DNA of 64,000 bases from Halothiobacillus diazotrophicus (lineage in GTDB: Bacteria > Pseudomonadota > Gammaproteobacteria > Halothiobacillales > Halothiobacillaceae): positions 1,116,001 through 1,180,000 of the forward strand of contig NZ_CP016027.1 of assembly GCF_001663815.1 (NCBI RefSeq), in the 5' to 3' direction. The position numbers and the translations under genes are program-made. The notes under the pieces are model-generated. The model was not told where the DNA came from. It saw only the letters and a list, made by a program, of their open reading frames with translations, and searched no databases. This document shows positions 1-64,000 of this stretch, piece by piece; position 1 is the stretch's first letter, and the number at the start of each line of letters is the position of its first letter.

Positions 1-232
1 GCTCCATGTGCCCCGAGTAGATGATGTGGTAATCGGCCGACAGATCGAAAGTCTGCTTCACCGTGGCCGGATCCACGATCCACGGCGAGGTATAGAACAC
101 ATAGAACAGCGTCAGCACCATGAACAGCGGGATGAACAGCAGGAGGCCGGCGCGGATGCGCACGGCGTTCTCGTTGATGAACAGATCGGGTTCGGTGGGG
201 TCCCGAAACCAGGTGGTCTTGAATCTATGCAC
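1..232 (-). CDS. Partial membrane protein, unidentified (N-terminus only)
   Basis: A minus-strand reading frame enters from the left edge of the window and starts at a GTG at 232, with GAGG six bases upstream as ribosome binding site. The visible 77 residues begin VHRFKTTWFRDPTEPDLF and hold one clear membrane segment (GLLLFIPLFMVLTLFYVFYT) followed by a polar stretch ending in YSGHME. The NENAVRIRAG motif before the membrane segment is loosely reminiscent of DUF4395-type membrane proteins, but the piece is too short to assign. Most of the gene lies outside the window. The frame is open throughout, and base composition matches its neighbours. Confidence 0.55.
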   Translation of the reverse strand, partial: MHRFKTTWFRDPTEPDLFINENAVRIRAGLLLFIPLFMVLTLFYVFYTSPWIVDPATVKQTFDLSADYHIIYSGHME

Positions 233-753
233 GGTGAACCTCGGTCGACGTGTGCCTGACGCAAAATCGCGCGGGCGGTACGTACAGGAAGACGCCAAGG
301 CGGCCGAAGGGTTCCGTGCGGGCGGATAACCCGCCTGATCTATAGCGCCAAAACACGACAAAGCCGGTCTGAATGCAAGGCCGGACACTCAAACCAACAG
401 CAAATGGTCCAACTTTCCAGACAAAACGATGGACAAGCAGACACCGATTCGCCCCTTTTTTTGTTCATCACGGAAAACGGCAAAACTGACCACAAAGGCC
501 AATTTTCCTCCATCTACATGACTTTAGCCAGATGAAATCCTGACCAAAAGGAAGAAATATACGCTCCGCCAGGGTGCGGATGCATGAACGGGTTGCGTGG
601 ATTCGGTGCAGGAATCAGGGATGCCCGGTTAGAGGAACGAATCGATAATCCCCAAACCCATTTTTTTATTTCCCCACTATTTAGCAGACAAACCCAATTC
701 TGACGCCATCGTCCGTATCGTATCGGCCTGAGTTGCCCAATGCTGCACCTGAA
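233..753. other. Intergenic region without a gene
   Basis: About 520 bases between the start of the partial gene and the promoter of the ethanolamine permease. The short reading frames here overlap each other in several frames and have no ribosome binding site or recognisable product. From about 430 onward the region is AT-richer, as expected for upstream regulatory DNA of a sigma-54 promoter, where an enhancer-binding protein would bind. I could not identify a specific operator. Confidence 0.5.
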
Positions 754-770
754 ATGGCACAGTCCATGCC
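754..770 (+). promoter_or_regulatory. Sigma-54 type (-24/-12) promoter for the ethanolamine genes
   Basis: The sequence TGGCACAGTCCATGCC has the -24 element TGGCAC at 755-760 and a -12 element ATGCC at 766-770. The invariant GG and GC are separated by exactly ten bases. Transcription would begin near 780, about 38 bases before the ATG at 818. The position also argues against the longer reading frame that opens at 740, which would start upstream of the promoter. The motif is seen in the sequence; its use by RpoN is inferred. Confidence 0.65.
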
Positions 771-817
771 TGACCATCTGGACAGATTCACAACAACCGG
801 TCAGGAAAAACAAGATC

Positions 818-2191
818 ATGAGCACTCAACTCAAAGCCTCTTTGGGCCCCCTGCATCTCTGGGGTATCGCGGTCGGTCTCGTCATCTCCGGCGAGTATTT
901 CGGATGGAGCTACGGCTGGGGCGTCGCCGGCACGCTCGGCTTCCTGATCACCACGCTGCTGGTCGCCGTGATGTACGTCAGCTTCATCTTCAGCTTTACC
1001 GAGCTGACCACCGCCATCCCCCATGCGGGCGGCCCCTTCGCCTACAGCCGTCGCGCCTTCGGTGAAAAAGGCGGCCTGATCGCCGGCATGGCTACCCTGA
1101 TTGAATTCGTGTTCGCGCCCCCCGCCATCGCCATGGCGATTGGCGCCTACTTGAACGTCCAATTCCCGGAACTGAGCACGAATCTCGTCGCCGTCGGCGC
1201 GTACGTCATCTTCATGGGTCTGAACATTCTCGGCGTGACCCTGGCGGCCACCTTCGAACTGTTCGTCACGGTGCTGGCCGTACTCGAACTGCTGGTGTTC
1301 ATGGGCGTGGTGGCACCGGGCTTCAGCTTCAGCAATTTCGTGCTGAACGGCTGGGCGGGTTCGGGCTCCTTCGGCATGCCGGCGGTCTCCGGCATTTTCG
1401 CCGCGATTCCCTTTGCGATCTGGTTCTTCCTGGCCATCGAGGGTGCTGCCATGGCAGCCGAGGAAGCCAAGGATCCCAAGCGCACCATTCCGAAAGCCTA
1501 TGTGAGCGGAATCCTCACCCTGGTGTTCCTGGCCATGGGCGTGATGATCTTTGCCGGTGGCGCCGGCGACTGGACCAAGCTGTCCAACATCAACGACCCG
1601 CTGCCGCAGGCTATGAAGATGATCGTGGGCGCCAACTCCGGCTGGTTGCACATGCTCGTGTGGATCGGTCTGTTCGGCCTGATCGCCAGCTTCCACGGCA
1701 TCATTCTGGGCTACTCCCGCCAGTTCTTCGCCCTCTCCCGAGCCGGCTACCTGCCTGCGGGTCTGTCCAAGCTCTCCCGCTTCCAGACGCCGCACCGCGC
1801 CATCATCGCCGGCGGCCTGATCGGTATCGCCTCCATCTACAGTGACGGCATCATCAACATCCAGGGCATGAGCCTGACCGCCGCCATGATCACCATGGCC
1901 GTGTTCGGCGCCATCGTGATGTACATCATGAGCATGCTGAGCCTGTTCAAGCTGCGCAAGACCGAGCCGGCGCTGGAGCGTCCGTTCATGGCCCCGGGCT
2001 TCCCGATCGTACCGGCCATGGCGCTCGTGATCGCCGTGATCTGCCTGATCGCCATGGCCTGGTTCAACCCGGTCATCGGTCTGATTTTCCTCGGGTTCAT
2101 GGCCATGGGCTTCATCTACTTCCACTTCACACATGCTCAGCGGGCCAATGCCCCGGCAGACTCGCTGCTCTCCGGCGAGACGAGCGTATGA
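818..2191 (+). CDS. eat: Ethanolamine permease (APC superfamily, Eat family)
   Basis: A 457-residue multi-spanning inner membrane protein of the amino acid-polyamine-organocation superfamily that imports ethanolamine. The N-terminus (MSTQLKASLGPLHLWGIAVG, then ISGEYFGWSYGW and PHAGGPFAYSRRAFG) is characteristic of the Eat subfamily, and about 12 hydrophobic segments follow. The start at 818 is chosen because an AGGA lies about 11 bases upstream and because the longer frame would begin before the promoter. It is followed 126 bases later by eutB and eutC, so imported ethanolamine is cleaved directly. There is no sign of a microcompartment locus (eutKLMNS) in this window, which fits use of ethanolamine mainly as a nitrogen source. 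Confidence 0.9.
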   Translation: MSTQLKASLGPLHLWGIAVGLVISGEYFGWSYGWGVAGTLGFLITTLLVAVMYVSFIFSFTELTTAIPHAGGPFAYSRRAFGEKGGLIAGMATLIEFVFAPPAIAMAIGAYLNVQFPELSTNLVAVGAYVIFMGLNILGVTLAATFELFVTVLAVLELLVFMGVVAPGFSFSNFVLNGWAGSGSFGMPAVSGIFAAIPFAIWFFLAIEGAAMAAEEAKDPKRTIPKAYVSGILTLVFLAMGVMIFAGGAGDWTKLSNINDPLPQAMKMIVGANSGWLHMLVWIGLFGLIASFHGIILGYSRQFFALSRAGYLPAGLSKLSRFQTPHRAIIAGGLIGIASIYSDGIINIQGMSLTAAMITMAVFGAIVMYIMSMLSLFKLRKTEPALERPFMAPGFPIVPAMALVIAVICLIAMAWFNPVIGLIFLGFMAMGFIYFHFTHAQRANAPADSLLSGETSV

Positions 2192-2196
2192 GGCAT

Positions 2197-2236
2197 CGCC
2201 CGGATCGGGCGCGGCCGATAGGAACAGAAATCGGCC
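2197..2236 (+). promoter_or_regulatory. Two adjacent hairpins between eat and eutB
   Basis: A perfect 6-bp stem with a 3-base loop (CGCCCGGATCGGGCG, 2197-2211) is followed immediately by a 7-bp inverted repeat, GGCCGAT at 2213-2219 and ATCGGCC at 2230-2236. There is no U-run, so neither is a classical terminator. They could stabilise the upstream message or lower read-through into eutBC. The structure is seen; the role is inferred. Confidence 0.45.
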
Positions 2237-2317
2237 TATACTGACGAAACTGGCGCAGACCTTGTCTGCGCCTTCGTACTTCCGGATATCGGCAAGAGAT
2301 CACGACAGGATTGCGAT

Positions 2318-3712
2318 ATGGCATATCAAACCACCGTCGGCGGGCGGCTCTACCGCTTCGACGATCTGAAAACCCTGATGGCCAAGGCGAGTCCGGCCCG
2401 ATCCGGCGACATGCTCGCCGGACTGGCCGCCGCCACGAACGAGGAGCGCATCGCGGCGAAGATGACGCTCGCCGACGTGCCACTGCAACGCTTCCTCGAC
2501 GAGGCGCTGATTCCCTACGAAACGGATGAGATCACCCGGCTGATCATGGATCGCCACGACCGGGCCGCCTTCACCCCTATCAGCCATCTGACGGTCGGTG
2601 ATTTCCGCAACTGGCTGCTGAACGACACGACGGACAGTGCCCAGTTGAGCCGCGTGGCGCCGGGCATCACGCCGGAGATGGCGGCGGCGGTATCGAAGAT
2701 CATGCGCAATCAGGATCTGATCCTGGTCGCGCGCAAATGCCGCGTGGTCACCCGTTTCCGCAACACCATCGGCCTGCCAGGGCATCTGTCGGTGCGCCTG
2801 CAGCCGAATCACCCGACCGACGACCTGCGCGGCATCGCCGCCAGCATTGTGGACGGCCTGCTGTACGGTGCGGGGGATGCGGTGGTCGGCATCAACCCGG
2901 CGAGCGATGCCCTGCCGACCCTGACCGCCCTGTGGCAGATGGTGGACGAAGTCCGCGACCAGTTCGCCATCCCCATGCAGAGCTGCATCCTGACCCACGT
3001 CACCACGCAGATCACGGCCATGGAAAAGAACGCGCCGATCGATCTCGTGTTCCAATCCATCGCCGGTACCGAGCAGGCCAACACGGCCTTCGGGATCAAT
3101 CTGGGCATTCTCAAGGAGGCGCACGAAGCCGCGCTGGGTATGGGCCGCGGCACCGTGGGCGACAACGTCATGTACTTCGAGACCGGCCAGGGCAGCGCCC
3201 TGTCGGCCGATGCGCACCATGGCGTCGACCAGCAGACCTGCGAGGCGCGCGCCTATGCCGTGGCCCGGGAATTCCGCCCGCTGCTGGTCAACACGGTCGT
3301 CGGTTTCATCGGTCCCGAATACCTCTACGACGGCAAGCAGATCACCCGGGCAGGTCTGGAGGATCACTTCTGCGGCAAGCTGCTGGGCCTGCCGATGGGC
3401 TGCGACATCTGCTACACCAACCATGCCGAAGCCGATCAGGACGACATGGACGGGCTGCTGACCCTGCTGGGCGCGGCCGGCGTCACCTTCATCATGGGCG
3501 TGCCGGGCGCGGACGACATCATGCTCAACTATCAGAGCACCTCGTTCCACGACGCGCTGTACCTGCGCCGCGCGCTCAACCTGAAGCATGCGCCGGAGTT
3601 CGAAACCTGGCTGGAGCGCATGGGTATCACCGACCGTGGCGGCCAGCTGTACCCGACGGCATTGAACAATCCCCTCCTCCGCCAACTGCCCCATATCCAG
3701 GTGCCGGCATGA
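2318..3712 (+). CDS. eutB: Ethanolamine ammonia-lyase large subunit
   Basis: A 464-residue protein, the usual length for EutB. It is the TIM-barrel catalytic subunit of the adenosylcobalamin-dependent lyase that converts ethanolamine to acetaldehyde and ammonia. The N-terminus (MAYQTTVGGRLYRFDDLKTL), the central FRNTIGLPGHLSVRLQPNHP segment and the C-terminal GVPGADDIMLNYQSTSFHDA segment are family hallmarks. Its stop codon overlaps the eutC start (ATGA), indicating translational coupling. No reactivase (eutA) or cobalamin riboswitch is seen nearby, so coenzyme supply and reactivation must be encoded elsewhere or be dispensable. Confidence 0.95.
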   Translation: MAYQTTVGGRLYRFDDLKTLMAKASPARSGDMLAGLAAATNEERIAAKMTLADVPLQRFLDEALIPYETDEITRLIMDRHDRAAFTPISHLTVGDFRNWLLNDTTDSAQLSRVAPGITPEMAAAVSKIMRNQDLILVARKCRVVTRFRNTIGLPGHLSVRLQPNHPTDDLRGIAASIVDGLLYGAGDAVVGINPASDALPTLTALWQMVDEVRDQFAIPMQSCILTHVTTQITAMEKNAPIDLVFQSIAGTEQANTAFGINLGILKEAHEAALGMGRGTVGDNVMYFETGQGSALSADAHHGVDQQTCEARAYAVAREFRPLLVNTVVGFIGPEYLYDGKQITRAGLEDHFCGKLLGLPMGCDICYTNHAEADQDDMDGLLTLLGAAGVTFIMGVPGADDIMLNYQSTSFHDALYLRRALNLKHAPEFETWLERMGITDRGGQLYPTALNNPLLRQLPHIQVPA

Positions 3713-4509
3713 GCCAACTCGAACCCCGCACGCCATCCGATGAACTGGGGCAGGAAAGCCCACTGATTCAAGAGAATCCCTGGGCAGACCTGCGCCGCTT
3801 CACCCAGGCCCGTTTGGCTCTGGGCCGTGTCGGCGCCAGCCTGCCGACCGACGAGGTGCTGCGTTTCGGCCTTGCCCATGCCATGGCGCGCGATGCCGTG
3901 CACCTGCCGCTGGATACCGACACGCTGGCAACGGCACTCACGGGCGAAGGCTTTCGGGTATTGCATGCACACAGCGCGGCACCGGATCGGGCCGCCTACC
4001 TCCTGCGCCCGGATTGGGGGCGTCGCCTGGCGGACGAGAGCCGCCAAGCCCTCGAACGGGAAAAGACGGCATCGAGCGAACTCGTGGTGGTGATCGCCGA
4101 CGGACTTTCCGCCATTGCCGTGGAACGTCACGCCGTCGCCGTCATGAAGCAATTGCGCGCGCAGATCGACACGGACTGGTGCCAAACGCCGGTGGTCCTT
4201 GCGACTCAGGCTCGGGTCGCCATCGGCGACGACATTGGCGAGGTCTTCGGCGCGCAACTCGTCATCGTACTGATCGGCGAGCGGCCGGGTCTCACCGCAC
4301 CCGACAGCCTGGGCGCCTACCTCACCTACCAGCCCCGCCGCGGGCGCATGAACAGCGAACGCAACTGCGTGTCGAACATCCACGCGGCCGGCACCAGCTA
4401 CGCGCTGGGCGCCCACAAGATCGGCTATCTCGCCCGGGAAGCCCTCCGACTGAAACTCACTGGCGTGGCCCTGAAGGACGACAGCGATACGGCGCTGATT
4501 ACGGCCTGA
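3709..4509 (+). CDS. eutC: Ethanolamine ammonia-lyase small subunit
   Basis: A 266-residue partner of EutB, which together bind adenosylcobalamin. The ATG at 3709 overlaps the eutB stop by four bases, which sets the start. The protein contains the typical LTYQPRRGRMNSERNCVSNI segment and ends with the AHKIGYLAREALRLKLTGVALKDD region common to EutC. The N-terminal 40 residues are polar and variable, as in other members. The next gene is convergent, so the eat-eutB-eutC unit ends here. Confidence 0.94.
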   Translation: MSQLEPRTPSDELGQESPLIQENPWADLRRFTQARLALGRVGASLPTDEVLRFGLAHAMARDAVHLPLDTDTLATALTGEGFRVLHAHSAAPDRAAYLLRPDWGRRLADESRQALEREKTASSELVVVIADGLSAIAVERHAVAVMKQLRAQIDTDWCQTPVVLATQARVAIGDDIGEVFGAQLVIVLIGERPGLTAPDSLGAYLTYQPRRGRMNSERNCVSNIHAAGTSYALGAHKIGYLAREALRLKLTGVALKDDSDTALITA

Positions 4510-4551
4510 TACCCTGCCTGACCATCCTGACTTCCGCGCCGGAATGTACCC

Positions 4552-5829
4552 TCAACCCGGTTCGGCCAGCAAGGCGCGGATCCTCGCCACGGCACTCGGT
4601 TGATCCCAGTCGGCGCCGCCGAACAGGCCGTACCGAATCCGCCCGCTCTTGTCGATGAGGTAGGTACTGGGATAGGCGAACACCTGCCAGGTTTGCACGG
4701 CCGAACCGCTGGGGTCGAGCAGCACCGGGAAGTTGACCGGATGTTCGCGCAGGAACGCCTCGATGGCAGGCTTGTCCTCCGCCAGATTCACCGCGAGGAT
4801 TTCAAACGGCTGCCCCTTGAGCAACGTCTTCAACCGCGCCATGGACGGCATCTCGTGCACGCAGGGTGGGCACCAGCTGGCCCAGAAATTCAGCAGCACA
4901 ACCTTGCCGCGATAGGCGTGCAGGTTGACGGGGCGGCCCTCAAGATCCGTCAGGGCCAGGGGTTTGTTCTGCGCGCCCGCGTAGGGTTGCAGTTCGGTCG
5001 ATTTCGTCTGTTCGACCGTCGCGGGGGTATCCGCCGCCAGCCGCCCGGCGATGCGGGGTTTGTCGAGATAAAACCGCAAGGCCGAAATCGCCAGCTTCAG
5101 CTGATCGGGGAATCCCGCGCCCAGCGCCTGCTCGCCGGCCATCGCATCGGGTCGGAAGTAGAACCGATCCCGAACCCCGGGCAAGCGCTTCACGAAGACG
5201 TCGCTTCCCGAGGTGGTCAATTGCTGCACCAGTTCCGCGACATGCCAATGCCAGGGAGAAAGCTCTGCCTGGAAGATGAATACCGGCGCATTGAATGCCC
5301 GTGTCTCCGGCCAGTAGCGCGCCGTTGCCCCCGGTTCCGGCGTATTCAGATACAGGTTGGGGTTGATGAATAGGAACCCCACACCCTGCCGGGGCGTTTT
5401 CTGCGCGGCAACCCAGCCGCGCACGGCCAACTGCGCGGCCTTGTTCGCCGCGATCACGATCAGTGGCCTGCCATCGGTTTGCGCGCGTTCGATCAGCCGT
5501 GAAATCCAGAGCGTGGGCACCTGATCGACGGCACTGGGCGTGGGCGGCAGGAACAACGGTTCGTAGAGATCGACGAACCAGCTCTCGAATCCCGAGCGGG
5601 CCAATACCTCCGCCCAATGTTTTTCCGCCGGCAGAATGCCGTATTCAGAGGGCAACCACAGCAGGCGAGCCTGAGCAGTGCCCTGGAATGCAGTATCAGA
5701 TGCCACCACCTGAATGCTGAGCGGTCCGTCGGGAACGTTTAGGGTGACGGTGTCGGCATGTGCCAAGGCAAACGACAGCAGCCAACTTCCGACGATCAGA
5801 AGAAAATTCCATCTGGATATCGTGTTCAT
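4552..5829 (-). CDS. Secreted TlpA-type thioredoxin domain fused to a pseudo alpha/beta-hydrolase domain
   Basis: A 425-residue exported protein with two parts. A signal peptide (MNTISRWNFLLIVGSWLLSF, cleaved around LAHA) precedes a roughly 250-residue domain with alternating strand-helix pattern resembling an alpha/beta-hydrolase. Where a hydrolase would carry GxSxG this protein reads IAANKAAQ, so the catalytic serine is missing. The C-terminal 150 residues are a TlpA/ResA-like thioredoxin fold with the redox motif WCPPC in NFWASWCPPCVHEMP and the YPSTYLID cis-proline loop. The start at 5829 has GAGGA correctly spaced; a second ATG at 5841 lacks one. It probably acts in the periplasm on disulfides; the target is unknown. 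Confidence 0.8.
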   Translation of the reverse strand: MNTISRWNFLLIVGSWLLSFALAHADTVTLNVPDGPLSIQVVASDTAFQGTAQARLLWLPSEYGILPAEKHWAEVLARSGFESWFVDLYEPLFLPPTPSAVDQVPTLWISRLIERAQTDGRPLIVIAANKAAQLAVRGWVAAQKTPRQGVGFLFINPNLYLNTPEPGATARYWPETRAFNAPVFIFQAELSPWHWHVAELVQQLTTSGSDVFVKRLPGVRDRFYFRPDAMAGEQALGAGFPDQLKLAISALRFYLDKPRIAGRLAADTPATVEQTKSTELQPYAGAQNKPLALTDLEGRPVNLHAYRGKVVLLNFWASWCPPCVHEMPSMARLKTLLKGQPFEILAVNLAEDKPAIEAFLREHPVNFPVLLDPSGSAVQTWQVFAYPSTYLIDKSGRIRYGLFGGADWDQPSAVARIRALLAEPG

Positions 5830-5882
5830 CGCTTTCCTCATTCATCCGTCCGTCCGGGACCAAGCGACGCCTGCACAGGGTC

Positions 5883-8800
5883 TCAGACGAAATCCTGACG
5901 CATCCAGTGCGGATCGGGTCGCCAATTCCGGACCCAGCCGGCAAATTCGCCCGCAGGCATGGGGCGAGCAATCCCGTAACCTTGGGCCAATTCGCAGCCC
6001 ATCTGCAAAAGCACGGCGCCATGTACGCCCGATTCCACCCCTTCGGCGATCACGTCCCGGCCGAAGGCCCGGGCAAGACCAAGCACCCCCTGCAGGATCG
6101 CCATGTCGTCCGGATCGTCCAGCATGTCCCGCACGAAACTCTGGTCGATCTTCAGCATCGAGACGGGCAGCCGCTTGAGATACGTCAGGGAGGAATACCC
6201 GGTCCCGAAATCGTCGATGGCGCTCGAAATCCCGAGCGCCCGGCATTCGGCCAGCACGCGGGACACCTGCCCGATATCCTGGAGGGCGCTCGTCTCCAGA
6301 ATTTCCAGTTCCAGTTGCGTCAACGGCAAATCCGGCGAGGCCGCATGGAGCGCCTTCAATCGCTCAATGAAATCCGGCTGCTGCAGTTGCCGCGCACCGA
6401 TATTGACGCTGACGGACAGCGTCAGCCCCTCGGCCTGCCAGGCCTTCATCTGATGCAAGGCGGTGGCGATCACATATTCGCCCAGGGTGATGGCCAGCGG
6501 CGTTTCCTCGATGATCGGCAGGAAGGTACCCGGAAACAACAGACCCTGCTCGGGGTGCTGCCAACGCACCAGCGCCTCGGCACCCACCACCGCCCCCGTG
6601 CGCATGTTCACCTTGGGTTGATAGTGCAGCACGAACTCGCCGGCCGCCAGTGCCGCCCGGATGTGCGCCTGGCTCTCGTGGTGCTGGCGGATGGTCTTGT
6701 CCTGATCCGGATCGAAGACGTGATAGCGGTTTCTGCCGGACAATTTTGCCTGATACATGGCCTGATCGGCCTGACGCAACAACTGATCCGCATCCACGTC
6801 ATTCTGCTTCGGCAGGAAATAGGTCACGCCGATACTGGCCGACACCTGAAACACGAGATTCTGCACATCGATCGGCTCATTGGCCGCATGCAGCAATCGA
6901 TCGAGCAAAGGTTGGCAAGCATTCATGTCCTGCAAATCCTGCAACACGATCACGAATTCGTCCCCCCCCAGACGGGCGAGGGTATCGCTATCACGCAAGA
7001 CGAGCTTCATTCGCGCCGAAACGGCCGTGAGCAGCGCGTCTCCCATTTCATGGCCATGACGATCATTGACGACCTTGAAGCCATCCAGATCGAGATAGGC
7101 AACCGCCAGCAGTCGATCGTCCCGCTGAGCGAGGGCAATGGCCTGATGGAGCCGATCGGCCAGCAACACACGGTTGGGCAGCCCTGTCAGGGCATCGTAA
7201 TGGGCAATGTGCTCAAGTCGGACCTCGTGGGCCTTGAGCGTGCTGATGTCGGAAAGCAGTCCCACGTACTGACGGATATTACCGGCCTCGTCGCGCACCG
7301 CACTGATCGTCATCATTCCGGGGAAGATCTCCCCATCACGCCGACGATTCCAGATCTCCCCATGCCAATAGCCCAGCGCTTGAAGCCGCCGCCACATCTC
7401 TTCGAAGAATGCTGGGCTGTGACGATCCGATTTCAACAGGCTCGGATTCTGACCGATTACCTCATCGCGTGAATAGCCGTACATCTCACAGAAGGTGGTA
7501 TTGACGTCGATGATCTTCCCGGCGGCATCGGTAATCAGGATACTTTCGCGCGCATGGCTGAACACATTGGCGGCAAGGCGGATCTGTTCATTCGAGCGGC
7601 GGCGTTCGGTGATGTCTTCGTACAAGCCGAGCACACCGATGATTTCATTCTCCTGATTGCGCAGGGGTACCTTGGAGGTGCGCAGCCACAGTGCCCGACC
7701 ATCCCGGGTGGTCTGCGGCTCCTCGTAGAACAGACGCGCCACGCCGGAATCGATGACCGCCAGATCATCCGCACGATAGGTTTCGGCCTGTTCGACCCAG
7801 GCCAGATCGAAATCGGTCTTGCCGACCAGTTCTTCGGGGGATTGCCTGCCCGCGTCCTGGGCAAACACGATATTGCAGCCCAGATAACGGAGATCACGAT
7901 CCTTCCAGAACACGCGCATCCGAGTCGTATTGATAATGGTGAGCAAGAGATTACGGGTTTCCGCAATCGCCATTTCCGAAGCATTGCGCTCGGTAACGTC
8001 CCGGCTGGCGCCCTGAAACCCAGTCACCGCTCCTGAAGCCTCGAATATCGGCGAAACGCCGGATTCGAGCACGCGGATCGCGCCCTGACGATTCCGACAA
8101 CGCAACATCACACCCTGCCCGACCTGTGGTGACGACGCGACCTGGCGCAGTATCCCGCGATACCGTTCGCGATCCTCCGGAAGGAGGAAGGTCCCCAGAT
8201 CTTCCCCGACAAGGGCTTCGCTCGGCAAACCCAGGATATCCTGCGCGCGATGATTGCTGTAGGTCAGGCGACCACCCAGATCGCTCATCCAGATCCAGTC
8301 AGAAGCGTTTTCCGCGAGATGCCGATAGCGCTCCTCGCTCCGCTCGAGTTCGGCCCGGCCCATCTTAAGGTGTCGCGTCTGTCGTACAACCTGACGTCGC
8401 AGAACCACGCCCCGAAGCAACGCCAGCAGCAGCAGAACCGCAAGCCCGCCGCCAACCCACCACACCCAGGCAGGCAGGATCAGCCGCGGGGCGACCTGTC
8501 CCGTCCATTTCTGCAGAATCCGTGCATAGGGGGAGTCGGATTGGTTGCGCCAGGTCTCAAGACGCCCATCGATGGCCGCGAGCAGGTCATCATTGCTGCC
8601 GTGGCGCGTCGCAAAAAAAATCTGGGCCGGTTGGAACATGATCGGCGTCGCGGTCAACCCCAGGCGTCGGGCTTCGTTATCGCCGTATAACTGATTCGAC
8701 ACCATGGCATCTGCCCGCCCAGCGGCCACCCATTCGAATCCCTGCTGAAAGGAAGCCACCGGCACCAGCTTTGCATCGACGCCGAAGCCGGCAAACAGGG

Positions 8801-9317
8801 TCCGAAGATAGTCTTCCTGAATCGAGCGGCCAAGCACGGCAATACGCTTGCCACGCAGATCGAGCACCGTGTTGATGCTGCCACCGGGACGCTCGTAGAT
8901 TTGCGACCAGCTATGCAAAACCGCAATGCGGTTGAAATCGAACTGTCGTGCACGACTTTCGGTATAGGCTACGTCGGGCATGAGGTCGATGCGCCCATCC
9001 TGCAGATCGGCCAGACAATCTTCCCAGCGGCAGGACACCGGTTTGATCACCCATCCCGAATCATGGGCGATCGCGTCGAGCAGATCGCCCATGATTCCCG
9101 AAATACGGCCATTCGCATCGAGGAAAATCTTCGGCGCATTCGCGTAAACCCCAACCCGGACCACACGGTCGGATGCCAGGGAGGACAATGGAAACAGCAG
9201 ACCTATCGCGAAGATCAAGCCGGCGGAACGGATGCCGCGAATGATAAAGGCGGCCCCAAGGAGTGACGCCCAGGTACCGTACGCAGAGCGGGGAGAGGCA
9301 ATAATAGAACCGGCCAA
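5883..9317 (-). CDS. Periplasmic-sensor PAS-PAS-PAS-GGDEF-EAL cyclic-di-GMP protein
   Basis: A large inner membrane signalling protein of about 1144 residues. In order it has a signal segment (IRSAGLIFAIGLLFPLSSLA), a periplasmic substrate-binding domain of the SBP_bac_3 type, a membrane segment (PAWVWWVGGGLAVLLLLALL), three PAS domains, a GGDEF domain with intact GGDEF and an RDSD inhibitory site five residues before it, and an EAL domain with intact EALVRW, DDFGTGYSSL and AEGVES motifs. It may therefore make or degrade cyclic-di-GMP in response to a periplasmic ligand such as an amino acid. The start is uncertain: TTG at 9317 has AGGGG eight bases upstream, while the frame stays open to a GTG at 9455 that lacks a binding site. 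Confidence 0.88.
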   Translation of the reverse strand: MAGSIIASPRSAYGTWASLLGAAFIIRGIRSAGLIFAIGLLFPLSSLASDRVVRVGVYANAPKIFLDANGRISGIMGDLLDAIAHDSGWVIKPVSCRWEDCLADLQDGRIDLMPDVAYTESRARQFDFNRIAVLHSWSQIYERPGGSINTVLDLRGKRIAVLGRSIQEDYLRTLFAGFGVDAKLVPVASFQQGFEWVAAGRADAMVSNQLYGDNEARRLGLTATPIMFQPAQIFFATRHGSNDDLLAAIDGRLETWRNQSDSPYARILQKWTGQVAPRLILPAWVWWVGGGLAVLLLLALLRGVVLRRQVVRQTRHLKMGRAELERSEERYRHLAENASDWIWMSDLGGRLTYSNHRAQDILGLPSEALVGEDLGTFLLPEDRERYRGILRQVASSPQVGQGVMLRCRNRQGAIRVLESGVSPIFEASGAVTGFQGASRDVTERNASEMAIAETRNLLLTIINTTRMRVFWKDRDLRYLGCNIVFAQDAGRQSPEELVGKTDFDLAWVEQAETYRADDLAVIDSGVARLFYEEPQTTRDGRALWLRTSKVPLRNQENEIIGVLGLYEDITERRRSNEQIRLAANVFSHARESILITDAAGKIIDVNTTFCEMYGYSRDEVIGQNPSLLKSDRHSPAFFEEMWRRLQALGYWHGEIWNRRRDGEIFPGMMTISAVRDEAGNIRQYVGLLSDISTLKAHEVRLEHIAHYDALTGLPNRVLLADRLHQAIALAQRDDRLLAVAYLDLDGFKVVNDRHGHEMGDALLTAVSARMKLVLRDSDTLARLGGDEFVIVLQDLQDMNACQPLLDRLLHAANEPIDVQNLVFQVSASIGVTYFLPKQNDVDADQLLRQADQAMYQAKLSGRNRYHVFDPDQDKTIRQHHESQAHIRAALAAGEFVLHYQPKVNMRTGAVVGAEALVRWQHPEQGLLFPGTFLPIIEETPLAITLGEYVIATALHQMKAWQAEGLTLSVSVNIGARQLQQPDFIERLKALHAASPDLPLTQLELEILETSALQDIGQVSRVLAECRALGISSAIDDFGTGYSSLTYLKRLPVSMLKIDQSFVRDMLDDPDDMAILQGVLGLARAFGRDVIAEGVESGVHGAVLLQMGCELAQGYGIARPMPAGEFAGWVRNWRPDPHWMRQDFV

Positions 9318-9521
9318 ACGATGCACCCCTGAGAACCACCGGCAAATCCGGACAACCCAGCCACTTGACCACTGGACAAACCAACTGGGATTCGACCAAA
9401 GCGTATCATTGCCACGCAGGGACGGCAGCGGGAATTTTCCCCTGGCTGGCGGCACGCAGAGCAGCCTCCGGTGATCGACCCTTGAGGCTTTGATCCAGCC
9501 GCAGGACTTACGCCCCGTTCT

Positions 9522-12386
9522 TTAAAGCCGCTCGATGCGCGTCCGCTGGGATTGGAGGTCACCGAGACTGGCGGTGAATTTTTCCAGACGCTCGCGCTCC
9601 TGAGCCACCACGGCCGGCGGCGCCCGGTCGGCGAAGCCGGGGTTGTCGAGCTTGGCCCGCGCCTTGGCGATCTCGGCCTCGAGCTTGCCGATCTCGCGAT
9701 CCAGGCGCGCGAGTTCGGCATCCTTGTCGATCAGGCCAGCCAGCGGGATGTGGATCTGCATGCTGCCGACCAGGGCCATCGCCGCTTCCGGCACGGGCTC
9801 GCCCTCGGCCAGGGTTGTCACGTCACTGATCCGGCCGACGCCATTGAGCAATTCACCAAACCGGGCAAACCGCGCCTGTTCCTCGGTGGTCGCCTGGGTC
9901 ACCAGGATCGACAGCGGCTTGCCGGGGGCGATGTCCATCTCCGCGCGAATACGGCGCACCCCGAGAATCACCTGCTTGAGCCACTCGACGGATTCGAGCG
10001 CCTCGGCACTGATCTTTCCTTCGTCGGCTTTGGGGTAGTGCCGCGCCATGATGCTGGATGTGGCCGCCGTCGTGTCGATACCGGCCAGGGGCGCGACCCG
10101 CTGCCAGATCGTTTCCGTGATGTACGGAATGATCGGATGCATCAGGCGCAGCAGGGTTTCCAGCACCCGGACCAGGGTACGGCGGGTACCGCGCTGGGTG
10201 GCCGCATCACCGTGCTTGAGTGCTGGCTTGGTGAATTCCAGGTACCAGTCGCAGTACTCGTTCCAGGTGAACTCGTACAGGGCGTGGGCGGCGAGATCGA
10301 AGCGGTACTCGGCGAAATGGCGGGACACCTCGGCCTCGCATTGCTGCAGACGACTGACGATCCAGCGGTCCACGTCACCGAGCGTCACCGGTTCGTCGCC
10401 CAGTCCGGTATCTTCACCCTCGCACTGCATCGCCACGAAGCGGCTGGCGTTCCACAACTTGTTGCAGAAATTGCGGTAGCCCTCGATCCGGCCCAGATCG
10501 AAGCGGATGTCGCGACCGGTCGTCGCCAGCGCCGCGAAGGTGAAACGCAGCGCATCCGTGCCGAAGGCCGGGATGCCGTCCGGGAACTCCTTGCGCGTGT
10601 CCTTCTCGATGCGCTTGGCCATGGCCGGCTGCATGAGGCCGGAGGTCCGCTTGGCCACCAGGGCCTCCAGATCGATACCGTCGATCAGGTCGATCGGGTC
10701 GAGCACGTTGCCCTTGGACTTGGACATCTTCTGGCCCTGCGCGTCGCGGATCAGGCCATGCACGTACACTTCGCGGAACGGCACGTCGCCGGCGAAGTAC
10801 TTGCCCATCATCACCATCCGGGCAACCCAGAAGAAGATGATGTCGAAGCCCGTGACCAGCACGCTGGTGGGATAGAAGGCGGCCAGTTCCTCGGTGTTCG
10901 CTGGCCAGCCCAGGGTGGAAAACGGCCACAGTGCCGACGAGAACCAAGTATCGAGCACATCGTTGTCCTGGTTCAGCGCCACGTTGTCCGCCAGCTTGTG
11001 CGCCGCGCGTACCTCGGCCTCGCTCCGCCCGACGAAGACATTGCCTTCGGCGTCGTACCAGGCGGGAATGCGATGGCCCCACCAGATCTGGCGGCTGATG
11101 CACCAGTCCTGGATGTTTTCCAGCCACTGGAAGTAGGTGTTCGACCAGTTTTCCGGCACGAACTTGATCGCCCCGCCGCGCACGGCATCCAACGCCGGAC
11201 GGGTGATGGCCGCGAGGCCGCCCGGACGACCGTCGTCGGTCGTTTCGCGGGTGAGATCGACGAACCACTGATCAGTCAGCATCGGCTCGATCACCGCCCC
11301 GCTGCGATCGCCGCGCGGCACCATCAGCTTGTGATCGTCGATCTTTTCCAGCAGATCGCGTTCCTTCAGATCGTGGACGATGCGATCGCGGGCTTCATAG
11401 CGATCCAGACCGGCATAGGCCTTGGGCAGATCCGCATCCACGGACTGGCTTTGTGCGCCGACCCGCTCGCAGGCCGCGCGGATGCGTGCATCCGGCGTCA
11501 GCACGTTCAGCAGGGGCAGGTTGTGCCGCTGACCGACCGCATAATCGTTGAAATCGTGGGCCGGCGTGATCTTGACGCAGCCGGAGCCGAATTCCGGATC
11601 GACGTAATCGTCGCCGATGATCGGGATTTCACGGCCGACCAGCGGCAGGGTCAGGGTCTTGCCGATCAGGTGCTTGTAGCGCTCGTCTTCCGGATGGACT
11701 GCCACGGCCGCATCGCCCAGCATGGTTTCCGGGCGGGTGGTGGCCACGATCAGATGACCACTGCCGTCGGTCAGCGGATAGCGCAGGTGCCACATATGGC
11801 CGGTTTCTTCCTCGCTCAGCACTTCCAGATCGGAGACGGCCGTCTGTAGCACCGGATCCCAGTTCACCAGTCGCTTGCCCCGGTAGATCAGGCCGTCCTC
11901 GTAGAGACGGACGAATACTTCGCGCACGGCCTCGGACAGGCCCTCGTCCATGGTGAAGCGCTCGCGGGACCAGTCGCAGGAGGCACCCAGGCGACGCATC
12001 TGCTCGGTGATGAATCCGCCGGACTGGCTCTTCCAGGCCCAGACCTTGTCGGTGAACGCCTCGCGCCCCAGATCGTGCCGGGTCTTGCCTTCGGCTTCGA
12101 GCTGCCGCTCCACCACCATCTGGGTGGCGATACCCGCGTGATCGGTACCCGGCTGCCACAGCGTGCGGTCCCCCTGCATGCGATGCAGGCGGGTCAGCAT
12201 GTCCATCAGGGTGTCCTGGAAGGCGTGCCCCATGTGCAAACGACCGGTGACGTTCGGGGGCGGCAGCATGATGCAGTAGCTGGGCGCATCGGCCGGCAGA
12301 TCGGCTCGGGGTTGGAAATAGCCGCCAGCCTGCCAGCGGGCATAACAGGGGGCTTCGATCTCGGCAGGGCTGTAGGTTTTTTCCAT
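9522..12386 (-). CDS. valS: Valyl-tRNA synthetase
   Basis: A 954-residue class I aminoacyl-tRNA synthetase that charges tRNA-Val in the cytoplasm. The ATP-binding HIGH motif appears as HMGH in [15 protein letters not shown] and the KMSKS loop as [14 protein letters not shown]. Between them is the editing domain, and the C-terminus ends in a coiled coil ([20 protein letters not shown]). Length is normal. The ATG at 12386 is preferred over an in-frame TTG at 12398 because it begins the conserved [11 protein letters not shown]. It follows holC on the same strand with an 80-base gap, a common gammaproteobacterial arrangement. Confidence 0.97.
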
Positions 12387-12466
12387 GGAATTCGTCAATC
12401 AGGTAATGCTAAAAAACAGGCTCAAAAAATGGCTAGAAATAATGGGCAAATAAAATCTGTCCGCGG

Positions 12467-12910
12467 TCAGTCGCCCTCGCGATCGACGCGCGGAATCGAC
12501 CGATGCTGCGGCATGGCACCGGCCTGCTGGTAATCGCGCCAACGGGCGCGGGCCGCTTCCCGACTGGCTTCGCTGGCATCCACGATCTCATCGACGGTCT
12601 GGCGCTCGGCCACACGCTCGATCGCCTTGCCGGACAGGTTGATCACGTGATCGAAACCGCCTGCCGCCGGGTCCATGCCGATGAACAGAGGCGCATGCGC
12701 GGCATCCTCGGGATCGGCGGTGTGCGGCACGAAGGCATCGGGACGATAGCCCCACAGATACTCGTCGAAGCTCTCGACATGCTCGAGGTTGGCGCAGACC
12801 ACATAGGTCATGCGCTCTTCGGCAGCCGCCTGGGCGCACAGATCCGCGGCATAGAACCAGAACGCATCCAGTTCCGCATCGTCGATCAAATGAAATATCA
12901 CTGCACTCAT
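12467..12910 (-). CDS. holC: DNA polymerase III chi subunit
   Basis: A 147-residue protein of the HolC family, which in the replisome joins the clamp loader to single-strand binding protein through psi. Recognisable parts are the N-terminal strand (MSAVIFHLIDD), the RMTYVVCANLEHVESFDEYL region and the C-terminal ARWRDYQQAGAM. It sits directly upstream of valS, its usual partner. The 5' flank is unusual: six 13-bp tandem repeats begin 24 bases before the start codon and could lie within the promoter or leader. Confidence 0.9.
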   Translation of the reverse strand: MSAVIFHLIDDAELDAFWFYAADLCAQAAAEERMTYVVCANLEHVESFDEYLWGYRPDAFVPHTADPEDAAHAPLFIGMDPAAGGFDHVINLSGKAIERVAERQTVDEIVDASEASREAARARWRDYQQAGAMPQHRSIPRVDREGD

Positions 12911-12933
12911 GAATCGTGATTCCTGACCTTTTT

Positions 12934-13011
12934 ATCTGGTTCGATTATCTGGCTCGACTATCTGGCTCGACTATCTGGCTCGACTATCTGGCTCGACTAT
13001 CTGGCTCGTAT
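12934..13011. repeat. Tandem repeat, six copies of a 13-bp unit
   Basis: The unit ATCTGGCTCGACT occurs at 12947, 12960, 12973 and 12986 as four identical copies. A diverged first copy (ATCTGGTTCGATT, 12934) and a diverged last copy (12999) flank them. The array fills most of the interval between holC and the divergent membrane-protein gene. Such perfect short tandem copies can gain or lose units by replication slippage, so copy number may differ between strains and change spacing in the promoter region. Confidence 0.9.
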
Positions 13012-13164
13012 TAGCAGCCCCGTTCGGAGGCATGCCTGGGGCGCACGCGGGTTTCTCCGCCCGGCTGTCGACGAAACGGCGGCCAACCTGCCGGACAATC
13101 AGCCTGTGACGCCATGGCGGGGAGTGCGTATTATGCCCAATCCGGACCGAGGACGCAGCGCCCC

Positions 13165-14136
13165 ATGACCCCGCCCACAACGACATCCACCAGACCCCGT
13201 CGCAGACACGCCCTGATCCTGGCCTGGCTTGCTGTTCTCGCCGCTCTGACGGCGGTCGTTCTGTGGATCGGCCCTGAGAAGCTGATCGCGCCCTGGCAGG
13301 CCATTCCCCCCGGGAGCCTGCTCGTGGTGCTGACCCTGATGGTATTGAGCTACGTCCTGCGCGCCCTGCGCATCCAGCGGTATTTCCACGCGGAGCTTTC
13401 GGGTCAGTTCTGGGCGACAATGAAACTCGCCACCTGGCACATCCTGCTCAACAATCTGCTGCCGATGCGGGCTGGCGAAATCAGCTTTCCCGTCCTGATG
13501 CAACGGTACTTCAATCTCTCGGCCCGACGTACGGTACCCGTGCTGTTCTGGTTCCGACTGCTCGATCTGCAGGCCATCGTGCTGATCGGTCTGCTGGCCG
13601 CCCTCTGGGGCACCGGGTTTTCCGACCGATGGCTCTGGCCCGTGCTGATTCTGCTTCCTGCCCCGCTGCTGGCCTATCTGGCGCGTCATTGGGTCGCTCA
13701 CTGGCTGATCGGACGACCCGCCGGAAAATGGCGCGACCGCCTGCTCGACAGCGTCGAGAGCCTGCCGGAAAACGCCCGCAGCTTTCTGTCCACCCTGGGC
13801 TGGACCTGGATCAACTGGCTGGTGAAGCTGCTGACCCTGGCCTGGGTACTGGCCGCGCTGGCGCCGGTTTCCCTGGTACAGGCCGTGGCCGGGGCGATCG
13901 GCGGGGACTTGACGACGGTACTGCCCATCCACGCCCCGGGTGGATTCGGCACCTTCGAGGCCGGCGTGATGCTGGCACTGCAGCCCTTTGCCGTGCCGGT
14001 TCAGACGGCGCTGGCCGCTGCCGTCAATCTGCATCTGTTCCTGCTGGGCTCCTCGATCCTGGCGGGCTTGGCCGTACTGATGATTCGCACGCCGGAACCC
14101 GTTCTGTCGACCGGCAACGCGTCACCCAAACACTGA
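13165..14136 (+). CDS. UPF0104 / lysylphosphatidylglycerol synthase-type membrane protein
   Basis: A 323-residue integral membrane protein with about eight hydrophobic segments, in the flippase-like UPF0104 family (the transmembrane half of MprF-type proteins). Motifs supporting this are LNNLLPMRAGEISFPVLM and, near the C-terminus, the PIHAPGGFGTFEAG loop. It probably moves or senses a lipid, but the substrate is unknown. The ATG at 13165 has a GAGGA upstream; the frame extends to 13114 without a better start. It is divergent from holC and followed by a convergent gene, so it is probably monocistronic. Confidence 0.82.
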   Translation: MTPPTTTSTRPRRRHALILAWLAVLAALTAVVLWIGPEKLIAPWQAIPPGSLLVVLTLMVLSYVLRALRIQRYFHAELSGQFWATMKLATWHILLNNLLPMRAGEISFPVLMQRYFNLSARRTVPVLFWFRLLDLQAIVLIGLLAALWGTGFSDRWLWPVLILLPAPLLAYLARHWVAHWLIGRPAGKWRDRLLDSVESLPENARSFLSTLGWTWINWLVKLLTLAWVLAALAPVSLVQAVAGAIGGDLTTVLPIHAPGGFGTFEAGVMLALQPFAVPVQTALAAAVNLHLFLLGSSILAGLAVLMIRTPEPVLSTGNASPKH

Positions 14137-14252
14137 GCCAGCCCCACTCGGTGCGATCGGCCAATGTCCCCCGGAGTGACGCCCGTTAAGGCAGCCACTC
14201 TTCAGACACCCACCGCTAAAATCCCCGGGGTGCCGCGTGGCGAAGGCTTGAC

Positions 14253-15434
14253 TCAGGCCACCGGCTCGACAACAGGATGGTGACCGGCGCGGGCCGGCAA
14301 ATCGCGCCACCACCGCACCGGTGGATCGCAGGGATTCATCGGGCGGATATAACGCTCGGCCTCTGCCTCTTTCCCTTCGTTGTCGTAATCCATCCCATGC
14401 TTGTTGAAGCTGTCGAGAATGCGCGCCCGGGAAACCGGTTCCTTTTCCGGGGTCAGGCTCGGGTGTGCCCGCAACACGAAATCGGGCTGGAAGAAGAAAT
14501 AGGTGTGATCGAAACCGTAGGGATATCGGGGGTGATTTTCCGGGTAGCAGGTACCAAACGCCGTCAGGAACATCGGTTCGCCCGCCCAATCGAATTTCCA
14601 GCCCATCCCGCCGACTGGGCCTTCCAGGCAGGTGGAATGCGCGGGATCGATGCGGTTCAACGCGTCGAGAAAACGGGCCGTCGTGCGCGACAGGCTTTCC
14701 ACACTGTCGCTCATTTCGGCGGGCAGGCGTACGGCAAACCCCTTGAACTTCTCCTGTTTGGCAACCGCCATGAAACGGAACAACCCCTCGCCGAAGCGCC
14801 GCACGTTCGCCTCGAAGGAATCCGCCGACCGCCAGTCGTCCGCGCCCCAGTACTTCCCTGAAGGTGCAAAGATGCAATGCGTCTTCTCGATCGAGGTCAT
14901 GAATTCGATGTGCGTGGGGGAAAACACCGGCTCGTAGTCTTCGGGATCACGGGCAAACGGCTGCAATTGTTCGAGCACGTCGGGGTGATCCCAGTCCTGC
15001 GCGAGTTGCATCAGGTGCTCCGGCGTGTGCACGGCCAGGACCGCGAACAATTCGTTCGTCAGATCCTGAACGCTACGCACATCCGATTCGGGCAAAGCGG
15101 GGGTCACCTCGATACCGGCATAGAACCACAGGGTATCGATGAGTTCGTCGATCAGTTTCGGCAGCCGATCCAGGCCGTGTTCGTCCAGATATTCCAACTC
15201 GCGGCAGGTCTTCAGCAGCCGATCGGCCTGGACATTGTAGCGATGCGCCGTCAACAGGATCACGAAGGAAAGGACCGACAGCGAAACGCGCTCCAACGGA
15301 CCGGAGGTGTTGAGAATCGGACGCAGCGCCGACAGGATCTTGAGTGTGCCGGCATCGTCCAGTGCACAGAGCCGCCGCTCGGCAAAGGCCGCACTCTCGC
15401 GCCGACCCAATACAAAAACCTTCATCATGTTCAT
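14253..15434 (-). CDS. YqcI/YcgG-family protein with a long N-terminal extension
   Basis: A 393-residue soluble protein. The C-terminal two thirds match the YqcI/YcgG family pattern: FAPSGKYWGADDW, then FLTAFGTCYPENHPRYPYGF and HTYFFFQPDFVLRAH. This family is of unknown biochemical function. The first 125 residues, predicted mainly helical, precede the family domain and are not something I recognise. The ATG at 15434 opens the frame; in-frame ATGs at 15428 and 15425 are alternatives and no strong binding site decides between them. It is flanked by a convergent gene and a 600-base spacer, so it is likely a single-gene unit. Confidence 0.7.
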   Translation of the reverse strand: MNMMKVFVLGRRESAAFAERRLCALDDAGTLKILSALRPILNTSGPLERVSLSVLSFVILLTAHRYNVQADRLLKTCRELEYLDEHGLDRLPKLIDELIDTLWFYAGIEVTPALPESDVRSVQDLTNELFAVLAVHTPEHLMQLAQDWDHPDVLEQLQPFARDPEDYEPVFSPTHIEFMTSIEKTHCIFAPSGKYWGADDWRSADSFEANVRRFGEGLFRFMAVAKQEKFKGFAVRLPAEMSDSVESLSRTTARFLDALNRIDPAHSTCLEGPVGGMGWKFDWAGEPMFLTAFGTCYPENHPRYPYGFDHTYFFFQPDFVLRAHPSLTPEKEPVSRARILDSFNKHGMDYDNEGKEAEAERYIRPMNPCDPPVRWWRDLPARAGHHPVVEPVA

Positions 15435-16047
15435 AGTCGAAATCGCCAGTCAGGATCCTTCGCGGGGAGCGGGCACCTTCCATGAATACCCGTGATGCAG
15501 ACAAGGCGCGCATCCCGCCCGGGCGTACCCGTACCGATAATGAGCGATCTCGTCATTTATCGGACCTGCACGCCGGAATCGGGATCGGAAAGCTTCAGGC
15601 AGGGTCGGGCACAATGCGCCCCGATCGTTTGAGGGATCGGAGCGCCTGCCGGACACCCGGTCGACTCAAGCGCGCGTGTTCATTTCAGATTACCGGACTT
15701 CTGTAACCAATTGATGTCGCTATGGACAGTCACAAGTCATGGCCGGGTTGCGAACCCTACAACAGGAGTCGATTCAGCGCAAACCGCATTCCGGCATGCC
15801 CGACTGATTGCCCGCTGCAGCCAGGACCATATATCCCTTTCATATCAGCTTCTTGCACGAAATCCTCGGCGCCAGACACCCTTCCGATCGTAACGAGCGC
15901 CGATCTAGGGCAGCGGACAGAGAAAAACGAACGCAGATTGTCACAATCAGGTAAGATGGGCGGTTCTATCCCCCAAATTCATCATGGCCTTTCGAAAACA
16001 TGATCTTTCGAAGGGCCTGCTCACTATATTTTCATTCTGGAATGCCC
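15435..16047. other. Intergenic spacer upstream of rhlE, no gene seen
   Basis: About 610 bases between the divergent YqcI-type gene and rhlE. Short reading frames at 15482-15706 and 15722-16003 have no ribosome binding site, no recognisable product and overlap other equally long frames. Promoters for both flanking genes must lie here; I could not identify one by eye. DEAD-box helicase genes often have long leaders, which may explain the length. Confidence 0.5.
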
Positions 16048-17448
16048 ATGTCATTTGCTGATCTCGGCCTGATGCCCGAGCTTCTGACCGCGCTCGACGC
16101 TGTCGGTTACACCACCCCCACCCCCATCCAACGCGAAGCCATTCCCGTGGTACTGACCGGTCGCGACCTCCTAGCCGCCGCCCAAACGGGTACCGGCAAG
16201 ACCGCCGGCTTCACCCTGCCCCTGCTGCAACGGTTGAGCACGACACCCGTCCTGCACCCGGCACCGAAGCACCGGGTTCGGGCACTGGTCCTGACCCCGA
16301 CGCGCGAACTGGCCGCCCAGGTCGGCGAAAGCGTGACGGAATACGGCCAACATCTGAACCTGAGTTCGCTGGTCATCTTCGGCGGGGTCAACATCAACCC
16401 GCAGCGCGACCGCCTGCGCAAACGGCTGGACATCCTGGTCGCCACGCCGGGCCGACTGCTCGACCACGTGAGCCAGGGCAACATCGATCTCGGCGGGATT
16501 GAAATCCTCGTGCTGGACGAAGCCGACCGCATGCTCGACATGGGCTTCATCCGCGACATCAAACGGGTTCTGGCCCTGCTGCCGAAAAAGCGGCAGAACC
16601 TCCTGTTCTCTGCGACGTTTGCGCCGGAGATCAAGACGTTCGCGCATAGCCTGCTCGACAACCCCGCCAAGGTCGAAGTCGCACCGCAGGTCACCACGGC
16701 CGAGCGCGTCAGTCAGCGCATATACCCCGTGAACCGGGATGCGAAAAAAGCCCTGCTGCAGAAGCTGATCGACGAGGGGCAATGGCATCAGGTGCTGGTG
16801 TTCACCCGCACCAAGCACGGCGCGAACCGCCTGGCCGAGCAGCTCGACAAGGACGGCATTCCCGCCATGGCGATCCACGGCAACAAGAGCCAGTCGGCGC
16901 GTGAAAAGGCGCTGGGCGCCTTCAAGGCGGGCAAGCTGCGCGTCCTGGTGGCAACCGACATCGCCGCGCGCGGCATCGATATCGACGCCCTGCCCCACGT
17001 CGTGAACTACGAGCTGCCAAATGTGCCGGAAGACTACGTGCATCGGATCGGACGGACCGGCCGGGCTGGGGCCGGTGGGGAGGCCATTTCGCTCGTCTGC
17101 GTGGACGAACACAAGCTACTGGCCGACATCGAACGCACGATCCGCCAGAAACTGGAACGAGTCATCGTACCGGGCTTCGAACCGGACCCGAACGCCAAAC
17201 CCGAACCGCTGCGCAAGCCGCAGGGCCAGCGCCCGCCGCGTCGCCAAGGTGGCCAAGGCGCCCCTCGTCGTGAAGGGGCTTCAGCCAACGGGAATCAATC
17301 ACGTGGCAACGCTTCCGGGAATCGCTCCGGCGACGTCAACGGCAACCGCGCACCACGGCCCAGTCGCCAAGAACACCGTCAAGATAACCGCCGGAACAAT
17401 GCTTCGGGCAATCGCAGCGGCCAGTCCAGACGAAGCCAGGGACAGTGA
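16048..17448 (+). CDS. rhlE: ATP-dependent DEAD-box RNA helicase RhlE
   Basis: A 466-residue RNA helicase of the RhlE type, which remodels RNA and ribosome assembly intermediates. Q-motif ([14 protein letters not shown]), Walker A (AAQTGTGKT), DEAD box (VLDEADRML), SAT (LLFSATF) and [10 protein letters not shown] motifs are all present. The C-terminal tail of about 90 residues is disordered and rich in R, G, N and S, typical for RNA contacts. The ATG at 16048 begins the family's usual MSFADLGL and has GGA six bases upstream; an ATG at 16042 adds two residues. Confidence 0.93.
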
Positions 17449-17563
17449 TCTCCGACTGAATCGGCGGTTGAGCGGGCATGCAACTGGCCTGCCCTGCCCT
17501 GCCCCGCGGGTACCATACGTCCCTGTTGAGCGAAAATGAATCCGGATGAGGTTCATCCAAGAG

Positions 17564-17596
17564 AAAGCCCCCAAACGTTAAACGCTTGGGGCTTTT
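17564..17596 (+). terminator. Rho-independent terminator downstream of rhlE
   Basis: AAAGCCCC at 17564-17571 pairs with GGGGCTTT at 17588-17595 around a 16-base middle, followed by T. The hairpin lies 116 bases after the rhlE stop and also just beyond the end of the convergent DUF302 gene; the A-run on the left arm would serve as a short U-run on the opposite strand, so it may work both ways. Confidence 0.75.
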
Positions 17597-17659
17597 ATCA
17601 TGTCAGAAGGCAAACCGGGCAGCGCCAGTCGATCCACAAGGAATCGGCAAGCCGGACGA

Positions 17660-18112
17660 CTACTTCTTCAGAATGGCATCGACGAGATCGGCCATGCCCT
17701 TGCTGATCTTCGCGGCAGCGGGACACTTCGGTACCCGGTGTCGCCGGGCGATCCATTCCGGATCGTTGTACCCCAGCCAGACCTGACCCGCGGCGTCCTG
17801 CCAGACCAGAATCTTCAGCGGCAGATCGATCCCGACGGTCTGAGCGCATTGCATGAAGGGGGTCCCGCCCTTGGGATTCCCGAAGATCAGCAGTTGCGTC
17901 GGACGCAGCTCATCGCCGACGCTGGCACCGCCCTTCGCGTGATCGACCATCGCAAAGATCGTAAATCCCCGTTCCTTGACTATCTGCTCGGCACGACTCA
18001 TGGTTTCTTCCACGCTCCAGGCACTCTTATGACGGATCAATCCGACATCCGCCATGGCATTCCCGGCAACGAATGCAAGGACCACCAGCAAAATACGACG
18101 CAACCAGTTCAT
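17660..18112 (-). CDS. Exported DUF302-domain protein
   Basis: A 150-residue protein with a signal peptide (MNWLRRILLVVLAFVAGNAMA) followed by a DUF302 domain: SVEETMSRAEQIVKERGFTI, then the family's HAKGG...LRPTQLLIFGNPKGGTP core and LKILVWQDAAGQVWLGYNDP. The family fold is known but its role is not; members often sit near sulfur or metal metabolism genes. The start at 18112 is fixed by a strong AAGGAG six bases upstream; the open frame continues to 18190 with no such signal. It is presumably periplasmic. Confidence 0.85.
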   Translation of the reverse strand: MNWLRRILLVVLAFVAGNAMADVGLIRHKSAWSVEETMSRAEQIVKERGFTIFAMVDHAKGGASVGDELRPTQLLIFGNPKGGTPFMQCAQTVGIDLPLKILVWQDAAGQVWLGYNDPEWIARRHRVPKCPAAAKISKGMADLVDAILKK

Positions 18113-18603
18113 ATACCCCTCCTTGAATGCCTTGAATGGTCCAAAGAACCAAACAGTACTCCGCTGAGACGATTTTGAAGACAGAGCCACATTAACACAT
18201 GGATCCCGCGGGGCTACCCGGAAATTCTATGAAAAATCCATCCCTTGAGATCCTTGTGATCGCCTACGGGGCGGACAGAACGCACCCGACGGACGTTCGG
18301 CTCTGTTGCCGAGCGCGACGAAAAAAGCAAACCCACTGATAAGAAACAGGATAGCTCAGCTAATCGTTATTTAATTATATTAGTAGCCTGAATTTCACGA
18401 ATTATGCAGGCAATTTCATATAGGACTCATAACCCAGAACAATAAACCAGACAACAAAATAAAAACCATAAATCCCTGTATATTCAGCATCTTGACCAGG
18501 CATTTATCAATACTGACTTACCATCAAAAAAATAGGCCATTTCTTGTTAATTCTCCGAGTACAATCCGCACTCGTTTGTTAAATAAAAAAAGCAGGAAGT
18601 CAG
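18113..18603. other. AT-rich upstream region of the acetate uptake genes
   Basis: About 490 bases without a plausible gene. From about 18350 the composition becomes markedly AT-rich compared with the surrounding coding DNA, as expected for a regulated promoter region. It must hold the promoter of the DUF485-actP operon and that of the divergent DUF302 gene. I did not find a convincing -35/-10 pair, a sigma-54 or a sigma-28 motif. Confidence 0.5.
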
Positions 18604-18912
18604 ATGAATAAAGAACTTGCAGAGCAAATCCAGAGCGATCCGGATTTCCAGGCTCTGGTTCGCCACCGCACGCGAACCAACTGGATCATGGCCATCACGG
18701 TGATCGTGGTCTACTTCGCCTTCATATTAATGATCGCCTATTTCCCCAAAATGCTGGGCACGAAGATCGCCGCAGGGTCCGAAATTTCCGTGGGCATCGT
18801 GGCCGGGTTTCTGATCATCGTCTTCTCCTTCCTCATGACCGGATTGTACGTACGCAAGGCCAATGCGACCTACGATGCGTTGACCGCCCGCATCAAGGAG
18901 ACAGCACAATGA
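18604..18912 (+). CDS. yjcH: DUF485 inner membrane protein (YjcH-like)
   Basis: A 102-residue protein with two membrane segments ([20 protein letters not shown] and a second near [20 protein letters not shown]) separated by a short loop, as in the DUF485/YjcH family. The gene is almost always found immediately before actP, and here its TGA overlaps the actP ATG. It is thought to assist the acetate symporter but its mechanism is unknown. A good AGGAAG lies seven bases before the ATG. Confidence 0.9.
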
Positions 18913-20570
18913 AAAACCCAATGCTGATCCTTGCCGGCCTGGCCGCACTGTTGACCACATTCCTCTTCTCCACGGGCGCTCTGGCCGCCGACGCCGCCCA
19001 GAAATCCATCAATGCGCCGGCGGTCACGATGTTCGTGATCTTCGTCGCACTGACTCTGGTCGTGACCTACTGGGCCGCCAAGAAAACCCGTACGGCCAAG
19101 GACTTCTACGCTGCCGGCGGTAACATTACCGGCTTCCAGAACGGCCTCGCGCTGGCCGGTGACTACATGTCCGCCGCCTCGTTCCTCGGCATCGCCGCCC
19201 TCGTCTACGCCAATGGCTTCGACGGCCTGATCTACTCGATCGGCTTCCTGGTCGGCTGGCCCATCATGCTGTTCCTGCTGGCCGAAAAGCTGCGCAACCT
19301 CGGTAAGTACACCTTCGCCGACGTCGCTTCCTACCGGCTCTCGCAGGCCCCGATCCGTACGGTCGCCGCCATTTCCTCGCTGATCGTGGTCGCCATGTAC
19401 CTGATCGCTCAGATGGTCGGCGCCGGCAAGCTGATCCAGGTCCTGTTCGGCCTGCCCTACAGCTACGCGGTCGTGATCGTCGGCGTATTGATGATGGTCT
19501 ACGTCACACTCGGCGGCATGCTCGCCACCACCTGGGTACAGATCATCAAGGCCGTACTGCTGCTCTCCGGCGCCACCTTCATGGCGCTGGCCGTTTTGTA
19601 TGCATTCGGCTTCGACTTCAACGCCATGTTCAGCAAGGCGGTGGAAATCAGTCCGAAACATGAAGCGATCATGGCACCGGGCAGCCTGATCCACGACCCG
19701 ATTTCCGCGATCTCCCTGGGCCTTGCACTGATGTTCGGCGTGGCGGGCCTGCCGCACATCCTGATGCGTTTCTTCACCGTCAGCGATGCCAAGGAAGCGC
19801 GGAAATCCGTCTTCGTGGCCACCGGCTTCATCGGCTACTTCTACATCCTGACCTTCATCATCGGCTTCGGTGCGATCATCATGGTCTCCACCAACCCGGC
19901 CTATCTGGATGCGGCGCACAAGCTGATCGGCGGCAACAACATGGCCGCGATCCACCTGTCCCACGCCATCGGCGGTGACGTGTTCCTCGGCTTCATCTCG
20001 GCCGTCGCCTTCGCCACCATCCTCGCGGTGGTTTCCGGTCTGACGCTGGCCGGCGCCTCTGCGGTATCCCACGACCTCTATGCGAACGTGTTCCGTCACG
20101 GCCGCGTGGACGAGAAGACCGAAATGCGTGCCTCCCGCCTCGCCACGCTGGCGCTGGGCATCCTGGCCATCTTCCTGGGCATTGCCTTCGAAAAGCAGAA
20201 CATCGCCTTCATGGTGGGTCTGGCCTTCGCGGTTGCCGCGTCCGCCAACTTCCCTGTGCTGTTCCTGGCGCTGTACTGGAAAAAGCTCACCACGCGTGGC
20301 GCGGTGATGGGTGGCCTGGGTGGTCTACTGACCGCGATGGTTCTGGTAATCCTGTCCCAGAGCGTCTGGGTCGATGTCCTGGGCAACGCCTCCGCCATCA
20401 TGCCGTACAAGTACCCGGCCATCTTCTCCATGCCGGTGGCCTTCGTTCTGGCCTGGCTGTTCTCTGTCACCGACAACAGCCAGCGTGCCCAGGAAGAACG
20501 CGCGCGCTTCCACGCCCAGTACGTCCGTTCCGAGACCGGTATCGGCGCGGAAGGCGCCACCCGCCACTAA
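18909..20570 (+). CDS. actP: Cation/acetate symporter ActP
   Basis: A 553-residue sodium:solute symporter family protein that takes up acetate and related short acids, including possibly glycolate. The hallmark segment [20 protein letters not shown] is followed by [19 protein letters not shown], and about 13 membrane segments can be counted. The N-terminus ([21 protein letters not shown]) is a cleavable-type signal as in E. coli ActP. It is translationally coupled to the DUF485 gene and followed by two hairpins that close the operon. Acetaldehyde-derived acetate from ethanolamine could be one intracellular link, but the two loci are separate. Confidence 0.93.
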
Positions 20571-20580
20571 CGGGAACCGC

Positions 20581-20643
20581 TGCCGAGGTGTACCTCGGCA
20601 TCATGACCCGATCGACCAATGCCCGCGCCTGCGGGCATTTTTT
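20581..20643 (+). terminator. Double hairpin ending the actP operon
   Basis: Ten bases after the actP stop, TGCCGAGGT and ACCTCGGCA (20581-20600) form a 9-bp perfect stem with a minimal loop. Eighteen bases on, ATGCCCGC and GCGGGCAT (20619-20638) form an 8-bp stem with a 4-base loop followed by TTTTT, a classical intrinsic terminator. The first hairpin probably protects the 3' end. Confidence 0.88.
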
Positions 20644-20843
20644 ATGTCCGTCATGCCACCAACTACCGCTTTTAATCGCCAGCCCCCGTAGCCAAACCAC
20701 CCTAACGGCATACCTCGGACCGCACGGGAATACGCTTTTAGATTCCCCAACGCCCTACCTAGGTCGTACAATCGAGCGAACTGCGCGCTGGACGTCGCGT
20801 ATCCGGTCAGCAGCACAGACCGTCACCCCCCAATTCAGGACGA

Positions 20844-22493
20844 ATGCCCCGCATGAAGTTGCCCCGATACGCCAACACACTGGTCGCCCGCCTGATCGGC
20901 TTCGGGATATTCCTGGTACTCCTTGGCACGGTCGGTCGGTATTTCATTCTGGTCGGTTACATTCGTGACAACCTGATCGAGATTTCATCCGCCCAACAAA
21001 CAACCCTGGCGCACGCGGCAGCCCAGGACATCAACGAACGACTCACCGAGCGGCTCAGTTACCTGAACAGACTGGCGGCCGCACTTCCCCGTGATCGGCT
21101 GAAAAATCCCGAACAATTACACGCCTGGCTTCAGGATCACGCAAAACTCCAGTCGCTGTTTTCCCTAGGCATCATGATAGCCGACCCACAAGGAACGGTA
21201 CTGACGGATTACCCCGCGATTCCCGGGCGAACGGGCCGCTCCCTCGCCAGAAACCCCGATTTTGCCCACCTGCTTGCCGGGAACGCCGGCGTGGGCGCGC
21301 CCATGATCGGTCAGTTGACGCGGGAGCCGCTGATCCCCATGGGCGTTACCGTCCACAATGCCCAGGGACAAGTTCAGGCCGTCCTGATCGGCATCAGCGC
21401 ATTGGCCGCACCGCATTTCCTGAGTTTTCTGGAAGAAGGGCGACAGGCGTCATCAAGCACATTTCTGCTGGTTTCGCCCAAGGACAAGCTCATGATGGAT
21501 TTCAGTGGGCCCGTACCCACGCTTCAACCCTTGCCTTCGCCCGGTATCGCCAACACCTTGCTGGAACGTGCTGTAACGGGCTTTCGCGGCAGTGGCATCA
21601 CCCGAAATCCCCGAGGCATCGAAGAGATCGCAGCAGTTGCCGACATCCCCAGCATGGGCTGGTTCGTGATGGCTTCCGTGCCCGCCTCGGTAGCATTGGC
21701 CGCGGTCGAGGAAACAAAATCCTACCTGCTCTGGCATCTGTTGCTTTTGCTCGCCATCGGCCTGCCCGCCATCGGCCTGTTCGTCACCTGGGTACTGCGC
21801 CCCCTGTTTCTTGCGGCGGAAAAGGCCGAAAAAATGGCCCGCGGCGAGATTCCGCTCGAGCCCCTGCCCGTCGTCCGCGCGGACGAAGTCGGCCACCTGA
21901 CCGGTGCGTTCAATCGATTGCTGAACAAATTGGCCCAGAGTCAGGCCGAATTGCAGCACATGGCCTATCACGACACACTGACAGGCTTGGCGAATCGCAG
22001 CCTGCTCGTGGACCGCCTGGGGTTGGCGCTGGCGGGGGCCAATCGTCATGACACGCGACTGGCCGTACTGTTCATGGATCTGGACGGATTCAAGATCATC
22101 AACGACACAATGGGGCACGAGGCGGGCGATGCCGTCCTCCGGACGGTAGCCCAGCGCCTGTCGTCGGTGGTTCGCCAGGTCGATACGCTGGCGCGCATCG
22201 GCGGCGACGAGTTCGTGTTACTGGCCGTGGATCTGCCGCACGAACCGGACGATTGCGCGGAGCGCATCGCGCGCAAATGCATCAACGCCGTCACGACCCC
22301 CTTGCGCATTCGTGAAATCGAATGCCGACTGGGAATATCGATCGGCATCGCACTCTGTTGCGGCGACTGCCAACCTGAGCGCATTCTTGCCGAAGCGGAC
22401 AAGGCCATGTACCAGGCGAAGCAGCAGGGGAACGGCAGTTATCGGATCATCTCGTCCTGCACCGAACACCACATGTTGGCATTGGAACACTGA
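20844..22493 (+). CDS. Membrane diguanylate cyclase (Cache-type sensor, HAMP, GGDEF)
   Basis: A 549-residue protein with two membrane segments (LVARLIGFGIFLVLLGTVGR near the start; LLWHLLLLLAIGLPAIGLFV near residue 300) bounding a periplasmic region of about 260 residues of Cache type. A HAMP linker (LRPLFLAAEKAEKMARGEIP) and a GGDEF domain follow. GGDEF is intact (TLARIGGDEFVLL), and RQVD forms an inhibitory site, so it should make cyclic-di-GMP under product feedback. ATG 20844 is used; ATG 20853 is possible. It is not in an obvious operon. The ligand is unknown. Confidence 0.9.
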   Translation: MPRMKLPRYANTLVARLIGFGIFLVLLGTVGRYFILVGYIRDNLIEISSAQQTTLAHAAAQDINERLTERLSYLNRLAAALPRDRLKNPEQLHAWLQDHAKLQSLFSLGIMIADPQGTVLTDYPAIPGRTGRSLARNPDFAHLLAGNAGVGAPMIGQLTREPLIPMGVTVHNAQGQVQAVLIGISALAAPHFLSFLEEGRQASSSTFLLVSPKDKLMMDFSGPVPTLQPLPSPGIANTLLERAVTGFRGSGITRNPRGIEEIAAVADIPSMGWFVMASVPASVALAAVEETKSYLLWHLLLLLAIGLPAIGLFVTWVLRPLFLAAEKAEKMARGEIPLEPLPVVRADEVGHLTGAFNRLLNKLAQSQAELQHMAYHDTLTGLANRSLLVDRLGLALAGANRHDTRLAVLFMDLDGFKIINDTMGHEAGDAVLRTVAQRLSSVVRQVDTLARIGGDEFVLLAVDLPHEPDDCAERIARKCINAVTTPLRIREIECRLGISIGIALCCGDCQPERILAEADKAMYQAKQQGNGSYRIISSCTEHHMLALEH

Positions 22494-22546
22494 AGCAGCC
22501 CTTCGGAATGACGGCTAGCCGTGTTTCCTGCCTGGACGTGGCCTTC

Positions 22547-24535
22547 TCAGGGTTTCGCCCGATAAAACGTGATCGGCACAGCCTGAACCTCGCTTTGCAT
22601 CGTCTGTTCAAGGGCCTTCGCGCGCGCCTGCGCCACCCCGCGCTTGAGCTTGCCGACCACATGCATCTCGCAGGGTTTGCAGTCGAACACCAGCTTCAAC
22701 CGTTCGCTGCCATTGACGAGTTCGAGGGGTTCGGCCTTGATCGTCCCGTGCACGCCGGTCACGCCCCGCGTCTGCTTGGGACAGAGGCTCAACGAGAAGC
22801 GCACGCAGTGCTTGGTGATCATCAGACTCACCTCGCCCGCTTCCTCATGAGCCTCGAAGGCCGCATCGATCAGCTTCACGCCGTGTTTCGCGTAAAAATC
22901 GCGCGCCTTGTGGTTGAAGACGTTGGCAAGGTAGCTGAGGGTTTCCTCGGGGTACGGCACCGGTGGTTCGACCGGCACCGCGCGCGGCAGGCGTTGCAGG
23001 GCTTCTGCCCGGGCGGTTTCAAGGGCCTCGATGCCGGCACGGCGCAGGTTGTTGACGACCGAAGCCGGGACGAACCAGGGCTGGGACAGGTTCAGGTCGA
23101 TGTCGACGGGCGTAAAGATCGTCGTACCGAGCTTGCCCAGGTTCTCCCGCAGGCTGGCTTCGGCGCGCGCGGCGTCCTTGGCCGGTTCCTTGGCCATGGC
23201 GAGCGGTACCGTCGCCGTGCAGCCGTCCTCGTCGGTCAGGGTCAGCGCCAGGCCATCAGGGGTGTCTGCCAGTCGCAACCGAACGTCGATGCGGCGCTCG
23301 GCGGATTTCTTGTCCATGAGCCGTTGCCAATTCATGTCGCGGTTGCGGTTGAGTTCGGTACCGACTTTCAGGTGACGCAGTTCGGCAATCGGATCCTTCG
23401 GCACGACGCGCCAGCGGCCCGCGCCATTCACGGGGCTCAGCTTTTCGGCGGTATTGATCGCCATGCCGACGAGTTCCTTGTGCAGGTCGAAGTAGCACAG
23501 GCCATCGCCGTTGTTGAGCGACGTATCGGCATCGGTTTCGATTTCGACCGAGTCCTTGTTGATCTTGGTCACCCAGCCAATATGGCGACCGGGGTTCTTG
23601 GGCGAGTCGAAGGCGCCGATGTCGATCTGGCGCCCCTGCACGAAGTAATCGGTGGCGTCGCGGTTGAAGTTCTGCGCCGGATCGGGCGTGAAGTTGAACG
23701 TACTGTGCCCGCTGGACGTGCGACTCAACTCGGGGCGCTGCTCGAGAATGCCATCCAGCAACTGACGGTAATGGGCGGTGATGTTCTTCACGTAGCCCAT
23801 GTCCTTGTATCGGCCTTCGATCTTGAAGCTCTGGATGCCGGCCTCGATCAGTGCAGCCAGATTGGCGCTCTGATCGTTGTCCTTCATCGATAGCACGTGC
23901 TTGTCGTGGGCGATGATCCGGCCCTGAGCATCCCGGACCTCGTACGGCAGGCGGCAGGCCTGGTTGCACTCGCCCCGGTTGGCGCTGCGCCCGGTGTGCG
24001 CCTCGGAAATGAAGCACTGCCCCGAATAGGCGACGCAAAGTGCGCCATGGATGAAGAATTCCAGCGGGACGGTGGTCGCCGCCCGCACGGCCCGGATCTG
24101 TTCCAGGGTCAGCTCCCGGGCCAGAACGAGTTGCGACAACCCCGCATCCTGGAGAAAGCGCGCCTTGACCGGCGTGCGGATGTCGCACTGGGTGCTGGCA
24201 TGCAGTTGGATCGGCGGCAGGTCGAGTTCCAGCAACCCCATGTCCTGGATGATCAGCGAATCGACGCCGACCTCGTAGAGCTGGTAGGCGAGCTTGCGTG
24301 CCGGTTCCAGCTCGTCGTCGCGCAGGATGGTGTTGAGCGTGACATGGATCCGCGCATGGAAACGGTGCGCATAATCGACCAGCCGGGCGATATCTGCCAC
24401 GTCGTTGTCGGCACTCTTGCGTGCGCCGAAACCGGGACCGCCGATATACACCGCATCGGCGCCGTGATTGATGGCCTCGATCCCGATATCGGCATCGCGG
24501 GCCGGGGCAAGTAGTTCCAGTTGGTTCGGCCCCAT
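22547..24535 (-). CDS. rlhA: U32-family 23S rRNA C2501 hydroxylase RlhA-like
   Basis: A 662-residue protein matching the length and layout of E. coli RlhA (YdcP): an N-terminal peptidase U32 TIM barrel (LELLAPARDADIGIEAINHG, then FIHGALCVAYSGQCFISEAHTG) with the cluster of cysteines around RSANRGECNQACRLPY, and a long C-terminal region specific to the larger members. RlhA hydroxylates C2501 of 23S rRNA with prephenate as a cofactor precursor. It starts four bases after the stop of yadH, so it is the last gene of a yadG-yadH-rlhA unit. A role in tRNA 5-hydroxyuridine synthesis (TrhP) is the main alternative, but TrhP is shorter. Confidence 0.85.
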   Translation of the reverse strand: MGPNQLELLAPARDADIGIEAINHGADAVYIGGPGFGARKSADNDVADIARLVDYAHRFHARIHVTLNTILRDDELEPARKLAYQLYEVGVDSLIIQDMGLLELDLPPIQLHASTQCDIRTPVKARFLQDAGLSQLVLARELTLEQIRAVRAATTVPLEFFIHGALCVAYSGQCFISEAHTGRSANRGECNQACRLPYEVRDAQGRIIAHDKHVLSMKDNDQSANLAALIEAGIQSFKIEGRYKDMGYVKNITAHYRQLLDGILEQRPELSRTSSGHSTFNFTPDPAQNFNRDATDYFVQGRQIDIGAFDSPKNPGRHIGWVTKINKDSVEIETDADTSLNNGDGLCYFDLHKELVGMAINTAEKLSPVNGAGRWRVVPKDPIAELRHLKVGTELNRNRDMNWQRLMDKKSAERRIDVRLRLADTPDGLALTLTDEDGCTATVPLAMAKEPAKDAARAEASLRENLGKLGTTIFTPVDIDLNLSQPWFVPASVVNNLRRAGIEALETARAEALQRLPRAVPVEPPVPYPEETLSYLANVFNHKARDFYAKHGVKLIDAAFEAHEEAGEVSLMITKHCVRFSLSLCPKQTRGVTGVHGTIKAEPLELVNGSERLKLVFDCKPCEMHVVGKLKRGVAQARAKALEQTMQSEVQAVPITFYRAKP

Positions 24536-24539
24536 GATC

Positions 24540-25361
24540 CTACCCGCGCATCCCGATGCCGCGATGGAACAGCCGCAGCGTGAACGCGAACAGCAGCACG
24601 ATGCTGACGATCAGGATCAGGTAAGTCGTGTAGATCGGCACGTCGGAAATGCCGAGCATGGCGTAACGGAAGCCGTTGATGATGTAGAGCACCGGATTGA
24701 ACATCGACACGCTCTGCCAGAACGGCGGCAGCATGTGGATCGAGTAGAACACCCCGCCGAGATAAGTCAGCGGCGTCAGCACGAAGGTGGGCACGATCGA
24801 GATATGGTCGAAGCTGTTGGCGTAGATGGCGTTGATCAACCCGCCCAGCGCGAAGAGCATGGAGGTCAGCATCGCCACCCCAAGCAGTGCCAGCAGGCTA
24901 TGCACGTTCAACTCGGCGAAGAACACGGCCACCACCGTCACGGCGGCGCCAACCGCCAATCCACGTGCCATGCCGCCCGCCAGATAGCCGACGATGATCA
25001 GCCAATGGGGCATGGGCGACACCAGCAGTTCCTCGATATGGCGGGCGAACTTAGCACCGTAGAACGACGATACGACGTTCGCGTAGCTCTGGGTGATCAC
25101 CGACATCAGGATCAGGCCCGGCACCAGATAGTTGATGTAGGGCACGCCGTCGATTTCCCCGACGCGCGGGCCGATCAGGTGGCCGAACACGATGAAATAC
25201 AGGGAAGTCATGATCATCGGCGGCAGGATGGTCTGCACCCAGATCCTTCCGAAGCGCAGCACTTCCCGAACCAGCAGGGTGTAGAAGGCATTGAAGGTCT
25301 GCCGCAGGCTCAGGCCGTTCTGGGCGTCGCTGGGCGTGGTGTGTTCGATATGAGTACTCAT
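24540..25361 (-). CDS. yadH: ABC-2 type transporter permease (YadH-like)
   Basis: A 273-residue permease with six membrane segments and the ABC-2 pattern (FGRIWVQTILPPMIMTSLYF near the start; PLTYLGGVFYSIHMLPPFWQ near residue 205). It overlaps the ATPase gene by an ATGA and is followed closely by rlhA. The pair corresponds to E. coli YadGH, an exporter whose substrate is not established. It acts in the inner membrane as a dimer with the ATPase. Confidence 0.9.
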   Translation of the reverse strand: MSTHIEHTTPSDAQNGLSLRQTFNAFYTLLVREVLRFGRIWVQTILPPMIMTSLYFIVFGHLIGPRVGEIDGVPYINYLVPGLILMSVITQSYANVVSSFYGAKFARHIEELLVSPMPHWLIIVGYLAGGMARGLAVGAAVTVVAVFFAELNVHSLLALLGVAMLTSMLFALGGLINAIYANSFDHISIVPTFVLTPLTYLGGVFYSIHMLPPFWQSVSMFNPVLYIINGFRYAMLGISDVPIYTTYLILIVSIVLLFAFTLRLFHRGIGMRG

Positions 25362-26287
25362 TGCTCGGCCTCGTTGCTGCTTTGCACCAGTTTCAGGAAG
25401 AGCTCTTCCAGCCGGTTGGTCTTGTTCTTCATCCGCGCCACGTTGATGCCATGGCCCCGCAGCACGTCGAAGACCTCCGACAGCGATTGCTCCTTGGCCA
25501 GATCCACCTCGATCACGTCCGCCTCCGTCAGGCGGGCGCTGATGGCCGGCAGGGCCGGCAACGATTCGACGGTCTGGTCGCAGTACAGCACGAAGGTTTC
25601 CTGGGAAAGGTTATCCAGCAGATCCCGCATGTTGGTGTTTTCGATGATCCGCCCCTCGTTGATGATGGCGATGTTGCGGCAGAGCTGCTCCGCCTCCTCG
25701 AGATAATGGGTCGTCAGGATGATCGTGGTACCGGCCTTGTTGATCTCGGTCAGGAACTGCCACATGCCGCGGCGCAATTCGATGTCCACACCCGCCGTCG
25801 GTTCGTCGAGAATCAGCAGACGCGGCTCGTGCACCAGGGCCCGCGCAATCATCAGGCGGCGCTTCATGCCGCCGGACAACTGCCGAGACATGGATTTGCG
25901 CTTTTCCCACAGACCGAGTTCCTTCAGCAGATGGTCGCTGCGCGACCGGGCCGCCTTGCGCGTCATGCCGTAAAACCCGCCCTGGTTGATCACCACTTCC
26001 TCAACGGGTTCGAACTGGTTGAAGTTGAATTCCTGCGGCACGATGCCGATCTGCGACTTGACCCAGGCACGATCCGTATCGAGATCGCGACCAAAGACGC
26101 GCACCACGCCCCGGGACTTGTTCACGAGGGACGACAGCACGCCGATCGTTGTCGATTTCCCGGCCCCGTTGGGGCCCAGCAGGGCGAAGAAATCGCCGGG
26201 CTGGATGACAAGATCGATGCCCTTCAATGCTTCGGCACCACTATCGTAGGTTTTGAACAGGTTATGAATTTCAACGGCAGGCGTCAT
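25358..26287 (-). CDS. yadG: ABC transporter ATP-binding protein (YadG-like)
   Basis: A 309-residue ATPase. Walker A (GPNGAGKST), signature (QLSGGMKRRLMIARAL), Walker B (LLILDEPTAGVD) and the switch histidine (LTTHYLEEAEQL) are all intact. The C-terminal 80 residues form a variable regulatory tail. It is the first gene of the yadG-yadH-rlhA unit; the TRIC-type gene upstream on the same strand ends only 36 bases before it, so it could be cotranscribed. Confidence 0.92.
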   Translation of the reverse strand: MTPAVEIHNLFKTYDSGAEALKGIDLVIQPGDFFALLGPNGAGKSTTIGVLSSLVNKSRGVVRVFGRDLDTDRAWVKSQIGIVPQEFNFNQFEPVEEVVINQGGFYGMTRKAARSRSDHLLKELGLWEKRKSMSRQLSGGMKRRLMIARALVHEPRLLILDEPTAGVDIELRRGMWQFLTEINKAGTTIILTTHYLEEAEQLCRNIAIINEGRIIENTNMRDLLDNLSQETFVLYCDQTVESLPALPAISARLTEADVIEVDLAKEQSLSEVFDVLRGHGINVARMKNKTNRLEELFLKLVQSSNEAEQ

Positions 26288-26323
26288 GAATATTCGGCTC
26301 TTGTTTGAATGGAACGACCCGGC

Positions 26324-26938
26324 TCAGGAAGCACGGGCGGCAGGCAGGTGCCAATGGTAGACGATCCCCAACCCACGGATGATCAGTGCGGCGACGAATC
26401 CGACGATCAGGGCCCAGATCGGCTGATGCAGCACGACGGCCAACAAAACATAGACCACGCCGCCGATCAGCGCCGCGCTGGCATAGATTTCCCGGTGCAG
26501 CAGCAGCGGCGGCTCGCCCGCCAGTACATCGCGGATTAACCCGCCGAACGCGGCCGTCATCATGCCCATGATGATCGCGATGAACGGGCTCGTCCCGCTC
26601 GTCAGGGCGATCTGAACCCCAAGCACGCTGAAGGCAGCCAGTCCCACGGCATCGGCCCAGAGCAGCCAGCTCAGCCGGCGATGCACGTGACGCAGCAGAT
26701 AGAACGTCGCCAGCGCCGTGACTACGCAGATGACGATGTACTCCCAGTGCACGATCCAGAACACCGGTCGGCCCAGCAGCAGATCGCGCAGGGTGCCGCC
26801 GCCGATGCCCGTCACCGTCGCCAGGATGGAAAACCCCATCCAGTCCATGGACTTGCGCGCCGCAACAAGCGCACCACTGATGGCGAACACCACCGTGCCG
26901 AAAAAATCGAGGCCGCGCAGCATATCCGCGATGATCAA
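26324..26938 (-). CDS. TRIC-family cation channel / UPF0126 membrane protein
   Basis: A 204-residue protein with seven membrane segments and an internal repeat: both halves contain a glycine-rich loop, GIGGGTLRDLLLG and AAFGGLIRDVLAG. This duplication defines the UPF0126 (YicG/TRIC) family of potassium-selective channels. The TTG start at 26938 is kept because AAGGA lies eight bases upstream; ATG 26923 would lose five residues. It lies upstream of yadG on the same strand and diverges from hemN. Confidence 0.88.
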   Translation of the reverse strand: MIIADMLRGLDFFGTVVFAISGALVAARKSMDWMGFSILATVTGIGGGTLRDLLLGRPVFWIVHWEYIVICVVTALATFYLLRHVHRRLSWLLWADAVGLAAFSVLGVQIALTSGTSPFIAIIMGMMTAAFGGLIRDVLAGEPPLLLHREIYASAALIGGVVYVLLAVVLHQPIWALIVGFVAALIIRGLGIVYHWHLPAARAS

Positions 26939-27079
26939 GGCTCGGATCCTTATGAGAAATGGGCAAATCCGAGTAAAAAACTCGGGCGAAGGAAAAAAGT
27001 GAGTCTGCTATTGTATGCGAATGTACGACCGAACATGGAGCCGGCGTTCGCCCCGGACGATGTTTTTACGAGAATGCCC

Positions 27080-28495
27080 ATGAGCACCGCCGATACCCCG
27101 ACGCCAACCCGCCCCGCCGATGCCAGGCTGTTCGATCCCGACCTGATCCGCCGCTACGACAAGTCCGGCCCGCGCTATACCTCCTACCCGACGGCAGTCC
27201 AGTTCCACGACGAATTCGGCGAAGCGCAGTATCGGGCCGCCGCCCGGCGCTCCAACGCCGTCGGGGGGCCGCTGTCGCTCTATCTGCACGTCCCCTTCTG
27301 CGACACGGTCTGCTACTACTGCGCCTGCAACAAGGTCGTGACCAAGGATCGCAGCCGTGCTCAGCCCTATGTCGACGACGTCATTCGCGAACTCGCGCTG
27401 CAGGCGCCCCTGTTCGATGCCGGTCGTCCTGTCGACCAACTGCACTGGGGCGGCGGCACGCCCACCTTCCTGTCCGAAGAACAGATGCGGGCGATCATGC
27501 AGGCCACCGGCCGGCATTTCGAACTGAAGACCGACGACACGGGCGAATACTCCATCGAGATCGATCCCCGGGAAGCCGATGCCCACACGATCGCCGTCCT
27601 GCGCGAACTGGGCTTCAACCGCATCAGTCTCGGCGTTCAGGATTTCGATCCGACGGTACAAAAGGCCGTCAATCGCATCCAGAGTCTGGCCGAAACGCGT
27701 GCCGTGGTGGATGCGGCACGTGCCGAAGCCTTCCACGGCGTCAGTCTCGACCTGATCTACGGCCTGCCCTTCCAGAGCCGCGATTCCTTCCTGCGGACCC
27801 TGGACACGGTGATCGACATGGCCCCGGACCGCCTGTCGATTTTCAACTATGCCCACCTGCCGACCCGCTTCAAGCCGCAGCGCCGGATCAATACCGAGGA
27901 TCTGCCCTCCGCCGCAGAAAAGCTCGCCATCCTCGGCGGCAGCATCGAACGCCTGCAAGAGGCGGGGTACGTCCTGATCGGGATGGACCATTTCGCCCGC
28001 CCCGACGATCCCCTGGCAATCGCCCAGCGCAACGGCACCCTGCATCGCAATTTCCAGGGCTACTCCACCCATGCCGAGTGCGACATGGTTGCCGTGGGCG
28101 TTTCCGCCATCAGCCAGGTCGGCGACGCCTTCAGCCAGAACACCAAGGATCTCGAGGTCTACCACGAGGCCGTCAGCGCCGGGCGGCTGCCCATCGAGCG
28201 CGGCTATGTGCTGACGCCCGAAGATCATATCCGCCGTTTCGTCATCGTCTCGCTGATCAGTCATTTCCAACTGGATTTCGACGCCGTGACCCAACGCTTC
28301 GGCATTGACGTACCCAGCCATTTCGCCACGGCACTGGCGCAGTTGCTGCCGATGGCGGACGACGGTCTGGTGCGGCTGAGCCCGAACCGCATCGAGGTTC
28401 TGCCCCGGGGTCGGCTGCTGATCCGCAACATCTGCATGGCCTTCGACGAATACCTGAACCCCGAAGGCCTGCAGCGCTTCTCGCGCGTCATCTGA
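27080..28495 (+). CDS. hemN: Oxygen-independent coproporphyrinogen III oxidase
   Basis: A 471-residue radical SAM enzyme that decarboxylates coproporphyrinogen III to protoporphyrinogen IX without oxygen. The cluster-binding CxxxCxxC appears as CDTVCYYCAC, preceded by LYLHVPFCDT; the N-terminal RYDKSGPRYTSYPTA is specific to true HemN rather than HemW. ATG 27080 is chosen with an upstream AGA-rich stretch; ATG 27074 adds two residues. The frame stays open far upstream, overlapping the divergent TRIC gene, but that part is not protein-like. A GTPase gene starts one base after the stop. Confidence 0.93.
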   Translation: MSTADTPTPTRPADARLFDPDLIRRYDKSGPRYTSYPTAVQFHDEFGEAQYRAAARRSNAVGGPLSLYLHVPFCDTVCYYCACNKVVTKDRSRAQPYVDDVIRELALQAPLFDAGRPVDQLHWGGGTPTFLSEEQMRAIMQATGRHFELKTDDTGEYSIEIDPREADAHTIAVLRELGFNRISLGVQDFDPTVQKAVNRIQSLAETRAVVDAARAEAFHGVSLDLIYGLPFQSRDSFLRTLDTVIDMAPDRLSIFNYAHLPTRFKPQRRINTEDLPSAAEKLAILGGSIERLQEAGYVLIGMDHFARPDDPLAIAQRNGTLHRNFQGYSTHAECDMVAVGVSAISQVGDAFSQNTKDLEVYHEAVSAGRLPIERGYVLTPEDHIRRFVIVSLISHFQLDFDAVTQRFGIDVPSHFATALAQLLPMADDGLVRLSPNRIEVLPRGRLLIRNICMAFDEYLNPEGLQRFSRVI

Positions 28496-28496
28496 G

Positions 28497-29552
28497 ATGA
28501 CCGCGGCACGCATCCCCGTCACCCTGCTGACGGGGTTTCTGGGTAGCGGCAAGACCACCCTGTTGAATGCTTGGGTCAAGCAGCCGGCGTTCGCCCGCAG
28601 CCTCATCATCGTCAACGAATTCGGCGACGTCGCCCTCGATCACCTGCTGGTGGCACACAGCGCGGATCAAACCGTCGTCGAATTGCCCGGCGGCTGCCTG
28701 TGCTGCACGGTACGTGGCGACCTGCAGAAAACCCTGCTGGATGCGCGCTGGCGTTTCGCCCGCGGCGGGCAACGGCAGTTCGATCGCGTGCTGATCGAAA
28801 CCACCGGACTGGCCGATCCCGCCCCGATCATCAACACCCTGGCCGCCAATGACCCACTGGCGCGCCATTATCAATGGCAGGGCGTCGTCACGACGGTGGA
28901 TGCCGGTCAGGGCGAAGCCACCCTCAAGCGCTTTGCCGAAGCGCGGCGGCAAGTCGCGTTTGCCGATCTCGTCCTGATCACCAAGGCGGACGAAACCGGC
29001 ACCGCGGCCATAGACAGCTTGATAGGGGAAATCCGAACCAGGAATCCGTCGGCCGCCATGCTGCCGATCAGCCTGCCGCCGATTGACGAGGTCGCACGCA
29101 ATCGACTGTTTTCCGCGCTAACGGCTGTCACAATGGGCGACGCCCAACCTTTGAATCAGGTGGACGACACGACGGGACTACGCATCCGGAAAATCCATCC
29201 CGTGAGAATCCCGGAAGCGGGGGAAACGCCGCACGCGGACGCGGATGCGATGACGAGTTTCAGCTGGGTGTCAGACCAACCGGTTGCTTCGGAAAAATTG
29301 GCGGCATGGTGGGCCTTCGTACAGACCCATGCCAACGAGCGCCTGTTACGACTGAAAGCCTTGGTCCGGACGACGGAGAAGCCAGAACCCCAGTTGATGC
29401 AGATCGTGCAGCATCGGGTGCATCCCACGATCACGCTCGCCGACTGGCCAACCCCGGATCACCGCAGCAGGATCATCGCCATCGGGGAGTCGTCCGTGGT
29501 GGATAAACTCGCCAATGCGACCAAAGCCTTGGAGTCTGCGCCGGCGGTTTGA
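28497..29552 (+). CDS. COG0523 / CobW-family GTPase, putative metallochaperone
   Basis: A 351-residue GTPase of the CobW/HypB/UreG superfamily. Walker A is TGFLGSGKTT, the metal-binding CxCC motif reads GGCLCCTV, and the guanine specificity motif is ITKAD. Family members deliver metal ions, usually zinc or cobalt, to client enzymes using GTP. There is a C-terminal CobW_C domain but no histidine-rich tail. It follows hemN after one base, so the two are cotranscribed; a link to metal or cluster supply for haem synthesis is an inference from this coupling only. Confidence 0.85.
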   Translation: MTAARIPVTLLTGFLGSGKTTLLNAWVKQPAFARSLIIVNEFGDVALDHLLVAHSADQTVVELPGGCLCCTVRGDLQKTLLDARWRFARGGQRQFDRVLIETTGLADPAPIINTLAANDPLARHYQWQGVVTTVDAGQGEATLKRFAEARRQVAFADLVLITKADETGTAAIDSLIGEIRTRNPSAAMLPISLPPIDEVARNRLFSALTAVTMGDAQPLNQVDDTTGLRIRKIHPVRIPEAGETPHADADAMTSFSWVSDQPVASEKLAAWWAFVQTHANERLLRLKALVRTTEKPEPQLMQIVQHRVHPTITLADWPTPDHRSRIIAIGESSVVDKLANATKALESAPAV

Positions 29553-29557
29553 TCGGC

Positions 29558-30481
29558 TCAGTTGACGCCCATGCGCCGGAAATAGCCCATGACGCGATCG
29601 GACAATCCCGTCAGCAGGGGCTTGGCCGACTTGGCCACCGCATGTCGCTTCTGCGTTTCCGGCTTGAGTTGCAGTACCTGGTGGTAATCCAGCGCCGACT
29701 GCATGTTCTTGGTGAAGGTGCCGATATGGCCCGGTTTCGGATGGAACCGGAACACTTGGCCCTGATTGATCAGCTCGACCAGCAGTTCGTAGTCGCGTAA
29801 TTGCGTCAACACGATGGTAACAAGTCCTGGATGCGTCTGCTTGAGTGCCTTGATCGCGCCGACATGGCTGGCCTGACCGTCCATCACGTCGGCCACCATG
29901 ACCCCGATGTCCTGCTGCGCCAACAATTCCGTCGCCTCGTCGAGATTGCGCGCCCAATAGAGGGCATTACCCGGCGGCGTGGCCCGCCGAACGAGTTCAT
30001 GAGCGGCGGGATCGCGATCCAGCAGGAGAATGCCCGGCCGCGATTTCTCGGGATCCGGCGCAGGCTGTGACTGCTGGTGGCGTGCCGCCGCAAAACTGAT
30101 CTCCGCCGCCTGGGCCGCAGCCCGTACGTCGGCGCGAATCTGTTCGACATCCCAGGGTTTCTGCAGAAAACGGAAAATTTCGCCTTCGTTGACCGAACCG
30201 ATCACCGCAGCCAGATCGGCATACCCGGTCAGCAGGAGGCGCATGGTGTTCGGTGACACGTCACGGATGCCGCGCAACACATCCACACCGCTCATGATCG
30301 GCATCCGCTGGTCGGAAATCACCACCGAGATGGTCTGTTGTCGCGCCATCTCGATGGCTTCGTGCCCGTTGTCGGTCGTCAGGACCTCGAACTCGCCCCG
30401 GAACAACATCTTCAGGGAGCGGGTGATGCGTGCCTCATCGTCGACCAGCAGCAAAGTAGGTTTGGTGAACAGTTCGCTCAT
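29558..30481 (-). CDS. Response regulator with two receiver-like domains
   Basis: A 307-residue cytoplasmic protein. The N-terminal receiver is complete: LLVDDEARITRSLKMLF, phosphoacceptor D57 in VVISDQRMPIMSG, and the conserved lysine in FLQKPWD. A second receiver-like domain (from about residue 150) begins ILLLDRDPAAHELV and keeps an aspartate in VMVADVMDGQ and the lysine in FHPKPG, but its acidic pocket is weaker. There is no output domain. It lies 23 bases downstream of the CBS histidine kinase, its evident partner. It resembles the RpfG/HupR-like receivers that usually carry an HD-GYP output, which is missing here. Confidence 0.85.
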   Translation of the reverse strand: MSELFTKPTLLLVDDEARITRSLKMLFRGEFEVLTTDNGHEAIEMARQQTISVVISDQRMPIMSGVDVLRGIRDVSPNTMRLLLTGYADLAAVIGSVNEGEIFRFLQKPWDVEQIRADVRAAAQAAEISFAAARHQQSQPAPDPEKSRPGILLLDRDPAAHELVRRATPPGNALYWARNLDEATELLAQQDIGVMVADVMDGQASHVGAIKALKQTHPGLVTIVLTQLRDYELLVELINQGQVFRFHPKPGHIGTFTKNMQSALDYHQVLQLKPETQKRHAVAKSAKPLLTGLSDRVMGYFRRMGVN

Positions 30482-30504
30482 GATGTACTCCTCGACAACA
30501 GCGC

Positions 30505-31902
30505 CTAGATGGAACCGACCATGATGGTGTTCTCGGGCAAATCGTCATGATGGGTTGAGCGCATCCCTGCGGTGGCTGACGGCTCGGCATCCTGGGCATC
30601 GTCCCTCGCCGTATTCGTTGCTGAAGGCCCTTCGATCGGCAGACAGATCTCGAACCGGGTCCCGACACCGACCTTGGTGGCCAGGCGGATATCGCCACCA
30701 TGATCCTTGATGATCCGGTAGCTGATCGACAGGCCCAGGCCTGTCCCCTCGCCGACTTTCTTCGTGGTGTAGAAAGGCTCGAAAATCCGTGCCACGTGCT
30801 CATCGGAAATCCCACTGCCGTTATCCTCGATGCTGATGCAGGCGAAGGGGCCGCGCACGTAGGTGCGGATCAGTAGCCGACCACGATCGTGATTGATGGC
30901 ATGGGCCGCGTTCGTGAGGATGTTCAGCAGCACCTGATTGATCTGGGAAGGCGCGCACGGCACATCCGGAATCGGTTCGAATCGCTTTTCGATGGTCACC
31001 TTGTTCTTCAGGTGGTGTTGACCAACCGTCAGGGCCGTTTCGATGTTCTCGATCAGATTCACCCGATCGGTGGATGCTCGATCCACCCGGGCGAAATTCT
31101 TGAGACTCTGGACGATCTCGCCGATCTGCTTCAATCCGAACCGGGTGTCCTGGAATAATTCGTTCAGATCGGCAAGATCCGAGACCACGTCGAAATCTTC
31201 CCGCATCGATGCGATCGACTGGATCCGCGCCTCAATTTCCTGCGGCTCGGCCGTTTGATTGACCAGGCCATCGAACAGATGTTCGTATTCCTGCATCAGA
31301 TCCTGGATCTGGACGAGCATCTCCTGGGCCATCTGCACGTTATTGCCGACGTAACCGAGGGGCGTGTTGATCTCATGGGCAACGCCGGCCACCATCTGCC
31401 CCAAGGCGGCCATTTTCTCGGACTGGATCAGATGCGCCTGCGATGCCTTGATCTCCTGGTTGGCCTTTGCCAGCGCCTGATTACGCTGACCGAGCCGCTG
31501 CTCCACCATTTTCAGCACGTCGGCCACCGAGCCCAATCCCGCATAGGTCCCATCGGACTCGGTAAAGATGAAATCCTCGACGATCGGAATGCGAATCTGG
31601 CTCGTGACCGTGGAAATGACCTCGGTCACCGCATCCGACAGCGACACGACCACCGGCGTAGCATTCATGAAGAAGCGGATCGGCCGTTTGCCGAACAGAT
31701 CCCGCGAATACTTGTTCAGCAGGAGTTCCATCAGTGCATGGCGACTGATCAGTCCGATCGGCTGATTCTTCTCGTCGACGACCGCCAGGGAAAGCATGCG
31801 CTCGAACCCGCCCTGCTGGAATCGATCCGTCACTTCATTGAGCGGCAGATCGGCTGACAGCGGGGGTACGGATTCGAGCAGGGCTCGTAGAGGCGACGAC
31901 AT
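30505..31902 (-). CDS. Soluble histidine kinase with N-terminal CBS pair
   Basis: A 465-residue kinase with no membrane segment. Residues 15-135 form a CBS pair (NQPIGLISRHALMEL; TYAGLGSVADVLKM), likely to bind an adenine nucleotide. A coiled coil (about 132-163) leads to the H-box AGVAHEINTPLGYV with phosphoacceptor H176, an inserted helical region, and a catalytic domain with LLNILTNAAHAI, EDNGSGIS and GTGLGLSISYRIIKDHGG. Its CBS pair is clearly related in sequence to that of SiaA at 36.6 kb. It heads a two-gene unit with the double-receiver regulator. Confidence 0.9.
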   Translation of the reverse strand: MSSPLRALLESVPPLSADLPLNEVTDRFQQGGFERMLSLAVVDEKNQPIGLISRHALMELLLNKYSRDLFGKRPIRFFMNATPVVVSLSDAVTEVISTVTSQIRIPIVEDFIFTESDGTYAGLGSVADVLKMVEQRLGQRNQALAKANQEIKASQAHLIQSEKMAALGQMVAGVAHEINTPLGYVGNNVQMAQEMLVQIQDLMQEYEHLFDGLVNQTAEPQEIEARIQSIASMREDFDVVSDLADLNELFQDTRFGLKQIGEIVQSLKNFARVDRASTDRVNLIENIETALTVGQHHLKNKVTIEKRFEPIPDVPCAPSQINQVLLNILTNAAHAINHDRGRLLIRTYVRGPFACISIEDNGSGISDEHVARIFEPFYTTKKVGEGTGLGLSISYRIIKDHGGDIRLATKVGVGTRFEICLPIEGPSATNTARDDAQDAEPSATAGMRSTHHDDLPENTIMVGSI

Positions 31903-31958
31903 CGTGGATCACTCACAGGACTTAGCGATCTTCTAATGTAGAGTCCCAATATGACAGC

Positions 31959-34466
31959 TTAATGATCGGTCCCCGACCCCGCCAAAGCCATATCGCGCCG
32001 CCAGACGTAGGGCCAGACTTGCGACCGATAGCCGCCGATCGTGCCCGCTACAAGGTGAATTTCGCCCGCATGGGCCGTATTGAGCACAGGTATCCCCGCC
32101 TGCCGATAGCGCGTCATCACCGAGCGATTAGGATGGTGAAACGGATTGAACAACCCGGCGCTGACCACGGCCGCCCGCGGGTGCACGGCAGCCAGAAACT
32201 CCGGCGACGACGAGGTTTTCGACCCATGGTGCGGCACGTACAGCCAATCGGCAGACAGATCATGGCGCATCAACAGATCCGTCTCCGCCCGCTTTTCGAT
32301 ATCCCCGGTCAGCAACAGACTGCCCGAGCGATCCGTCACCCGAAGCACACAGGATCGATCATTGTCGCTGGACATGCCCCGGGCGTGAAACAGCTCGAAA
32401 CGCACGCCGTCCCAGACCCAACCCGAACCATCCCGACAAGGCTCCGAGGAAACGCTGGTCAGCGGCTCGCCGGAAATAACGGGCGTCTCCGGATACCGGG
32501 CGAGCACACTGCCCAGCCCACCGGCATGATCACGCGCATGGTGGCTGATCACGATCCGGTCCAGTCGGTCCACGCCCAGGGCACGTAATGCGGGGATCAC
32601 GGTACGGGCACCCGCATCGCTCGACAGGTAGGCGGGGCCGGTATCGTACAGCATGGCATGGTCAGCGGTTCGCAGAATGACGGAAAGTCCCTGCCCCACA
32701 TCGAGCACATGAACGTCGACGATGCCGATCGGTACGCCCGGCGGCCGATAGACCACGGCGGGCAGACACAACAGAACCCCCAGATAACGCCTGGGCCAAC
32801 CCCGAGGCATCAGCAACCAGGCCATGCCAAGGAAAGCGAGCAGGATTGTCCAGACGGGCGGTGCTGCCAGTTGACTGTCCGGCGCCCACCGGGCCAGAAC
32901 GTGCAACACATCGAACAACCCCTGGGCCAGCCAATCGAGCACGATGAACAGAGCATGGGCAACGGGCGTCGCCCACAGGGACAGCAGTCCGATCAACAGG
33001 GCCAGCGGCGTGATGACCAGTGTCACCAGGGGCACGGCCAGGAGATTGGCCGGCAGGGAGGACCAGGCAATCCGATCGAACATCAGCCAGACCGCCGGCA
33101 GGAGCGCCAGGGTCAGCACGACCTGCAAACGCATCGCATCGCGCCAGAACGTGAGCACCGCATGGTACTGCAACCAAAGCACCATGACGAGCACAGCACC
33201 GAACGAAAGCCAGAATCCAGCCGTCAAAGGCGCGAACGGGTCCAGCAGGAGCACCGCCAGCAGCGCGACCAACCACAGATCCAGCAATCGCCAGGAACGG
33301 CCCAACAAGACACCGGCCAGCAGAATGGTCATCATCAATGCCGCCCGCTCGGTCGGCACCGACATCCCCGCCAACAAGGCATAGCCCCAGGCAGCAATCA
33401 CCGCGCCATAGGCTGCTATACGGCGCGCCGGCAGAGCCTCGCACCAACGGGTCCGAGACCAAAGCCCTCCCAGAAACCAGGCAAAAAGGCCCGCGACCAT
33501 ACCGACGTGCAGACCGGAAATCGCCAATAGATGATTCGTTCCCGTCGCGAGCAGGGCATCCCAATCACTCGGAGGCAAGTAATCGCCGTCGCCGATCGTC
33601 AACCCCAGCAACAGACCTCGGCCCGGTCCACCCTCGCCGACCTCCGGATCCGCCGCCGAAACCCGCAACATGCTGGCTCTGAGCTCTGCACGCAGGGCGG
33701 CCAGGCGCAACAACAAACCATTGCCAACAGGATCGATGAGGACGGGGGTTCCGCGAACACTGGCCGTTGCCACGATATGGTGGGCAAACAGCCATCGTTC
33801 GTAATCGAAGCCCCCCGGATTCAAACCCCCATGAGGCGGCTTCAGGCGCAGCTCAAAGGTCCAGACCTGCCCTGCGACATAGTCTGGCGGGTGACGCGCA
33901 TAATCCCGGATGAGCAGTTGCTGACCGACATGAAACACGGAACAGCTCGGTTCGTCGGCGCGGTCGGAAACGGCCTGAATACGCCCCCGCAATCGCTGAA
34001 CCCGAGCGCCGGGCTTCGGCAGGTCAGTAAGCCCCACCGACAACCGACACGTCAGTGGTGCTGCGAATTCAGCAGGCTGGGCGCGCAAGAACGTACTGAT
34101 ACTGGCCAGCGTCCACCAGACGCCAGATATCACGGCAAACAGCACGATCAGTACGCGGAAACGGGGGAAAGCCCGGGGACGGCGATTGACCCGAACGACG
34201 AGCACACCGACCCCGACCAAACCGATCCACGACAGCCAAGGCTCGGTCATCCAGGGTATTCGAGACAGCGCATCGACCGCATCCGCCACGCAATTGAGCA
34301 GCCAGCGACTCGGCTGGGGCCAGGTACCAGCCACCCTGCCCCAAGGCAGCACCCAGGCCATGAGGGCGCCGACCACCCAGGCCAGCAGCCAAACCACGCC
34401 CAAGGTACGACCGGAAAAGGTACGATCGGAAGATGAGATCATCGTTGTGTTGGTACGGGCGTCCAT
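31959..34466 (-). CDS. comEC: DNA internalization competence protein ComEC/Rec2
   Basis: An 835-residue polytopic protein forming the inner membrane channel for single-stranded DNA during natural transformation. Three parts are visible: an N-terminal OB-like periplasmic domain (about 80-230), the central competence domain with HLLAISGLHVGMVAGLFAW and many membrane segments, and a C-terminal metallo-beta-lactamase-like domain (HVLDVGQGLSVIL, ISHHARDHAGGLGS) possibly acting as the nuclease on the incoming strand. ATG 34466 has GAGGG upstream and is preferred over GTG 34502. It follows cheR by 60 bases on the same strand. Confidence 0.9.
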   Translation of the reverse strand: MDARTNTTMISSSDRTFSGRTLGVVWLLAWVVGALMAWVLPWGRVAGTWPQPSRWLLNCVADAVDALSRIPWMTEPWLSWIGLVGVGVLVVRVNRRPRAFPRFRVLIVLFAVISGVWWTLASISTFLRAQPAEFAAPLTCRLSVGLTDLPKPGARVQRLRGRIQAVSDRADEPSCSVFHVGQQLLIRDYARHPPDYVAGQVWTFELRLKPPHGGLNPGGFDYERWLFAHHIVATASVRGTPVLIDPVGNGLLLRLAALRAELRASMLRVSAADPEVGEGGPGRGLLLGLTIGDGDYLPPSDWDALLATGTNHLLAISGLHVGMVAGLFAWFLGGLWSRTRWCEALPARRIAAYGAVIAAWGYALLAGMSVPTERAALMMTILLAGVLLGRSWRLLDLWLVALLAVLLLDPFAPLTAGFWLSFGAVLVMVLWLQYHAVLTFWRDAMRLQVVLTLALLPAVWLMFDRIAWSSLPANLLAVPLVTLVITPLALLIGLLSLWATPVAHALFIVLDWLAQGLFDVLHVLARWAPDSQLAAPPVWTILLAFLGMAWLLMPRGWPRRYLGVLLCLPAVVYRPPGVPIGIVDVHVLDVGQGLSVILRTADHAMLYDTGPAYLSSDAGARTVIPALRALGVDRLDRIVISHHARDHAGGLGSVLARYPETPVISGEPLTSVSSEPCRDGSGWVWDGVRFELFHARGMSSDNDRSCVLRVTDRSGSLLLTGDIEKRAETDLLMRHDLSADWLYVPHHGSKTSSSPEFLAAVHPRAAVVSAGLFNPFHHPNRSVMTRYRQAGIPVLNTAHAGEIHLVAGTIGGYRSQVWPYVWRRDMALAGSGTDH

Positions 34467-34526
34467 TCGACCCTCACAACCTGAGAAGCGCCCTGCCGAC
34501 ACCGCCGGCGGAACGCAAAAGAAGCG

Positions 34527-35327
34527 TCAGCGTTTCAGACGAAACACCATGCCACCACCCGTGAGACGCTCGACATCGAACCGATCACTCAACTGCTGGA
34601 CGGACTCGGAAGCCCCGAGAATCAGACAGCCATTCGGCACGAGGGCATCCGCAAGGCGATTGATGATTTTCGATTTGGTCTCGCGAGAAAAATAGATCAG
34701 GACATTTCGGCAAAAGATGATGTCGAAACGTCCGAGGCCACTGACGGAATCCAGAAGATTGGCCACCTGAAAACGAACCCTGCGCCGGAGTTCCGGCTTC
34801 ACCTGCCACCCCTTGTCCACCGGATCGAAGAATTGGCGCCGCCGAGATTCGGACAGACCGCGCCCCAGGGAGAGTTCGTCATAGATCCCCGATTTGGCCT
34901 GCTCCAGCACGCGCGATGACAGATCGGTACCGACGATTTCCACGGAAAACGGCGGATTGACCTCACTGACGATCATGCTGATCGAATACGGTTCCTGCCC
35001 CGAGGAACAGGCGGCGGACCAGATACGCACGGTCCGCTTGTGTGCGGGAATTTCGGGGAACAGGACGTTTTTCAATGCCTGGAAGGGATACTCGTCACGG
35101 AACCAGAGGGTTTCATTGGTGGTCATGGCTTCGATGACAGACTTCAGCAAGGCTGGATCGTGTCGCTTGAACAGCCGGTCTACCAGCTCATCCATGGTCG
35201 CCAACTGCTGTTCCCGCAACACCCGCCCCAGGCGCGTCTCCACGAGATAGCGCTTATCCGCGCCCAGCAAAATTCCACTCTGACGTTCAAGCAGCTCACA
35301 GAACTGCTGATATTGCTCCGGCCGCAT
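34527..35327 (-). CDS. cheR: CheR-type chemotaxis receptor methyltransferase
   Basis: A 266-residue protein that methylates glutamates on chemoreceptors with S-adenosylmethionine. It has the N-terminal helical CheR_N domain, the SAM-binding segment IWSAACSSGQEPYSISM, and FDIIFCRNVLIYFS, a strong CheR signature. No C-terminal tetratricopeptide extension is present. It starts two bases after the end of cheV and is surely cotranscribed with it from the sigma-28 promoter at 36332-36358. Confidence 0.94.
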   Translation of the reverse strand: MRPEQYQQFCELLERQSGILLGADKRYLVETRLGRVLREQQLATMDELVDRLFKRHDPALLKSVIEAMTTNETLWFRDEYPFQALKNVLFPEIPAHKRTVRIWSAACSSGQEPYSISMIVSEVNPPFSVEIVGTDLSSRVLEQAKSGIYDELSLGRGLSESRRRQFFDPVDKGWQVKPELRRRVRFQVANLLDSVSGLGRFDIIFCRNVLIYFSRETKSKIINRLADALVPNGCLILGASESVQQLSDRFDVERLTGGGMVFRLKR

Positions 35328-35329
35328 CC

Positions 35330-36298
35330 TTACACCGATTCAGCCAGATGCATCGGTCTGTTTTTCAGGGCTTCGGCGATGACGTGCGCTAGCTCGTCGG
35401 GGTGAAACTTCGCAATGAACTGGTCGGCCCCCACCCGTTTGATCATCGACTCATTGAACCCGCCGCTCAATGAGGAGTGAAGAATCACGTACAAACCTTT
35501 CAATCGCGTATCGCGGCGAATCTGGGTTGTCAACGCATACCCATCCATGATGGGCATTTCGATATCCGAAATGATCATGGCCAAGCGATTCAACTGTTCC
35601 GGCGAGCTATCGGCCCAGCGACGCAAAAGGCTATATGCCTCCTTACCATTCGAGGCCAGTACCGACTCGATACCCATTTGTCGCAAGGTGTTGCGTACTT
35701 GATTACGCGCGACAAGGGAATCGTCGACCACGAGCGCAATACTCCCCGGCTGGGCCATGCCCTGCACCTCATGAAGCACATCGGCGGAGATATCTTCCTT
35801 GACGCCCACCACCTTGGAGAAGATCTGCTCGACGTCGATGATTTCCACGAGAGCGCCATCAACGCGTGCCACGGCCGTCAGGAAATTCGAGGTATTGGTG
35901 CCCGTCGGCGGCGGCATGATCTCTTTCCAGGAAAGGTTCACGATCCGATCGACCGAGTTCACCAAGAACCCCTGCACGGCCCGGTTGTACTCGGTGATGA
36001 TGACGAAGGCGTCGGAAATGGCCTCAAGGGACATGCGCGTCGCACCGATGGCATCGGCGAGGTCGATGATCGTAATGGTATGGCCGCGCACATCCGCGAT
36101 GCCGCGAACCGCCGACGTGGCCTTGGGCACATCGGTCAGCTTCGGGCAGCGGATCACTTCTCGCACCTTGAATACGTTGATCCCGAACAGTTGGTCATCG
36201 CCCAAGCCGAACACCAACAGCTCGAGGCGATTGTGTCCGGCCAGACGCGTACGGGAATCCACCGAAGAGATGACATCTTTTTTCACGACGGTACTCAA
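35330..36298 (-). CDS. cheV: Chemotaxis coupling protein CheV (CheW domain plus receiver)
   Basis: A 322-residue hybrid of a CheW-like coupling domain (ELLVFGLGDDQLFGINVFKV, then ADVRGHTITIIDLADAIG) and a C-terminal receiver (ALVVDDSLVARNQVRNTLRQ; phosphoacceptor aspartate in MIISDIEMPIMDG). CheV links receptors to CheA and helps adaptation through phosphorylation. The start is not certain: the TTG at 36298 has an AAGG immediately before it, while the GTG at 36286 is 12 bases from the same AAGG. It is preceded by a near-consensus flagellar promoter. Confidence 0.93.
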   Translation of the reverse strand: MSTVVKKDVISSVDSRTRLAGHNRLELLVFGLGDDQLFGINVFKVREVIRCPKLTDVPKATSAVRGIADVRGHTITIIDLADAIGATRMSLEAISDAFVIITEYNRAVQGFLVNSVDRIVNLSWKEIMPPPTGTNTSNFLTAVARVDGALVEIIDVEQIFSKVVGVKEDISADVLHEVQGMAQPGSIALVVDDSLVARNQVRNTLRQMGIESVLASNGKEAYSLLRRWADSSPEQLNRLAMIISDIEMPIMDGYALTTQIRRDTRLKGLYVILHSSLSGGFNESMIKRVGADQFIAKFHPDELAHVIAEALKNRPMHLAESV

Positions 36299-36635
36299 CC
36301 TTGATAGTGTGACTCTTGCGAACAGATCCGTTTATCGGCGCGATTTCGGCAATCTTTAGAACCGCCGAGTACGCATCATGTCTAAACGCCTCATCCGCAC
36401 CCCAAAGGCGCATGTCGCACCCACGCTCAGCACTAGCAATAGCACTTGCATTTTTGCAAGTCAATCAGATAGATGCGCGCCTCGGCAACAAATGCATATG
36501 AAAATCATAACGGATATTGACACAAAATGCGCCCACGGGTTGTGCACTGCAGGCGTTTGTACACAAACCGCAACAAGGCAACTGTCAGAATAATGTAACA
36601 AAGGCCCCGCATCATGACCGGCATCATACGGATTG
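36299..36635. other. Divergent intergenic region between cheV and siaA
   Basis: About 340 bases between the divergent starts of cheV and siaA. The cheV side holds the sigma-28 site. The siaA side (about 36440-36635) is AT-richer, with repeated TTTGC/GCAA-like and ACAAA stretches, but no clear sigma-70, sigma-54 or sigma-28 promoter for siaA could be recognised. No plausible gene is present. Confidence 0.5.
36332..36358 (-). promoter_or_regulatory. Sigma-28 (FliA) promoter for cheV-cheR
   Basis: Read on the minus strand the site is TAAAGATT, an 11-base spacer, then GCCGATAA. The -10 element is a perfect match to the FliA consensus and the -35 element differs at one position of TAAAGTTT. The start of transcription would be near 36325, about 27 bases before the TTG codon of cheV. 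Confidence 0.88.
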
Positions 36636-37928
36636 ATGAGTCGCCCTTTCACCGCCAGACGAACGAGTCCTTCTGACATGCTCAAAGAAATCCGCTTTGC
36701 CGGTGATTTGTTGATCGAAGCCAGTGCCATCACACCCGACTACAAGAACGAAGAAGTTCTCGGGCTATTCGCCCAGAAATCCAGCCTGCAAAATCTCCCG
36801 GTTATCCTGGATGACGGACGGCCCATGGGGCTGATCAACCGCAACCTCTTCCACAGCAACATGACCAAACCGTTCTACCCGGAGCTGTACAGTCAGAAAA
36901 GCTGCATCGCCTTCATGGATAAGAACCCGCTGGTCGTGGAGGCCGCCGTCAGCATCGAGCAGTTGACCGCCCTGGCCGTCGAGGCCGGCAACAAGGTCTT
37001 CACCGACGGATTCATCATCGTCGATCAGGGCAAATACCTCGGTATCGGGCAGGTGCTCGACCTCATGCAGGCGATGACGGCACTTCAGGCCAGACAGCAT
37101 CGTCAGCTACTGGAGAGCATCGAATACGCCAGCGTCATCCAGCAATCCCTGCTCAAACCGTCCCGACTCGCACTACAGAAACATCTTCCGGACGATCATT
37201 GGCTGATCTGGGAACCGCGCGATGTCGTGGGCGGCGACATGTTTCACTTCGTGCCGCTCGAGGACGGTTTTCTCGCGGTGCTGTTCGACTGCACGGGGCA
37301 TGGCGTTCCCGGCGCCTTCATGACCCTGATCGCCGAATCGGCCCTCGAACAGGCATTGATTTCCGAAGGCGCGCGCGACCCTGCCGCCCTGCTCGGCGCC
37401 ATCAATCGCCACATCAAGCGCGCCCTGAACCAGCACGGCGGAGACGCCAACGGCCAGGAAAACTCCGATGACGGCCTGGACGGCATCGTCGTCCGATTCG
37501 ACCAATCCAGCTGCTCGCTCACTTATGCGGGCGCGCACCAATCCCTGTTCGTCCTTCCCCGCCATGGCGATGCGCCCGTACGGATCCTTTCGGGCGATCG
37601 GCAAGGCGTCGGTTATGCCGGCACAGCCATGACGGCCGCCTGGAACAACCGGACCGAAATCATCGATGAACCCAGCCGCATTTTTCTCCTGAGCGACGGC
37701 GTCATCGACCAAGTGGGCGGCCCAAAGCGAATCGCATTCGGCAAACGTCGCCTGAACAACCTGCTGATGCAAACGCGCAATGAGCCCATGCCGGTTCAGC
37801 AGGCTGCGTTTCTCGCGCAATTTGCGGATTATCAAGGACAACAGATCCGTCGGGATGACGTGACCCTGGTAGCACTGAACATTACTCCTACAACCCACTC
37901 AACAGGGACCACCACCCATGACGAATGA
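36636..37928 (+). CDS. siaA: SiaA-type PP2C phosphatase with an N-terminal CBS pair
   Basis: About 430 residues. The N-terminal half is a CBS pair (VILDDGRPMGLINRNLF; FIIVDQGKYLGIGQVLDLMQ) and the C-terminal half a SpoIIE/PP2C phosphatase with the metal-binding motifs PRDVVGGDMFHF, FDCTGHGVPGAFMTL, LLSDGVIDQ and RRDDVTLVAL. In Pseudomonas, SiaA dephosphorylates SiaC but is a membrane HAMP protein; here the sensor is cytosolic, so an internal nucleotide is the likely signal. It overlaps siaB by 11 bases. ATG 36678 is an alternative start that still leaves the CBS pair whole. Confidence 0.87.
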   Translation: MSRPFTARRTSPSDMLKEIRFAGDLLIEASAITPDYKNEEVLGLFAQKSSLQNLPVILDDGRPMGLINRNLFHSNMTKPFYPELYSQKSCIAFMDKNPLVVEAAVSIEQLTALAVEAGNKVFTDGFIIVDQGKYLGIGQVLDLMQAMTALQARQHRQLLESIEYASVIQQSLLKPSRLALQKHLPDDHWLIWEPRDVVGGDMFHFVPLEDGFLAVLFDCTGHGVPGAFMTLIAESALEQALISEGARDPAALLGAINRHIKRALNQHGGDANGQENSDDGLDGIVVRFDQSSCSLTYAGAHQSLFVLPRHGDAPVRILSGDRQGVGYAGTAMTAAWNNRTEIIDEPSRIFLLSDGVIDQVGGPKRIAFGKRRLNNLLMQTRNEPMPVQQAAFLAQFADYQGQQIRRDDVTLVALNITPTTHSTGTTTHDE

Positions 37929-38478
37929 CATGTCGCTACAAGACATCAACCCCTGCTTCCCCGGACTGGACGAGCACCTGATCTTTTTCTACGCAGGCTA
38001 TTTTTCTCAGAACATCATCAACGCAATCGGTGATGCAGTTCGTTTGCGCATCGGTCAATCCGACGCCAGTGGCAGCGTTCGTCGCAAGATCTTCTCGACC
38101 TTCATCGAGATGGCTCAGAACATCGTCCATTACTCCAGCGACAGCCTGACCCCGCCCGAGCAGACCACGCTGGAAATGCGTGCCGGGTCGGTACTGGTCA
38201 CGCATGTCGACAACGCTTTTCTCATTCTGTGCGCCAATCCCGTCAGCCAGGAATTCGCGGAGCAGCTCACGCCACAACTGGAACCGCTGCGCGCCATGAC
38301 GAACGAGCAGATCAAGGACGCCTACCGCAAGGCCCTGCGCTCGGAAACCAACGAAAACAGCAAGGGGGCCGGACTCGGGCTCCTGACCATCGCCAAGGAC
38401 AGCAGCGCGCCCATCGAGTACGGATTCAATCCGATAGGCAACGGAATGCTGATGTTCACGCTGAAGGCGACAATCTGA
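37918..38478 (+). CDS. siaB: SiaB-family protein kinase
   Basis: A 186-residue protein with a GHKL/anti-sigma-type ATP-binding fold: an N-box-like EMAQNIVHYS near residues 64-73 and a glycine-rich NENSKGAGLGLLTIA near 147-161. In the Sia pathway SiaB phosphorylates SiaC and so opposes SiaA. The ATG at 37918 lies within the end of siaA, giving an 11-base overlap and tight coupling. The family assignment rests on sequence pattern together with its place between SiaA and SiaC. Confidence 0.87.
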   Translation: MTNDMSLQDINPCFPGLDEHLIFFYAGYFSQNIINAIGDAVRLRIGQSDASGSVRRKIFSTFIEMAQNIVHYSSDSLTPPEQTTLEMRAGSVLVTHVDNAFLILCANPVSQEFAEQLTPQLEPLRAMTNEQIKDAYRKALRSETNENSKGAGLGLLTIAKDSSAPIEYGFNPIGNGMLMFTLKATI

Positions 38479-38509
38479 AAAGACCAATTAAAATTAATAG
38501 GATATCATC

Positions 38510-38896
38510 ATGAACAAACTATATCTGGCGCCCACCAGCAACACACCCGAAGTCGATTTCGATTTTGCATCACGTCGACTGTCCCTCAAGGGGGAATCCT
38601 ACCCGGAGAGCGCGGCCGCCTTCTATGGTGACATCCTGAACCAGACTTCCGATTTTCTCGGCACGCTGAGTAATGAAGATGTCCATGTCGTCGTCCAGCT
38701 GAACTACTTCAACAGCTCCAGCACCAAGATGCTGTTCAGCTTCTTCGATCGCCTGAATCAGGCCGCCGAGGACGGCAATCAGATCACGCTGGACTGGCAT
38801 CACGATGTCGATGACGAGACCATTCTCGAATTCGGACTGGAAGTTGCCGAAGACTTCCCAGCCATCGAATTCAACGCCCACGCGCTCGAATCGTAA
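38510..38896 (+). CDS. siaC: SiaC-family regulatory phosphoprotein (DUF1987)
   Basis: A 128-residue STAS-like protein. It opens MNKLYLAPTSNTPEVDFDF, and the phosphorylation loop reads LNYFNSSSTKML (residues 64-75), then ends in the FGLEVAEDFPAIEFNAH segment typical of DUF1987. When dephosphorylated by SiaA, SiaC binds and activates the diguanylate cyclase SiaD; phosphorylation by SiaB blocks this. In the Pseudomonas protein the acceptor is a threonine in this loop; here the likely equivalent is S69 or a neighbour. It begins 31 bases after siaB and its stop overlaps the siaD start. Confidence 0.9.
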   Translation: MNKLYLAPTSNTPEVDFDFASRRLSLKGESYPESAAAFYGDILNQTSDFLGTLSNEDVHVVVQLNYFNSSSTKMLFSFFDRLNQAAEDGNQITLDWHHDVDDETILEFGLEVAEDFPAIEFNAHALES

Positions 38897-39678
38897 TGGA
38901 CCCGCACACCCTCGGCCATCCGGATCTTTTCGAGCGGGAAAAGGCCGTTCTCGACCGCGCTGTCGCTGCGCACAATCAAGGGCCTGACACCCCGCATCGC
39001 GAAGCATTGGGCGAATTGATCGGCGAATTCGAACGTGTGATTCGCGAAATGCGCCGCGTCATCGGCCACTCCGATCGTACGGAATTGGAACTCAATATCG
39101 CCAACGTGCGCCTGCGCGAACTGACCGAAGCGTTGACCTATCAGAACCGGCATGACGGGCTCACCCGTCTGCTGAATCGGAACACCCTGATTCACGAAGC
39201 CGAACGGCTCCTGATGCAAGGGCCAGTCGCGCTCATTCTTCTGGATATCGACCATTTCAAGCAGATCAACGACCGCTACGGCCATCCTGTCGGTGACAAG
39301 GTGCTCACCGGGCTGGCCACGGAAATCGCCAAACTCGTGACCTACCCGGGATTTGCCGGGCGACTGGGTGGCGAGGAATTCGCCATGGTGATCCCCACTG
39401 CAGACATTCGACAGGCCATCATCCTGGCCGAAGAGGCCAGTCACGGCATCCGCAACCTGCGGTCGAGCACGGAGGAAGGACTGCGGATCACGGCGTCGTT
39501 GAGCGTCACCATTGCGCCCAAGGGATTTCCTTTCGAAAAGCTCTATCTGTGCGGGGATGACGCCCTCTATCGAGCCAAGCACAACGGCCGGGATCGAATC
39601 GAAATCGTCTGGTCGCCACTGGCCCCGATGGACGCACCGAAAGCCAGTGACCCGGTAAGCGCGCCCCAGCCACAATAA
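38896..39678 (+). CDS. siaD: SiaD-type diguanylate cyclase
   Basis: A 260-residue soluble protein. Residues 1-90 are helical with a coiled coil (FERVIREMRRVIGHSDRTEL), the region by which SiaD is held by SiaC. The GGDEF domain has the active signature GRLGGEEFAMVIP and the metal-binding LILLDIDHFKQINDRYG. The RxxD inhibitory site is absent (the equivalent region reads YPGF), so it should not be shut off by its own product. TAATG overlap with siaC sets the start. It is the output of the operon and makes cyclic-di-GMP. Confidence 0.92.
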   Translation: MDPHTLGHPDLFEREKAVLDRAVAAHNQGPDTPHREALGELIGEFERVIREMRRVIGHSDRTELELNIANVRLRELTEALTYQNRHDGLTRLLNRNTLIHEAERLLMQGPVALILLDIDHFKQINDRYGHPVGDKVLTGLATEIAKLVTYPGFAGRLGGEEFAMVIPTADIRQAIILAEEASHGIRNLRSSTEEGLRITASLSVTIAPKGFPFEKLYLCGDDALYRAKHNGRDRIEIVWSPLAPMDAPKASDPVSAPQPQ

Positions 39679-39743
39679 AAGTTTTCACCGCCAGGCATTG
39701 CCGCTCATAATCCGGCTTACTCAAATTCCCCGGACACAGCCCG

Positions 39744-40829
39744 ATGAGCAAAACGTTCGACGTATCCGCCAGGACGTGTCTGGCAACCTGTCTCTTTCTC
39801 CCCATGGGCGCTCAAGGGGCTTCGCAGCCCGCATCGGGGGACCCACTAACCCGATGTAGCGTCATCACGAACGACCAGTCGCGACTTGCCTGTTATGACG
39901 CGTTGGCCAGGCGTTCGCTGCCCGCCTCGGAGACTGTCGTGCACGCCGCCCCCCTTCATCCGGAGCGCTTGTCCGAAGCGATGCCACCCGCATCGGCCGA
40001 ACCCATCGGGTCGCCATCATCGGTCGAATCCGAGGAGGATGCGCTTGGGAAGCGTCTCGCCGATGAAGAACAGAAGAACGACAACCCCTTCCTCATCCGC
40101 GCGTTCAAACCGAACTACATGCTGGTAGCAAGCTATACGCCAACCCGTCTGGATCGCCCGGTATATGATTTCTCGCCACAGCAGGTCGAAGCAAAGTTCC
40201 AGTTATCTTTCCAGTTCGACTGGTGGGATCAGCCATTCGGCAAGGACACCGCCTTCTACTTCGGTTACACGCAGTTGTCCTTCTGGCAGCTCTACAATAG
40301 TGAACTGCTCGGCTCCCATGCTTCCGCCCCCTTCCGTGAAACCAACTACGAGCCCGAGATCGGCCTCGACATGACCACGCACCATCGTCTCGGCGACATG
40401 GATTTTCGGAAACTGCGTTTCAGCTTCATCCATCAGTCCAACGGACAGGGCGGCGAACGTTCCCGCAGCTGGAACCGGCTGGCGGTACAAAGCGTGTTCG
40501 GTGCCGGCAATCTGGCGGGTGCCATTCGTGCCTGGTACCGGCTCCCCGAGTCCCGCGCCACCGACGACAATCCGGACATTACCGACTATCTGGGCTACGG
40601 GGATCTGACGTTGGCCTACAAGATCAAGGACGCCACGCTTTCGGCGACGCTACGGAACAACCTCAGAAGAAACAATCGCGGATCGATCGAAATCAACTAC
40701 AGCCAGCCACTGAACAAGCACATCCGAGGCTATGTCCAGTATTTCAACGGGTACGGCGAAAGTTTGATCGACTACAATCGTTCCATCAGCCGCTTCGGTA
40801 TAGGCGTGGCGCTCACCGACTGGCTGTAA
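39744..40829 (+). CDS. pldA: Outer membrane phospholipase A
   Basis: A 361-residue beta-barrel enzyme that hydrolyses phospholipids in the outer leaflet. A signal peptide (about residues 1-25, cleaved near MGAQGA) leads into a polar N-terminal extension of about 85 residues, then the barrel. The catalytic motif is FIHQSNGQGG, with H230 and S232 as catalytic pair, and the RSWNR asparagine completes the triad. The GYGESLIDYNRSISRFGIG C-terminal strands are typical. Calcium-dependent dimerisation is known for the family. The extension (with a CYDALARR repeat-like start) is longer than in E. coli PldA. Confidence 0.92.
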   Translation: MSKTFDVSARTCLATCLFLPMGAQGASQPASGDPLTRCSVITNDQSRLACYDALARRSLPASETVVHAAPLHPERLSEAMPPASAEPIGSPSSVESEEDALGKRLADEEQKNDNPFLIRAFKPNYMLVASYTPTRLDRPVYDFSPQQVEAKFQLSFQFDWWDQPFGKDTAFYFGYTQLSFWQLYNSELLGSHASAPFRETNYEPEIGLDMTTHHRLGDMDFRKLRFSFIHQSNGQGGERSRSWNRLAVQSVFGAGNLAGAIRAWYRLPESRATDDNPDITDYLGYGDLTLAYKIKDATLSATLRNNLRRNNRGSIEINYSQPLNKHIRGYVQYFNGYGESLIDYNRSISRFGIGVALTDWL

Positions 40830-40874
40830 TCGACCCTCTAGGCGGGTTGGTCGAGCAGTGCACCCCAGGCGCCA

Positions 40875-41912
40875 TCACGCACCGATCATTTGTGCCCGAT
40901 CCATCGCCTTGGCCTCGAGAGCCTGTGCTACGGTTTCCGAAATCTCGTCGATCGGATCGAAAGCAGCCCCACCTACCGCAGCGGGAATGCCTTCCGCTTC
41001 CAGCGCCGCCTTCAGCTTGTCGCCCAGCCGCTCGGAACCCATGGCCCCGCATTCCAGCGCCAGGACAGCGAACTCGCTCCCATCGATGCGCGCCAGCAGA
41101 TCGCTTTCCCGCACGCAGATCCGCATGCACGATGCGGCACGACTGACCAGCGCGTCGTCCACCTCGGCACCCGGCGCGATTTCGACCACGAGGACACAGA
41201 CAGCCACGCCATATCGCCGTACGCGTGCTGCCTCCAGAGCAATCCCCGCCTCCCAACCCCGACGGTTGAGCAGCCCCGTCAGATCGTCGGTCTGTGCCGC
41301 CTCAAGCGTGCGCTCGAGCAATCGCTGCTGCGCCACCGCCTTCAACTCGTTATCCAGCACAATGCCCAGCAGACGTGCCAGCAATTCCATGAGCGGGACC
41401 AGACGGGCCACATCCACGTCCTGCGGATCGGGGTCCATCGCGCACAGCGTCCCCAGAAAAGAACCATCACCCCGCATCATCGGCACACCGACATACGCGC
41501 CAATCGGCAGGGACTGGCAGAGCGGCGCCTCTGCATAAACGGCGACATCTTTCACGGAAGGTGCCGCGCGAGGTCCCTCGTCGTACAGCATGCGGGCGCA
41601 GAGGGTTTCACTCCAGGGATAGACGCGTCCCTCGTGAAGGTCGTACCCGTGGTTTTCCGCCTGGAGCACGATCCAGTCGTCCCCTTCGGTCCGGGTCGTC
41701 ATCCAGAGCTTGAAGCCGAACTCCTGATGCAGATAATTCAGAATGGCCCGACTGGCTGACTCGAACCCTTCAGCGACAATCAGAGCCGACAGATCGGGGA
41801 TAATCTTGGTATCGACCGCCGATGACAACGATGGTGCGTTTTGATCCTGTGACAAGTGACGACTCCCTATGACTGGCGCCCATGCGGCCCCGCAATCCCA
41901 GCCAAACGACAT
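40875..41912 (-). CDS. GAF-domain protein with a degenerate GGDEF domain
   Basis: A 345-residue soluble protein. Residues about 40-190 form a GAF domain (GAYVGVPMMRGDGSFLGTLC). The C-terminal GGDEF-type domain keeps the fold (DDLTGLLNRRGW) but the active site reads ARIDGSEFAVLA instead of GGDEF, and the metal-binding DxDxFK is replaced by VVEIAPGAEV. The inhibitory RESD motif is intact. It therefore probably binds cyclic-di-GMP without making it. It converges with pldA. The ATG at 41912 is followed by a weakly conserved 30 residues, so the true start may be further in. Confidence 0.85.
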   Translation of the reverse strand: MSFGWDCGAAWAPVIGSRHLSQDQNAPSLSSAVDTKIIPDLSALIVAEGFESASRAILNYLHQEFGFKLWMTTRTEGDDWIVLQAENHGYDLHEGRVYPWSETLCARMLYDEGPRAAPSVKDVAVYAEAPLCQSLPIGAYVGVPMMRGDGSFLGTLCAMDPDPQDVDVARLVPLMELLARLLGIVLDNELKAVAQQRLLERTLEAAQTDDLTGLLNRRGWEAGIALEAARVRRYGVAVCVLVVEIAPGAEVDDALVSRAASCMRICVRESDLLARIDGSEFAVLALECGAMGSERLGDKLKAALEAEGIPAAVGGAAFDPIDEISETVAQALEAKAMDRAQMIGA

Positions 41913-42406
41913 GGCCGGGCACGCGAAGCAGACGGCACTGGGGCGCTTTTCGGTTGCAGAACCTAAAATAATTCCGGGCCTTACCCCCGCTTCCTACTCC
42001 CGGTAATATACCGAAAAAGCGCGAATACGCTACCTGGTAATAATCTCCCAGGTGCACGCGGTGACGCGAAAGGCTCATTCCGCAACCTGAGTCAGGACAA
42101 CCTCATGCCATTGACTGAATATTGGACCTGGGACATATCCATGACCCCATAAGTAAACAACGAAACGGAACAACCGTCTCAAAAACGGGATGCCAATCGC
42201 CAAGAGCCCGCCACCATGCGTTGATCGGGTGATATCGGCGGCGGTAGCAGACAGAGCCCCATTCCGTGACGAAATGCAATAATTAGTATGCTATCTTTAG
42301 TCGTCCATACCGTTGCGTAAACCGACTTCAGGACACGACCCTTTCGCCATCGGGCAACAGAGGCGCTTTGCCGAACGACTTCCATGATCGAGGAGTGGCT
42401 TTGAAC
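41913..42406. other. Intergenic region between the GAF-GGDEF gene and the efflux operon
   Basis: About 490 bases with no convincing gene. Two inverted repeats stand out on the side of the minus-strand gene: CGGTAATATACCG at 42001-42013, and ACCTGG with CCAGGT at 42032-42053. They could be operators for either flanking unit. The efflux genes are preceded by an AT-rich stretch around 42275-42300 but no promoter can be called with certainty. Confidence 0.45.
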
Positions 42407-43945
42407 ATGCATGACTGCCCTGCCCCAGCCCACTCTGCGTGGCGGCCGCTCCGCGCGAGCCTCCCCGTGGGGTTCGTGCTGATTGCCCTGACCGGCTGCA
42501 CGGCAGTCGGCCCGGATTTTCACAGCCCGGCCGCGCCTGATGTCGCGCAGTACACTCAAACGACGTTACCGAAGCAGAATCAGGCAACGAACAGCACCGC
42601 GCAGGGCACTGCGCAAAGTTACACCCCTGCGCAAACAGTCCCCCGCGACTGGTGGAAGCAGTTCCACAATCCGGCGCTGAACGCACTCATTGCAAGAGGA
42701 TTGACGACCAGCCCTACACTCACGGCCGCCGAAGCCAAGTTCCGGCAGGCCCAACAGACATTCGCGGCACAGGCGGGCTCTACCCAATTGCCTCAGGTGA
42801 ACGGCAAACTCGCGGCACAGAGTCAGGGCATCAACAACTCGGCCTTCGGCCAGAACGGCGGGAAACGCTCCTTCGAACTGTACAACGCCGGGCTTTCCGT
42901 CACCTACAACCTTGACCTCTTCGGCGCCAACCGACGCGCGCTCGAGGCACTTGCCGCACAGGCCGACTATCAGCAGTACGAATTGGAAGCGGCTCGACTC
43001 TCACTGGCCGGAAACATCGCGATCCAGGCCATCGCCCAGGCCATGCTGAACGAGCAGATCGCCACGACAGAGGCCATCATTCGGTCCCAACAAGATCAAC
43101 TCGATCTCGTTGAAAAACGGATCAAACTCGGGGCAGCCACCCGCAGCGACGCGCTCAGCCTACAGACTCAGATCCAGCAGACGCGGGCGACACTGCCCCC
43201 CTTGCGGACCAAGCGAGCGCAGGCCAACCACCTGCTCGCCACCCTGACGGGCCAGTTGCCCGGTGCGGCCTCGATTCCCCAATTCACCCTGGCGGACTTC
43301 GTTCTGCCCGATACCCTGCCAGTCATCGTACCGTCCGAATGGGTCCGTGCCCGTCCCGACATTCAGGCATCCGAAGCGCTTCTGCATGCCGCCAGTGCCC
43401 AATACGGGGTGGCCGTGTCAAATCTCTACCCGCAAATCAACCTGACGGGAACCCTCGGCAGCCAAAGCATTGCCCCCGAGAAACTCTTCCGGCCGGACTC
43501 GCTGATCTGGAGCCTGATTGCGGGCCTCACGCAACCCATCTTCAACGGTGGTCTCAAGGCGGGTGCCGATGCAGCACACGAGGCCTTGTCTGCTGCAGCG
43601 GCGAACTACCAGCAAACCGTCCTCGATGGATTACGCAACGTCGCCGATGTCCTGCGCGCCAGCACCAACGATGCAGACACGCTGGCGGCACAGACGGCGG
43701 CGGAACAGTCCGCACAGGCATCCCTGACCCTGATCGAACAGCAGTTGAAACTGGGCAGTGCCAATTATCTGCAACTATTGATCGCGCAACAGCAGGTCGC
43801 GCAAACCCGATTGCTGACCCTGACCGCACGCGCCCAGCGCCTGAACGACACCGTCGCCCTGTATCAGGCCATGGGCGGCGGCATGACGAGCCCGGCGCCC
43901 CCCATGGCCAAGAACACGACAACACACGATACCCCCACCCCCTGA
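42407..43945 (+). CDS. RND efflux outer membrane lipoprotein (NodT/OprM family)
   Basis: A 512-residue outer membrane channel for tripartite efflux. The N-terminus is a lipoprotein signal ending LIALTGC, with lipidation at C31, followed by TAVGPDFHSP as in OprM relatives. Two OEP repeats form the barrel and periplasmic coiled coils (for example LDLVEKRIKLGAATRSDALS and LTLIEQQLKLGSANYLQLLI). ATG 42407 is chosen; GAGGAG at 42390-42395 could instead serve a TTG at 42401. It begins an operon with the adaptor and pump genes 18 bases and 0 bases downstream. Confidence 0.93.
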   Translation: MHDCPAPAHSAWRPLRASLPVGFVLIALTGCTAVGPDFHSPAAPDVAQYTQTTLPKQNQATNSTAQGTAQSYTPAQTVPRDWWKQFHNPALNALIARGLTTSPTLTAAEAKFRQAQQTFAAQAGSTQLPQVNGKLAAQSQGINNSAFGQNGGKRSFELYNAGLSVTYNLDLFGANRRALEALAAQADYQQYELEAARLSLAGNIAIQAIAQAMLNEQIATTEAIIRSQQDQLDLVEKRIKLGAATRSDALSLQTQIQQTRATLPPLRTKRAQANHLLATLTGQLPGAASIPQFTLADFVLPDTLPVIVPSEWVRARPDIQASEALLHAASAQYGVAVSNLYPQINLTGTLGSQSIAPEKLFRPDSLIWSLIAGLTQPIFNGGLKAGADAAHEALSAAAANYQQTVLDGLRNVADVLRASTNDADTLAAQTAAEQSAQASLTLIEQQLKLGSANYLQLLIAQQQVAQTRLLTLTARAQRLNDTVALYQAMGGGMTSPAPPMAKNTTTHDTPTP

Positions 43946-43963
43946 GCACCGGAGAGAGAGAAA

Positions 43964-45103
43964 ATGTCGAAAGGAACCCCTCTGCGCATGTTTGTCATGC
44001 TGTTGCTGGTCGCTCTGGTGTTTGGCGGGATCTACGGTTTTCAGCAGTTCCGAAACACGATGATCGCCAAGGCCATCCGCGGTCATGGCATCCCGCCGCA
44101 AACCGTATCGACGACCATTGCCGAAAAATCCCGCTGGCAACCCACCATCCAGGCCGTGGGCACGCTGCGCGCTTCCCAGTCCACGCAGCTGTCGGCCGAA
44201 GTCGGCGGTCTGATCACCGCCATTCATTTCGAATCCGGCAAGCAGGTCAAGGCGGGCCAGACACTGCTTGAACTCAATGCCGACCCGCTCAAGGCGCAAT
44301 TGGCCCAATTCAAGGCCAATGCCGAGCTTGCGCGCCAGAATCTGACGCGGGATCGCGCCCAACTGAAGATCCAGGCGGTCAGCCAGGCCGTGGTGGATAG
44401 CGACGCCGCGACCCTGAAGAGTGCCCAAGCGCAAATCGCCGCCCAACAGGCGCTGATCGATCAGAAGATCATCCGTGCGCCCTTCTCCGGCGTCTTGGGC
44501 ATCCGTCAGGTCGATCTGGGCCAATATCTGGCACCCGGCACGGACATCGTGAGTCTGCAGAAGCTTGACCCGATGTACATCGATTTCACCGTGCCACAAA
44601 CGCAGGTCGACCTGATTCATCTGGGTGAACCTGTGGCGGTTTCGACCGACGCGCGCCCCGACCAGTCCTACGAAGGCAAGATCACGGCCATCGAACCGCA
44701 GATCAATACGGCCACGCGCAATCTCACCGTGCGCGCCGCGATCGACAACCCCAAGGGCGAACTGCTGCCCGGCATGTTCGCCACGCTGACAATCAACCAG
44801 GGGCCGCCGCAGGACTATCTGACCCTGCCCAGCACGGCAATCGCGTTCAACCCCTACGGCAGCACCGTCTTCGTCGTAAATCACGGTAAGTCCAAGGACG
44901 GCAAGGAATCCCTGACCGTTTCCCAGCACTTCGTGACGACCGGTGCCACCCGGGGCGATCAGATCGCCGTACTGAGCGGCATCAAACCGGGCGACACGGT
45001 CGTGACGGCTGGCCAGATCAAACTGCGCAACGGTGCGCCCGTCCTGATCAACAATAGCGTGAAGCCGACCGACAATCCGCACCCCGAGGTGAAAGACGAA
45101 TGA
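43964..45103 (+). CDS. RND efflux periplasmic adaptor (membrane fusion protein)
   Basis: A 379-residue adaptor with a single N-terminal membrane anchor (RMFVMLLLVALVFGGIYGFQ), a lipoyl/barrel-sandwich hybrid domain (SAEVGGLITAIHFESGKQVK), a helical hairpin and a beta-barrel with LGIRQVDLGQYLAPG. It connects the pump to the outer membrane channel. It has a strong GGAGAGAGAG upstream of the ATG, and its TGA overlaps the pump's ATG. Its sequence resembles adaptors that partner HAE1 pumps. Confidence 0.94.
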   Translation: MSKGTPLRMFVMLLLVALVFGGIYGFQQFRNTMIAKAIRGHGIPPQTVSTTIAEKSRWQPTIQAVGTLRASQSTQLSAEVGGLITAIHFESGKQVKAGQTLLELNADPLKAQLAQFKANAELARQNLTRDRAQLKIQAVSQAVVDSDAATLKSAQAQIAAQQALIDQKIIRAPFSGVLGIRQVDLGQYLAPGTDIVSLQKLDPMYIDFTVPQTQVDLIHLGEPVAVSTDARPDQSYEGKITAIEPQINTATRNLTVRAAIDNPKGELLPGMFATLTINQGPPQDYLTLPSTAIAFNPYGSTVFVVNHGKSKDGKESLTVSQHFVTTGATRGDQIAVLSGIKPGDTVVTAGQIKLRNGAPVLINNSVKPTDNPHPEVKDE

Positions 45104-48100
45104 GTACGGTTTCGGACAACATGCGCAAATTCACCGACATCTTCGTCGCCCGGCCGGTGCTGTCCATCGTCATCAGCCTGGTGTTGCTGGTGCTCGGTAT
45201 CCGCTCGTTCGGTCTTTTGCCCATCCTGCAGTTTCCCTATACGCAAAACGCGGTGGTGACCGTCACCACCGCCTACCCGGGGGCGGATGCAAACCTCGTT
45301 GCCAGTTTCATCACAACGCCACTGGAGAACGCCATCGCCCAGGCGGATGGGATCGACTACATGACGTCGAACAGCACGCAAGGGCTGAGCAACATCACCG
45401 TCAACCTCCGGCTCAACTACGACCCGGACAAGGCGCTCACCGAGATCAACACCAAGGTCAACTCGGTACTCAACCAGCTGCCGCCGCAGTCGCAGAAACC
45501 CACCCTATCCGTCAGCATCGGACAGACCATCGATGCCATGTACATCGGCTTTTACAGCGATGTACTCAAGCCGAATCAGGTCACCGACTACCTGATTCGT
45601 GCCGTACAACCCAAGCTGCAAGCCGTCGAGGGCGTCCAAAACGCCGAACTTCTCGGCGCCAAGAATTTCGCCCTGCGCGCTTGGCTGAACCCGCAGAAAC
45701 TGGCCGCCGTCGGCCTGACCGCCGCCGATGTCTACAGCGCTCTGGCCGCCAACAACTATCTATCGTCCAGCGGGCAGACCAAAGGCCAGATGGTGCAAAT
45801 CAACCTCAATGCGTCCACGGCCCTGCATTCCCTCGAACAGTTCAAGCAACTGATCCTCAAGGAAAACAAGGGATCGATCGTACGACTGAAGGACGTCGCC
45901 AAAGTCACGCTGGGCTCGGACGACTATGACTCCAGCGTTTCCTTCGATGGGCGCAAGGCCGTGTATATCGGCATCCAGGTTGCACCGGGCGCCAACCTGC
46001 TGGACGTGATCAAGCGCGTGCATGCAGTCATGCCGGACATCGAATCCCAGCTACCCCAGGGGCTGAAGGCGAACATCGTCTACGATTCCACCAAATTCGT
46101 GAATTCGTCGATTCATGAAGTGCTGAAAACCCTGATCGAGGCGATCCTCATCGTCACCGTGGTGGTTTTTGTCTTCCTGGGCTCGTTCCGCTCCGTATTG
46201 ATTCCCGTCATCGCCATTCCCCTGTCGCTGATCGGCACTTTCACGGTGATGCTGGCACTGGGCTACTCGATCAACCTGCTCACGCTACTCGCCTTCGTAC
46301 TGGCGATCGGCCTCGTGGTCGACGACGCCATCATCGTCGTGGAAAACGTCAGCCGTCACCTCGAGGAAGGTGCGAGCCCGCTCCAGGCAGCCACTCAGGC
46401 GGCACGCGAACTGGCCAGCCCCATTCTCGCCATGACCGTGGTACTGGTTGCGGTCTACATCCCGATCGGCTTCATGCGGGGTCTTACCGGCGCCCTGTTC
46501 ACCGAATTCGCCTTCACCCTGGTCGGCGCCGTGACGATGTCCGCCATCATCGCGCTCACCCTCTCGCCCATGATGTGCTCCCGGCTGCTGCGCCCCCCCA
46601 GGCGCGATGGCGGCGGCTGGCAGGATCGACTCGTCGTCTGGCTGGACCGACGCTTCGATGCCGTACATGCCAGTTATTCCCGCAAGCTGGGCGGCGTCCT
46701 CAACCATCTTTCGGTCGTGGCCGTTTTCGTCCTCCTGATGCTCGGCGGCATCTATTTCCTCTACACCACCTCGATGACGGAACTGGCGCCCCAGGAGGAT
46801 CAGGGCGTCCTGCTGTCGATCGCCTTCAACTCGCCGACCGCCACCCTGGAGCAACGCGACCTTTACGGCGAGCAAGTCATCAAGACCTTCCAGAAGTTCC
46901 CCGAAACAAACCATATCTTCCAGCTGAATACACCCACCCAGGTCATCAGCGGCATGGTGCTCAAACCCTGGGACGAGCGCAGCAGGACCGCCGGCCAGTT
47001 GCAGCCCATCATCCAGCAGGATCTCAGCCATATCGCCGGCACGCAGAACGCGGTGTTCCAACCCCCGCCGCTACCGGGCTCGCGTGGCCTGCCGATCCAG
47101 TTCGCCATCACGACGACCGAACCCTTCGATCAACTGTTCAAAGTGGCAAACGACTTCCTGCAGACGGCACTCAAAACCGGGGACTTCATCTTCCTGCAGT
47201 CCGATCTGCGCATCGACCTGCCGCAGACCACCGTGGTCATCAATCGCGACATGGCGGCCCAGCTCGGCATCAACATGCAGGATATCGGCTCGGCGCTATC
47301 GGCCATGCTCGGCGGCGGCTACGTCAACTACTTCGAACTGGGCGGGCGATCCTACAAGGTCATCCCCCAGGTCCAGCAACGCTTCCGACTGAATGCCGAT
47401 CAACTGAAGCACTACTATCTCAAGACGGCGAGCGGCCAGATGGTCCCGCTCTCGACTGTCGCCAAGCTGGAAACCCACGTGGAACCCGAGTCTATCAACC
47501 ACTTCCAGCAGCAGAACACCGCGACGATCCAGGGCGTGAACTATCCGACGATTCCGCAAGGCGAAGCACTCGACAAGCTGACCCAACTGGCAAAAACCAC
47601 CTTGCCGGTCGGCTACGGCTACGGCTACACCGGCCCCTCGCGCCAGTTCATCCAGGAATCCGGCGGCATGGTAGTGACCTTCTTCTTCGCCATCGTCATC
47701 ATCTTCCTGGTGCTGGCCGCCCTGTTCGAAAGCTTCCGTGACCCGGTCATCATTCTCGTGTCGGTGCCGCTGTCGATCGCCGGCGCCTTGATCTTCATCA
47801 ACCTCGGCGTCGGCCGGGCCACGCTCAACATCTACACCGAAGTGGGCCTCGTCACACTGATCGGCCTGATCTCCAAGCACGGCATCCTCATCGTGGAATT
47901 CGCCAACAAGCTGCAGGAACAGGGCAAGAGCAAGCGTGACGCGATCATCGAAGCTGCCGGCATGCGCCTGCGCCCGATCCTGATGACCACCTTCGCGATG
48001 GTGCTGGGTGTGGTTCCGCTGATCACCGCCACGGGCGCCGGCGCGGTCAGCCGCTTCGACCTGGGCCTCGTCATCGCCAGCGGCCTGGGCATCGGTACCT

Positions 48101-48207
48101 TCTTTACCCTGTTCATCGTGCCCGGTGTCTACATGCTGCTGGCCCACGACCTCGGCAAGCGCAACACCCCACCAGCCGAGCCTGCGACACCCACCCCATC
48201 GGCATGA
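45100..48207 (+). CDS. RND efflux transporter permease (HAE1 family)
   Basis: A 1035-residue inner membrane pump driven by protons, with 12 membrane segments and two large periplasmic loops. The proton relay is complete: the aspartate pair in AIGLVVDDAIIVVENV and the lysine in LIGLISKHGILIVEFA. Typical RND regions such as FITTPLENAIAQADGIDYM and TTFAMVLGVVPLITATGAGA are present. The DD pair and length place it with drug and solvent pumps rather than metal pumps, but substrates cannot be read from the sequence. No regulator gene adjoins the operon. Confidence 0.95.
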   Translation: MSTVSDNMRKFTDIFVARPVLSIVISLVLLVLGIRSFGLLPILQFPYTQNAVVTVTTAYPGADANLVASFITTPLENAIAQADGIDYMTSNSTQGLSNITVNLRLNYDPDKALTEINTKVNSVLNQLPPQSQKPTLSVSIGQTIDAMYIGFYSDVLKPNQVTDYLIRAVQPKLQAVEGVQNAELLGAKNFALRAWLNPQKLAAVGLTAADVYSALAANNYLSSSGQTKGQMVQINLNASTALHSLEQFKQLILKENKGSIVRLKDVAKVTLGSDDYDSSVSFDGRKAVYIGIQVAPGANLLDVIKRVHAVMPDIESQLPQGLKANIVYDSTKFVNSSIHEVLKTLIEAILIVTVVVFVFLGSFRSVLIPVIAIPLSLIGTFTVMLALGYSINLLTLLAFVLAIGLVVDDAIIVVENVSRHLEEGASPLQAATQAARELASPILAMTVVLVAVYIPIGFMRGLTGALFTEFAFTLVGAVTMSAIIALTLSPMMCSRLLRPPRRDGGGWQDRLVVWLDRRFDAVHASYSRKLGGVLNHLSVVAVFVLLMLGGIYFLYTTSMTELAPQEDQGVLLSIAFNSPTATLEQRDLYGEQVIKTFQKFPETNHIFQLNTPTQVISGMVLKPWDERSRTAGQLQPIIQQDLSHIAGTQNAVFQPPPLPGSRGLPIQFAITTTEPFDQLFKVANDFLQTALKTGDFIFLQSDLRIDLPQTTVVINRDMAAQLGINMQDIGSALSAMLGGGYVNYFELGGRSYKVIPQVQQRFRLNADQLKHYYLKTASGQMVPLSTVAKLETHVEPESINHFQQQNTATIQGVNYPTIPQGEALDKLTQLAKTTLPVGYGYGYTGPSRQFIQESGGMVVTFFFAIVIIFLVLAALFESFRDPVIILVSVPLSIAGALIFINLGVGRATLNIYTEVGLVTLIGLISKHGILIVEFANKLQEQGKSKRDAIIEAAGMRLRPILMTTFAMVLGVVPLITATGAGAVSRFDLGLVIASGLGIGTFFTLFIVPGVYMLLAHDLGKRNTPPAEPATPTPSA

Positions 48208-48362
48208 TCGATGGAGATAGACGATAGAGATAGACTATGGGCAACCGCACCCACTCAGCACACCTCGCCAAGGAGCCACGCGAGGCCGATTGAACAGAGC
48301 GATCCAGCGGCCCCACGGTGGACAGCACACCCCCGAACGGCTATGATTCGCGCTCAAATTTT

Positions 48363-48439
48363 GCGCCCGTAGCTCAGATGGATAGAGTACAGCCCTCCGA
48401 AGGCTGGGGTCACTGGTTCGAATCCAGTCGGGCGCACCA
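48363..48439 (+). tRNA. tRNA-Arg, anticodon CCG
   Basis: A complete 77-base cloverleaf: acceptor GCGCCCG paired with CGGGCGC, D arm GCTC/GAGT, anticodon stem CAGCC/GGCTG with loop CTCCGAA (anticodon CCG), T arm ACTGG/CCAGT, and an encoded CCA. Its 3' end carries the 18-bp core used by the integrated element. The gene is intact, so the element restored the tRNA end on insertion. The original terminator has been displaced to 54469. Confidence 0.97.
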
Positions 48440-48441
48440 AA
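48424..48441 (+). repeat. attL core (tRNA 3' end)
   Basis: Left copy of the 18-bp direct repeat CCAGTCGGGCGCACCAAA. It spans the T-arm 3' strand, acceptor strand and CCA of tRNA-Arg, plus the first bases beyond it. This is the usual integration target of tRNA-directed tyrosine recombinases. Confidence 0.93.
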
Positions 48442-48484
48442 ACCTTGCAGCAAGTGCATGTAAACAAAAGCATTTGCCGCATAG

Positions 48485-48508
48485 AGAGGTATCACACTGG
48501 GGACACAT
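48485..48508 (+). repeat. Inner repeat near attL, possible integrase arm site
   Basis: A 24-base sequence beginning AGAGGTATCACA and ending GGGGACACAT recurs near the other end at 54334-54358 in the same orientation, with one substitution and one inserted G. Both copies lie just inside the element, 61 and 104 bases from the core repeats, as expected of arm-type sites bound by the integrase N-terminal domain. Confidence 0.7.
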
Positions 48509-48529
48509 TGCTCTCCAAGAGGTGGTACC

Positions 48530-49915
48530 GTGCTCTCTGTCCTGCTCAATTCCAACATCTTCAAAGTGTCCATCAAGCATATCTGGCAAAAGCGTACTGA
48601 TGGCGTCTTCTACTACCGCAGAAGATATCCAGAACAGTTCCGCGAAGCGATGCGCCAGCAAGGCATTGACTTGCCCACTTTCAAGGTGGTCTCCCTCAAG
48701 ACAAAGAACAAAGTTGAAGCCGCCCGAAAAATCGTCCAACTAGCCCAGGCTGACGACCGGGAGTGGAGTTCAGCACTCAACGGGACTCCAACCTCCGCAG
48801 TGAAGGCTGATGCGCTCAAGCTCATCAAGGCTCAAGGGCTGCTCGCTCTCCCATTGAACAAACAACCGAATCCTGAGCAAGCCGCACTTGCGTGGGACAT
48901 CTTCACCGATGACCTAGAACGAAGAGTGTTGAGGGAGTCTCAATACAGGCCGCATATCGACCTCGAAGAGCACTTCGATGACTTCATATCCCCTGTTGAG
49001 CGTACAGCCATCGAAATCGTCTCAGGCCGCTACAAGTTTCACTTGAGCGACGCCAAAGACCACTACATCAAAACCCGCTCACTCGACCGGAAAGGTATAC
49101 ACGCCACAGAAGCCTCCTTCAGACTGATTACGGATGTCCTTGGGGATAGGCCGATTGAAGACTACAGGCGGGCTGAGGTTTCCACTGCGATTGATGCAGC
49201 ATTGGCATCAGGCTTGAAGACTGGCAGTGTTAGCAAGCGCGTGGGCACTGTTCGGGCCGCTGTATCCGAACTCATCAGAGATGAAGAGCTAGAAATCAAG
49301 AACCCCTTTGAAAAGCATAAGATTCGCGGGAATGGCGAGGATGTTGAGGAAAGGAGTTCCCTAAACCAAACACAGATGGACAAGCTCAGAGGCTACATAC
49401 GCGCGAGAAGCACGCCCACCGCCAACATGCTGGGCATGCTGATTGATACCGGAGCGCGTGTCAGTGAAGTTGCAGGCTTACTGCGCGAAGACGTGAAGAT
49501 TGACGATGAAATCCCGCATCTCATCATCCATGCAAACCCATTGAGAAGGTTGAAGACAAAGGATTCAAGGCGGAGAGTCCCGCTCGTAGGAGATGCACTC
49601 CTAGCCGCACAAAGAGCCCTCAGGGAGTCTCAGAGTCCATTCCTGTTCCCTCGGTACATGTCAGAGCATGGGCTCAAGAACGACAGTGCATCAGCAGCAA
49701 TGCGGAAGGCAACTCAGGCGCTTGATTGCCATACGCCCCACTGGCTTCGGCACACTATGAGAACCCGCCTGAAGAACGTGAACGCCCCAGAAACTCTCAT
49801 CAATGAGATTGGCGGATGGGCCAGGGTTTCAGTAGCCCAGAGCTACGGCCAACAGACAGCACTCATGCTGATGCAAGAGGTTCTGGAGAAGTCTCTCACA
49901 GCAACTCTGGAGTAG
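48530..49915 (+). CDS. Tyrosine-type site-specific integrase
   Basis: A 461-residue integrase. The N-terminal arm-binding region has the HIWQKRTDGVFYYRRRYPEQ pattern of DUF6538-type integrases. The catalytic domain shows the first arginine in LIDTGARVSEVAGLLREDV, then HWLRHTMRTRLKN for the H-x-x-R pair, and the nucleophile tyrosine in VAQSYGQQT. The GTG start at 48530 has AGAGGTGG correctly placed. It is the first gene after the tRNA and reads away from it, the normal layout for such elements. Base composition is lower in GC than the chromosome. Confidence 0.92.
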   Translation: MLSVLLNSNIFKVSIKHIWQKRTDGVFYYRRRYPEQFREAMRQQGIDLPTFKVVSLKTKNKVEAARKIVQLAQADDREWSSALNGTPTSAVKADALKLIKAQGLLALPLNKQPNPEQAALAWDIFTDDLERRVLRESQYRPHIDLEEHFDDFISPVERTAIEIVSGRYKFHLSDAKDHYIKTRSLDRKGIHATEASFRLITDVLGDRPIEDYRRAEVSTAIDAALASGLKTGSVSKRVGTVRAAVSELIRDEELEIKNPFEKHKIRGNGEDVEERSSLNQTQMDKLRGYIRARSTPTANMLGMLIDTGARVSEVAGLLREDVKIDDEIPHLIIHANPLRRLKTKDSRRRVPLVGDALLAAQRALRESQSPFLFPRYMSEHGLKNDSASAAMRKATQALDCHTPHWLRHTMRTRLKNVNAPETLINEIGGWARVSVAQSYGQQTALMLMQEVLEKSLTATLE

Positions 49916-50595
49916 GACTAGCTGACTTGGTAGTCCCTGAGACAGCGTCTCTTTACCTTCACCACAGTCATGTTCCCAAAAAAACTATTAGCCTTACCAC
50001 CAAAATGAAAAAGACAGCCCTCACCCCTTGAGCCCTTCCAATTGGAGAGAGTCATGGGGCCTAGGGCCACTTGTCTAACGCGCTTAGGCAATGTCGAACG
50101 CTGAGGAAGTCGGGACTGCATCCATAGACACTGGATGACCACTCTCTACCACCGGCCTCCCCCACCACATCGATCAGGGACGAAAGCCAAGCAGACGACA
50201 TCAGGCTACCTGTGGTCTTCCCTCAATGATTGCTTTCAGGGAGGAGAGAGAAAGAGATTGTCCATGGAGAACACTTAGGACAACTAAAGACATCTTCAGT
50301 AGCTACTGTAGTTGTTACTATAGCTATGCTTTACAGAGCCACCTTAGATTTCCCCCATCCGCAATCACCACTGAGTTTTTCAGTGTTGCCTGGTTTCAAT
50401 GAGGTTCCATCACCTCCTCACTAACCACGTCAGATGTTAGCCAAGTACGTAGGCGGTGCGAAACCGAGGCTCGTACAAGACTTCTGAAGCATAAAGATTG
50501 CGTCTAGGGGAACAGTTGCGTGAAGCTTTACGTCGCGCACCTTGAGTTTCCCAGAGGTTTCCCCTCCTATAGTGCTACCTAATTCCGTTGAGGGG
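49916..50595. other. Non-coding stretch inside the element, with palindromes
   Basis: About 680 bases between the convergent ends of the integrase and serine recombinase genes. Short frames (for example 50230-50424) lack binding sites and recognisable products. The main structure is a cluster of palindromes at 50297-50327: CAGTAGCTACTG is perfect, TAGT-TGTT-ACTA follows, then ATAGCTAT. It may be a protein-binding or recombination site, or the relic of a lost gene. Confidence 0.5.
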
Positions 50596-51201
50596 TCATA
50601 TCTGCGCTTCCTGACGCGCTCCTGATAGCTCTCGTGGCGGCTTTGGTGCTTGGCAGGCCCTCTTGACCGAGGCGGTGGATATGCCCCAATGCGTCGCGGT
50701 TTGCTTGATGCTGGCGGCGTTGTCCTGCCTCCACTTCGCCACGGCGGCATCATCAATGACCTTCTCCCGGCCTAGAGCCTTGCCCTCAGCCTTGGCCCGC
50801 TCAATCCCTGCCATCTGCCTTGCCTTGATGTTCTCCCGCTCCAGTTCGGCCAGTACCGCCAGCATACCCATCATGGCCTTGCCAACAGGAGTGGATAGGT
50901 CGAAACCCTCACGCAGAGACACCACGGAAACACCTTTGGTCTTCAAGGTGTCCACGGTGGACAGCACATCAATCGTATTCCGTCCCAAACGGTCTATGGC
51001 ACTCACTATGACCGTATCTCCCTCCCGGACATAGGCGAGCAAGGCCGAGAGTCCGGGGCGCTGTGCGGCAGGTATAGAGCCGGATACGCCATCATCTCGA
51101 AACCACTTGTCTACCTTGTGGCGGGTCTCAATCTGCCTGCGTTGGTTCTCGGTGGTTTGGTCGTCGGTACTGACACGGACGTAGGCGATGACTGATGACA
51201 T
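50596..51201 (-). CDS. Serine recombinase (resolvase/invertase family)
   Basis: A 201-residue small serine recombinase. The nucleophile is S11 in AYVRVSTDDQ, the catalytic arginines are in AIDRLGRN, and the long E helix includes MLAVLAELERENIKARQMAG. The C-terminal helix-turn-helix (SIKQTATHWGISTASVKRAC) would bind the recombination site. It is intact and could resolve dimers or invert DNA. Three TGGCTCA repeats lie just upstream of its start. The usual partner transposase is absent, so it may serve the element itself. Confidence 0.92.
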   Translation of the reverse strand: MSSVIAYVRVSTDDQTTENQRRQIETRHKVDKWFRDDGVSGSIPAAQRPGLSALLAYVREGDTVIVSAIDRLGRNTIDVLSTVDTLKTKGVSVVSLREGFDLSTPVGKAMMGMLAVLAELERENIKARQMAGIERAKAEGKALGREKVIDDAAVAKWRQDNAASIKQTATHWGISTASVKRACQAPKPPRELSGARQEAQI

Positions 51202-51581
51202 GCGAGGCTCCCTGAGTGGCTCATTGACTATGGCTCATATCATGGATGATGGCTCACAGAATATCAACAGTAATGAGCTATGGCTGGCGCTGTGGGCCGA
51301 GGGTGGCTCTCAGGGTGTACCTTCTGGACCATGACCTATGACGCACCCAGTATAGAAGTTGCTTGGAAGGGGAGAATGGTTTGGTGGCATGCCACGGGGG
51401 GGAAGTGATTCTTCCCATCATAATGATGCCTCTTCGGAAATTTCAGTTAAATCCATTGGGTGTCTTCAAGCACGGTGAAGCCGCACCTCAAAATCAAAGA
51501 CACCCCCAGGTACAACTCTGCATAGGGGGGCTTCGCTAACTGACGAGCCCCAACCTCAGGTTTGGGTACTTTTTAATACGT
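51202..51581. other. Upstream region of the serine recombinase, with short repeats
   Basis: About 380 bases between two minus-strand genes. TGGCTCA occurs three times in the same direction at 51217, 51231 and 51250, with spacings of 14 and 19 bases, and related ATGAGC follows at about 51273. A 9-bp inverted repeat (GGGTGTCTT ... AAGACACCC, about 51458-51505) lies farther out. The repeats resemble subsites of a resolvase target or an operator. No plausible gene is seen. Confidence 0.55.
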
Positions 51582-52034
51582 CTATTTCCGGGGACTAGAC
51601 AGCCGCTCTTCTTGTTCGGCCAATTCAGCCGCCAGTCGCAAGGCCTCGGGGAAAGAGTGCGACATCTTCAAAGCAGATGACTCGACAGGCTTGAGAATGG
51701 TCAGCTCAGCCTTCCCCGTGAGGATATCGTCAATCACCATGCTGCAAAACAGCTCAAACTTTGTGTCTAGCCACTGAGCAAAAAAGACTGCCAACTTTGG
51801 GTGTCCCCAGGTTCCTACAGTCGGCAGGTTGCCATTGCCTCGCTTGGCTTTAATAGGTTGGATTCCGGGGAATAGGTCTTGTAATACTTCAATGTAAGCA
51901 GCGGTGCTGGCATTCTCGAAGAAGTGGTCCAAGCGCTTGCCGTAGGCCTTTGCGGCCTTGGTCATGTTGAAGTAGCCGTCATCACGGAAGTGGTACCGAT
52001 GGCCTTCGTAGGTATGGGTGATGAGATTGTTCAT
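51582..52034 (-). CDS. KilA-N domain protein
   Basis: A 150-residue protein, nearly all of it a KilA-N/APSES-type DNA-binding domain: GHRYHFRDDGYFNMTKAAKA, then HPKLAVFFAQWLDTKFELFC, a pattern seen in phage antirepressor-like and P1 KilA proteins. It lacks the usual second domain and ends with a charged helix. AAGGAG is eight bases upstream of the ATG. In a mobile element it may act as a regulator or antirepressor. A remnant of a second copy lies at 53175-53270. Confidence 0.85.
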   Translation of the reverse strand: MNNLITHTYEGHRYHFRDDGYFNMTKAAKAYGKRLDHFFENASTAAYIEVLQDLFPGIQPIKAKRGNGNLPTVGTWGHPKLAVFFAQWLDTKFELFCSMVIDDILTGKAELTILKPVESSALKMSHSFPEALRLAAELAEQEERLSSPRK

Positions 52035-52297
52035 GTGTGTGCTCCTTGTTGTGGTTTATCCGTAAGTGCAACCTAATTGGCACCAACATGAACTCCCACG
52101 GACGCAACACGATGATTTTTCCCCTAAACCCAATTCATGCACATGGAATCAAAATGAGTGCAGCATTTATACCGCAATGACCTCGTCTGTCTTAGTGACG
52201 GTCAATTCAGGCCAAAAATACTTTCAAGTGACTTCGTAACCATATAATGTGGCAGCATATTTGAAATCAATAGCCACAATAGGGATTAGGATACGAA

Positions 52298-53020
52298 ATG
52301 ACGCGCATCAAATTGGCCACCCTTGCTGTAGTCCTAGCATTACCCGGTTGCGCTACGATGGGTCCACCGAAGTTCTTGGTCAATGTTGACTCGCTAGCCT
52401 CACCGAGTGCGGCTATGAAAAAATCGTATATTTTGCTTCCAGGTAACAAAGGGGTCACAAAGGACGACCTCCAGTTCCAAGAGTACGCTCACTATGTCAC
52501 TCGTGGCCTTGCCGCACACGGATTTACACCTGCCGAAACCGTAGCAAATGCCAACGTAGCTATCGTTCTCTCATATGGCATTGGCGACCCACAGTCCCAT
52601 CAGTATTCATACTCACTTCCAGTTTATGGACAAACTGGCATTGCCTCATCCAACACCTATGGGACGCTTTCGTCTTACGGCAACTCTTCATCGTACTCGG
52701 GCACAACAACCTACACTCCCTCGTATGGTGTAACTGGGTACACCTCTGAAACTGGTTCTTACACCACCTACTACAGGTACGCCCAAATTACGGCATATGA
52801 CTTCCAGAGGTACCTCAGGACCAAAGAACAGCGGGAATTATGGAAAACAACTGTATCGAGCACCGGGAGCAGCGGTGATTTGCGACTGGTATTCCCTATC
52901 CTCATAGCTGCCGCCGCACCTTACATCGCAACAGATACGGGCCGGAAAATTCAAGTCGTGTTAGAGGAGTCGGACCCTAGCGTTGCAGCAATCGAACTCT
53001 CATCGACCGCCCAAAAGTGA
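52298..53020 (+). CDS. DUF4136-type lipoprotein
   Basis: A 240-residue lipoprotein with signal MTRIKLATLAVVLALPGC (lipobox LPGC, lipidated C18). The mature part has the DUF4136 pattern: a leading strand, KSYILLPGN, LAAHGFTPAETVANANVAIV, and the C-terminal RYAQITAYDFQRY. The middle is unusual: a tyrosine/serine/threonine-rich low complexity stretch (about 105-160, for example YGTLSSYGNSSSYSG). It lies in the mobile element with no functional partner known. A weak AGGAT lies before the ATG. Confidence 0.8.
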   Translation: MTRIKLATLAVVLALPGCATMGPPKFLVNVDSLASPSAAMKKSYILLPGNKGVTKDDLQFQEYAHYVTRGLAAHGFTPAETVANANVAIVLSYGIGDPQSHQYSYSLPVYGQTGIASSNTYGTLSSYGNSSSYSGTTTYTPSYGVTGYTSETGSYTTYYRYAQITAYDFQRYLRTKEQRELWKTTVSSTGSSGDLRLVFPILIAAAAPYIATDTGRKIQVVLEESDPSVAAIELSSTAQK

Positions 53021-53448
53021 CTCCCTACACCACACTAGATGTATTTCTATCAGTGACTGAAGGTGTGGGCCATTTCGAATGACAGCCCTCCCCGCGAACC
53101 GAAGTCATGACCTTAACTGAGGGAAACCCCATACAAGGCTAGAACCCAACGTTGAGGGAAGCCTCAGAGCTCTGACGTTCTTCCCAAACACCTTAGCGAC
53201 CTTGGTCATGTTGAAGTTGCCGTCCTCACGAAAGGTGAAGATGTTGCGGGAGGGGGCACGGGGGTATGTTGCCGATTTCCTTAGTAATCCTGCCCCTTCA
53301 GAAATTAGTGGTGAAATTGGTTACCGTCACCTGTCCCAACATAAGTGGAGGGTCAAGCCCCGCCTTCCTTAAGGCTCGTGCTAGTAGCTTGGCTATCAGA
53401 TTCGGTTATGATTCACCTTGAAGCTTTCCGACTAGCGAGCCGAAGGAC
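53021..53448. other. Spacer with a KilA-N remnant
   Basis: About 430 bases without an intact gene, between the lipoprotein and membrane-protein genes. Apart from the KilA-N fragment described separately I see only short frames. The sequence could hold the promoter for the downstream membrane-protein gene, but none is recognisable. Confidence 0.45.
53175..53270 (-). pseudogene. Fragment of a second KilA-N gene
   Basis: Read on the minus strand, this stretch encodes NIFTFREDGNFNMTKVAKVF followed by GKN, closely matching YHFRDDGYFNMTKAAKAYGK of the intact KilA-N gene at 51582-52034. No start codon with binding site precedes it and the frame diverges after VFGKN. It is either a decayed duplicate or the trace of a recombined gene. 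Confidence 0.75.
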
Positions 53449-54144
53449 ATGAACGAGTTAGCCATCACCGTTGGCATCATCTTATTCCCAGGTCTGATTG
53501 CTGCGGTGATAGCAGACAAAATCTCCCCTCACACTAAGAGTTGGGGAACATTCAAGTACAGCATCTACTCGTTCATCTTCGGGGTCTCATGCTACGTACT
53601 TCTACAAGGCGTGCTATATGGGTTCTGGATACCAGCACACTACCTATGCCCAGATAGACTAACGCTTTCATCTGTCACACTTGATGTCTGGTCCTTAGTA
53701 AGTACCCAAACTTTTTCCATCCGTATCTCGGATGTGTTCTGGGCTACAAGCCTATCCCCGGCGGTCGCAGCCATCACTGCGTATATCTACAACAAAAAAA
53801 TCATCAACAAACTCGCATCCAAGCTAGGAATCTCAAGCAAGTATGGTGATGAGAATCTTTTCTCGTTCTACCTCAACTCCCCAGACATTGACTGGGTGTA
53901 TGTTCGAGACATCCCCAACGAACTAACGTACCAAGGGCGTGTACTCTCATACTCGGAAGCTGATGATATACAAGAGCTTGTGCTCCGTGATGTAACTGTG
54001 TTTGACTATGCTACGTCCGATGAACTCTACTCGCTGCCGAAGATATACCTTTCAAAGCCGAAGGGCTCGTTCATTATCGAAGCGGTACCCCCCAACACAC
54101 TGATAGAGGTGCAAGATGGAGAAGAAACCAACACTAGCCAATGA
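53449..54144 (+). CDS. Membrane protein of the DUF6338 type (tentative)
   Basis: A 231-residue protein with three to four hydrophobic segments (LAITVGIILFPGLIAAVIAD at the start, SIYSFIFGVSCYVLLQGVLY, and SDVFWATSLSPAVAAITAYI), then a soluble C-terminal part with a beta-rich pattern (YQGRVLSYSEADDIQELVLR). This arrangement resembles the DUF6338 family of unknown function, but I am not certain. GAAGG sits just before the ATG. Its end overlaps a 55-residue ORF. Low GC and lack of housekeeping similarity point to cargo of the element. Confidence 0.62.
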   Translation: MNELAITVGIILFPGLIAAVIADKISPHTKSWGTFKYSIYSFIFGVSCYVLLQGVLYGFWIPAHYLCPDRLTLSSVTLDVWSLVSTQTFSIRISDVFWATSLSPAVAAITAYIYNKKIINKLASKLGISSKYGDENLFSFYLNSPDIDWVYVRDIPNELTYQGRVLSYSEADDIQELVLRDVTVFDYATSDELYSLPKIYLSKPKGSFIIEAVPPNTLIEVQDGEETNTSQ

Positions 54145-54283
54145 TGGATCTGTAGTCCTTCAGAAAGGACAAACCCTTGACGTTGCCGCACTTGGCGGAG
54201 AGAAGGCAGGCAACAACAAGCCTGGGCCTACAACGAACATGCGCCCATCAGGCCCGCCACCGGCCCCAAAGAAGAACAAGTAG
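54116..54283 (+). CDS. Short hydrophilic ORF overlapping the membrane protein gene
   Basis: A 55-residue frame, MEKKPTLANDGSVVLQKGQT followed by a proline-rich, basic tail (RPSGPPPAPKKNK). It overlaps the previous gene by 29 bases in a different frame, with GAGGTGCAAG upstream as a possible binding site. The composition is non-random for a chance frame, and the overlap suggests translational coupling. I do not recognise a family. It may be an accessory to the membrane protein. Confidence 0.5.
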   Translation: MEKKPTLANDGSVVLQKGQTLDVAALGGEKAGNNKPGPTTNMRPSGPPPAPKKNK

Positions 54284-54333
54284 CCCCACCCTCATCAGAT
54301 GCCGCCAACGGAACCCCCTGCAGGATACTACTC

Positions 54334-54358
54334 AGAGGTATCACAATGGGGGACACAT
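54334..54358 (+). repeat. Inner repeat near attR, possible integrase arm site
   Basis: Second copy of the sequence beginning AGAGGTATCACA and ending GGGGACACAT, in the same orientation as the copy at 48485-48508. It lies about 80 bases inside the right core repeat. Confidence 0.7.
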
Positions 54359-54437
54359 CCCGGCAATCTGGCAAAGAAACCCTTCCATTCGTTCATATGA
54401 ATCAATATGATGCAATCACAGTCACCCCAGTAAGTCG

Positions 54438-54455
54438 CCAGTCGGGCGCACCAAA
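54438..54455 (+). repeat. attR core
   Basis: Right copy of CCAGTCGGGCGCACCAAA, identical to 48424-48441. The rest of the tRNA is missing here, as expected for a tRNA 3'-end attachment site. Confidence 0.93.
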
Positions 54456-54468
54456 TAAATCACAACGA

Positions 54469-54495
54469 CCAAAGCCACCGCCCGGTGGCTTTTGG
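54469..54495 (+). terminator. Terminator originally serving tRNA-Arg
   Basis: CCAAAGCCACC and GGTGGCTTTTGG form a stem of about 11 bp around GCCC, followed by a T-rich stretch. It lies 14 bases beyond attR, so before integration it would have stood just downstream of the tRNA gene. Confidence 0.85.
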
Positions 54496-54499
54496 TTTT

Positions 54500-55221
54500 G
54501 GTGTGTTTTCGACGCCGGACATTCGGAACAATCACCGCGACAAGCCTGCACCCAGCCTGCACGATGAGCCGTTCTTTGTCGCAATGACGACGGACATCCC
54601 CCGGCTGCACAATGACAATACTAATGACAATGAGGCTCAGGACTGCATCGGCCTCCTCTACTATCCTAATGAGTAGTCATGGATGAAAGGCAGGTTATGA
54701 CGCGCTTTCAGGACAACCCGGCATCAATGCTTCATTGCGCAAATCGAAGAAAATGTCGAAAACATGATCAAACTGCCCGTATAGGCCCAGATATTGCTTA
54801 ATCATTGCGCGCATAAATGTAATGGCGCCAGTGGATTAAACGAATTCCTGACCAGATTTGGCCCTAAGAAAATCGTAAAATTAACCGGATAAAAATCAGC
54901 CCCTCTCCCTGAAATCGCTATTAATCGGATTGAAAAGCATGGAAAACATAATCGCTTGGTATGCCAAGGCGAGGAGTAACAGACGCAATATCCTGACAAA
55001 AACACTGAGAAATACCAGATTTTCCAACCACCTAGCCAAAAAGTAACAATTTGTTGCAAATAGTGCGAAATTAGACGATTCCACAAAAAATAAAGGTAGA
55101 CTGGGTAACGATGAACGATTCAGGAATGAATTGGAAAATAAGCGTTCACTGATTCTGCCACCAGATCAGTTGCACCATATTCAAACATTTGAGCCCCTGT
55201 CTGAAGGTTTCCATCCCACTC
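54500..55221. other. AT-rich spacer upstream of the PAS-GGDEF-EAL gene
   Basis: About 720 bases with no plausible gene; short frames at 54485-54676 and elsewhere lack binding sites. From about 54700 to 55100 the sequence is conspicuously AT-rich. It likely contains the promoter of the downstream gene. A TAAAGGTA near 55090 is a weak half of a sigma-28 motif but has no matching -10. Confidence 0.45.
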
Positions 55222-58200
55222 ATGAACATTTTTGCAAGATTGGTCGGACGACTTTCCGTATCGCGCAAATTGTTGTTGATCTATTTGCTCGATCTGACCG
55301 CCGTCATTTTCATCACCTCGATTCTGATCAACGAAAGCTTCATCGCCATCGATTTCGCCCGAAAGGAAATCGTCGGGAATGCTTACATCGATACGGTACG
55401 CAAGGCCCTGTTCACGATCGTCGATGTCCACGACGGCAAGAACGCATCAAATATTGCCGAAGTCCGTGAGGCCCTGCAAAACGCCGAGAAGGCCTATGGC
55501 GCAAACATGAACACCGCCCAGCTTGCCCATGGGCTGGATGAGGCCCTGGCGGGTCTGACGACGACGAAATCGAGAAATACCGCCAGCAACCACGCGCTCC
55601 TCGCCGGTAACAAGCTGCTGGCACATATCGGGGATCAGTCGAACCTCATTCTCGATCCGGATCTGGACAGTTATTACACGATGTCCCTCACGGTACTGCG
55701 CTTCCCGGAACTGCTCGAGCAGCTGCTCAATTACGACAGCCCGACCATCGGCGGCGACAAGGCGCAATACCTCATCGCCCAGGGCCGCCTCAGTGCACTG
55801 CTGGACGGGATCGACTCCGATTACCACGCTGCCTATGCCGGCAACCCAACCCACATGCTGCCCGGCAAGCTGGATGCCACGCGCATACCATTGCTCACCG
55901 ACTTGCACAGCCTCCTGCGCGTCGAAGTCAATCAACCTGCCAAGCTCGCCGCCGCACGCAACGCTGCCCTGAAGAGCACGCGGGCTGCCTGGCAGGCTAC
56001 GGCGGAAAATCTCGACATCCTGCTGCATGCCCGTGTCGAAATGCTTTTCAAACGCATGTGGGAACATCTGAGCATGGCGGCCGCCCTGTTGTTGCTGATC
56101 TTGTCTCTCGTGTTCTACGTCGCGCGGCAAATTGCCCTGCCCCTACGGCGGCTCGCGCTGGTTGCCGACCAGGTGCAGGCGACGAATGACTATACGTTGC
56201 GGGCCGACTGGCGGAGCGGCGACGAAATCGGTCAACTCGTCACGGGCTTCAACAGGATGCTCGCACAGCTCGATCATGAGCGACTCGTCCAGCAGGAACT
56301 CGCCGCCCAAGCTCGCGCCAGCGAAGCGCAACGCGAATTGATCGAGGCGATTCCGATCCCGTTGCTGGTGACTTCGGTCCCGGAACATCAGGTACTCCAC
56401 ATCAACGCCCAAGCCACCACCTGGGTGAAAATAGACCGGGAGGATCCCTGGGCAGATGGACTCGATCGGGTGACCCGGGCAAGGTTCTTTCAACGCTTGG
56501 CAGACGAGGCGGCCGTTCACGAGTTCGAGGCACGCTGGAATGGCCCAACCGGTCCGTCCTGGGCCTTGCTGTCCGCCGCACAGTTACGCTACCAGGGCCA
56601 GGATGCCGTATTAACGACCTTTGCACCGATCAACACCATCAAACTGCTTGAAGCGCGGCTGCGTTTGTGGGCAACCATTTTCGAAGCCACATCGGAGGGC
56701 ATCCTGGTACTGGGCCCGGACAACACCATCCTGCTGGCCAATGCCGCGCTGGCACGGGCCACCGGCTATCGTATCGACGAAATGGTCGGACGAGACACGG
56801 AGTTCCTGCGGGGTACGCATGGTACAACAGGACCACAGCCCAGCTTTGTCGAACTGATTCGCCAGCAAGGTGCCTGGCAGGGCGAAACCCGACTCAGAAA
56901 GAAAAGCGGCGAGGAATCCCCCCAATGGCTGGCGCTGAACACGGTTCGTGACGAACAAGGCGCGCTGAGTCATATCATCGCCCTCTTCGTCGATATCACG
57001 GAGCGGATCGAGCAGGAGGAGAAAATTCGCCATCTGGCCCATCACGACATTCTCACTGGACTGCCCAATCGCCTCCTGTTCGAAGATCGGCTGCGCTTGG
57101 CCCTGGAACAGGCCAAACGTCATAAGGAGCGCGTCGCCCTGCTCTTCATCGATCTGGACCGCTTCAAGAACATCAACGATTCATTGGGCCACCATGTAGG
57201 CGACGCACTGCTGAAATCCGTGGCAGAGCGACTCGGCGAAGTGATCCGTGCCGGCGACACGGTCTGCCGACAGGGGGGCGACGAATTCGTCATGATTCTC
57301 AATGCGGTCGACGATGCCCAGGAAGTCGCACACATTGTCGAGCGCAGACTCATCCCCCTCATCCTGAAGACGCACCTGGTCTGCGATATCGCACTGCATA
57401 TTTCCTGCAGCGTCGGTATCGCGATCTACCCCGAGGATGCAGACAACATGGAGGGACTGATGCGGAATGCCGATGCCGCGATGTACGTGGCAAAGGCGCA
57501 AGGCCGCAACAATTTCCAGTTCTTCAGTGCCGAGATGAACCGCAATGCTCTCGACCGGCTCAACACGGAAAATCATCTGCAGTCGGCACTCCAGAACAAC
57601 GAGTTCGAGTTGCATGTCCAGCCGGTCGTCGACTGCGTCAGTGGCGAGGTCGTGTCTGTCGAGGCCCTGCTGCGGTGGCGCCAGCCGGATCTGGGGCTGA
57701 TTCCGCCGTCGCAATTCATTCCCATCGCCGAGGAAAATGGCCTGATCCATGACATCGGTCGATGGGTACTGGCGGAGGCCTGCCGCCTTCATCAATACTG
57801 GGTGGACGCAGGCATGGCGCCTCTGCCCATCGCGGTCAACGTGTCTGCCGTCCAATTCAGGCGCGGCGACTTCGCAGACATGGTCGCGGCCGTCCTTGCG
57901 GATAGCGGGATGCCCGCTGCCTGCCTTCAGTTGGAACTGACCGAAACGGTAATGCTGACCGCAAGCGAGCGTAACCTGGCGGAAATTCACCGTCTCAAGG
58001 CAATGGGCATCGGCCTGTCCCTCGACGACTTCGGCACGGGCTACTCGAGTCTGAGCTATCTCAATCGCCTGCCTCTCGACAAGCTCAAGATCGACCGCAG
58101 TTTCGTCTCCGACATGATTGCCGATCCCGCCGACATGGCCATTACCCGTGCCATTGTCAGCCTGGGGGGCACGCTGGGGTTGCAGGTCATCGCCGAGGGG

Positions 58201-58344
58201 GTCGAACACGAGGAAGAACTCAAGGCCCTGCAGGAAATCGGTTGTGCGGAAGCCCAGGGCTATCTGATTTCCCGCCCCTTGCAGGCGCACGAATTTTCCA
58301 ACTGGTTCCGGGAGTTTCAAGCCACACCCTGGAGCCAAGGGTGA
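55222..58344 (+). CDS. Membrane-bound HAMP-PAS-GGDEF-EAL cyclic-di-GMP protein
   Basis: A protein of about 1040 residues. Two membrane segments (KLLLIYLLDLTAVIFITSIL and MAAALLLLILSLVFYVARQI) enclose a periplasmic region of about 260 residues; then come a HAMP domain, two PAS domains (the second with EGILVLGPDNTILLANAALA), GGDEF and EAL domains. GGDEF is intact (CRQGGDEFVMIL) with a complete RAGD inhibitory site; EAL is intact (VSVEALLRWRQP, DDFGTGYSSL, AEGVEH). Both activities are possible. The ATG at 55222 is used; the frame opens with a TTG at 55189. It lies alone, downstream of the mobile element. Confidence 0.88.
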   Translation: MNIFARLVGRLSVSRKLLLIYLLDLTAVIFITSILINESFIAIDFARKEIVGNAYIDTVRKALFTIVDVHDGKNASNIAEVREALQNAEKAYGANMNTAQLAHGLDEALAGLTTTKSRNTASNHALLAGNKLLAHIGDQSNLILDPDLDSYYTMSLTVLRFPELLEQLLNYDSPTIGGDKAQYLIAQGRLSALLDGIDSDYHAAYAGNPTHMLPGKLDATRIPLLTDLHSLLRVEVNQPAKLAAARNAALKSTRAAWQATAENLDILLHARVEMLFKRMWEHLSMAAALLLLILSLVFYVARQIALPLRRLALVADQVQATNDYTLRADWRSGDEIGQLVTGFNRMLAQLDHERLVQQELAAQARASEAQRELIEAIPIPLLVTSVPEHQVLHINAQATTWVKIDREDPWADGLDRVTRARFFQRLADEAAVHEFEARWNGPTGPSWALLSAAQLRYQGQDAVLTTFAPINTIKLLEARLRLWATIFEATSEGILVLGPDNTILLANAALARATGYRIDEMVGRDTEFLRGTHGTTGPQPSFVELIRQQGAWQGETRLRKKSGEESPQWLALNTVRDEQGALSHIIALFVDITERIEQEEKIRHLAHHDILTGLPNRLLFEDRLRLALEQAKRHKERVALLFIDLDRFKNINDSLGHHVGDALLKSVAERLGEVIRAGDTVCRQGGDEFVMILNAVDDAQEVAHIVERRLIPLILKTHLVCDIALHISCSVGIAIYPEDADNMEGLMRNADAAMYVAKAQGRNNFQFFSAEMNRNALDRLNTENHLQSALQNNEFELHVQPVVDCVSGEVVSVEALLRWRQPDLGLIPPSQFIPIAEENGLIHDIGRWVLAEACRLHQYWVDAGMAPLPIAVNVSAVQFRRGDFADMVAAVLADSGMPAACLQLELTETVMLTASERNLAEIHRLKAMGIGLSLDDFGTGYSSLSYLNRLPLDKLKIDRSFVSDMIADPADMAITRAIVSLGGTLGLQVIAEGVEHEEELKALQEIGCAEAQGYLISRPLQAHEFSNWFREFQATPWSQG

Positions 58345-58541
58345 AGAGCCCTCGAAACGGGCTGGCCGCAGATCGCGCAATCCGTGCTTGAGGCCCGTCC
58401 ATCAGCTGTGATACATACTCAGGTGGCGCATGGTCGCAACCCGACATGCTTCCGCTTTTCTTTCCAACACGCACCCCTCGGTGGGCGATACCCCCCGACC
58501 GGCGCTGCTGTTTTTTCATGCTGTTTTAATGGAGTGTCATT

Positions 58542-59141
<600 letters not shown>

Positions 59142-59420
59142 GCAGCTCCGCTCCGGGACGCCATCAGGTGCGCCCGTGCACGATCAGCGGGGCCGGCCAC
59201 ACGCCCGGCCCCGTCAATCCATTCCGATTTCTTGCCCGCCCCCCCCGGAAACGGTCGGCGCAAACCTTCAGCCGCCCCCCGAACGCATGTCATTCCCCCT
59301 ATGGCATCTCCCTACCTTATTTGCGACAACCATGTACCCTGGGCTTACCGCTCACTTCGATGACGCATCCCGAGCAGATTTGCCCCTCAATCAGGCTTGA
59401 ACCAGCTCAACCAAATCATA

Positions 59421-59438
59421 TTGGCACGGCACATGCTT
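59421..59438 (+). promoter_or_regulatory. Sigma-54 promoter for flgA
   Basis: TTGGCACGGCACATGCTT fits the -24/-12 consensus: TGGCACG at 59422-59428 and ATGCT at 59433-59437, with GG and GC exactly ten bases apart. The start of transcription would lie near 59448. The upstream ATG at 59450 would then have no leader, so the ATG at 59567 is the better flgA start. Confidence 0.82.
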
Positions 59439-59566
59439 GAAATCACATCATGAGTGTTAACGCCACACCGACTCGACGTTTGATTGACGCATACCGGAAA
59501 ATCCGATCCGGGCTCATGAACCCAATCCATCGTGTACTTCAATGCTGCTCAGGTGAATTGCCCTAC

Positions 59567-60331
59567 ATGTCGCATAAACGAACCCATCCGCTGGATCCAC
59601 TTGCCACAGTCCGCCCATGGACACGCGCCCTACTCTTTGGTGCCGGCCTCTGTATGTGCGCTAGTCTCGTGTCGGTTCGGGCTGAAACGAAACAACCCCA
59701 ATTCCAGAGCCACGAATCGATCAAGGAGGCAGTCGAGAAGTTCATGGCTACGCGTTATGACGCGGGCGGATCGGCCACCAGCTTCCAGGTCAGCCGCCTT
59801 GATCCCCGCCTCAAGCTCAAGTACTGCGATCAACCACTGCACGTTCATTCCGGCAGTCAACCCAATCCGCGCGGCGGGCGGGTGACGGTTCAGGTCGCCT
59901 GCGAAGGAACCAGTCCGTGGCGGATCTATGTCCCGGCAGAAATCCGAAACATGGTTCAGGTTCTGAGCCTTTCAAGACCCATGTCTGCGGGCGAGCGTGT
60001 TACCGAGGCGGACCTTGCGCCGCTTACGGTAAATGCCAATCAGCAGACCCAGGCCTACCTCACCGATCCGGCTCAGGCAATCGGCCAGGTGGTCGCACGA
60101 CCGATGCAGGCGGGCCAGATACTGACCCAGACGGATTTGAATATTGCGCAGATCGTTCATCGAGGCGATCATGTCACCATGATGGCAGGCACTGGCGGAA
60201 TCACGGTTTCCGCAGAGGGCATTGCGCAGGCGGCTGCGGGCCAGGGGCAACGTGTCATGGTCAAGAACAGCCGATCCGGACAGCTTGTCGAGGGGATCGT
60301 TCGTGATGCCCATACGGTCGTGATTCCCTGA
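59567..60331 (+). CDS. flgA: Flagellar basal body P-ring formation protein FlgA
   Basis: A 254-residue periplasmic chaperone for the P-ring. A signal peptide (RALLFGAGLCMCASLVSVRA) is followed by an AFP/SAF-like domain: VSRLDPRLKLKYCDQPL, then the SAF core RPMSAGERVTEADLAP and VVARPMQAGQILTQTDL, and a C-terminal VMVKNSRSGQLVEGIV. AGGTGA lies ten bases before the chosen ATG; longer frames start at 59516 and 59450 but the last falls at the predicted transcription start. It is followed by flgM and flgN under a separate flagellar promoter. Confidence 0.92.
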   Translation: MSHKRTHPLDPLATVRPWTRALLFGAGLCMCASLVSVRAETKQPQFQSHESIKEAVEKFMATRYDAGGSATSFQVSRLDPRLKLKYCDQPLHVHSGSQPNPRGGRVTVQVACEGTSPWRIYVPAEIRNMVQVLSLSRPMSAGERVTEADLAPLTVNANQQTQAYLTDPAQAIGQVVARPMQAGQILTQTDLNIAQIVHRGDHVTMMAGTGGITVSAEGIAQAAAGQGQRVMVKNSRSGQLVEGIVRDAHTVVIP

Positions 60332-60344
60332 TGCACGATGGCGC

Positions 60345-60371
60345 TAAAGTTTTTGGAATTGCTGCCGACAT
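60345..60371 (+). promoter_or_regulatory. Sigma-28 (FliA) promoter for flgM
   Basis: TAAAGTTT at 60345-60352 is a perfect -35 match. An 11-base spacer leads to GCCGACAT at 60364-60371, which matches the -10 consensus GCCGATAA at six of eight positions. The start of transcription would be about 60378, giving a leader of about 85 bases before flgM. Confidence 0.82.
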
Positions 60372-60462
60372 AACGTGCAAGTATCGAGCGGATCACGGCA
60401 TGACCGCTGTAAGAAGCAAACCGTGATTTGCCTGCCCAACGAATTCGTAGAGGACATTTACC

Positions 60463-60774
60463 ATGGATATCATTGACGGCGTCAGCGGCAAGAACGGCTA
60501 TGGCAACTCGGCCATCAACAACCGCAACACCAGCAAGGCCGACTCCACGCAGAACAGCCAGGCCACGAACGGGGCACCGACCGAAGGCTCGTCCGTCAGT
60601 CTCTCCGAAGGGGCCGCGAACATGAAGTCGCTCACGCAATCCCTCGCAGCGGAACCGAGTTTCGATCAGGCCAAGGTCGACCGGATCAAGGATCTCATTG
60701 CCCAGGGTCAGTACACCATCGACCCGGCCAAGATCGCCGCAAAATTTGCCTCGATGGAAGGCCAGTCGAGTTAA
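60463..60774 (+). CDS. flgM: Anti-sigma-28 factor FlgM
   Basis: A 103-residue protein that binds and holds back the flagellar sigma factor FliA until it is exported through the hook. The disordered N-terminal half (rich in N, S, T) and the C-terminal helices with VDRIKDLIAQGQYTIDPAKI are diagnostic. GAGGA lies eight bases before the ATG. Transcription from a sigma-28 promoter gives the known negative feedback loop. flgN follows 18 bases later. Confidence 0.95.
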   Translation: MDIIDGVSGKNGYGNSAINNRNTSKADSTQNSQATNGAPTEGSSVSLSEGAANMKSLTQSLAAEPSFDQAKVDRIKDLIAQGQYTIDPAKIAAKFASMEGQSS

Positions 60775-60792
60775 GTCGTCGGTTCCACTTTC

Positions 60793-61296
60793 GTGAGCAC
60801 GCCTGACATCACTGCCGATAGCCAACGGATGATCGAGGATCTGCGGGGTGCCGTGGATAACCTCACCACCTGCCACCGCCATCTCGCCGACCTGATCGCC
60901 TCACCGGCAGAGGCGGAACAGGCAAACCGGCAACTGGACGATATCGTCCTCGCCATCAAGACAGGGAACGAGCGACTCGAGACCGCCGAACGCCAGCGTC
61001 AGCAATGGGCCGCCACCCACGCGCCCGGAATGGACATGGTGGTTGCGCTCAAGCGGATCGACCAGATGAATCAGGGACATCTGCTTGAGGACTGGCTGCA
61101 ACTGCAGCCCGGTATCGAAGTGCTCCACACCCTGATGCAGCGTCATCAGGAAGTCGTGAATCGACTGGCTTTCTACATCCATGAACGCGTCAATGTTCTG
61201 ACCCAGGCCTTATCGCCCGCCGATACCAGCCTGTACGCATCCAGTGGAAAAACTGCCCCGGGCTCGGGGCGTCAGCGCTCCCTGGGAGATGCCTGA
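60793..61296 (+). CDS. flgN: Flagellar chaperone FlgN
   Basis: A 167-residue, mostly helical protein of the FlgN family, the export chaperone for hook-associated proteins FlgK and FlgL. It begins at a GTG (60793) and includes long helices (LLEDWLQLQPGIEVLHTLMQ, RLAFYIHERVNVLTQAL) and a C-terminal LYASSGKTAPGSG motif typical of the family. No clear binding site precedes the GTG; translation may depend on coupling to flgM. It ends the flgM-flgN unit and converges with rsmD. Confidence 0.9.
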   Translation: MSTPDITADSQRMIEDLRGAVDNLTTCHRHLADLIASPAEAEQANRQLDDIVLAIKTGNERLETAERQRQQWAATHAPGMDMVVALKRIDQMNQGHLLEDWLQLQPGIEVLHTLMQRHQEVVNRLAFYIHERVNVLTQALSPADTSLYASSGKTAPGSGRQRSLGDA

Positions 61297-61384
61297 ACGC
61301 GCGCCGAGCCCGTAACCATCCTGGCCACATATCTGACGCCAATTAGTTGACGGCCATATCCCCTCAACCGCACCTGCAGTCCAC

Positions 61385-62101
61385 TTACCCTGGGGGCGAT
61401 ACATCGGCACCATCCGCCCGACGCGCCCACAACATGAACAGGCTTTCCCCGGCCTGGCCCTGTCGTGTCCTTTCCCAGCCCGGCAGTTCGATGGGCGCCA
61501 TGGCGGCACTGTGCTCCACATAAAGGATCGCATCCGGTGCCAGCCAACGCACTGCATTCAAACCGGCCAGCACCGTCTCAAGCAATGCTGGCTCCGCAAA
61601 CGGCGGATCGAGAAAGACCAGATCGATAGGCGCCGTACCTTCCAGCCACTGCTCGGACTGCCGGATCCAGGCGGTCGCATCCGTACGCCAGATCCGGACC
61701 TGTTCGTCGGGCACGGCCAGCGTCATCATGTTCTGCCGGATCGCTTCGGCCACCCGTGCCGATTGCTCGACGACACCCAGCCAGGCCGCACCGCGCGACA
61801 ACGCCTCCATGCCCAGCACCCCGCTCCCGGCGAATAGATCAAGCACCCGCCAACCGGTCAAATCCTGTCCCAACCAGTTGAACAGCGTTTCCCGTACGCG
61901 ATCGGGCGTGGGGCGCAATCCTCGCGCGGCGGGAAACGTCACCTGACGGGAACGCATGACGCCCCCCGTGATCCGAACTTTTTGCCGACCATGCATCGTG
62001 GCCGCGTTACCGGGGCGACGCGGTGCGCCATCCTCGCCGGACTGATCCCGCGTTCTCGATCGGATTCCCGCCAAGGGGGGCTTCATACGCGCACGACTCA
62101 C
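61385..62101 (-). CDS. rsmD: 16S rRNA (guanine966-N2)-methyltransferase RsmD
   Basis: A 238-residue SAM-dependent enzyme that methylates G966 of 16S rRNA. Motifs are the N-terminal QKVRITGGVMRSRQVTFP, RPTPDRVRETLFNWL, the SAM-binding VLDLFAGSGVLGMEALSRGA, and the catalytic LVFLDPPFA (DPPF). The GTG at 62101 has AGGAG six bases upstream, giving a 35-residue polar N-terminal extension before the usual start of the family; ATG 61996 would remove it. It is divergent from ftsY, as is usual in Gammaproteobacteria. Confidence 0.92.
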   Translation of the reverse strand: MSRARMKPPLAGIRSRTRDQSGEDGAPRRPGNAATMHGRQKVRITGGVMRSRQVTFPAARGLRPTPDRVRETLFNWLGQDLTGWRVLDLFAGSGVLGMEALSRGAAWLGVVEQSARVAEAIRQNMMTLAVPDEQVRIWRTDATAWIRQSEQWLEGTAPIDLVFLDPPFAEPALLETVLAGLNAVRWLAPDAILYVEHSAAMAPIELPGWERTRQGQAGESLFMLWARRADGADVSPPG

Positions 62102-62263
62102 GAAAGGCTCCTGATATTCAACTCCATCACAACGCAATTATGACCTGCCTGATCCGTGTAATCGAAGCGTTTTGCCCATGGTAAGATGCGTCATCACTCG
62201 GGAGCGGACAAACTCGCACCCCGACCCGTTCATTCCGTATTTGCCCCTGCCAAAGGCCACCTG

Positions 62264-63373
62264 ATGTTTGGATTCTTGCGTCGAAAAAAAAATACCGAGC
62301 CCGTTGCAGAGCCCGTCCGACAGGAACAAGCCCCTGAAGAACACACCCTGGCAACGCCAGAGTCGTCGACACCCACCGAGGAAACTGCCGCAACCACGGT
62401 TTCACCGCCATCCGAACCGGCGGAGATTGCCCCTGTCGAGGCCATGGCCGACAAACCCAAATCACGCTTCTGGCAACAACTCACGCGATCCCGTTCCAGC
62501 TTCACCGAAGGTTTGGCCGATCTGGTGTTGGGCAAGAAACAGATCGACGACGAACTGATCGAAGAACTGGAAATGCGCCTCGTTCTGGCCGACGTCGGGC
62601 AAACAACCACCCAGGCCCTGATCGACGAACTCCAGCAGGCCGTCTCACGCAAGATCGTCAACGACCCCGAAGCGCTGTTCGAAAAGCTCAGCCAACTGAT
62701 GGTCGACCGGCTTCAGCGCGTCCATCAACCCCGTCCGCCATTGAACGAGCACCCCCATGTCATCGTGGTCTGCGGAATCAACGGCGCCGGCAAGACCACC
62801 ACCATCGGCAAGCTTGCCTTTCACTTCAAGCAGTCCGGACGGAAGGTCATGCTGGCCGCAGGCGATACCTTCCGCGCGGCAGCCGTGGAACAGCTCATCA
62901 CCTGGGGCGAACGCAACCAGATCCCCGTGATCGGCGAACCGGGCCGACAGGATGCCGCTTCGGTCCTGTTCGATGCTGTCCAGTCCGCTCGCGCACGCGG
63001 CACGGACGTGCTGATCGCCGACACCGCCGGGCGGCTGCACACTCAAGGCGGACTGATGGACGAACTGAAAAAGCTGGTCCGGGTATTGGGCAAGGCCCAA
63101 CCGGACGCTCCGCACGAAATCCTGCTCGTGCTCGATGCGAGCATCGGCCAGAATGCACTGAGTCAGGCGCGACTGTTCCACCAGGCCGTCGGCGTCACGG
63201 GCCTGATCGTCACCAAACTCGACGGTACGGCCAAGGGCGGCATCCTGTTCGCAATCGCCGACGAACTGGGGCTGCCGATCCATTTCGTCGGCGTGGGTGA
63301 ACAATTGGCCGATCTGCGTCCCTTCGAGCCGCAGCAATTCGTGGATGCACTACTGGACCGAGAGGCCATATGA
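62264..63373 (+). CDS. ftsY: Signal recognition particle receptor FtsY
   Basis: A 369-residue GTPase that docks ribosome-SRP complexes to the membrane. The N-terminal A domain (about 70 residues) is rich in E, P and T, followed by the helical N domain and the G domain with G1 (VCGINGAGKTTTIGKL), DTFRAAAVEQL, DTAGRLHTQGGLMDEL and TKLDGTAKGG. ATG 62264 begins the usual MFGFLRRKK; the longer frame to 62186 is not conserved. Its TGA overlaps the ftsE ATG. Confidence 0.96.
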   Translation: MFGFLRRKKNTEPVAEPVRQEQAPEEHTLATPESSTPTEETAATTVSPPSEPAEIAPVEAMADKPKSRFWQQLTRSRSSFTEGLADLVLGKKQIDDELIEELEMRLVLADVGQTTTQALIDELQQAVSRKIVNDPEALFEKLSQLMVDRLQRVHQPRPPLNEHPHVIVVCGINGAGKTTTIGKLAFHFKQSGRKVMLAAGDTFRAAAVEQLITWGERNQIPVIGEPGRQDAASVLFDAVQSARARGTDVLIADTAGRLHTQGGLMDELKKLVRVLGKAQPDAPHEILLVLDASIGQNALSQARLFHQAVGVTGLIVTKLDGTAKGGILFAIADELGLPIHFVGVGEQLADLRPFEPQQFVDALLDREAI

Positions 63374-64000
63374 TCGAATTCGACGGGGTCAGCCGCCGCT
63401 TCAGCAACGGCCACTTCGGCCTGCAGGATGTGAGCTTCCACATTCCGGAAGGACGCATGGTTTTTCTCACCGGGCACTCGGGTTCGGGCAAGTCCACCCT
63501 GTTGCGCATGATCCCCGCCCTCGATCACCCGACCAGCGGTCAGGTGCGTATCGGCGGCCATGACCTGCAGAAGATGCGCCATCATCAATACCCCAAGCTG
63601 CGCCGCCAGATCGGCGTAGTGTTTCAGGATCATCACCTACTGCCCGATCGGCGCGTCTACGACAACGTCGCCCTCCCCCTTCAGGTGTCCGGCTATGGCG
63701 GCAAGGACATTCGGCGCCGCGTCGAGGCCGCCCTCGACAAGGTCGGTCTGCTCATGCGCCAGCGGGCACTGATCGAGGAACTCTCCGGCGGCGAACAGCA
63801 GCGGGTCAACATTGCTCGGGCCCTGGTCAATCGACCCAAGATCCTCCTCGCCGACGAGCCGACCGGCAACCTCGATCCGGAACTGTCGCGGGACATCTTC
63901 AACCAGTTTTCCGATTTCCACGCCGTCGGCGTGACGGTCCTGATCGCCAGTCACGACCTGCACCTGCTCAAAACCTACGCCGTCCCGCGCATCGTGCTCA
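63370..64000 (+). CDS. ftsE: Cell division ATP-binding protein FtsE (partial)
   Basis: The first 210 residues of FtsE, cut by the right window edge. It is an ABC-type ATPase that with FtsX signals to cell-wall hydrolases at the septum. Walker A (GHSGSGKST), the signature ([16 protein letters not shown]) and Walker B ([13 protein letters not shown]) are complete, and the switch histidine is present ([10 protein letters not shown]). It overlaps ftsY by four bases. The ftsX gene is expected just outside the window. Confidence 0.96.

Follow-up and report, generated by a model that had tools for sequence, protein, structure and literature searches.

For the phosphatase SiaA of Pseudomonas aeruginosa, several signals have been put forward (detergent, carbon, and temperature acting through the membrane). 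In this species a kinase/phosphatase pair acts on SiaC and SiaC activates SiaD, as described in parts of two studies (PMC8457831, PMC7647112). The P. aeruginosa SiaABCD system (6k4e, 6kko, 7e6g) has the gene order, the set of PP2C phosphatase, HATPase kinase, SiaC and GGEEF protein, the catalytic residues, the SiaC family and the stalked cyclase in common with the locus of Halothiobacillus diazotrophicus described here. The two differ in that the P. aeruginosa SiaA carries two transmembrane helices and a HAMP domain, its SiaC has Thr68 as acceptor and its SiaD has two docking motifs (at -21 and -53) and an RxxD site, whereas our SiaA carries a CBS pair, the SiaC acceptor place holds a Ser, and the CBS-type SiaD has one docking motif (at -28) and no RxxD. 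A second related group is that of the RsbU-type PPM phosphatases (PMC12143880), which likewise combine an N-terminal sensor, a helical linker and a PP2C domain within a partner switch (involving a phosphoprotein and a HATPase-type kinase); their output is, however, a sigma factor and not a diguanylate cyclase, and the term ‘CBS’ has 0 occurrences in the main text of that paper.

Organisation of the siaABCD locus

In the window (the whole stretch of 64,000 nucleotides that was analysed), genes for a PP2C phosphatase, a SiaB kinase, SiaC and a GGDEF protein are adjacent in the order of the P. aeruginosa Sia genes, and form a tightly packed operon (36678-39678, all four genes on the + strand), as the initial annotation had read it. 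The genes siaA (36678-37928, 416 aa) and siaB (37918-38478) overlap by 11 nt, a gap of 31 nt separates siaB from siaC (38510-38896), and siaC shares 1 nt with siaD (38896-39678). For siaA we favour the ATG at 36678 as start codon and not the TTG upstream of it (36633), since the reading frame of L027, the closest relative, opens with a Met matching this ATG, and an in-frame start (MLKEIR/MLREIR) lies at the same place in 7/7 genus mates with an intact gene. Regions were fetched from 11 relatives within the genus and family; in 10 of them siaB, siaC and siaD come after an intact CBS-type siaA, and the remaining region (L021) is truncated by the contig end. Scanning for promoters and terminators gave no informative signal (4 promoter-like sites vs 1.5 expected, with 0 on the + strand ahead of siaA), and a PHROGs search gave no match at E <= 0.01. 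All four products fall short of the NCBIfam equivalog cut-offs (score/cut-off: SiaA 200.3/700, SiaB 83.7/225, SiaC 77.5/150, SiaD 127.6/290); the SiaA cut-off of 700 is passed by 4/4 membrane-type SiaA scanned, and two more CBS-type proteins score 195 and 186.

A soluble CBS pair on the SiaA phosphatase

The N-terminus of SiaA (residues ~8-125, 36699-37052, + strand) matches Pfam CBS (4.1e-5, 24.3 bits against a cut-off of 24 bits) over the first repeat only, the second being unseen by Pfam. At the fold level both repeats were recovered: residues 1-140 as predicted by AlphaFold2 (mean pLDDT 90.9; full-length SiaA 91.4, both modelled as monomers) align with solved CBS pairs at VIA Z-scores of 16.4-14.1 over 115-132 residues in the 50 matches listed, which include MJ0922, AcuB, MgtE and DarB (best match Z 16.4 over 125 residues). 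Direct sequence search of the region against the PDB was weak (best 0.027), and a profile (A3) performed better (5.9e-7). Across the family, 38/45 CBS-type SiaA have Pfam CBS at E <= 0.001. On the strength of the predicted fold we regard the question of whether the N-terminus forms a CBS pair as settled. In the full-length model (DSSP) one long helix (residues 126-169, 37053-37184, + strand) connects the second CBS repeat to the PP2C/SpoIIE domain (residues ~170-402; Pfam SpoIIE 3.2e-18), whose Asp187, Asp204, Asp340 and Asp394 are kept in 45/45 CBS-type SiaA. The PP2C part superposes on the P. aeruginosa domain (6k4e) with a TM-score of 0.94 by target at 34% identity; given this identity and the missed equivalog cut-offs, the P. 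aeruginosa mechanism is carried over to the present locus by homology only.

No HAMP domain was found in the window SiaA by the Pfam scan, and it lacks the transmembrane/HAMP sensor of the P. aeruginosa-type Sia pathway (transmembrane segments being called by a simple hydropathy window); HAMP is present in 5/10 of the other SiaC-linked phosphatases scanned (including L166, L154, L193 and L133). The initial annotation, which had seen a cytosolic CBS pair and no HAMP-linked membrane region, was therefore right on the sensor, and since the phosphatase is cytosolic and bears a CBS pair, its further suggestion that the input is internal rather than external is probably correct as well. Modules homologous to this CBS pair are coupled to the signalling output of histidine kinases and EAL-CBS-GGDEF enzymes (L109, L029 and positions 30505-31902 of the window), which differ from SiaA in having a direct c-di-GMP or histidine-kinase output without PP2C; such a distribution of homologous sequences fits an exchangeable cytosolic sensor. 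An arrangement with CBS domains between GGDEF and EAL is reported for Bordetella DdpB in part of PMC12805831, and is likened to these enzymes by description only.

Distribution and ancestry of the CBS type

Of 552 confirmed loci in proteobacteria, 80 were retrieved, and each of these has the CBS-type arrangement. Within the phylum sample, 12 complete ABCD operons were typed as CBS and 9 as other (G451 and G538, partial or below the cut-off, were set aside); as the ‘CBS’ label depends on a profile made from CBS-type SiaA, strongly divergent CBS pairs in the loci typed as ‘other’ may have escaped it. The 80 named loci comprise 62 of plain ABCD order and contain a SiaC frame in 80 cases, a SiaB frame in 79 and a GGDEF frame scoring >100 bits to the SiaD profile in 66. 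A SiaB gene is missing from one CBS locus (L086), and 15 have no SiaD-scoring gene alongside, so that SiaD may not be the output in every case. Since the arrangement recurs far beyond the genus and family it is not a chance association, and any impression of rarity has to be given up. The label ‘little-described’ may stay, as neither a description of a CBS-type SiaA nor an experiment on its lineage was found in the open-licence literature (preprints lie outside that scope). The CBS-type siaABCD is hence a common and widespread version of the known Pseudomonas pathway that is apparently undescribed.

A tree of the PP2C domain (sensor excluded) requires a single change between CBS and other types (SH-aLRT 99), and the trees of SiaB, SiaC and SiaD likewise require one change each (SH-aLRT 100, 99 and 97) once a few rows are dropped: L021 (a truncated same-genus contig labelled ‘other’) and L199 (a long branch), jointly, for SiaB and SiaC, and L089 (an unrelated GGDEF gene) and L034 for SiaD. 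As all four trees separate the CBS type at a single branch, the phylogenies indicate that it is an old, co-inherited four-gene lineage and not the product of a swapped sensor. A recent or repeated domain swap by which an ordinary SiaA gained its CBS pair is already disfavoured by these topologies, and we hold it to be very improbable, although SiaC-linked phosphatases do bear varied sensors (HAMP, receiver and CBS) and the first-run SiaB, SiaC and SiaD trees showed 2 changes each (AU tests of one CBS clade: p 0.049, 0.39 and 0.08, respectively). The reading of the CBS pair as standing ‘in place of’ the membrane region accordingly survives as a real difference between the two types, but not as a replacement of one sensor by another. 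The receiver-PP2C proteins encoded beside siaB and siaC (L151, L162 and L176) are also SiaC-linked phosphatases with a cytosolic input domain, yet this domain is a receiver, and in the PP2C tree they fall with the non-CBS types; no gene scoring >100 bits to SiaD was found in their fetched stretches.

Kinase, phosphoprotein and cyclase

SiaB belongs to the broad SiaB family (DUF6272, the SiaB-family kinase in NCBIfam, 3.6e-40; subfamily NF038262, 201.8 bits against a cut-off of 85) and matches the P. aeruginosa chain 6kko_A (5e-15); its Glu64 (within EMAQN) and Asn68 are present in 80/80 aligned CBS-type SiaB. SiaC is a member of PF09345 (6.6e-37, 126.3 bits against 24.5), and its Ser69 (NSSS) aligns with the phosphorylated Thr68 (NTSS) of P. 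aeruginosa (6kko_C/6k4f), leaving a phosphorylatable residue at the acceptor place. This place holds a Ser in 104/104 CBS-type loci. We considered Ser instead of Thr as a marker of the CBS type and rejected it, as Ser is common in other loci too (54/64; 44/44 incomplete and 10/20 complete ones).

SiaD (GGDEF 1e-32) has the P. aeruginosa SiaD as its best PDB match (7e6g, 1.5e-22) and an intact GGEEF, a motif found in 88/88 CBS-type ABCD loci (duplicates and the unrelated gene of L089 counted in). The RxxD I-site is absent (TYPG in its place), and is missing in 80/81 distinct CBS-type SiaD while being present in 13/14 SiaD of other ABCD loci (4 duplicate loci and 3 loci of odd order were left out of the SiaD counts). 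The lone CBS type with RxxD (L053) has its GGDEF gene ~770 nt beyond siaC, and this gene may not be a SiaD. The stalk of the window SiaD has a single SiaC-docking motif (Ser59-Asp60), and the CBS-type stalk generally has one such motif, placed one heptad further out, against two in the P. aeruginosa type. Measured in fixed windows from the GGDEF start, the motif lies at -28 in 76/81 CBS-type SiaD (at -21 and -53 in 9/14 others), the near motif is present in 78/81 and the P. aeruginosa spacing in 2/81; an extra Ser/Ala/Gly-Asp occurs further out at scattered offsets in 13 of the 78 near-motif rows and in one more row. Fixed windows were adopted because earlier counters, of loose or strict definition, yielded uneven numbers (the first: one motif in 79/88 CBS loci, two in 8/14 others; the second: none in 29/81 and one in 51/81 CBS types, two in 10/14 others). 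Gln86 of the P. aeruginosa SiaD, which contacts Thr68, is replaced by Glu at the aligned place, so that docking may differ. The missing I-site, the single docking motif and the Ser acceptor are downstream differences that lay beyond the initial annotation.

Candidate inputs of the CBS pair

The initial annotation had named nucleotide or energy state as the input, for which the binding pocket offers no backing: the ribose-binding Asp position is occupied by Asp in 0/45 CBS-type SiaA in CBS1 and in 21/45 in CBS2 (the register follows profile alignments, themselves weak, with CBS proteins of known structure), so that the ribose Asp in each repeat that marks adenine-binding CBS pairs is not found. 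In AcuB both of these residues (Asp52 and Asp122) are used, according to part of PMC13121692. We consider it rather unlikely that energy charge is relayed to the phosphatase through adenine nucleotides bound to the pair, although the nearest folds of the pair include AcuB (with AMP, ADP, ATP or Ap4A) and MgtE (with ATP), the window SiaA retains Asp128 at the CBS2 position, and the P. aeruginosa SiaABCD reacts to carbon availability (according to part of PMC7647112); a common fold, however, proves no ligand.

The same loss of the canonical ribose Asp, together with the invariance of R55, F58 and C76 in the CBS-type module and a fold match to the DarB-Rel complex, could be accounted for if the pair were a docking and dimerisation surface for a protein partner and not a small-molecule sensor. 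This we judge slightly less probable again, and several of the further invariant residues (G51, M80, P84 and G122) resemble an ordinary CBS core. Cys76, situated between the two repeats, is conserved in 45/45 CBS-type SiaA vs Ile/Leu in 6/8 homologous CBS modules outside phosphatases, and might turn the module into a sensor of redox state or metal; we find this improbable, for it is the sole invariant Cys of the module, and it is not strictly SiaA-specific, as two EAL-CBS-GGDEF modules have a Cys there.

It is similarly improbable, in our estimation, that the pair binds c-di-GMP or a related guanine nucleotide (pGpG, GTP or ppGpp), by which product feedback would have moved to the level of SiaC phosphorylation. 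The idea draws on the I-site of the membrane-type cyclase, lost almost throughout the CBS-type one, and on the kinship of the SiaA module to that inside EAL-CBS-GGDEF enzymes. To our knowledge no CBS-pair receptor for c-di-GMP is on record, and that of SiaA would be the first if this were true.

Proposed mechanism and significance

We propose that the CBS-type siaABCD is a Sia partner switch with cytosolic input, and put the probability of the whole scheme at roughly 0.6. An internal signal (ATP or AMP not being assumed) would act on dimeric SiaA by way of its CBS pair. By analogy with RsbU (PMC12143880), SiaA may dimerise through its linker, and the change would travel down helix 126-169 to the PP2C dimer, whose state would set the rate at which phosphate is removed from Ser69 of SiaC; the CBS pair would in this manner gate phosphatase activity. 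SiaB would phosphorylate SiaC, and unphosphorylated SiaC would dock on the one Ser-Asp motif in the stalk of SiaD (presumably as a 2:2 complex of SiaC and SiaD, compared with 4:2 in P. aeruginosa) and keep SiaD as an active, c-di-GMP-producing dimer, the actions of SiaA and SiaB on SiaC and of SiaC on SiaD being modelled on those of P. aeruginosa. Without RxxD, SiaD would be free of the usual product inhibition, and control would hence lie with the phosphatase/kinase balance.

The finding points to an old lineage of the Sia pathway with a soluble sensor, present in many environmental and plant-associated bacteria, and because the sensor is soluble its input is open to study with purified protein. 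Moreover, a Thr acceptor, two docking motifs and product inhibition, which are counted among the features of the Sia mechanism, are not necessarily common to the whole family, in a pathway whose output, c-di-GMP, is the bacterial ‘settle down’ signal.

The operon and its CBS sensor

The initial annotation had read a siaABCD operon with a CBS-pair sensor, and the four-gene set is real, being named by Pfam and NCBIfam as siaA (36678-37928, +; SpoIIE phosphatase with one CBS match), siaB (37918-38478, +; SiaB-family kinase), siaC (38510-38896, +; SiaC) and siaD (38896-39678, +; GGDEF cyclase). The genome (2.9 Mb, one contig) has a single SiaC match, alongside 3 SpoIIE, 45 GGDEF and 5 PilZ matches. 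A phospholipase A1 gene (39744-40829, +) starts 65 nt past siaD on the same strand and may or may not be cotranscribed with it, and a CheR gene and a CheW-receiver (CheV-like) gene (34527-36298, -) point away from siaA. The gene at 40875-41912 (-) gives a partial GGDEF match (42.6 bits, above cut-off, model positions 1-117 of 161); because GSEF replaces the expected GGDEF, its protein is probably inactive.

Pfam recognised only the first CBS repeat of SiaA (24.3 bits, cut-off 24), and 38/45 aligned homologues had a CBS match at E <= 0.001. The full-length model (mean pLDDT 91.4) comprises a CBS-like region, a helix (residues 126-169) and a PP2C domain, the last aligning with SiaA-PP2C of Pseudomonas aeruginosa (6k4e; 34% identity, TM 0.94 by target). 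Modelled alone (pLDDT 90.9), the CBS region matches the solved CBS pair 2p9m (Z 16.4, 125 residues, 2.0 A), AcuB 9s4y (Z 16.3, 127 residues, 2.7 A) and MgtE 2zy9 (Z 15.5, 123 residues, 2.2 A), so that the predicted fold bears out a CBS pair on the phosphatase. In contrast to the CBS type, HAMP was present in 5/10 other SiaC-linked phosphatases scanned, and all 4 membrane-type SiaA scanned exceed the SiaA model cut-off. Asp187, Asp204, Asp340 and Asp394 of SiaA are invariant (45/45), as is SiaB Glu64 (80/80), which aligns with Glu61 of P. aeruginosa, predicted to be catalytic (PMC7647112); the GGEEF of SiaD is intact in 88/88 CBS-type loci of ABCD order. Because the catalytic residues of all three enzymes are kept, the Sia proteins of the window are probably active.

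Distribution and lineage

A genome-collection scan returned at least 552 confirmed relatives, and all of the best 80, which were kept, carried a CBS-PP2C frame (the query favours such frames), with SiaC (80), SiaB (79) and a SiaD-scoring frame (66) nearby. The arrangement thus recurs across genomes: these best 80 of at least 552 comprise 62 plain ABCD loci, 3 of other orders (in 2 of them, L032 and L089, the order seems artefactual, owing to frame midpoints or a wrong GGDEF gene) and 15 incomplete ones. Their titles include Ectothiorhodospira, Cupriavidus, Duganella, Janthinobacterium, Acidovorax, Delftia, several non-aeruginosa Pseudomonas, Pectobacterium, Dickeya and Bordetella. A second sample was picked by SiaC, without regard to the sensor: of 397 genomes of the phylum, 54 had SiaC (67 places). 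The 65 typed places comprised 12 ABCD loci of the CBS type (the window's among them), 9 ABCD loci of other type, 3 BCDA and 41 incomplete loci, with a CBS phosphatase at 13. In a sample of the window's class, SiaC was found in 12/370 genomes (14 places), 2 of them CBS-type (the window and L136). One family (f145) has the membrane type in some genera and the CBS type in one genus. Among individual loci, L086 yielded no SiaB frame and L106 has the order A-C-B without SiaD; the siaB/siaC loci L151, L162 and L176 have a receiver-domain phosphatase, a further input type for SiaC, and no strong SiaD match was found in their fetched stretches.

The PP2C tree (PP2C domains only; 84 rows, made up of 44 of the 104 CBS loci, chosen by hand to cover their spread, each of the 20 complete loci of other type and 20 of the rest) contained one change between types (support 99), as did those of SiaB (86 rows, support 100), SiaC (88 rows, support 99, few columns and long branches flagged) and SiaD (52 rows, support 97). 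A first run gave 2 changes each for SiaB, SiaC and SiaD (AU tests of one CBS clade: p 0.049, 0.39 and 0.08, respectively); the second dropped L021 and L199, and for SiaD also L089 and L034. Judged from these sequences, the CBS type is an old lineage, and the trees (quick, SH-aLRT only, unrooted) give no order of age for the two types.

Differences in SiaC and SiaD

The SiaC residue aligned with the acceptor Thr68 of P. aeruginosa is Ser in 104/104 CBS loci (four duplicates) and in 44/44 incomplete other loci; it is Thr in 9/14 other ABCD and 1/6 other BCDA loci. An RxxD five residues ahead of GGEEF occurs in 1/81 distinct CBS-type SiaD (L053), 13/14 other ABCD and 4/6 BCDA SiaD; in P. aeruginosa, SiaD R201A largely loses feedback inhibition, and the SiaD stalk has two motifs to which SiaC binds, with Ser50/Gln54 and Ser82/Gln86 (PMC8457831). 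Counted from the GGDEF domain start, 9/14 other ABCD loci (P. aeruginosa-like operons) have a Ser-Asp motif at -21 and -53, whereas in CBS-type SiaD it lies at -28 (76/81), exactly one heptad further, with a second motif at 32-residue spacing in 2/81. We infer that in the CBS type each SiaD dimer takes up a single SiaC dimer, and that this SiaD is without canonical product inhibition.

Candidate ligand and related modules

CBS domains in c-di-GMP enzymes are presumed energy sensors, with roles lacking validation (PMC8846402). For the window's SiaA, an internal nucleotide or energy-state input had been proposed. AcuB grips its riboses by one Asp per CBS repeat (PMC13121692). In weak profile matches to solved CBS proteins that carry Asp there, these positions correspond to Leu57 and Asp128 of the window's SiaA; Asp occurs at the first in 0/45 and at the second in 21/45 SiaA, the invariant residues of the module being instead Arg55, Phe58, Cys76, Phe79, Met80, Pro84, Gly111 and Phe112. 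An adenine nucleotide is therefore a possible ligand and not the default one; in the window's SiaA, which keeps Asp128, it would be likelier at the second site. The proposed nucleotide or energy-state input is somewhat disfavoured.

The N-terminus of a histidine kinase (30505-31902, -), adjoined by a receiver-domain protein (29558-30481, -), is homologous to the SiaA CBS module (8.2e-7), the same sensor type thus having two different outputs ~5 kb apart. An EAL-CBS-GGDEF enzyme with this module is found elsewhere in the same genome (L109, G000:C1:1609155-1609523). Enzymes of this kind adjoin siaA in L029 (Ectothiorhodospira) and L031 (a member of the Rhodocyclaceae), follow siaC in L088 and lie ~2.4 kb off in L136.

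Proposed mechanism

In RsbU, the phosphatase domains are brought together as a dimer and activated by a coiled-coil linker, through which PAS, receiver, GAF and HAMP sensors are proposed to be exchangeable; CBS does not occur in the main text of that study (PMC12143880). An older analysis counts CBS with the N-terminal sensors and PP2C with the outputs that a signalling helix connects (PMC1592074). As the layout of CBS-SiaA agrees with this sensor-linker-phosphatase plan, the CBS pair would be the input, the SiaA helix the transmitter and SiaC Ser69 the substrate.

Sia-like sets with periplasmic sensors are predicted in Campylobacterota (PMC9239204). No description of a CBS-type SiaA was found in the titles, abstract starts and selected passages of the open-licence literature, to which extent 'little-described' was apt. 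The CBS-type Sia system is real, widespread and coherent and, within that literature, apparently undescribed as a type: the Sia pathway is known, and what is new is its CBS-sensor form.
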